32,933 nucleotides of DNA from Marivirga sp. (GTDB lineage Bacteria > Bacteroidota > Bacteroidia > Cytophagales > Cyclobacteriaceae). The DNA lies in NCBI RefSeq assembly GCF_024636815.1, contig NZ_JAGXGF010000034.1:1-32933 (forward strand), given 5' to 3'. Positions 1 through 32,933 of the stretch are shown here, piece after piece (positions within the stretch are counted from its first letter, which is position 1; every line of letters starts with the position of its first letter). Below the pieces are notes generated by a model. The model searched no databases. It saw only the letters and a program-made list of their open reading frames with translations, and was not told the DNA's origin. The position numbers and the translations under genes were made by a program.

Positions 1-64
1 ATAATATTCCTCAATACTTTCAATTCTATTGGCAGTTTGAATCATACTTTAAAATTTAGAAAAC

Positions 65-95
65 AAAAAAGCCCGAACTATTATGCTCAGGCTTT
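65..95 (-). terminator. Intrinsic terminator downstream of gyrB
   Basis: Minus strand reads AAAGCCTGAGC-ATAATA-GTTCGGGCTTTTTT: 11-bp stem with G-U pairs followed by a U-tract, just past the gyrB stop. Confidence 0.75.
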
Positions 96-120
96 AATAA
101 TAATGATTTATTCAAAATGT

Positions 121-2100
<1,980 letters not shown>

Positions 2101-2233
2101 TCAAAAATAGGTTATTTTAATGGATTTTGATAGCTTTATTAAGTGTTTTTTCACTTTCTGGCTTTATCCCTCTTTAAAAGAATCTAAAATTAAATTTGTC
2201 ACTATTAATTAAATACTATATATTTAGTTTTAA

Positions 2234-3706
2234 ATGGATAGATTTATGAAAAAAACAGCGCTTTTAATAACATTCATTGTGGTCATTAGCCACATTTCGA
2301 TAGCACAAAAATCTTATAAATTTTATAAAAAACAAGATTCTATCGATTATCATCATTACAGAATGATCATGACGAATGGTTTTAAGATCAGTGTTGAAAA
2401 TGGAGTTTTTAAAAGAGAATTAGTGGATAGCAGTTATCAGGATACCGATAACTTCATAGGTTATGATTCTGCTTATGCTTTGTTAAAGCAAATTCCAAAA
2501 TTTGAGTATTACATCCGCGAACAAAATGAGAATTATACGAAAGCATCTCAATTACAAAATACGCATCAATTTGATACCATAACTCATATTTCTTTTGAGG
2601 GCAGAGATATTAAAAGACTACCTGTTTTAAAATTATTAAAATGTAAAAACCTTAAAGAAATTGAATTAGTAAATACTTCGGTTAAGAAAATTCCATGGTT
2701 GTTAAATTGGAGTATCTTTGGAATGGATAGCTTAGAAACCATCAGGATTTATAACCATGCGCCCAATAAAAGTATCCAATTCAAAAAGAATACAAATATC
2801 ACCGAATTAGTTTATAGAGATAGCCCCTACTCTCCTATTCCAAAAGATTTCCACAAGCTCAAAAACCTAAAAGAAATTGATTTCGCAAGAAATGATTTTA
2901 GGGCTGATACTGAATTTCATCTTGAAAAGCTTGAAAAACTAGAGCACCTCAATCTGTCAAGAAACAATATTGATATTAATAATTTAGCGGCAGACTCAGT
3001 TGATAATTTGAAATACATAGTTTTATCCTTCAATAATTTAAATGCAATTCCTGATGGGATTGGCTTATTAAAAGATTTAGTGGATTTGCAATTTGCTGAA
3101 AATGATGTTAAAAGTGATTTGATTGACCCTGCCTTAGGAAGCTTAAAGAAATTGGAAGTTCTTTCATTTTATAAAAATGATTTAGACAGCTTACCTCCAT
3201 TTATTTTCAACTTGACAAACTTAATTGAACTAGACTTATATTTTAATACTATTGAAAAACTTCCCCAGGAAATAGGTAATCTTAAAAACCTGGAAAGACT
3301 TTATATTGCACATAATCGGTTCTATAGCATACCTGAAAGTATAGGAAAATTGAAATCGCTAAAAGAATTTTACATTCACCATAACCGCATTTCTTATCTC
3401 CCAGAAAGCATAGCTGACTTAGAGCATATTACTGATTTTCATATTCATAACAATTATTTCCAGGGTTTTCCTGAATTCATTCTGAATTATAAAAAACTAG
3501 AAGATTTGGATATCTCCTTTAATGACATCCATAAATTTCCACCGGAATTGGTCAGCCTTAATCAATTAAAATATCTGTGGATGCGCGGCATTATTTTTGA
3601 AACATCCGGAAAAAAAGAAGCTGAGGAATTAAAAAACACCCTAGAAACTTTGCAAAACAATGGAGTTAAGGTGAGTATAGAATTAGACCAAAAAATTAAT
3701 CCATAA
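2234..3706 (+). CDS. Secreted leucine-rich repeat protein
   Basis: N-terminal signal peptide-like segment, then repeated LxxLxxLxLxxNxLxxLPxxI units. Confidence 0.88.
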   Translation: MDRFMKKTALLITFIVVISHISIAQKSYKFYKKQDSIDYHHYRMIMTNGFKISVENGVFKRELVDSSYQDTDNFIGYDSAYALLKQIPKFEYYIREQNENYTKASQLQNTHQFDTITHISFEGRDIKRLPVLKLLKCKNLKEIELVNTSVKKIPWLLNWSIFGMDSLETIRIYNHAPNKSIQFKKNTNITELVYRDSPYSPIPKDFHKLKNLKEIDFARNDFRADTEFHLEKLEKLEHLNLSRNNIDINNLAADSVDNLKYIVLSFNNLNAIPDGIGLLKDLVDLQFAENDVKSDLIDPALGSLKKLEVLSFYKNDLDSLPPFIFNLTNLIELDLYFNTIEKLPQEIGNLKNLERLYIAHNRFYSIPESIGKLKSLKEFYIHHNRISYLPESIADLEHITDFHIHNNYFQGFPEFILNYKKLEDLDISFNDIHKFPPELVSLNQLKYLWMRGIIFETSGKKEAEELKNTLETLQNNGVKVSIELDQKINP

Positions 3707-4369
3707 CTACCAATCAATAGGTTCTTTATTTTTAGACACCAAAAACTCATTACATCTGCTGAATGGTTTGGAGCCAAAAAAGCCTCTATGTGCTGCAAAA
3801 GGCGATGGATGAGGTGATTCAATCACAAAATGTTTGCTTCGGTCAATGACAGCACCTTTTTTCTGTGCATAAGCACCCCATAAAATAAATACTAAATTTT
3901 CCTTTTCTTCTGAAAGCTTTTGAATGGCCGCATCTGTAAATTCTTCCCATCCTTTTTTCTGATGAGAACCTGGGGATTTTGAAGCCACCGTCAATGTAGC
4001 ATTCAATAATAGTACGCCTTGTTTTGCCCAAGCAGTTAAATCTCCATTGGGTGGCATGGATTTTCCTAAGTCTGCTTTTCGCTCCTTAAAAATATTGACT
4101 AATGATGGAGGCATAGGAACTCCAGGATGAACTGAAAAACATAATCCATTGGCTTGGCCAGCTCCATGATAAGGGTCTTGACCTAAAATCACTACTTTCA
4201 CTTCATCAAAAGGACAAACATCGAAAGCTTTAAATATTTCTTTTGCAGGAGGATAAATGGTTTTGTTTTGAAATTCTGACTTCACAAAACTTGTCAGTTT
4301 TTGAAAATATTCTTGCTCAAATTCATTTGAGAGTACTTCTTTCCAGCTCTTTTCGATTTTTACTTCCAT
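3707..4369 (-). CDS. ung: Uracil-DNA glycosylase
   Basis: Family 1 UDG motifs GQDPYHGAGQANGLCFSV, LLLNATLTV and HPSPFAAHRGFFGSKPFSRCN. Confidence 0.96.
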   Translation of the reverse strand: MEVKIEKSWKEVLSNEFEQEYFQKLTSFVKSEFQNKTIYPPAKEIFKAFDVCPFDEVKVVILGQDPYHGAGQANGLCFSVHPGVPMPPSLVNIFKERKADLGKSMPPNGDLTAWAKQGVLLLNATLTVASKSPGSHQKKGWEEFTDAAIQKLSEEKENLVFILWGAYAQKKGAVIDRSKHFVIESPHPSPFAAHRGFFGSKPFSRCNEFLVSKNKEPIDW

Positions 4370-4485
4370 TGATTTTATTTTCCCAAAATTATAAAAAGAT
4401 ATAAAAAGACAATAGTTTTATCCCTATGTAATAAAACAATAAACTATTCATGTGTCGGAGTCGTTGATTTAACTATATTTACATT

Positions 4486-4872
4486 ATGGTTCAGTCAATA
4501 ACAAAAGGTATACACGTTAGCATCGAGACGGAATTTCAGCCAGAGTACAGCAGTCCGGTTCAGTTCCACTATGTATTTACGTATAAGGTGGTTATAGAAA
4601 ATAAAGGTGACCAGACTGTACAATTGCTCAGAAGGCAGTGGTTTATTCATGATGCGGGCTTTGAAATCAAAGAAGTAGAAGGTGAAGGTGTAATTGGTCA
4701 ACAACCTATCTTAGAGCCAGGACAAAAACATACTTACGTTTCAGGATGCAACTTGAAATCACCATACGGAAAAATGCACGGCTATTACTTTATGGAAAGA
4801 ATGCTGGACGGACAATTAATTGAAGTAAGAATTCCAGAATTCAATATGATTGTGCCTTATAAACTGAACTAA
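4486..4872 (+). CDS. apaG: ApaG-family protein
   Basis: 128 aa; VQLLRRQWFIHDAG, VEGEGVIGQQPILEPGQKHTYVSGCNLKSPYGKMHGYYFM typical of ApaG. Confidence 0.95.
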   Translation: MVQSITKGIHVSIETEFQPEYSSPVQFHYVFTYKVVIENKGDQTVQLLRRQWFIHDAGFEIKEVEGEGVIGQQPILEPGQKHTYVSGCNLKSPYGKMHGYYFMERMLDGQLIEVRIPEFNMIVPYKLN

Positions 4873-4873
4873 A

Positions 4874-5653
4874 TTGAATTTCTTTTTAGCAAAAGAATAC
4901 ATCCGATATTTTCATCTAAAATCTGACGAGCACTCGCTCCACTCCCCTTTTTTCTATCACTTTCACCTGAATACTATTAAAAAAAAAGCTTTCTCAAATG
5001 AATGGAAAAGCATTGAAAATAAAAGAAAAGCCTTACTAGAAGATGAATCTGAAATCCAAATAATTGATTTGGGAGCAGGCTCAAAAGTAGAAAATTCTCA
5101 ATCCAGAAAAATTAAATCCATTGCGCGACACAGTCTGTCGATTCCCAAATTTTCACAATTCTTATTCCGATTAATCAAAGATTTCAAATTTGAAAATACT
5201 ATAGAACTGGGCACGAGTTTAGGAATTAATACTTCTTATTTGGCTAAAGCTAATTCAAATGCTTCCATTTATACCTTTGAGGCAGATCCCAGTGCCATGA
5301 AAATAGCAAAAGAGGTTAATACTGATTTAGAAAACATAAAATATTATGAAGGTGATATTGGCCATTTACTTCCTGAGATGCTCAATAGATTAAACCCTCG
5401 AATAAATTTAGTTTATGTAGATGCAAATCATACTTATGAAGCTAGTGTTGAGTACTTTAACTTGATACTACCCTATCTAACAACTCAATCTGTTTACATA
5501 ATGGATGATATACATTGGTCGGTCGGTATGAAAAAAGCCTGGGATGAATTAAAGTTACGAAAGGAAGTTACTTCTAGCATTGATTTATTTGATGCAGGTT
5601 TATTGTTCTTTAACCCTGATTTTCAGAAGCAACATTACGTTTTAGATTTTTAA
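4874..5653 (+). CDS. Class I SAM-dependent (O-methyltransferase-like) methyltransferase
   Basis: TIELGTSLGINTSYLAKANSNASIYTFEADPSAMKIAK and LVYVDANHTYEASVEYFNLI; TTG start 1 nt after the apaG stop, so probably co-transcribed. Confidence 0.8.
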   Translation: MNFFLAKEYIRYFHLKSDEHSLHSPFFYHFHLNTIKKKAFSNEWKSIENKRKALLEDESEIQIIDLGAGSKVENSQSRKIKSIARHSLSIPKFSQFLFRLIKDFKFENTIELGTSLGINTSYLAKANSNASIYTFEADPSAMKIAKEVNTDLENIKYYEGDIGHLLPEMLNRLNPRINLVYVDANHTYEASVEYFNLILPYLTTQSVYIMDDIHWSVGMKKAWDELKLRKEVTSSIDLFDAGLLFFNPDFQKQHYVLDF

Positions 5654-6234
5654 TTCCTTGGTTTCATTTTAACAAAAAGCTCACTCCCCTGCCTTTCAGG
5701 AATGGAATTATAAGCCATTTCCATTTTCTCAATTTCAAAATAATCAGAAAACAATTGTTCATATTCTTTTTGATTCCCTCCAAAAGGAGGATGATCATCA
5801 TTAAGAGGAATATTGAACAACAATCCAACTAAAAGGCCATTGGGCTTTAAGAGGTCCACCATCTTCTCAGCATATTTTCTTCTCAACTTCGGATTTAAAG
5901 CACAGAAAAAAGTTTGCTCAATGATAAAATCAAATTTTCCTTCCATTTCAAAAAAATCGATATTCAATAATTGCTCTTGAGGAAACTTAGGATTCTGTTC
6001 TGAAAACTTTTGAAGTGGAATAGGAGAAAAATCTAGCAGGTAAACATTTTGAAATCCATTATCCCATAAATAGGCTGCTTCATAGGCATTTCCACATCCC
6101 GGAATCAATATTTTGGCCTGTATATCCTCCACTTGGTCCATAAAATGGGTAATAGCGGGTGAAGGATATCCTATATCCCAACCGAGTTGATTATTATTAT
6201 ATCGAGCTGTCCAGTAAGATTCATTTAACTCCAT
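5650..6234 (-). CDS. TPMT-family (thiopurine S-methyltransferase-like) methyltransferase
   Basis: YWTARYNNNQLGWDIGYPSPAI, ILIPGCGNAYEAAYLWDNGF, FIIEQTFFCALNP; overlaps the convergent upstream ORF by 4 nt. Confidence 0.88.
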   Translation of the reverse strand: MELNESYWTARYNNNQLGWDIGYPSPAITHFMDQVEDIQAKILIPGCGNAYEAAYLWDNGFQNVYLLDFSPIPLQKFSEQNPKFPQEQLLNIDFFEMEGKFDFIIEQTFFCALNPKLRRKYAEKMVDLLKPNGLLVGLLFNIPLNDDHPPFGGNQKEYEQLFSDYFEIEKMEMAYNSIPERQGSELFVKMKPRN

Positions 6235-6350
6235 GCGGTAAAATATAATATTTGTTTAAATTTGCAGTTTGTATTTAACGAGGAAATTATACTATTTGTA
6301 GTACAATATTATAATTCCTTCAGCAAACTTATTAAAAAGTTGGACCTATC

Positions 6351-7283
6351 ATGGCAGAAGAATCAAAAAAATCAAATTATAGCGAGTTAGAAAAAGAAAG
6401 TAAAAACTCCAATAGAAAAATTATAATCATCGCTTTCTTGGTAGTAATTGTAGCCGTAATTGGTGTCAAATTTTATCTTGATTCAGAGCAAGAAAATGAA
6501 CAACTACAGCAAAATTTAGAAGAAACTTATAGCGAACTTGACAGTATAAGCACGCAACTAGATTTAAAAATTTCAGAGATTGAAACATTAGGTGGCGACA
6601 TTACTGAACTTCAACTTATCCGCAAAAATCTGGAAGCTGAAAAGGAGGATTTGAAGAAATCAAACAATTGGGCAGCTAACCAAATTCAGCGATACAAAGA
6701 CAAAGTAGGCGGTTATGAAGAATTACTGAATCTACAGGATGAAAAAATCAAAAAACTAGAAGCTATTAATAAAGAATTGCTTTCTGAAAACACCAATTTG
6801 AAATCAGAGAAAAACGTGCTAAATGACAGCATTTCCAGGCTTAAAAATAACAGAGAAGAGCTCGAAGATAAAGTAGAAATGGCTTCCAGGCTGAAAGCCG
6901 AAAATATTAAAATTATCGCTATTAATTCAAGAGGAAGTGAAAGAGATGATAAAGAGTATAAGCCCCGTCATATTGAAAAATTAAAAATTCAATTCAATTT
7001 AGCTGAAAATAATGTAGCACAACCTGAGGGAAAAGAAATCATTTTAAGGGTTATCAATCCACTTGGTAATGCATTATTTGATGTAGCAACTGGTTCTGGC
7101 TCATTTATGATCGATGGCAAAGAAATGTTTTACACCGCAAAGCAGGAAATACTTTTTGATAATACCCAACAAGAACTTTCATTCATTTATGATAGAGGCG
7201 AAGAATACGAAGAAGGAGTTTATCAACTAGAACTATATGCTGATGATTATGTAATCGGTAAAGAAAAATTCGTTGTGAATTAA
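6351..7283 (+). CDS. Single-pass membrane coiled-coil protein, function unknown
   Basis: TM segment IIIIAFLVVIVAVIGVKFYL followed by a long heptad-rich region and a C-terminal beta-rich region. Confidence 0.8.
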   Translation: MAEESKKSNYSELEKESKNSNRKIIIIAFLVVIVAVIGVKFYLDSEQENEQLQQNLEETYSELDSISTQLDLKISEIETLGGDITELQLIRKNLEAEKEDLKKSNNWAANQIQRYKDKVGGYEELLNLQDEKIKKLEAINKELLSENTNLKSEKNVLNDSISRLKNNREELEDKVEMASRLKAENIKIIAINSRGSERDDKEYKPRHIEKLKIQFNLAENNVAQPEGKEIILRVINPLGNALFDVATGSGSFMIDGKEMFYTAKQEILFDNTQQELSFIYDRGEEYEEGVYQLELYADDYVIGKEKFVVN

Positions 7284-7382
7284 TTTTAAATTAAGAGTTT
7301 TGCAATGTGATTTAAACTTAAAATATGGGCAGCAATAGAAATATCCTCTTCATAAGTTGATTAAAAAATACTCCCCCAAAGC

Positions 7383-8522
7383 ATGAGACTAAAATCTTTA
7401 TTTTTATCCATATTGATAATTTTATGTTTTAAGTCCATGGGGCAGGAAGAAAGTCATTATTTCATCCCTGAAATCTCTTTAGGTTCTATTGTTCCTAATT
7501 ATTTGAACTCACCCAAATTTGGTTTAAAAGTTGGAGGGACAATTACTTATTACAAAAGTTCTAAATCAGAAAGTGCCACTAATCAATATTATAATTACCC
7601 GCTCTTAGGAATCCATGCAGGATTTTATCACTTAGGTAATTCTTCTGTTTATGGTAATGAAATCAATTTAATGCCTGTTTTAGGACTCAGGATGAAAAAG
7701 GGCATGTTTCAATGGGGAATTGGAGCCTCTTATCATACCAAAACACACAGACAAAATGAATTAAACAAATCTATAGGTAGTCACTTAAATTGGGCCTTTC
7801 AATGGATGTATTATCGCTCTTTTTCAATGTTTAAGCATAAAGATTTAAGGATTGGGATTGGTTACAGACATTCTTCTAATGGACATACTCAATTGCCTAA
7901 TTTTGGGTTGAACTCAGCAGTAATATCATTTGCTATCATTCCCACAGAACTTAAGATCGCAGCATCCAAAGAATCAAAATCCCAAAAAAGTAGAAGCCCT
8001 TTTATTTTAGCCAGATCAGGAGTTGGTATTCATGAGCTGGGAAGTACAACTCATCCTGTAGGCGGAGAAAAAAAGTTAGTATTCAGTCAGAGTATTGGTT
8101 TCGGTTTTACTTTTAAAGAACATTTCAGATGGTATGCGGGCTTTGGAACTCGCCATTATCAGCATTATGCTGACTCCATTAAGAATAGCGTAGAATTGCA
8201 AGAATTGAATGTGCACCCTAATAATCATTTCTTTATGATGGGAATTGAGTATTTGATTTATCATGTAGGAGTTTCAATTGAAGGAGGCATTAACTTATCT
8301 AAGCCTTTTTATTATCATTTTGCCAAAGAGTATGAAAATACAGAAAGCTTGAAATATACCTTAAAAAAGATATTTCCAAGTAGAATGGGGCTAAAATTGT
8401 ATATGATCAATACAGCAAAAAAGCCGAAACATAATGTATATATTTCGGCTCATATAAATGCAAATTTTGGGCAAGCAGACTTTTCAGAAGCAAGTTTAGG
8501 TTATGTCTATAATATTAAATAA
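7383..8522 (+). CDS. Acyloxyacyl hydrolase / PagL-like outer-membrane protein
   Basis: Signal peptide; GIGYRHSSNGHTQLPNFGLNS resembles the His/Ser region of lipid A deacylase-like barrels. Confidence 0.7.
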   Translation: MRLKSLFLSILIILCFKSMGQEESHYFIPEISLGSIVPNYLNSPKFGLKVGGTITYYKSSKSESATNQYYNYPLLGIHAGFYHLGNSSVYGNEINLMPVLGLRMKKGMFQWGIGASYHTKTHRQNELNKSIGSHLNWAFQWMYYRSFSMFKHKDLRIGIGYRHSSNGHTQLPNFGLNSAVISFAIIPTELKIAASKESKSQKSRSPFILARSGVGIHELGSTTHPVGGEKKLVFSQSIGFGFTFKEHFRWYAGFGTRHYQHYADSIKNSVELQELNVHPNNHFFMMGIEYLIYHVGVSIEGGINLSKPFYYHFAKEYENTESLKYTLKKIFPSRMGLKLYMINTAKKPKHNVYISAHINANFGQADFSEASLGYVYNIK

Positions 8523-8557
8523 TTACTTCAAACCTAATCTTTCTAATTGCTCCTGTT
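8374..8557. repeat. Copy A of duplicated convergent gene junction (3' end of acyloxyacyl hydrolase-like gene plus remnant tail of PAS-sensor-like gene)
   Basis: About 91% identical by hand count to 8940..9088 over the hydrolase tail, with 78 nt identical from 8382. On the minus strand 8523..8555 encodes QEQLERLGLK-stop, matching DEQLKRLGLK-stop of the 9090..11084 gene. Confidence 0.9.
8523..8557 (-). pseudogene. Remnant C-terminus of a second PAS/GAF sensor paralog
   Basis: Minus-strand CAGGAGCAATTAGAAAGATTAGGTTTGAAGTAA = QEQLERLGLK*. Upstream codons diverge and hit an in-frame stop. Confidence 0.75.
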
Positions 8558-8767
8558 TTCCTCGCTATGACACCATAGTTTTTCAAAGTATTTAGAAAGA
8601 AGGTAAACGGGATTTAAATAAGTAATAATAAGACCGAGTTTTTTGATGAATCCTTAATAGCTAACTCCCCCCATTTCGCCCTAAGCGAAAAAGCGGGCTG
8701 GTAGGTAAAATGGCGGGCCAGTGTTGGCATTTGTGGGTGGTAGCATCATTTTATCTAGATTTTTTGT

Positions 8768-8794
8768 ATACTTTTTCATCATTGGAAAAAGTAT
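8768..8794. repeat. Perfect 10-bp inverted repeat
   Basis: ATACTTTTTC-atcattg-GAAAAAGTAT in the island between the duplicated junctions. Confidence 0.8.
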
Positions 8795-8939
8795 GAAGCA
8801 AAAAACGAGCATTAAAATTCAAAATTGTCAATTTAAAGCTTACTTCTACTCTCTAGGACACCATAAAACAATAAAAAAGTGTCTCAAAATTAATAAAATG
8901 CAGTACAATAGGTTTTACTGAGGAAAACTGGAGAAAAAA

Positions 8940-9088
8940 TTTCAAGCAGAATGGGGCTAAAATTGTATATGATCAATACAGCAAAAAAGCCGAAACATAA
9001 TGTATATATTTCGGCTCATATAAATACTAATTTTGGACAAGCAGACTTTTCAGAAGCTAGCCTCGGCTATGTTTATAATTTCAAGTAA
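8940..9088 (+). pseudogene. Truncated 3' fragment of acyloxyacyl hydrolase-like gene (copy B)
   Basis: Encodes SSRMGLKLYMINTAKKPKHNVYISAHINTNFGQADFSEASLGYVYNFK*, nearly identical to the C-terminus of 7383..8522. No upstream homologous sequence. Confidence 0.9.
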
Positions 9089-9089
9089 C

Positions 9090-11084
9090 TTATTTCAATC
9101 CCAATCTTTTTAATTGTTCATCAAATAATTTTTGAGCAATTTCTTCTTGTTCAATCACATAACGCACGCCTACATATTTCTTAGGCTTTCCTTCAACATC
9201 TAATACAGGGGAAATAACTGCGTCCACCCAATAAACCGATCCGTCTTTCGCTCTATTCTTTACGATACCTCTAAATACTTTTCCGGATTGAATGGTATCC
9301 CACATTAATTTATATACTTCAGAGGGCATATCGGGATGACGGAATAAATTGTGCCCCTTCCCGATCATCTCTTCTCTGGAATATTTAGCAACATCAATCA
9401 ATTTCTGATTTACATAAGTAATAGTACCGCGCAAGTCGGCTTCAGAAATGATAGTAGTTTCATTCAGGATATCTTCACGAGCTTTCATTTCTGATTGCAA
9501 CTGCATCATCTCATTCATCTGTTTTTCCATTTCATCTGATTGAGCATTCAACTCTTCCATGTTTTGACGCATTTCCTCTTCTTGCTGCTGAAGTTGTTCA
9601 TTCTGTTCTTCGGTCTCCTTGCTCTTACGCTCCATCTCCTCTGTAGTAGCCTGCAATTCTTCCATATTCTGACGAAGCTCTTCCTCCTGTTGCTGCAATT
9701 GGTGATTCTGCTCCTGAGTTTCTTTGTTCTTGCGCTCCATCTCCTCTTGGGTAGCTTGTAACTCCTCCATATTTTGATGAAGTTCTTCTGCTTGAGAGCG
9801 CATTTGTTCTTCCTGTTCCTGTGAAAGTTCTAATAATCTTTTAGTGTTTGCATTTATCTTGTTCATACTAAAGGAAGTAGCTAAACTTTCCCCTAATTTT
9901 TTAAGATAATCCACTTTATATTTAGGTAAAACCTGAAAAGAAGCAATTTCAAGTATCCCTTCAATTTTCTCGTTGGTCATTAATGGCATGATGACAATAT
10001 TTTTGGGAGGAGCATCACCTAAGCCACTTTTAATGCGTACAAAATCATCTGGTACTTCAGTTAAAAAAATCATATCTTTTTCAAGATAACACTGACCTAT
10101 CAGTCCTTCCCCAGGCTTCACTTTATCTTTAATGGTCTTTCTTCTTCCAAAAGCAAAAGCTGCTTTCATTTCCATGTAAGCCTCTTCACTTTCTTCATCC
10201 TTTTCTACTAAGTAAATGGCACCTTGGTTAGCATCCACATATTTCACGATCTCATTGATCACTTCTTTGGATAAGGCTGCCGGATCGTCAAATTGACGGG
10301 TTAAGTTATTAATACGGCCCAATCCTTCGGTCACCCAGGCACGGTTTTTCTCTTCTTCCTGAGCTTTTTGTACTTCTTCTAAATTCTTTTTTAATACGTT
10401 TTCAGACTCGTGAAGATCCTGAGTTTGCTTTTTATTATTTTCAATTAATTGTTGACTTTTGAGTTCTGAGCGATAATTTATAAATGCGAGCAAGAAAACT
10501 ATGACATATGCTAAAAGAATTGATATTACATAATTCAATTGATACAAAACCCCTGACGTAATAAAGGAGGCATCTAAAGTGGCATCTAAAAATCCTGCCG
10601 TATAATCTATACTAATAAAAATAAAAAAATTAATTAAGGCTGAAATGATCATATAAGCTCTTTCTCTTATATCAAATACTAAAAAAGGAACCAAAGAAAA
10701 ACACAACATAAAAAGCACTAAAACTAATGGCGGCTGGTCCCCTCTATCCATTAAATATCCAGCGAAAAGTGCTGTTAATAATATAGGAGAAACAGATGAA
10801 AGTATTCTTGCAAAATATATTACTTTCAACTTGTTTAATAACCACACCAAAACAACTGCTAATATTCCTAAAATCGGAATAAAGGCAATTTTAGGAACAT
10901 AGATGAAAGAGATTAATGTAAAAGGAAGTGCTACTAATATTAAATTAAAAAATGCAACTGCATTACATAATTTAATCTTGCTGTTAACATATTCGGGAAA
11001 ATTTTTACTGACACCAATTCTTTGTAAACGGGAAAAGAGATTCATGAATGAAGTTTTAAAATAATTAAAATTACTTGGGTTCAA
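9090..11084 (-). CDS. Multi-TM GAF + PAS sensor protein with long coiled coil; no kinase or cyclase domain seen
   Basis: N-terminal hydrophobic helices; GAF-like segment (VDANQGAIYLVEKDEE...GLIGQCYLEKDMIFLTEVP...NIVIMPLMTNEKIEGILEIASF); C-terminal PAS/PAC (ISEADLRGTITYVNQKLIDVAKYSREEMIGKGHNLFRHPDMP...YWVDAVISPVLDVEGKPKKYVGVRY). Confidence 0.88.
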   Translation of the reverse strand: MNPSNFNYFKTSFMNLFSRLQRIGVSKNFPEYVNSKIKLCNAVAFFNLILVALPFTLISFIYVPKIAFIPILGILAVVLVWLLNKLKVIYFARILSSVSPILLTALFAGYLMDRGDQPPLVLVLFMLCFSLVPFLVFDIRERAYMIISALINFFIFISIDYTAGFLDATLDASFITSGVLYQLNYVISILLAYVIVFLLAFINYRSELKSQQLIENNKKQTQDLHESENVLKKNLEEVQKAQEEEKNRAWVTEGLGRINNLTRQFDDPAALSKEVINEIVKYVDANQGAIYLVEKDEESEEAYMEMKAAFAFGRRKTIKDKVKPGEGLIGQCYLEKDMIFLTEVPDDFVRIKSGLGDAPPKNIVIMPLMTNEKIEGILEIASFQVLPKYKVDYLKKLGESLATSFSMNKINANTKRLLELSQEQEEQMRSQAEELHQNMEELQATQEEMERKNKETQEQNHQLQQQEEELRQNMEELQATTEEMERKSKETEEQNEQLQQQEEEMRQNMEELNAQSDEMEKQMNEMMQLQSEMKAREDILNETTIISEADLRGTITYVNQKLIDVAKYSREEMIGKGHNLFRHPDMPSEVYKLMWDTIQSGKVFRGIVKNRAKDGSVYWVDAVISPVLDVEGKPKKYVGVRYVIEQEEIAQKLFDEQLKRLGLK
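9540..9832 (-). repeat. Tandem ~105-bp (35-aa) coding repeats in the sensor coiled coil
   Basis: EELHQNMEELQATQEEMERKNKETQEQNHQLQQQE / EELRQNMEELQATTEEMERKSKETEEQNEQLQQQE / EEMRQNMEELNAQSDEMEKQ. Confidence 0.85.
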
Positions 11085-11137
11085 TAATAACTAAAAATAT
11101 ATTGATATAAAACTACTTTTAGATTAAGGGTATTTAA

Positions 11138-11440
11138 TTATACAGTGATTTGAGGACTTTGGGGTTCTTTTATTTCAGATTCTTCAAAGATAATAAAGGT
11201 TAAGAATCCAAAATAAGAAACCGAGATATTCCCGAATTGATATTTAAAATGACTATAAAAGAATCTATTATGATACTCAAATTCCCCGAATTCCTTCAAA
11301 TTTTCAATGCTTAAACTTGAAGTTTGGTGTAATTTACCATAGTCATTTGCTATTCGTTGGAAATAAGCATCCTGATTAGGAGCTAAGAGTATCATTAGAG
11401 ATAGAATTATAATAATTAGAATTAACAGCTTTCTAGTCAT
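11138..11440 (-). CDS. Small membrane-anchored hypothetical protein
   Basis: 100-aa ORF with N-terminal TM/signal anchor LLILIIIILSLMILLAP. Confidence 0.6.
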   Translation of the reverse strand: MTRKLLILIIIILSLMILLAPNQDAYFQRIANDYGKLHQTSSLSIENLKEFGEFEYHNRFFYSHFKYQFGNISVSYFGFLTFIIFEESEIKEPQSPQITV

Positions 11441-11487
11441 ACTAGAAAAACTGATTTAAGCTGAAAAAGTTAACATAAAGCGACTAT

Positions 11488-11931
11488 TTATAAGCCTTTA
11501 CATTCACCGGAATAATCTTCCACAAATTCTAGGGTTAGCGTATTGTCAGTTTCGGCTTTATAAATTTCCAATACAAAAACTCCGGAAGTAAAGATTTCGG
11601 CATCCTCATGCATCCATAAAGTATCAGATTGATAAATAATATTATCAGATATGCCTTCTGCTAGAAAATATTCAGTATTAAGTGTATCTAAATTAATCCA
11701 GCAAGTGTATTGTTTTAGGGGAAAAAAACCAACCGAATCCTTTTGCCCCCCTATATCATAATACAAAGCATCAAAATCTACACCACTGTCATTAAACAAG
11801 GCTAAATTTGCTTTTTTACTTTGTATGTCACCACACACAACGGGTATGCATAAATCCTGACTCACCTGATCCATATCCATGCAGGATGTGGATAATATTA
11901 TTAAGAAAAAAAGGGTATATAAATATTTCAT
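11488..11931 (-). CDS. Hypothetical lipoprotein
   Basis: Signal peptide with lipobox-like LSTSC near the N-terminus. Confidence 0.65.
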   Translation of the reverse strand: MKYLYTLFFLIILSTSCMDMDQVSQDLCIPVVCGDIQSKKANLALFNDSGVDFDALYYDIGGQKDSVGFFPLKQYTCWINLDTLNTEYFLAEGISDNIIYQSDTLWMHEDAEIFTSGVFVLEIYKAETDNTLTLEFVEDYSGECKGL

Positions 11932-12018
11932 AGTTTACTATATCAAATCAAAAGACAGCCGAAAATCGATAAAGGTTGTAAAGGAATCACAATAATCGAA
12001 TAAACTTTGTCTAATATT

Positions 12019-12049
12019 TTGCTGAATATAAAGATTATCACTATTTTTG
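12019..12049 (+). promoter_or_regulatory. Bacteroidota sigma-A-type promoter of the ribosomal protein operon
   Basis: TTG (12019-12021), 20-nt spacer, TATTTTTG (12042-12049), matching TTG-N(19-21)-TAnnTTTG, just upstream of rpsF. Confidence 0.75.
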
Positions 12050-12074
12050 CGCTTCAAATTTAAATAATTATACA

Positions 12075-12446
12075 ATGCAATTAAACAATTACGAGACGGT
12101 ATTCATACTTACTCCCGTTTTATCTGATGCTCAGATGAAGGATGCTGTCGACAAGTTCAGAAAAGTCTTGGAAGACAAAAAGGCTGAAATCATTAATGTT
12201 GAGCAATGGGGCTTAAAAAAATTAGCTTACCCTATTCAGCATAAAAGCACTGGTTTCTACAACCTAATTGAGTTCAAGGCTACACCTGAAGTTGTTGCTG
12301 CACTGGAGTTGGAGTATAGAAGAGACGAGAAAATCATGAGATTCTTAACAGTAGCTTTAGATAAGCATGCTATAGAATACGGAGAAAGACGCAGAAAAGG
12401 CGCATTTAATAAACCTAAAGAACAAAAAGAGGAGGTAGCGAAATGA
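12075..12446 (+). CDS. rpsF: 30S ribosomal protein S6
   Basis: [46 protein letters not shown]. Confidence 0.96.
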
Positions 12447-12700
12447 CACTTCATAACGAGCCAATTAACCAGAAAAAGCAGGATAATCAAAAGAAATATT
12501 GCCGATTCAAAAGATACGGTATCAAATATATTGATTACAAAGATCCTAACTTCTTGTTGAAGTTTGTAAACGAGCAAGGTAAATTATTACCAAGCAGAAT
12601 TACAGGAACAAGTGCTAAATATCAGAAAAAAGTAGCGCAGGCGGTAAAAAGAGCAAGACACATTGCTTTATTACCTTATGTTACTGATTCATTAAAATAA
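12443..12700 (+). CDS. rpsR: 30S ribosomal protein S18
   Basis: [51 protein letters not shown]. Confidence 0.97.
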
Positions 12701-12723
12701 TTAACCCAAAAATATTTATAAAA

Positions 12724-13167
12724 ATGGAAGTAATCTTAACACAAGATATAAATGGATTGGGCTATAAAAATGATACAGTAACTGTTAAGCCCGGTTATGG
12801 TAGAAATTATTTAATCCCTCAAGGATTTGCTATCATTTCTAATAATTCAAACGCAAAGAAAATTGGCGAAAATATTCGTCAAGCAGCACATAAAGCAGCA
12901 AAATTGAAAAAAGATGCTGAAGAAATTGCTAACAAAATTGGCGATTTAACTTTGCATATTAAAACTAAAGCTGGTGAAAGCGGTAAAATATTTGGTGCAG
13001 TAACTACTGTTCAAATTGCTGAGGCTATGCGAGAAAAAGGTTTTGATATCGACAGAAAGAAAATTGCTATTTCTGGAGACATAAAGCAATTAGGAGAATA
13101 TAAAGCGAATATTGACTTACATAAAGAAGTGAAAAAAGAAATTTCACTTGTTGTGGAAGCTGACTAA
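12724..13167 (+). CDS. rplI: 50S ribosomal protein L9
   Basis: MEVILTQDINGLGYKNDTVTVKPGYGRNYLIPQGFA; GKIFGAVTTVQIAEAM. Confidence 0.97.
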   Translation: MEVILTQDINGLGYKNDTVTVKPGYGRNYLIPQGFAIISNNSNAKKIGENIRQAAHKAAKLKKDAEEIANKIGDLTLHIKTKAGESGKIFGAVTTVQIAEAMREKGFDIDRKKIAISGDIKQLGEYKANIDLHKEVKKEISLVVEAD

Positions 13168-13188
13168 TTAAGTCTAAAAAATAAATCC

Positions 13189-13223
13189 AAAGCCTTTTGT
13201 AGCAATGCAAAAGGCTTTTTTTT
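13189..13223 (+). terminator. Intrinsic terminator of rpsF-rpsR-rplI
   Basis: AAAGCCTTTTG-tagcaatg-CAAAAGGCTTT followed by a T-tract. Confidence 0.9.
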
Positions 13224-13225
13224 GA

Positions 13226-15772
13226 CTATTTCCCCCATAAAATAAAAGGGGCCCAATAATAAAGAGCGCTATAATCGGAATTGATCATCGCTACTTTAGC
13301 TTCCCTTAAGCCCTCAGAAAAAGAATGGGATTCATTACCTAATTCTGCGCTGTAAAATGATTGCATTAATAGCGAAGTAGATTCATCTACTACTTTCCAT
13401 AATGAAAGTATTAAATTGTCCGCTCCTGAATAGGCAAATGCCTGTCCTAATCCCAGCACTCCCTCTCCCCTACTAATCTTACCTAATCCTGTTTCGCAAG
13501 CTGATAAAACTACTAATTCTGCATTAATACTTAAACCATAAATTTCACCTACATATAAAATATTATCCGCTGCTTTGTTTTCGTTATTTTTGAAATACAC
13601 ACCTGATAAATCTGGGGATTCTAAATCTACGGTACCATGAGTTGCCAGATGAATAAATCGATAATCATCCAATGATGAATTCTTAAAGCGTTCTTTGGTA
13701 GCCTCGGATTTCACCAAAGATTCAATTGGGATTTCCCGTTGGTCGCACCAAGATTTAAAATGCTCACTTTCTTGTTCCGTTGCCGGTAACATAGCAATTC
13801 CCAATCCAAACTCTACTGGAGAAATTAATAAGGCTTCATTTCCGTAAGGGGAAGTTTCGGTAGAATGATAAAGTGAAGCTGAATAAGAATAATGAATATC
13901 ATACGATTTTATCAAATAATCTAAATTATAAAATGCTGGATCTTCAGCTTTAGTTTTAACTAAAGCCTCAAAAGGGATAGTTGCTAACTCACCATCTGGA
14001 ATAATCACGAATTTCTGGATACTCTTATCTAAGATAATAGGCATTAAATATTGAAAGAGGTTAAATGATATAGATTGAAAGCTTTGCTGGAGATTATAAA
14101 TCAAGGTATTTCTGTATGCTCTCAAAAATCTTAAAACCTCATCTTGCTCATAAATTCTATGGTAGGATAATTCATCTCTGGTAATCAAATACAGAATAAT
14201 TTGGTTACTCTTTGGGGCCATAGCATACTCAATAATAGCCTCTCCATCCTTTAATTTACGCTGAATATCCTCCACGCTAATAAAGGAATCTTTGTGTTTT
14301 AAGCTATAATATTCCGGATAATCACGCTCTAATTCCTCAATAAACCGTTGATACCTTTGTTTTAATTGGAAATAGTTATCCCTTAATAAATTCAATTTAG
14401 AGACTTCTGATTCTAATGAAATTAAAGTGTTAAGATAAGCCAATTCACTGGATAAAGCTTTTTCCTTTTCCAATACTTCGCTTGGTATCCCAGAAAAGCT
14501 TTGAGCTTCGGACTCCACCACTGCAGTTTTCAACAAAGCAGATTTTGACTTTTCGGAATATTGAAATGCTTTTTGTAAAAATTCATTTCCAAATAAAGTT
14601 ACCTCTTGTAGTTGCAAAGCTATCCTTTGGCCATCTTCATATAATTCCGAAGCTAAGGTGCTTAATTCCAATAAATCTTTTTTATTAGTAGTTCCGGTCC
14701 GAATATTTTCCAATACTTTTTCAGCTATATCTATTACTAATAAAGCTGTTTCCAAATGCAACCTTTTGAGTGAATGACCATAATAGAATGCTTCTAGAAT
14801 GTTTGCCTTTCTCATTAAAAGTGCCAGTTGGATATTAAGTTTATTGGCATCATCTACTTTTGGATTTTTGGTATAATCTGATGTGTTAAATTCAAAACTA
14901 TTGGCTTTAAGTGCCTCTTGAATATATTCCAACGATTTTTCGTATGATTGCCTACGCAATTCCAATTCTGATAATTGAGCATATACATTTGCTAGCTCCG
15001 AATTTCTCTGACCATAGTTTTGCAGATAAATAGTTTTTGCTTCTTTTAAGTTATCCTCTGCAAGTACCAATTGCTCTGTAGACAAGTAAACACCGCCAAT
15101 ATTGGCTTTAATGAAAGCTTCTGTAGGAAGACCTTCTTCATGACTGTTCTTCCATTTGCTTAATGCTTCATTTAAAATCCTTAGTGCATTGATTTGATTA
15201 CCCTGATTGATTTCTGCTAAACTTATATTGATGGAGAGTTGAATGATTTTATCTATATTTTGATCTGCAGAAGCTGAATATATTTCCAAAGCATCTTGAT
15301 AATAGCTCACAGCCTTATCAGGTTCATTTGCTACATATACTAAACCAATATTATTGAGAATATCCGCTATATTATTCTGACTTAATTCTTCTATTTTTCT
15401 GTAATTCGATAAGGACTGCTGTAAGTATTCCAAGGCTTGATCCCTCTTGCCTTGATTCCACAAAAGAAGCCCTTGATTTTTTAACCAACGAGCATAAAGC
15501 TCGGGCTTAGGATGGTTTAAGATGGTTTTATCAGTCTCTAGTAAATCTAAAAACTCTTGCGCCTTATCATTACGCCCTTTTAAAAAGTATAACTCGGCTA
15601 GCAGTAATTTACTTTCATTTGAGGAAGAATCAGATTTTACCTGCTCTATAATCGTATCAATATTTAGATTACGACTTTGCAAAATAGAGGCATGATAATT
15701 TTCTGATAGAATTTGAGCCGTTCCAAAAAATGGAGCAAATAATAATGCCGTAAAAAAGTATAACCTGAACAT
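13226..15772 (-). CDS. Secreted TPR-repeat CHAT-domain (caspase-like) protein
   Basis: Signal peptide-like N-terminus; TPR-like helices; CHAT motifs FIHLATHGTVDLESPDLSG and LVVLSACETGLGKISRGEGVLGLGQAFAYSGADNLILSLWKV. Confidence 0.93.
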   Translation of the reverse strand: MFRLYFFTALLFAPFFGTAQILSENYHASILQSRNLNIDTIIEQVKSDSSSNESKLLLAELYFLKGRNDKAQEFLDLLETDKTILNHPKPELYARWLKNQGLLLWNQGKRDQALEYLQQSLSNYRKIEELSQNNIADILNNIGLVYVANEPDKAVSYYQDALEIYSASADQNIDKIIQLSINISLAEINQGNQINALRILNEALSKWKNSHEEGLPTEAFIKANIGGVYLSTEQLVLAEDNLKEAKTIYLQNYGQRNSELANVYAQLSELELRRQSYEKSLEYIQEALKANSFEFNTSDYTKNPKVDDANKLNIQLALLMRKANILEAFYYGHSLKRLHLETALLVIDIAEKVLENIRTGTTNKKDLLELSTLASELYEDGQRIALQLQEVTLFGNEFLQKAFQYSEKSKSALLKTAVVESEAQSFSGIPSEVLEKEKALSSELAYLNTLISLESEVSKLNLLRDNYFQLKQRYQRFIEELERDYPEYYSLKHKDSFISVEDIQRKLKDGEAIIEYAMAPKSNQIILYLITRDELSYHRIYEQDEVLRFLRAYRNTLIYNLQQSFQSISFNLFQYLMPIILDKSIQKFVIIPDGELATIPFEALVKTKAEDPAFYNLDYLIKSYDIHYSYSASLYHSTETSPYGNEALLISPVEFGLGIAMLPATEQESEHFKSWCDQREIPIESLVKSEATKERFKNSSLDDYRFIHLATHGTVDLESPDLSGVYFKNNENKAADNILYVGEIYGLSINAELVVLSACETGLGKISRGEGVLGLGQAFAYSGADNLILSLWKVVDESTSLLMQSFYSAELGNESHSFSEGLREAKVAMINSDYSALYYWAPFILWGK

Positions 15773-15774
15773 AA

Positions 15775-16728
15775 TTAAAAATTATAAGTATAGTTAAGGC
15801 TAATCACATGTTTTCGAGTAAGTCCATCAGGATTATATTCCCTATCTGTAATCCGCTGTCCGTAAATCAAATTAATGCCAGATAAAACATTGAATTTATA
15901 ATTCACACCAAATAAAGCTGAAAGTGCTAAGCCGGTTGTACCTTCTAATTTTTCGTATTCATTATTATCATTCAAGGCCTGGTCTTTGGTAATTCTGTAG
16001 ATCGGTAATAAGCCTACATTAAAACTCAAACGGGACATTCTGAAATTTCTCTCAAAACGCATCATTATATCAGTTCCTCTTTTTAAATATCTGGCCTCAT
16101 CATGTTCTCTAACATAATCCATACCTCCTTCATACCAGCCCCAGGAATCCATAGTTGCTTCAAAAGTATTCTCATTTTGATGGATTATAGGTTGCTGATA
16201 TCCAACCGATATTAACCACTCCCGATTGATAAAGGAAGCACCGGCAATAAAATCATAAGTTCCTAAAGAAGTTTGATAATACATAGGAAGAACCATACTC
16301 TTATTGGGAACAGTCAAGTCCGATCTGTTGGTAGGAATTTTTGTTCCTAAAGTTCCCATGATATCAAATCGAGGGTTAGTAAATAGGTTTTTAGTTAAGC
16401 TTAAAGAAATATCGCCTATTCCGGAAGTACTGCCAAAATTACCATTAATGTACATATAAGGAACTTTGATTTGTAAGTCGTAGTCATTATTAATAGTAAC
16501 GCCAAAATCGAGCAGGCCTGCACGGATAATAGCTGAGGTATTACTCTGCCCTTCATAAAGACCTAAAGTAATAGAGCGAAGTTTAATTGGTATATTTTTA
16601 TTAAAATCCTGACTTGGTTTCATCGCCCCCATTGTACAAAATCCAGCATCACTACACCCCTGGCTAACAACAAAGTATGGAGATAGCAAAAATACAATAA
16701 TCAATAGTGTCTTTTGATTTAGCTTCAT
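15775..16728 (-). CDS. Probable outer-membrane beta-barrel protein, in operon with the CHAT gene
   Basis: From the likely internal start (MKLNQKTLLIIVFLLSPYFVVSQ) a signal peptide precedes alternating amphipathic strands and a C-terminal HVISLNYTYNF. The ORF track start is 16782. Confidence 0.75.
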   Translation of the reverse strand: MKLNQKTLLIIVFLLSPYFVVSQGCSDAGFCTMGAMKPSQDFNKNIPIKLRSITLGLYEGQSNTSAIIRAGLLDFGVTINNDYDLQIKVPYMYINGNFGSTSGIGDISLSLTKNLFTNPRFDIMGTLGTKIPTNRSDLTVPNKSMVLPMYYQTSLGTYDFIAGASFINREWLISVGYQQPIIHQNENTFEATMDSWGWYEGGMDYVREHDEARYLKRGTDIMMRFERNFRMSRLSFNVGLLPIYRITKDQALNDNNEYEKLEGTTGLALSALFGVNYKFNVLSGINLIYGQRITDREYNPDGLTRKHVISLNYTYNF

Positions 16729-17041
16729 TATCTCAATTGTTGTTAAATGTGATTTTATATTTATTAAGTGAAAATGTAGCAAAAACTTATGTAATTATAA
16801 AGTTTTATTTACATAATAAATTGATTTATTTCCATAAATAATTTTCATATAAAAACACGTTTATTGAAATTTTGAATACTTTTGTAAGCCTATACCTTTA
16901 AAAAGGACTATGTTTTGAGTACATATATAATAATATAAACATCAAATATTACATTTGCATTTTCAAGAATAATCTAACTTCTTAAATAAAAATTTTTAGA
17001 CTATATTAACGTCTAGTTTATATCACTTTTTAATTAATCTA

Positions 17042-18406
17042 ATGAAGTATTGGGGGGAGTATAAAATTAGATTGGCCAAAACCATTCTTGGTGAGCAGGT
17101 TGCAATACAGAATTTATCATATTATCGTAATCAATTATTTTATTATATTGTTTTATATACTTTAGCCTTTTCCCCAATCGCTATAGTTCCTGGTATTTTT
17201 GCATCATATCTTACAGGCTTTATTAATTTAGCCATTCTAAATATTGCTACTTTTTTAATATTAATAATTCTAGCCCTTGTAAAACCAATAAATATTGAAA
17301 CGCGGAAAATAATTTTAATTTCAATATTATTTATTATTGCTTGGACATTATTTTTTGAATTAAATCTGGAAGGCCCCGGTTTGATGTATTTATTTACGGT
17401 CACCATTGTTACCTGTCTTATACATTCAGGTAAAAGTGCTTATCTTTTAATTCTCTTTAATTCCATTATACTTTGCTTTATAGGGTTAAATATAGAATTC
17501 CAATGGTTATCCTTAGCCATAACTGAGAATCAAAGTATAACGACTTGGTTCGGTATAGTTGTAAACCTTATTTTCTTAAGTATCATCATAGTGGCATGTT
17601 TTGAAATAATATTTAAAAAGTTAGAAAAAATTATTGTGCAACAGAGAATACTTAATGAAACTGTAAATCAAGACAATCAAAAAATATTGAATACACAGAA
17701 AGTCTTAAAAGAGAAAAACGAAGAGCTTAATCAATTTGCCCATACCATTGCGCATGATTTAAAAGAGCCATTACGGTCTATGCAGGCTTTTTCACACTTA
17801 ACTATCAGCAAATACAAAGATTCAATTCCTGAAAAGGGCCAAGAATTTCTACATCATATTCAAACATCATCTGAAAGAATGGCTCTTTTACTAGATTCAT
17901 TACTGGAATATTCTCAGTTAGGTAAAGGAAAGCAAAAATCCGTTTTTTCTGTAAAAGAATTAGTCAAAGAGTTAGAAAAAGATTTAAGTCAATTAATACA
18001 AGAAAATGAAGCCATAATTAGATACAATGGCTTACCTAAAATAATTGGATATGAGTTAGAATTCAAGCAATTACTTCAAAACTTAATTGCAAATGCAATC
18101 AAATTCCGAAAGGATAATGAGGAAATTGAAGTTAAAATTAAAGCAAATGAAAAAGATAAACATTGGGAATTTTTAGTAACTGATAATGGAATAGGAATTG
18201 ATTCTAAACATCGTGAAAAAATATTTACTATTTTTCATCGATTACATAAAAACAAATTTCCGGGAACAGGATTAGGCTTAGCCAATTGTAAAAAAATAGT
18301 GGAAATACATGGAGGTGACATATGGGTAGATTCAATCCCTGAAAAAGGAAGTACTTTTTATTTTACGATCAGTAAGAATTTAGAAGCAGCCCCTATAAAT
18401 GAATAA
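17042..18406 (+). CDS. Membrane sensor histidine kinase
   Basis: Multiple TM helices, HisKA box FAHTIAHDLKEPLRSMQAF, HATPase_c motifs NLIANAIKFR, VTDNGIGID, GTGLGLANCKKIVEIHGGDIWV. Confidence 0.94.
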   Translation: MKYWGEYKIRLAKTILGEQVAIQNLSYYRNQLFYYIVLYTLAFSPIAIVPGIFASYLTGFINLAILNIATFLILIILALVKPINIETRKIILISILFIIAWTLFFELNLEGPGLMYLFTVTIVTCLIHSGKSAYLLILFNSIILCFIGLNIEFQWLSLAITENQSITTWFGIVVNLIFLSIIIVACFEIIFKKLEKIIVQQRILNETVNQDNQKILNTQKVLKEKNEELNQFAHTIAHDLKEPLRSMQAFSHLTISKYKDSIPEKGQEFLHHIQTSSERMALLLDSLLEYSQLGKGKQKSVFSVKELVKELEKDLSQLIQENEAIIRYNGLPKIIGYELEFKQLLQNLIANAIKFRKDNEEIEVKIKANEKDKHWEFLVTDNGIGIDSKHREKIFTIFHRLHKNKFPGTGLGLANCKKIVEIHGGDIWVDSIPEKGSTFYFTISKNLEAAPINE

Positions 18407-19295
18407 AGTGGAATACCCATCCATATTCAGTGCTATATTCCACAGCTGGAGCCGGAAATTTTGTTAAGTTCAATGCTTCAAGTAATCCATTTAAAAATCT
18501 ATTTTTGCTTTTCAATTTCCCGAAATCAATATCTGGAGATAAGAAAAACTGTCGGTATCTATTAATTTCAGGAACCCTCTCTCCTGCTATCCACGAAGGA
18601 TTTTCAAATTCGGAAAGCATCCCACCCCCACTATAACCTACAGCTAAATTTAACCAGTCCGGAATCCTTTGATTTGGTATGATTTTATTAAGGTTGATGC
18701 TTAACCAATATGTTTGTGCATTGTAGTCGGTAAACAGGCTTTCCAATGCGTTTTCCCCCAACACTCGAGGATTAATTTCTGAATATGGACTTGGGGAATA
18801 AGAGAATTTAAATTTGATCAATTGCTCCTTTGCATATTTCTGCTGGACCATAAATAACAAAGACCCCGCAGTATTAAAGTAAACATCACCCATGGAAAAG
18901 CCATAGCCTTCATAGAGCCCATCAAAAATCTCAATTGGAAGTTGAAAAATAAAACCCAAACTTCCCCCCAGAAAAATAGCTGTATTCTCATTAACACCAC
19001 TCCATTTCAGCATTTCATAGCCTGCTCTACTCTGATGATAAGCAATATAAGCATGCGCGACTTTATCCATCTGTTTCCATCCAGCATTATCATTGTAGAA
19101 ATGCATAGGAACACGATCATGATCTTTATACCATACTTCAGACAAATATAATATTCCAGCGGTATAAGCTGTAGCTGTTAAGCCTAAGGAAATCCCGAGT
19201 CTCCTTTTATTAAATTCTGTGGAATCAGTTTGTCCAAATACATTATTAAAGACGAAAAAAACCAATAAGACCGAAAAAAGAAATGTTCTAATCAT
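18393..19295 (-). CDS. DUF2279-family envelope protein
   Basis: Signal peptide; WKQMDKVAHAYIAYHQSRAGYEMLKW...EIFDGLYEGYGFSMGDVYFNTAGSLLF, typical of DUF2279. Confidence 0.8.
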   Translation of the reverse strand: MIRTFLFSVLLVFFVFNNVFGQTDSTEFNKRRLGISLGLTATAYTAGILYLSEVWYKDHDRVPMHFYNDNAGWKQMDKVAHAYIAYHQSRAGYEMLKWSGVNENTAIFLGGSLGFIFQLPIEIFDGLYEGYGFSMGDVYFNTAGSLLFMVQQKYAKEQLIKFKFSYSPSPYSEINPRVLGENALESLFTDYNAQTYWLSINLNKIIPNQRIPDWLNLAVGYSGGGMLSEFENPSWIAGERVPEINRYRQFFLSPDIDFGKLKSKNRFLNGLLEALNLTKFPAPAVEYSTEYGWVFHFIHL

Positions 19296-19368
19296 AGATT
19301 TTTAATGTTCTAAAGAAACAGACACAAGAAAGGATCAAAAAGATTGAATGTTAAAAATTTATCACAAA

Positions 19369-19409
19369 AAAAGAGATGAATAAGATTAAAAAACTTCTTC
19401 ATCTCTTTT
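19369..19409 (-). terminator. Putative intrinsic terminator for the 19441..19965 gene
   Basis: AAAAGAGATGAA / TTCATCTCTTTT, 12-bp stem with 17-nt loop; A-tract on + gives a U-tract on -. Confidence 0.6.
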
Positions 19410-19440
19410 AGTAATATACCTTAAAGGATATTATTAAATT

Positions 19441-19965
19441 CTATTTAGAGAAATTCTGATTGAAAACTGCATCTACTGAAGGAACCTCAATTTTAATAAA
19501 TTCGTGTTTGGTGGTCTGATGGCATGCATTGCAAGATTGAATCAATAATTTATACGAATCAGCAAAAACCTCTGCATCTTGATTATCAATAGCTTTTTCA
19601 ACCTTTTCAAAAGCTGGATTAGTCATGGTGCCCACCAAAGTTGAAATATCATATCCTTCATCCACTACTTTTGCACTTTCTATTTCTTCGATTGTTTCTT
19701 CAATTTCATGAGCATAAAAACTTGAAAGCTCCCAGTTTTCATTTTGACCTGCTAAGTATAATTTATGAGTGTAAGTCTGCATATATCCCATAGCTTTAGC
19801 CAATTCATAATGTTCCTCTCCATGTTCTTCTTCTGTACTGCTTTGCACAGTTTCAATACGCTCATCTTCTATATTGCTGGTTAACTCAGCAATACTGATA
19901 TAATTCATGATTCCGATTACTAAAGCTATTAACGCCAGTCCACCGCCTAATACATTTTTATTCAT
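19441..19965 (-). CDS. Membrane-anchored mono-heme c-type cytochrome-like protein
   Basis: N-terminal TM anchor; single CxxCH motif in LLIQSCNACHQTTKHEFIKI. Confidence 0.7.
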   Translation of the reverse strand: MNKNVLGGGLALIALVIGIMNYISIAELTSNIEDERIETVQSSTEEEHGEEHYELAKAMGYMQTYTHKLYLAGQNENWELSSFYAHEIEETIEEIESAKVVDEGYDISTLVGTMTNPAFEKVEKAIDNQDAEVFADSYKLLIQSCNACHQTTKHEFIKIEVPSVDAVFNQNFSK

Positions 19966-20055
19966 ATTCTCTGATATTTTATATTTAATGACTTTCCAAA
20001 TTTAGAATTGTTTTAAATAAGAATGAAAAAATTGAAAGATTTTTCTATACCCAAC

Positions 20056-20073
20056 TTTCTTATGCATAAGAAA
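20056..20073. promoter_or_regulatory. Perfect 18-bp palindrome in the PadR promoter; candidate operator
   Basis: TTTCTTATG|CATAAGAAA, directly upstream of a near-consensus -7 box TATACTTG (20080-20087) and the likely start codon at 20092. Confidence 0.7.
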
Positions 20074-20091
20074 ATTTTGTATACTTGCATC

Positions 20092-20433
20092 ATGGCAAAT
20101 CAGCAATTGATAAAAGGAAGTCTTTCTACTATAGTTTTGCATCTATTGCAAAGCTCAGGTGAGATGTATGGTTATGAAATCACGCAGAAAGTGAAGCAAC
20201 TTACTTCTGATGAAATCAAATTGACGGAAGGTGCCCTCTATCCTACTTTACACAAATTGGAAGCTGAGGGTACTTTAACCACAGAAAGCCGGAAAGTAGA
20301 TGGTAGAGTGAGAAAGTATTACCGATTAACGGAAGACGGCAAGAAAGCAACAGCAGAAAGAATGGAAGAATTGGAAGCTTTTTTATTGAATATGCAACGC
20401 GTATTAGGTCTTAATCTAAAATTAAGCTCATGA
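20092..20433 (+). CDS. PadR-family transcriptional regulator
   Basis: MANQQLIKGSLSTIVLHLLQSSGEMYGYEITQKVKQLTSDEIKLTEGALYPTLHKLEAEGTL. The start at 20092 fits PadR N-termini better than the ORF-track start at 20023. Confidence 0.93.
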   Translation: MANQQLIKGSLSTIVLHLLQSSGEMYGYEITQKVKQLTSDEIKLTEGALYPTLHKLEAEGTLTTESRKVDGRVRKYYRLTEDGKKATAERMEELEAFLLNMQRVLGLNLKLSS

Positions 20434-21098
20434 GAACTTTATCAAGTGAACAAAAAGAGCAGTTAACAAATCATATAGCCAAGAAGCCTATCAAATACAT
20501 TGGACTCTACAATGAATTGTATGATCATTATGCTTCTACTTATGAGATAGGAGAAAATGACTTCGAGAATACATTGGAAGCTTTAGATCAAGAGTTTGAC
20601 TACTACAAGGTTAAAAGCATTAATGATAATTTGGTAGATAAAACGAGGAAATCTGTTAATCAAATTTATGTCGAAGAATTTAAAAACTTCTGGCGATGGC
20701 CTCAAATCATGACCACTTTGGGTATTTTATTTTTATGTTATTCATTTATTGAATTCTTACCTATGAAAATAATAGTATGGTATGTTTTTATGCCATTTTT
20801 GATTTTCACTTCGGCAATACTAATCTATGGAGGTATTTTAACTAAAAGAAAAAAATATGGTAATAAAAGATTTGAATCTGCTCATCTAGCAAGTGCTCAT
20901 CACTTTTTGAGTTTACCTGTAACCCTTTTTAATTTAACTGTTTTTTTACCAGCACTATTCTTAGAACCCTATAAACCAAGAATAGAATTCTATGAAAATT
21001 ACCCATTGATAGCATTTATTTTAATGATGATATTTTTCATAGCTGCTTATATCGGTTTTAAAGTTTTCAAAAGTAAAATAAGAGTACAGTATTTATGA
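20430..21098 (+). CDS. HAAS-like N-terminal helical domain plus multi-TM protein (PadR-associated)
   Basis: Overlaps the PadR gene by 4 nt (ATGA); LSSEQKEQLTNHI...LYNELYDHYASTYE then about 4 TM helices. Confidence 0.72.
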   Translation: MRTLSSEQKEQLTNHIAKKPIKYIGLYNELYDHYASTYEIGENDFENTLEALDQEFDYYKVKSINDNLVDKTRKSVNQIYVEEFKNFWRWPQIMTTLGILFLCYSFIEFLPMKIIVWYVFMPFLIFTSAILIYGGILTKRKKYGNKRFESAHLASAHHFLSLPVTLFNLTVFLPALFLEPYKPRIEFYENYPLIAFILMMIFFIAAYIGFKVFKSKIRVQYL

Positions 21099-21751
21099 CA
21101 TTATCAGCCGAACAAATTGCCCAAATAAAATCTTGGATATCGAAAAGAGGATTTACTCACACCGATGTTCAATATGAGATTATTGATCACGTGGCCTCTG
21201 CAATTGAAGAAAAAATGAAAAATAAGCCAGAATTAAGCTTAGAAGAAGCTTTTTCTGAAGTCCATAAATCATTTGGAGTATTTGGTTTCCAAACTTTTGA
21301 AGAATCTATTGCCAATCGATTGAACAAAGAACTATGGCGTTCATATGGGATAGCCATCAAGCAAATAATAAAAAGTGAAAAAATATTAATCCCTATATTA
21401 CTTATCTTAAGCCTAATTTTATTCAGACAAAAATTCATTCAGTATTTCCAAGAGTTTCATCAAAACGTCTTCCTAACTTCCTTAGTTGGCTCCATCGTTT
21501 ATTATTTTGTTCTATACAGAAGAAAAAAACATATTAAAAATTATTTAAGCTTTAGGATGGCGATAGGAATAATTCCCAGCCTATTATATGTAATTGGTAA
21601 TTTGAGCATTAATTTTCTAAGGCATACCAACCTTAATTTTGCTATTGCTGTATATTCAATTGCAATAATTGGTATTTATGGTGTTTTTTTAGGCACTAAT
21701 CAAATGATAAATAAAACAGAACGGCTGCATAATTTATATCAATCAAATTAA
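21095..21751 (+). CDS. Second HAAS-like membrane protein, paralogous to the preceding gene
   Basis: Overlaps the previous ORF by 4 nt; LSAEQIAQIKSWI...VQYEIIDHVASAIEEKM...LSLEEAFSEVHKSFGVFGFQTFEES then TM helices. Confidence 0.75.
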   Translation: MTLSAEQIAQIKSWISKRGFTHTDVQYEIIDHVASAIEEKMKNKPELSLEEAFSEVHKSFGVFGFQTFEESIANRLNKELWRSYGIAIKQIIKSEKILIPILLILSLILFRQKFIQYFQEFHQNVFLTSLVGSIVYYFVLYRRKKHIKNYLSFRMAIGIIPSLLYVIGNLSINFLRHTNLNFAIAVYSIAIIGIYGVFLGTNQMINKTERLHNLYQSN

Positions 21752-21836
21752 TTTCAGAAAAAAAGAAGTCTGGACTAGAACGTTTAACTTTTTAATAAAT
21801 TTATTAAACACTTCTAACTCTTCCGTGTTATTGCCG

Positions 21837-21844
21837 TATATTTG
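21837..21844 (+). promoter_or_regulatory. -7 promoter element upstream of the PTPS/QueD-folE pair
   Basis: TATATTTG, exact match to TAnnTTTG, 21 nt before the ATG. No clear TTG at -33. Confidence 0.5.
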
Positions 21845-21865
21845 ACCTTCAATAAATAAATTTTA

Positions 21866-22276
21866 ATGAAAGTAGCAGTTTTCAGGAAAGAACATTTTAA
21901 TGCCGCCCATAGATTAAACAATCCAAACTGGTCGGAAGAACAAAATCAGAAGGTTTTTGGAAAATGTAGCAATCCGAATTTTCATGGACATAACTATGAA
22001 CTTATCGTTAAGGTAACAGGAGAAGTTAATCCTGATACTGGATATGTTATGGATATGAAAGTGTTAAGTGATTTGATTAAAGAAAGAGTTTTGAACAGAT
22101 TCGATCATAAAAATTTGAATTTGGATACAGAAGAATTCTCTGAGCTTAATCCAACCGCTGAAAATATTGCAGTCGTAATTTTTAATTTACTGAGGGTGAA
22201 AATTGACCCCAATAAAGAATTAAAAATTAAGTTGTACGAAACGGAAAGAAATTATGTCGAATACCCAACAGAATAA
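21866..22276 (+). CDS. 6-pyruvoyl-tetrahydropterin synthase / 6-carboxytetrahydropterin synthase family
   Basis: FRKEHFNAAHRL, GKCSNPNFHGHNYELIVKVTGEVNPDTGYVMDMKVL, FDHKNLN, PTAENIAVVIF. Confidence 0.93.
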   Translation: MKVAVFRKEHFNAAHRLNNPNWSEEQNQKVFGKCSNPNFHGHNYELIVKVTGEVNPDTGYVMDMKVLSDLIKERVLNRFDHKNLNLDTEEFSELNPTAENIAVVIFNLLRVKIDPNKELKIKLYETERNYVEYPTE

Positions 22277-22949
22277 AAATTTGGAAAATTATAATGAATT
22301 TGAGGATTTTGGTGATGATCACGTAGGGTCAAATTCAGAGACGCCTCTTAGAGCTGATGCTTTTGAAATGGATGATGAATTGAAAATGGAAATGATTGCC
22401 AAACATTTCAAAGAAATCATGCATATTTTAGGTATGGATTTGAGTGATGACAGCTTGAAAGGAACTCCAAACAGAGTGGCTAAAATGTATGTTAAAGAAG
22501 TTTTCAGTGGTTTGAATCCTAAAAACAAACCACAACCGAAACTTTTTGAAAACAAATATAAATATAGCCAAATGTTGGTAGAGAAAGACATCACTTTCTA
22601 CTCGCACTGTGAACATCACTTTGTGCCAATTTATGGTAAAGCCCATGTTGCCTACATTTCTAGTGGAAAAGTAATTGGACTATCCAAAATCAACAGAATA
22701 GTTCAATATTATGCCAAAAGGCCTCAAGTACAGGAAAGATTGACGGTTCAAATTGCAGAAGAACTAAGAAAGGTAATGGAAACCGAGGATGTTGCAGTTG
22801 TAATGGACGCCAATCATATGTGTGTTTCTTCTCGTGGAGTTGGAGATACTAATAGCAGAACAGGAACTTCATATTTCGGAGGTAAATTTAATGATGAAGC
22901 AACAAGAAGAGAGTTTTTGGATTACATCAATTCTCCTAATAATAGTTAA
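22254..22949 (+). CDS. folE: GTP cyclohydrolase I
   Basis: GTPNRVAKMYVKEVFSGL, SHCEHHFVPIYGKAHVAYISSGKVIGLSKINRIVQYYAKRPQVQERLT, ANHMCVSSRGV; overlaps the previous ORF by 23 nt. Confidence 0.96.
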   Translation: MSNTQQNKNLENYNEFEDFGDDHVGSNSETPLRADAFEMDDELKMEMIAKHFKEIMHILGMDLSDDSLKGTPNRVAKMYVKEVFSGLNPKNKPQPKLFENKYKYSQMLVEKDITFYSHCEHHFVPIYGKAHVAYISSGKVIGLSKINRIVQYYAKRPQVQERLTVQIAEELRKVMETEDVAVVMDANHMCVSSRGVGDTNSRTGTSYFGGKFNDEATRREFLDYINSPNNS

Positions 22950-22974
22950 TTCATAAATTATCAAATAAAATTCT

Positions 22975-23006
22975 AAAGCCAGTTGACAGCATCAACTGGC
23001 TTTTTT
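22975..23006 (+). terminator. Intrinsic terminator of folE
   Basis: AAAGCCAGTTGA-cagca-TCAACTGGCTTTTTT, perfect 12-bp stem. Confidence 0.9.
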
Positions 23007-23109
23007 ATTTCCATATCTGGAAAATTCAAATAGCCCTATTTAACATATAAATTCGAACAAACATTCTATGTCAAAAATGGTTTCTTAAGTAGAACTTAAA
23101 TAAATCATT

Positions 23110-23820
23110 ATGTCATTTGAAAATAAAAATATATTAATTGTAGGTGCGAGTTCAGGCATTGGGTTGAGCTTAGCCAAAAAACTTCAAGAAAAAGGGGCGA
23201 ATCTGATTTTAGCCTCAAGAAATAAACCAGATTTATCAGGTGATTTTCAATACATTAAATTAGATGTTTTAGACATGAATGATGAATTGAAAGCCCTACC
23301 TGATACACTTCATGGATTAGCTTATTGCCCTGGAAGCATTAATCTCAAGCCATTTCAAAGCATAAAAGAAAATGATTATATCAATGATTTCAGATTAAAT
23401 ACAGTTGGGGCAGCAATGGTAATTCAACAATCGCTAAAAGCCTTAAAAAATGCCAAAGGCGCCAGCATAGTTCTGTTTAGTACAGTAGCTGCAAATACAG
23501 GATTATCTTTCCATGCTTCCATTGCATCAGCCAAGGGAGCTTTACAAGGATTTGGGTTAAGCTTAGCTGCAGAATTAGCTAATAAACAAATAAGAGTAAA
23601 TATGGTGGCTCCTAGCCTAACAGATACACCATTGGCTGAAAACTTATTGTCCTCTGATGAGAAAAAAGAAGCTTCTAATAAAAGACATCCCATTGGTAGA
23701 TATGGAAAAGCTGAAGATATCTCAAATGCTGCAATCTTTCTATTAGATAGTGAAAACAGTTGGATAACTGGGCAAATTCTTGGAGTTGATGGTGGAATGG
23801 AAAAAATAAGAAATATCTAA
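23110..23820 (+). CDS. SDR-family oxidoreductase
   Basis: NILIVGASSGIGLSLAKKL (Rossmann GxxxGIG), SIASAKGALQGFGLSLAAELA, C-terminal WITGQILGVDGG. Confidence 0.93.
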   Translation: MSFENKNILIVGASSGIGLSLAKKLQEKGANLILASRNKPDLSGDFQYIKLDVLDMNDELKALPDTLHGLAYCPGSINLKPFQSIKENDYINDFRLNTVGAAMVIQQSLKALKNAKGASIVLFSTVAANTGLSFHASIASAKGALQGFGLSLAAELANKQIRVNMVAPSLTDTPLAENLLSSDEKKEASNKRHPIGRYGKAEDISNAAIFLLDSENSWITGQILGVDGGMEKIRNI

Positions 23821-23912
23821 AATTTCTTTAAACAATTAACAGAATTATATGTTAGTGTATTAGATTTTTTCAAAACACAATATTTTTTTCTAATAATTCA
23901 ATTTTTAAAATT

Positions 23913-24353
23913 ATGAGTAACGAAACAGAAACATTAAAAGACAATTTGGTGACTCACCATAAAGGAAACCACGCAAAAGTTTCCTTTGTTGAAGGAAAAC
24001 CCGTTGCTATAGTTGAAGCAACAAGTACGTACATTCCCATCGAAGAATTTAAAAAAATTTTTAGTGAAATAGGTAAGTTAGTTGATTCAAAAAAAATCAC
24101 TAAACTAATTTTTGACAAAAGAAAATTAACTGTATTTCATCAACCATCAATGGAATGGTATTTTACTGAATGGAAAGAGCAAATGTGGCACAAGGGGCTA
24201 AAGACTCATAGAAAAATCTTACCTGATAATAAAGTATTTCAGCAAAGTGTTAAAATCGGAAGAGAAAAAATTAAGGGAGACCACCCTAATTTAAAATTTA
24301 ATGAGATGGACATTCAGTATAAGGATTCAGTACAGGATGCCATTGATAATTAA
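23913..24353 (+). CDS. SpoIIAA/STAS-like small protein
   Basis: About 146 aa alpha/beta fold pattern; KVSFVEGKPVAIVEATSTYIPIEEFKKIFSEIGKLVDSKKITKLIFDKRKLTVF. Confidence 0.55.
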   Translation: MSNETETLKDNLVTHHKGNHAKVSFVEGKPVAIVEATSTYIPIEEFKKIFSEIGKLVDSKKITKLIFDKRKLTVFHQPSMEWYFTEWKEQMWHKGLKTHRKILPDNKVFQQSVKIGREKIKGDHPNLKFNEMDIQYKDSVQDAIDN

Positions 24354-24361
24354 TTGATTTT

Positions 24362-24610
24362 ATGGCACAAAGTACTGTAGAAGAGTTAAAAATAGAGCTA
24401 GAAAAATCTAATAATGAAATTAGACTTATAAAATCAGAATATGAAAATCAAGTTGGTGAACTTAGAAAAGAAGTTTCTTATTTGAAAGAACAGTTAATGG
24501 CTCAACAAGATATGCTCAAAATGGCAGTAGATTATGCAGATAAGTTAGGTAAAGAATTAAAAGGTCTAAAAAAGAGAATAGATTCGGGGAATTTTCAGAG
24601 TATACACTAA
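24362..24610 (+). CDS. Mini coiled-coil protein (paralog 1)
   Basis: 82 aa, heptad-rich; EVSYLKEQLMAQQDMLKMAVDYADKLGKEL. Confidence 0.65.
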   Translation: MAQSTVEELKIELEKSNNEIRLIKSEYENQVGELRKEVSYLKEQLMAQQDMLKMAVDYADKLGKELKGLKKRIDSGNFQSIH

Positions 24611-24677
24611 GGTGGTTAATACTATTTGAAAAATTAATTATTTCAAACAATTTTGAAGGACTATTGATTACTATTGT

Positions 24678-24932
24678 ATGAGTAAAATACCAGAATCTTA
24701 TTATTTTTATAAGGACCAGCTAAGAAGGGCAAAAGAAGAGAAAGAAAAGCTTAAAAAGATATATGAATCCAAAATCAATGGCTTAAATGATGAAATTTCA
24801 TTTTTAAAAGAACAAATTAACGCACAGCACACTATGATAGAACAGTCTATCGAATATGTGATGAGATTAGAAGAACAAATGAAAATCTTTGATTTGGAGA
24901 TATCAAGCGATAAAAAGAAGGAAAATGATTGA
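24678..24932 (+). CDS. Mini coiled-coil protein (paralog 2)
   Basis: 84 aa; EISFLKEQINAQHTMIEQSIEYVMRLEEQM aligns to the core of the preceding ORF. Confidence 0.65.
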   Translation: MSKIPESYYFYKDQLRRAKEEKEKLKKIYESKINGLNDEISFLKEQINAQHTMIEQSIEYVMRLEEQMKIFDLEISSDKKKEND

Positions 24933-24958
24933 TGAATAATATAATTGATTTATCTGAA

Positions 24959-24988
24959 AGCATCCATTAAATAATGGATGCTTTTTTT
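24959..24988 (+). terminator. Intrinsic terminator of the STAS/coiled-coil cluster
   Basis: AGCATCCATTA-TAATGGATGCT arms plus T-tract. Confidence 0.88.
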
Positions 24989-25060
24989 GCTAAAACTTCA
25001 AATCAAAACATCTATATATATTTTCAAAAAGAAAAAACCAGCTATTGACTAAAGTCCATA

Positions 25061-25095
25061 AAAAAAGGCATCCACTTGTTAACGGATGCCTTTTT
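25061..25095 (-). terminator. Intrinsic terminator of hflK-hflC (bidirectional-looking)
   Basis: AAAAAGGCATCC-acttgttaac-GGATGCCTTTTT. Confidence 0.85.
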
Positions 25096-25112
25096 AACAA
25101 TTAAAATTTATT

Positions 25113-26054
25113 TTAATCCATTGACTTTAAGTATTTATACAAATCACTGTCAGTAGATAAAATAACGGTAGTCTCACTATTAAATGTCTTCTGAAAGGTT
25201 TCCATTGACTTTAAAAAAGAGTATAAATCTCGTGAAGCGCTATTTTTATTATATGCAGCGGCGTAAATAGCAGCGGCTTCAGCATCCGCTTTACCTTTTA
25301 TCTGCTCAGCCACTTTAAAAGCTTCAGATTGAATAGATTTAAGTTCTCTTTCCTTCTCACCATTAATTCGAGAAGCTTCCCCTTGTCCTTCTGAACGAAA
25401 TTTGTCAGCAATTCTAAAACGTTCACTTTTCATTCTTTCATAAACCTGAGTTCTTACTTCCTCCACATAATTGATTCTTTTAAAACGGAAATCCAAAATT
25501 TCAATTCCCAGATCTTGAGTTTGAAGATTAGCAGATTTTTGGATGTATTCTTGAATACTATCACGTCCAACATTGATTTGGACTAAACTATCTTCAACGA
25601 TTTCGCTGATTGCTCCACTAGAGATTGGCGTTCTATTACTAGTTCTTACCGCTTCTTCTAAATAATTGTTAGCAATGAAATCACGAGTTTCACCATCCAA
25701 AATATCATCCAAACGAGATTGAGCACCACGCTCATTAGTCAAACGTTTGAAAAATTGAAGTGGGTCAGTGATTTGCCAACGAGCATAAGTATCTACAAAA
25801 ATAAATTTCTTATCCTTGGTTGGTACTTGGTTAGGATCACCATCCCATTCTAAATATCTCTTATCAAAGAAATTTGCAGTTTGTATGAAAGGAACCTTAA
25901 AATGAATACCCGCATCCTTTACTGCCTCTCCAACGGGCTTACCAAATTGGGTGATGATTACCTGTTCCGATTCCTTTACAACATATGTACTCTGAGCAAT
26001 TACTATTAAAGCAACTACTACTATAACTAATATGGTTATTAATGATTTTTTCAT
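25113..26054 (-). CDS. hflC: SPFH-domain protease modulator HflC
   Basis: TYVVKESEQVIITQFGKPVGEAV, WDGDPNQVPTKDKKFIFVDTYARWQITDPLQFF, RSEGQGEASRINGEKERELK. Confidence 0.94.
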   Translation of the reverse strand: MKKSLITILVIVVVALIVIAQSTYVVKESEQVIITQFGKPVGEAVKDAGIHFKVPFIQTANFFDKRYLEWDGDPNQVPTKDKKFIFVDTYARWQITDPLQFFKRLTNERGAQSRLDDILDGETRDFIANNYLEEAVRTSNRTPISSGAISEIVEDSLVQINVGRDSIQEYIQKSANLQTQDLGIEILDFRFKRINYVEEVRTQVYERMKSERFRIADKFRSEGQGEASRINGEKERELKSIQSEAFKVAEQIKGKADAEAAAIYAAAYNKNSASRDLYSFLKSMETFQKTFNSETTVILSTDSDLYKYLKSMD

Positions 26055-26081
26055 ATCTATTATTTCAATATTTTAAAATGA

Positions 26082-27071
26082 TTACTGATTAATCTTTTTT
26101 CCTGATTGCGTAGCCATATTTAATAATGGCAATACATTTCCGCCTTCTTCATCAGTAATGATTTTATCACCTAATTTAGGCACTACTTCCTGCATGGTTT
26201 CTAAGTAAAGCCTGGTTTTAGTTACCCCTGGAGCTTTGATATACTCAGTATATAACTCATTAAACCTAGCAACTTCACCTTGAGAGTTATTTACCCTCTC
26301 CGTTGCATAACCTTCTGCTTTTTGAATAGTCTCTTCAGCCTGACCTCTAGCTTTTGGAATAACTTTATTGTATTCCGATTTAGCTTGGTTGATCAAAGTC
26401 TCTTTTTCCTGCTGTGCTTCGTTAACAGCATTAAATGCCCCTCTTACTGGTTCAGGTGGTGTTACATCTTGCAACACAACTTGCTCTACCCTTATACCTA
26501 ATTCATAATCAATAGATATCTCTTGAATTAAAACTTTCAATTTCCCAGCAATTTCTGCTCTACCAACTGTCAGTACTTCATTTACAGTTCTATCTCCTAC
26601 AATTTGTCTCATTCCAGACTCAGAAATATCTCTTAAGGTTTCTTCAGGATTTCTTACTTTAAACAGGAAGTTGTACGGATTATCAATTCTGTATTGAACC
26701 ACCCATTCTACATCTGCTAAATTTAAATCACCGGTTAACATTAAAGATTCACCCTCTGCACCACGTTTTGTGAAAGTTGATTGAACTCCAGCACTGGTTG
26801 TTCTGAAACCAAACTCTTGCTTTTGCTGACGCTCAACAGGAACTTTAGTCACTGATTCCACAAATGGAATCTTGAAATTCAATCCTGACTCAAGAGTTCT
26901 ATTGTAAGCTCCTAATCGAGTTACTACCCCAACTTCTTCTGCTCCTACCTGAAAAAATGTACTGATAACAGCTGCTAAAACCACTACCACCACTACGATC
27001 AAGCGTATGTTTTTCACTATTTTTTGAAAGGACTCTTTTGCTTTGTCCCCATCAAATTCAAATTCTGCCAT
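26082..27071 (-). CDS. hflK: SPFH-domain protease modulator HflK
   Basis: FFQVGAEEVGVVTRLGAYNRTLESGLNFKIPFVESV, LTGDLNLADVEWVVQYRIDNPYNFLFKV, QDVTPPEPVRGAFNAVNEAQQEKE. Confidence 0.95.
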   Translation of the reverse strand: MAEFEFDGDKAKESFQKIVKNIRLIVVVVVVLAAVISTFFQVGAEEVGVVTRLGAYNRTLESGLNFKIPFVESVTKVPVERQQKQEFGFRTTSAGVQSTFTKRGAEGESLMLTGDLNLADVEWVVQYRIDNPYNFLFKVRNPEETLRDISESGMRQIVGDRTVNEVLTVGRAEIAGKLKVLIQEISIDYELGIRVEQVVLQDVTPPEPVRGAFNAVNEAQQEKETLINQAKSEYNKVIPKARGQAEETIQKAEGYATERVNNSQGEVARFNELYTEYIKAPGVTKTRLYLETMQEVVPKLGDKIITDEEGGNVLPLLNMATQSGKKINQ

Positions 27072-27152
27072 AAATATGCTCTTTTTATTGGTTAATTGTT
27101 TTTACTATATAAACTCGTAATTATTAAATTCTTATTTTATAATTATTAATTA

Positions 27153-28622
27153 TCATTCTCCCCATTTCCATTCATTCCCTAGCTCCAATTCCTCTTTCAA
27201 ATCTTGATCTATTAAAAACTCTTTCGTTTGTTCAAAATCAAGCTTTTTAGCAGGGATTTCATCTAAGTTAGCTAATTCCCAAAGGAACATGCCACCGAAA
27301 CGGACTGTATTCTCAAGATGTTTTTCATTTACCAAAGAAAAATCATCTCCATTAGAATGATAATAGCTATAAACCTTTCTTTCTAAATTGCCTACTAGAC
27401 CCACTACAGGGACTCCTTCCATCATAAATGATTGGTGATCACTATGCAATCCAGCCTTGTTAGCATTCGTATTTTCATAACTTGAATCAACTGCTTGGAT
27501 TTTGACTCCTATCTCATCAAAAACTGGTACCATCTCTCCTCTTCCTGAAGCATTAAATCCTTTTGGATTACCACTCATATCAATATTCATCATATAAGCA
27601 ACATTTCCTAATTCTTCTTTCTTTGCCAACATTTTCACCATTTCCTTAGAACCAAGCAATCCTTGCTCTTCTCCCATGAACATGACAAATTTAATATTTC
27701 TTTTAGGTTGTAAATCAAGTGCTTTATAGGTTCTTGCAATATCCAAAATAGCAGCTATTCCAATACCATTATCGATAGCGCCAGTTGAAAGGTCCCAGCT
27801 ATCTAAATGCCCTCCAATAATAATATTTCCATCTGTTTCTTCCTTAGCCGGAAGCGTTGCAATCACATTTCTGGACTTGATCATTTCACTTGTGTTACTC
27901 ATTTGAATGTGCGCAGTAATTTCATCTCCATTTTTGAGTTGCTCTTTTAATTCCATTCCTTTCTCATAGCTAATGCAAATGGCTGGAATATCGATTAAAC
28001 TTCCTGTTACAGATGCTGTCCCGGTTAACAACACTCCACCAGGAACCTGATTGGTAATAATGATTCCTTCTGCTCCATATTCAATCGCTAAAGCAGTTTT
28101 TTCAGAACGATGTATATTTTTCAATCCCTCAGGACTTCCATCTAGAATTCCAATATAAACGAGGGCAATTTTTCCCTTCACCTCTTCTTTTAAACTATCA
28201 AAGTCTGCTCTTAATCCATTACTTACATCTATCACTTCATGCTCCACATCTGCAGAAACCGGAGAATGGCCTAAAGAAACTACCTCCTCTACTTCTTCAT
28301 TATTAATTTCCAGTCGAACTGAATCACGTGCCCAGGCCTCCACTTCAAATTCATGATATTCAACATCTTCATACCCATAAGACTTTAAAAGCTCATAAGT
28401 ATATTTTTCAGCTTTAGCTCCATTTTCGGAACCTGTCAAACGGTGACCTATCTCAGAAGTAATTTTCTCTAGATTTGAATAGGCTTGACTATTATTTTCA
28501 ACTTCTTGGTTGATTTCATTTAAAACATTCTGCTCTTCCTTTTGATTAGTATCACAAGAAATAAGAAGAAAAATAGGTATGCTAAAAAATAGTAGTTTAA
28601 TGGTTTTCTGTGTATTTTTCAT
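27153..28622 (-). CDS. M28-family zinc metallopeptidase, predicted lipoprotein
   Basis: Lipobox FLLISC; PA-like insert; IIIGGHLDSWDLSTGAIDNGIGIAAILDIAR, FMGEEQGLLGS, MNIDMSGNPKGF, HSDHQSFMMEGVPVVGL. Confidence 0.93.
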   Translation of the reverse strand: MKNTQKTIKLLFFSIPIFLLISCDTNQKEEQNVLNEINQEVENNSQAYSNLEKITSEIGHRLTGSENGAKAEKYTYELLKSYGYEDVEYHEFEVEAWARDSVRLEINNEEVEEVVSLGHSPVSADVEHEVIDVSNGLRADFDSLKEEVKGKIALVYIGILDGSPEGLKNIHRSEKTALAIEYGAEGIIITNQVPGGVLLTGTASVTGSLIDIPAICISYEKGMELKEQLKNGDEITAHIQMSNTSEMIKSRNVIATLPAKEETDGNIIIGGHLDSWDLSTGAIDNGIGIAAILDIARTYKALDLQPKRNIKFVMFMGEEQGLLGSKEMVKMLAKKEELGNVAYMMNIDMSGNPKGFNASGRGEMVPVFDEIGVKIQAVDSSYENTNANKAGLHSDHQSFMMEGVPVVGLVGNLERKVYSYYHSNGDDFSLVNEKHLENTVRFGGMFLWELANLDEIPAKKLDFEQTKEFLIDQDLKEELELGNEWKWGE

Positions 28623-28703
28623 TGTTATTAATTTTGAAAATTGAAGTTAAGCAAATCTAAGCACAATATTGAAATTCTAATACTTGATGTAAAATAAAAG
28701 CTA

Positions 28704-29120
28704 ATGGATATCAAATTCTGGATGAAAATGGCTATTGATTTAGCCAAAGAAAGTAAAACCCCATTTGGTGCTGTAATTGTTGATCCTGAAGGGCAGCACG
28801 TAAGTGGATACAATACAACTATATTAGATGGGGCTGCTGCGCATGCAGAAATCAATGCCCTTCAGAAAATAAAGCAATTAGACCATGATCGCGCAGAGGA
28901 ATTAACCTTAATCACCACGGTGGAACCTTGCCCAATGTGTATGTCAGCTATTATATGGGCTGGAGTCGGTGAAGTAGTTTACGGATGTGATATTCCCACC
29001 GCCTCAAAATACGGGAAACAAATTACTATCCGAGCAAAAGAAATAGCAGCTGAATCTTGGTATGCACCTATTATAAGTGGGGGAGTATTAGCAAAAGAAT
29101 GTGAAAATCTATTTAAATAG
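28704..29120 (+). CDS. Cytidine/guanine deaminase-family nucleoside deaminase
   Basis: Zn motifs AAAHAEINAL and TTVEPCPMCMSAIIWAGVGEVVYG. Confidence 0.92.
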   Translation: MDIKFWMKMAIDLAKESKTPFGAVIVDPEGQHVSGYNTTILDGAAAHAEINALQKIKQLDHDRAEELTLITTVEPCPMCMSAIIWAGVGEVVYGCDIPTASKYGKQITIRAKEIAAESWYAPIISGGVLAKECENLFK

Positions 29121-29730
29121 ATTCAGCTTTTAAAAATTTATTGAATTCAATAAATTCCTCTAATTGATGTTCCGGAGCCTTGCTTAATTGCAATTGCTCA
29201 TAATATTCATAAAAAATGGCATCTGTAATTTTCTCCCCAAGTAAAAGTCTCATCAAATAACTTCTCTGACAGAGTTTAAATATGTTTGTGGGTTTTTGAG
29301 TGCTCTTAAAAATCGTTTCAATCAGATAGCTAGAAAAAGTATTAAGATTAGCTAACTCATCCAACCAATTAAAACCTTTTTTCACAAGCGCATTTTCAAT
29401 TTCTGCTATTGTTCTGGAAAGTTGAATTTCATTTTGAATCAAATAGCGTTTCGGCATATCTGAATAGATTTGAGCGATATTTTTATAATAACTTAAACTA
29501 AGCTTATCGGTTTCCTGCTTATAAAAATTAAAAATTAATTCTTCCAACTTATCAATCCTGACAGCCAATTGAATTTCCAGCATCAAACCATCTTCATAGG
29601 GAGTGGAATTGATTACAATTAGCTTGCTTCCATTTTGAAAAGGATATTGAAAAACGTCATATCCCTTCAATTTGAAATAGTGAAAGTCATTTAAAAAATC
29701 TTCTATATTTAGAATGACTTTCCTTTTCAT
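29113..29730 (-). CDS. Hypothetical protein
   Basis: 205-aa ORF, stop/start coupled to the upstream hydrolase gene. No recognised family. Confidence 0.6.
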   Translation of the reverse strand: MKRKVILNIEDFLNDFHYFKLKGYDVFQYPFQNGSKLIVINSTPYEDGLMLEIQLAVRIDKLEELIFNFYKQETDKLSLSYYKNIAQIYSDMPKRYLIQNEIQLSRTIAEIENALVKKGFNWLDELANLNTFSSYLIETIFKSTQKPTNIFKLCQRSYLMRLLLGEKITDAIFYEYYEQLQLSKAPEHQLEEFIEFNKFLKAESI

Positions 29731-30701
29731 TATGATTTATTTATGATTTGATGAAAAAACGAAAGTGCTCTTTCCTCAGCATAGGTATGTGTTTTCCCTT
29801 TTTGTAAAAAACCTACATGCCCACCATGCTGAGTTAATTCCAAATCTATATTTTGATTTTTTTCAGCTTCTGATTCTGGATAACAATCACCCGTTAACAT
29901 CGGATCGTTTAATGCATTTAGAATTAAAGTAGGGATGGTAATGTTTTTCAAATGAGGATAACATTGAACACTATCATAGAAGTCCTGAGCATCTTTATAA
30001 CCGAATATTTTTGCACTGTAATGCGTATCAAATTCATGAAAATCGGAAAAGCTTTTCCAAGGTTTGATTTCAATTAAATCAGGGAATTGCTCATCTTTCT
30101 CTCTTAATTTAATATCCAGTTTTCGCATGAAGCGATCTTGGTAAAATTTATTTTTCTTCAAAGCCAACATTCTGGAGCTGCTTGACAAATTGCAGGGAAC
30201 ACTAATCGCCATTGCTCCTTTTATTTCAGGGTTTAAACGATCACCATTTTCACCCACATATTTCAGGGTCAAACTTCCCCCCATGCTAAAGCCCACCATT
30301 ACTATTTCTTTATATCCTTCTTTCAAAGCTTTAGAAACTACTTCTTCCACATCTTCGGTGAATCCATGATGATAAAGAAACTCTTTACGGTTCATTTCAC
30401 CACTACAACTTCGACAATTCCATGCCAGTACATCCCAATCATTTTTACTGAATAATTTTGCGATCCCTAAAATGTAGGGCCTATCCGAACTCCCTTCCAG
30501 TCCATGAGAAGCAATTATAAGCCTGGATTTATTATTCCTTACCCAATCAATATCCAGAAAATCACCATCACGAGTTTCAATTCTTTCTCGCTCATAATGA
30601 ACTCCTTTTACTTTTCTCAATGCACTGGGAAAAATGGTTTCCAAATGTTGATTAAATAAGTAGTATGGAGGTTTATATTGATTATTTCTGATTACTGGCA
30701 T
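29730..30701 (-). CDS. YheT-family alpha/beta hydrolase
   Basis: NQHLETIFPSALRK, RLIIASHGLEGSSDRPYILGIAKLF, WNCRSCSGEMNR, MVGFSMGGSLTLKYVGE, LNALNDPML, HGGHVGFL. Confidence 0.93.
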   Translation of the reverse strand: MPVIRNNQYKPPYYLFNQHLETIFPSALRKVKGVHYERERIETRDGDFLDIDWVRNNKSRLIIASHGLEGSSDRPYILGIAKLFSKNDWDVLAWNCRSCSGEMNRKEFLYHHGFTEDVEEVVSKALKEGYKEIVMVGFSMGGSLTLKYVGENGDRLNPEIKGAMAISVPCNLSSSSRMLALKKNKFYQDRFMRKLDIKLREKDEQFPDLIEIKPWKSFSDFHEFDTHYSAKIFGYKDAQDFYDSVQCYPHLKNITIPTLILNALNDPMLTGDCYPESEAEKNQNIDLELTQHGGHVGFLQKGKTHTYAEERALSFFHQIINKS

Positions 30702-30754
30702 TCTTTATTATTTAAGCAAAGACGAAGATAGTAAACACTTTCTTTCACTTCATA

Positions 30755-30781
30755 AAAAAACCCAATTGTTTCCAATTGGGT
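30755..30781 (-). terminator. Intrinsic terminator of the 30811..31203 gene
   Basis: CCCAATTG-tttc-CAATTGGG with a + strand A-tract, giving a U-tract on the minus strand. Confidence 0.85.
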
Positions 30782-30810
30782 ACATCATGAACTATATGTC
30801 TGTTGAGAAT

Positions 30811-31203
30811 TTATGCAGTAGCCATCTTTTCAGCGCTTTTCAACTCATATTGATATAACCACTCTTTTCCTTCTTCTACTGAATCGAATAATTTCATTTT
30901 TCTTCCAGTAGCTGCAATAATTGAATTAAGAATTAATGTAGATAATTTACTAAGGCCACAAACAACAGTGACTTTTACCTTAGGGTTATTTTTCTTTACA
31001 GTCTCTTTAATCTTAGATAAAAGATCCTTATTAAATCTTGCATTAGTGGCATTAACGCATGATAAAACTGATTTATCAGGAAATTCGGCAACTAATTTTT
31101 GAACATCATCAAATGCCGAAATAGCCTCTGATCCGTTTGTATTTTCTATATCTGTATATACAATTTTAACACCTTTATAATCAAGTACTTTACAATAAGA
31201 CAT
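30811..31203 (-). CDS. STAS/SpoIIAA-like small protein
   Basis: 130 aa; alternating beta/alpha pattern (VKIVYTDIEN..., SVLSCVNATNARFN, KVTVVCGLSKLSTLILNSI...KMKLFDSVEEGKEWLYQY). Confidence 0.55.
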   Translation of the reverse strand: MSYCKVLDYKGVKIVYTDIENTNGSEAISAFDDVQKLVAEFPDKSVLSCVNATNARFNKDLLSKIKETVKKNNPKVKVTVVCGLSKLSTLILNSIIAATGRKMKLFDSVEEGKEWLYQYELKSAEKMATA

Positions 31204-31454
31204 AATGAAATTTATTTTATATTTTTTATCACTTATTTAATCCGTAACAAGAAAGTGAATATTTCATTATTAAAGAAGTTTTCACAAGAAATGAATTAAT
31301 AAAATATTAAAATTTAGATGAATTGCTTAAAAATCGGGATAAAATATAGAGAAACTGTTAAGTATTGTGAGGGGATACTTACAAGAAAAAATACACCTGA
31401 AAATCTGATCCTACTAAAAATTGATGACTAAGGAAATCTACCTATATGGAAGTC

Positions 31455-32132
31455 TTAATTATGTTCAGTATGATTGCAAATAACCTCTGTACTTGTTCTT
31501 CCACTTCCTAGGCAATTGGGACAATAAGTATAAAGTTCTTTTTCACCTTCACAAACAGGGCATTCATTTATACCTTCTCCTTGGCACTGATGACAGGTTT
31601 TATAGCTTCTATTACCCATAGCACCCAATTGAATCAAAACACCGTCACCACTACAGGCTGTGCAACCTACTTTTCCTTTAGCTTCACAATAATCACATTT
31701 TTTAAGCAGCTGCTTTTCTCCATTACAGGTTGCACAAGTTTCTAATCTGTAACCACTTAAATCACAATATTGGCATGATAAACTTTTATTAAGTTGAAGC
31801 TCTAACAACTTATTTAACTCTTCGGCATTTTCATAATAAGTCCCTGCTTTACCCATTATTTCAAAATACTTCTCTAAGAAACTTTGGCTGTTTTGATATT
31901 GACCGATCTCATATAATGTCTTTGCAAATAAATAAGGCATTTCAGAAGGAAGCTTAACTCCTAATTTTAGAATCTTACGAAACTGCATATTTGCATTTTC
32001 ATAATCTCCATTCTGCATGGCTACTTGGGCATTTTCATAATAGAAATTAAGTGTTTCTTTCTGACCTTGGGCAAGGGAAATTTCTAAATTGAATAGAAAC
32101 AGGGATATTAGAACTAGAAAAAAATATTTCAT
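31455..32132 (-). CDS. Secreted TPR protein with DnaJ-like CxxCxGxG zinc-binding repeats
   Basis: Signal peptide; TPR-like segment; seven CxxC motifs (CQYC, CATC, CDYC, CTAC, CHQC, CPVC, CPNC). Confidence 0.8.
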   Translation of the reverse strand: MKYFFLVLISLFLFNLEISLAQGQKETLNFYYENAQVAMQNGDYENANMQFRKILKLGVKLPSEMPYLFAKTLYEIGQYQNSQSFLEKYFEIMGKAGTYYENAEELNKLLELQLNKSLSCQYCDLSGYRLETCATCNGEKQLLKKCDYCEAKGKVGCTACSGDGVLIQLGAMGNRSYKTCHQCQGEGINECPVCEGEKELYTYCPNCLGSGRTSTEVICNHTEHN

Positions 32133-32222
32133 TAATAAATCAGCAATAAGTTAATAGATGATTAAAACTAACAATAGAAATAACGCACAAAACTAATAAA
32201 GATTCCTGAAAGGAAAGAAATA

Positions 32223-32612
32223 TTATCCGCCCACTATTTCCTTTAAATTATTAATCAATCCTTCCCAAACTTCATACTGCTCTTGCTCGTCTTCAAAATC
32301 TGAATAATCTACTACTTTCATGTACATAGATTGAGTGAGTTCATTTTCATCTAAATGAATTTCAACAAATGCTGGATCATCCTCATCTCCTTCTTCCGGA
32401 AATTCAAATTTAACAAATTGATTTACCCGATGACCAGCCATAACTGCAGGGTGATCCTCATCATCATAAATGAAATTATATTCTTTATCTTCATTGATAT
32501 TAACATCATCTGCAAACCATTGAGATAAGCCGCTAGCTGTACTTATATAAGGGTACAACATTTTTTTTGAGGCGTTAATTTCGAAATCACCTGTGAATTT
32601 TTTCAAGCCCAT
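32223..32612 (-). CDS. AHSA1/START-like (SRPBCC) domain protein
   Basis: FTGDFEINASKKMLYPYISTASGLSQWFADDVNI...EVWEGLINNLKEIVGG. Confidence 0.85.
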   Translation of the reverse strand: MGLKKFTGDFEINASKKMLYPYISTASGLSQWFADDVNINEDKEYNFIYDDEDHPAVMAGHRVNQFVKFEFPEEGDEDDPAFVEIHLDENELTQSMYMKVVDYSDFEDEQEQYEVWEGLINNLKEIVGG

Positions 32613-32687
32613 AATCAGTTCTTTTTTTGTGGTTGATAAGTTATGATTAAATATGATATATCACAATAAATTCTTTTTCATTTTTTT

Positions 32688-32719
32688 TTGGAATATGAAA
32701 TCATAATTCATTATGTTTG
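32688..32719 (+). promoter_or_regulatory. Bacteroidota-type promoter of the tRNA cluster
   Basis: TTG (32688-32690), 21-nt spacer, TATGTTTG (32712-32719), about 66 nt before the tRNA-like sequence. Confidence 0.65.
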
Positions 32720-32785
32720 CACTCCAATTTGAAACGAGCAATTAAATCAAAAGGATTTAAAGTCTTAAAATATTAAAAAAATTAT

Positions 32786-32865
32786 GGCGAGGTAGCTCAG
32801 TTGGTTAGAGCGCAGGATTCATATCCGCTAGCTAGCGGACGGCAGTTTCAAATCTGCTTCTCGCA
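32786..32865 (+). pseudogene. tRNA-Met(CAT)-like sequence with disrupted anticodon arm
   Basis: GGCGAGG-TA-GCTC-AGTTGGTTA-GAGC-G-CAGGA-TTCATAT is a canonical 5' half. The expected TCCTG stem and variable loop are replaced by TCCGCTAGCTAGCGGA; T-arm GGCAG-TTTCAAAT-CTGCT has an 8-nt loop; acceptor partner TCTCGC. Confidence 0.7.
32825..32839. repeat. Core of the perfect 16-bp palindrome TCCGCTAGCTAGCGGA (full span 32824-32839)
   Basis: Self-complementary by direct reading; sits where the tRNA anticodon 3' stem should be. Confidence 0.9.
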
Positions 32866-32902
32866 TTTAGTTTGTTTGAGTATTTGATTAGTGATATTAT
32901 TT

Positions 32903-32933
32903 GGCGAGGTAGCTCAGTTGGTTAGAGCGCAGG
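32903..32933 (+). tRNA. tRNA (probably Met-CAT), 5' part only, truncated by window end
   Basis: GGCGAGGTAGCTCAGTTGGTTAGAGCGCAGG is identical to the first 31 nt of the 32786 tRNA-like sequence. Confidence 0.7.

Follow-up and report, generated by a model that had tools for sequence, protein, structure and literature searches.

This locus raises the question of how a tRNA-Met gene came to carry a perfect palindrome where the 3' strand of its anticodon stem should be. The window, that is, the whole stretch of DNA that was analyzed, is an entire contig (C113) of 32,933 bases, and it terminates within a second tRNA-Met copy; the break falls in repeated tRNA sequence, and a repeat is a place at which an assembler can be expected to stop. 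The genome amounts to 4.0 Mb in 242 contigs and is 88% complete. The features of interest lie at the end of the window, and are listed with the evidence used for each:

32223 to 32612, minus strand: 129-aa gene, marker of the orthologous locus in other Marivirga genomes (gene order)
32687 to 32719, plus strand: candidate promoter of the Bacteroidota type, made up of TTTG at 32687-32690 and TATGTTTG at 32712-32719 (sequence, genus alignment, established consensus)
32786 to 32823, plus strand: 5' part of a tRNA-Met, comprising the acceptor 5' strand, the D-arm, the anticodon 5' strand and the loop up to CATA (same as the 5' half of intact tRNA-Met genes of the genus)
32824 to 32839, plus strand: perfect palindrome TCCGCTAGCTAGCGGA, standing in for ACCCTGAGGT, the anticodon 3' strand plus variable loop (sequence, congeners, phylum-wide copies)
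32840 to 32866, plus strand: degraded 3' half, with a T-arm with an 8-nt loop and an acceptor 3' strand in which the partner of position 1 is mismatched (sequence, Rfam, genus alignment)
32867 to 32902, plus strand: AT-rich spacer from the pseudo-tRNA to the second copy (sequence, genus alignment)
32903 to 32933, plus strand: second tRNA-Met copy, start only, as the contig ends (Rfam, contig, congeners)

The tRNA-Met-derived sequence thus spans 32786-32866, and its 5' part terminates in ...CAGGATTCATA. A previous sequence-only reading had described a tRNA-Met-like gene with a perfect 16-nt palindrome followed by a T-arm with an 8-nt loop, and a second copy from 32903; both are present, the latter cut by the contig end. 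Its statement that the palindrome takes the place of the 3' stem is correct for the stem but incomplete, for relative to an intact gene all of ACCCTGAGGT is replaced, variable loop included. The region does not qualify as a functional tRNA gene: ARAGORN called no tRNA in it, the Rfam tRNA model scored 24.5 bits where its gathering score is 29, and the pseudo-tRNA lacks what defines a functional tRNA, namely a cloverleaf with an anticodon stem that scores above the detection threshold. The upstream promoter that it proposed is plausible, as TTTG (32687) and TATGTTTG (32712) fit the Bacteroidota -33/-7 promoter consensus, and the -7 stretch is invariant across the genus alignment. The product of the 129-aa gene is presumably a START-like domain protein, judging from its sequence.

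The palindrome occurs once in the window, where none is expected (100 shuffles). Counting it genome-wide, as had been suggested, revealed exact copies at three places, whereas an unrelated 16-mer would be expected about 0.001 times in 4 Mb; the palindrome is not unique. The elongator-type tRNA-Met 5' half has no other occurrence in this genome, and an initiator tRNA-Met is present elsewhere in it.

The orthologous locus was compared in nine other genomes of the genus (G001 to G009), of which G009, Marivirga arenosa ABR2-2, is a finished chromosome. The palindrome directly follows the tRNA-Met 5' half in five of the nine (G001, G003, G005, G006 and G009), so that the suggested comparison with relatives recovered the same structure. 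The order in these congeners is the 129-aa gene (minus strand), the pseudo-tRNA, about 35 nt, an intact tRNA-Met, a terminator, an 85-aa ORF, a truncated palindrome-bearing tRNA and a terminator. The tRNA-Met remnant behind the ORF bears the same palindrome as the pseudo-tRNA. A terminator follows the intact gene in the congeners and is absent from the spacer at 32867-32902. The element is intact in G001 (where the structure is split over two contig ends), G005, G006 and G009, and partly hidden in G003, where an N gap covers part of the ORF; the ORF unit is present twice in G005, G006 and G009. In G004 and G007 the upstream pseudo-tRNA is absent and a decayed element lies downstream, while G002 and G008 have one tRNA-Met and nothing else. 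Occupied, decayed and empty alleles are therefore found at one site, as is characteristic of homing genes, and the decayed and empty loci fit the homing life cycle. Because the contig ends before it, the ORF would lie outside the window and out of sight of the sequence-only reading; beyond the contig end we expect an intact tRNA-Met, a terminator, the ORF and a hairpin-marked remnant. Among the matches listed in a PF01541 search, this genome has no tRNA-Met-type gene of this kind, and the congeners suggest that the species nevertheless carries one. We also considered a genuine unusual tRNA, on account of a selenocysteine-like call by ARAGORN in G005; this was rejected, as no second genome gave such a call and other genomes show decay of the acceptor and D-arm.

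The 85-aa ORF encodes a GIY-YIG nuclease (PF01541, above cut-off). The core Y, Y, G, R, H, N and E positions of the domain are invariant in the alignment of these nucleases. The protein consists of one domain of 85 aa and has no DNA-binding tail such as T4-type enzymes possess. Its closest solved sequence relatives are the UPF0213/SLX1-type single-domain proteins 1ywl, 1zg2 and 7wme of the PDB; the similarity is weak (E 7e-5 to 1e-3), and these entries imply no link to tRNA genes. Viral contigs yielded no phage relative with a narrow query, and no match assigned the nuclease to a defence system or to a named family. The gene is under purifying selection, with a dN/dS of 0.06 to 0.18 between Marivirga lineages, and frame-broken copies also exist.

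To place the locus in a broader context, we scanned 85,462 species genomes for the nuclease and obtained 80 loci, nearly all in Bacteroidota, the rest being in Balneolota with one in Cloacimonadota; the genes encode 80 to 130 aa. A sense tRNA lies at most 300 nt upstream of the nuclease gene in 55 of the 68 loci with at least 300 nt of upstream sequence, and in 53 of these it is a tRNA-Met; tRNAs elsewhere in the same stretches were seen in two loci only. Downstream, a tRNA-derived piece begins at or soon after the nuclease stop codon in 49 of 58 testable loci. Most of these downstream copies read ...CATA-[TCCGYY nnnn RRCGGA]-C and continue with the 3' half of the tRNA, the 5' half often being absent, and the strict form C(A/T/C)TA-[16-nt hairpin] is found in 44 loci. 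In tRNA-Met the position of the hairpin is fixed throughout the phylum, after CATA and before C. Upstream arrays of hairpin-marked tRNAs resembling that of the window exist in distant genera (L242, L251, L252 and L261). When 395 genomes of the class were scanned separately for the hairpin motif, 22 contained it and none contained its reversed control. Among 30 motif stretches, some of which overlap, a tRNA-Met is present in 24 and a GIY-YIG gene within 800 bp in 16; since the motif includes tRNA letters, nearness to tRNA-Met is partly by construction, which does not apply to the hairpin or to the nuclease. Seven stretches (L237, L249, L250, L253, L255, L257 and L258) hold hairpin-marked tRNA-Met copies adjoining an intact tRNA-Met, and no GIY-YIG gene was detected in them as fetched; we read these copies as remnants or gene-less copies.

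The usual form of the element is thus X-M-Y-ORF-x'-hp-Y, where X-M-Y is the intact tRNA, M being the anticodon 3' strand plus variable loop, and where the second 3' half carries the hairpin (hp) instead of M. The hairpin itself is constrained. In 42 distinct sequences, 99.6% of the cells of the six-pair stem are paired, against a mean of 94.9% in shuffles, and none of the slid registers comes close. The outer four pairs are invariant; in the inner two, changes that affect both partners number 15 (3.2 in shuffles). The loop is mostly of 4 nt, sometimes of 2 or 3, and its sequence varies while the stem covaries. When hairpins from the same locus are paired, 73% of the pairs are identical, whereas shuffles give 16% (0 of 10,000), and this greater likeness within than between loci is as gene conversion predicts. 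In 17 of 38 loci, the 30 nt that follow one tRNA 3' end nearly match those that follow the other; in the rest they differ. This indicates that the duplicated arm varies in extent, and sometimes includes the terminator.

The association is not limited to tRNA-Met. In the genus and family, small GIY-YIG genes lie directly behind tRNA-Glu, Asn, Asp, Met (both kinds), Leu, Val, Ala, Arg and Pro genes, and in front of tRNA-Ser and tRNA-Arg genes. Tandem units of about 360 to 400 bp are common at these loci, such an array being headed by its only intact tRNA. Nearly all the tRNA-linked genes are followed, or in a mirror form preceded, by a partial copy of the same tRNA in which an arm is replaced or interrupted by a hairpin, located in the anticodon arm (Met, Val, Asn, Asp, Arg), the T-loop (Glu, Leu) or the D-arm (Pro). 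The mirror form was found for Ser, Arg and fMet; in it the hairpin copy precedes the ORF and the intact tRNA follows (L134, L153 and L185). The genome of the window has two further elements: a tRNA-Val 3' half with a terminator and a GIY-YIG gene at a contig start (C197:89-433, L029), and a mirror-form tRNA-Ser element (C230, L134) whose marked copy has its hairpin in the anticodon loop. At two other loci (L137, about 1529-1590, and L124, about 2018-2085, oriented), the T-loop of the last tRNA-Val copy in each array is broken by an unrelated insert of about 50 nt.

Nuclease lineage and tRNA identity go together: a tree of 60 domains requires 15 changes of tRNA identity, against 36 with shuffled labels, and tRNA-linked and tRNA-less genes fall on opposite sides of a branch with an SH-aLRT support of 99; the tree rests on 77 columns only, and many of its forks are unresolved. 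One clade adjoins both elongator and initiator tRNA-Met genes, so that a target common to the two would be expected. The longest block that these genes share at the loci is TCATAACCCnnAGGTC. Intact tRNA-Met genes read CATA-ACCCnnAGGT-C and marked copies CATA-TCCGYYnnnnRRCGGA-C; ACCCnnAGGT, the sequence replaced by the hairpin, is the core of this block. Its removal is the strongest indirect evidence that M may be the nuclease target.

Taken together, these data make it probable that the feature in the window, a hairpin-marked tRNA-Met pseudogene, belongs to a free-standing homing-type element of the GIY-YIG kind that is specific for tRNA-Met. The nuclease would cut tRNA-Met genes within M or close to it. 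With an element-bearing copy as template, repair would then run through the ORF and end on the second Y, acting as the right homology arm, so that the gene would spread to just outside an essential tRNA, which is left undestroyed. By deleting the target, the hairpin would spare the second-Y arm from cutting. Re-cutting of the element's own tRNA could produce the tandem ORF-hp-Y units, and a duplicated tRNA, once cut and repaired from the hairpin copy, would become X-hp-Y, that is, the pseudo-tRNA of the window. The origin put forward by the sequence-only reading, duplication followed by palindrome replacement, would then be right in outline. The intact tRNA beside the nuclease keeps the presumed target, and self-cutting must therefore be tolerated or repressed. 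The mirror form is what is expected if the marked copy serves as a left homology arm, and it argues against a role in RNA processing or as a terminator. The hairpin also exceeds what destruction of a site needs, and its conserved fold suggests a further role.

The most serious alternative, which we nonetheless consider improbable, is that the palindrome is a mobile REP-like repeat moved by the GIY-YIG protein, with tRNA copies as its preferred landing site. The same 16-mer does lie in the T-arm of a pseudo-tRNA-Ala (L131), in pseudo-tRNA-Glu copies (L069 and L151) and in a few non-tRNA places. The pseudo-tRNA-Glu copies (G005:C2:78965, L069, and G001:C249, L151) have a double T-loop hairpin with the 16-mer in the acceptor, and within the genus the 16-mer has thus passed from one kind of tRNA element to another. 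At G000:C201:15549 it forms the core of an apparently ordinary intrinsic terminator (GCATCCGCTAGCTAGCGGATGC plus a T run), apparently unrelated to tRNA. A repeat-moving activity would also be in keeping with the sister clade of small tRNA-less GIY-YIG genes that sit amid CGTC-type palindromic repeats in Marivirga (L130, L132, L135, L138, L139, L141 and L147). The tag CGTCAT[TC]CC is found within 200 bp of 7 of 13 tRNA-less loci and of 0 of 17 tRNA-linked loci; such repeats are said to be without a dedicated transposase (PMC3733652), and the sister-clade nucleases are candidate movers for them. Against this alternative, the tRNA-Met hairpin occupies one position in dozens of genera, it replaces sequence rather than being inserted, and exact copies are few. 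The earlier suggestion of a landing site for a palindromic repeat family therefore stands as to recurrence, but the recurrence is at one exact tRNA-Met position beside GIY-YIG genes, and not at scattered sites. REP/RAYT systems and CGTC repeats (PMC3733652) likewise associate short hairpins with a small nuclease gene, but REP/RAYT systems comprise high-copy dispersed palindromes and an HUH tyrosine transposase; here the hairpin is fixed in a tRNA copy, at low copy number, and the linked gene is a GIY-YIG gene.

We regard as less likely still, and as doubtful, that the hairpin-marked tRNA acts at the RNA level, as a decoy for the nuclease or tRNA-Met or as a regulator of either. The covariation of the stem with a variable loop would suit such a role, as would the probable location of the marked tRNA behind a conserved promoter. 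Yet downstream copies that lack the 5' half cannot form a tRNA-like fold, the acceptor is broken in congeners, the predicted folding is modestly better than in shuffles (z -2.3), and in mirror-form loci the copy precedes the gene. The extended RNA in need of processing that had been envisaged for the window finds no support, since the downstream copies often lack the 5' half. Finally, an ordinary tRNA pseudogene or an assembly artefact with no connected system, which the contig break within a repeat, the degraded 3' half and the missing tRNA call might evoke, and which had been raised as a possible assembly error, is refuted as a whole account by the same structure in independent congener assemblies, including the finished Marivirga arenosa ABR2-2 chromosome, and by the phylum-wide recurrence, and is hardly credible.

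Returning to the homing-type element, its nearest known relative is phage SegB: in T4 and T6, SegB is a free-standing GIY-YIG homing endonuclease of tRNA clusters (PMC13096335, PMC2988022). It makes its cuts inside tRNA genes, and drives the amplification of tRNA plus nuclease segments in tandem (PMC13096335). In both cases a GIY-YIG nuclease gene adjoins tRNA genes, and SegB provides a precedent for cutting in tRNA genes and for tandem amplification. The element described here differs in being chromosomal, encoding 80 to 130 aa, keeping to one tRNA identity per lineage and being paired with a hairpin-marked tRNA copy; the SegB study (PMC13096335) reports no isotype preference, and is not known to describe a marked copy. 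As the SegB family is defined, phage-borne and with a DNA-binding region besides the GIY-YIG domain, the element is outside it, being a single 85-aa domain with no viral-contig match under the narrow query. The SegB motif found by experiment, RAWTSGAAC (PMC13096335), corresponds on the other strand to a T-loop sequence, and the Glu and Leu hairpins sit in the T-loop. A precedent for a look-alike site that is bound but uncut is the I-TevI operator, which resembles the homing site, is without the cleavage sequence, is spared, and lies beside the nuclease gene (PMC2988022). The marked copy is comparable, as a second homing-site look-alike spared from cutting beside the nuclease gene, but the I-TevI site is an autorepressor site in an intron, whereas here it is a tRNA half, usually after the gene, with the target replaced by a hairpin. 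Genomic islands that integrate into tRNA genes by means of tyrosine recombinases also show an intact tRNA followed by a second copy of its 3' end; in contrast to their integrase and att repeats, the units here are of about 360 to 400 bp and hold the GIY-YIG ORF only, and in the duplicate a hairpin has taken over the site of an internal part of the tRNA.

By its sequence features, the element would work like a free-standing GIY-YIG homing gene, and is a candidate member of that kind. We give about even chances to the broader proposal of a phylum-wide Bacteroidota class of tRNA-gene homing elements of minimal size (about 0.4 kb), every lineage being devoted to a single tRNA identity, that spread next to an essential gene by means of a hairpin-'vaccinated' copy of it and convert duplicated host tRNAs into immune pseudo-tRNAs. 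This family of tiny selfish elements is apparently unreported: none of the open-licence papers searched describes GIY-YIG genes that are chromosomal, linked to tRNAs and accompanied by hairpin-marked copies of these, an absence that is not proof. If this interpretation is true, a selfish element homes on essential tRNA genes without breaking them, and places cut site and protection side by side in the DNA, so that a comparison could reveal both target and immunity. Homing by tRNA-linked GIY-YIG genes, known from phages, would then extend to bacterial chromosomes, and would explain tRNA fragments and tandem small GIY-YIG genes of Bacteroidota that have so far had no explanation. The family would also offer compact nucleases with a natural specificity for tRNA sequences, and its sister clade a candidate mover for repeats to which none has been assigned.
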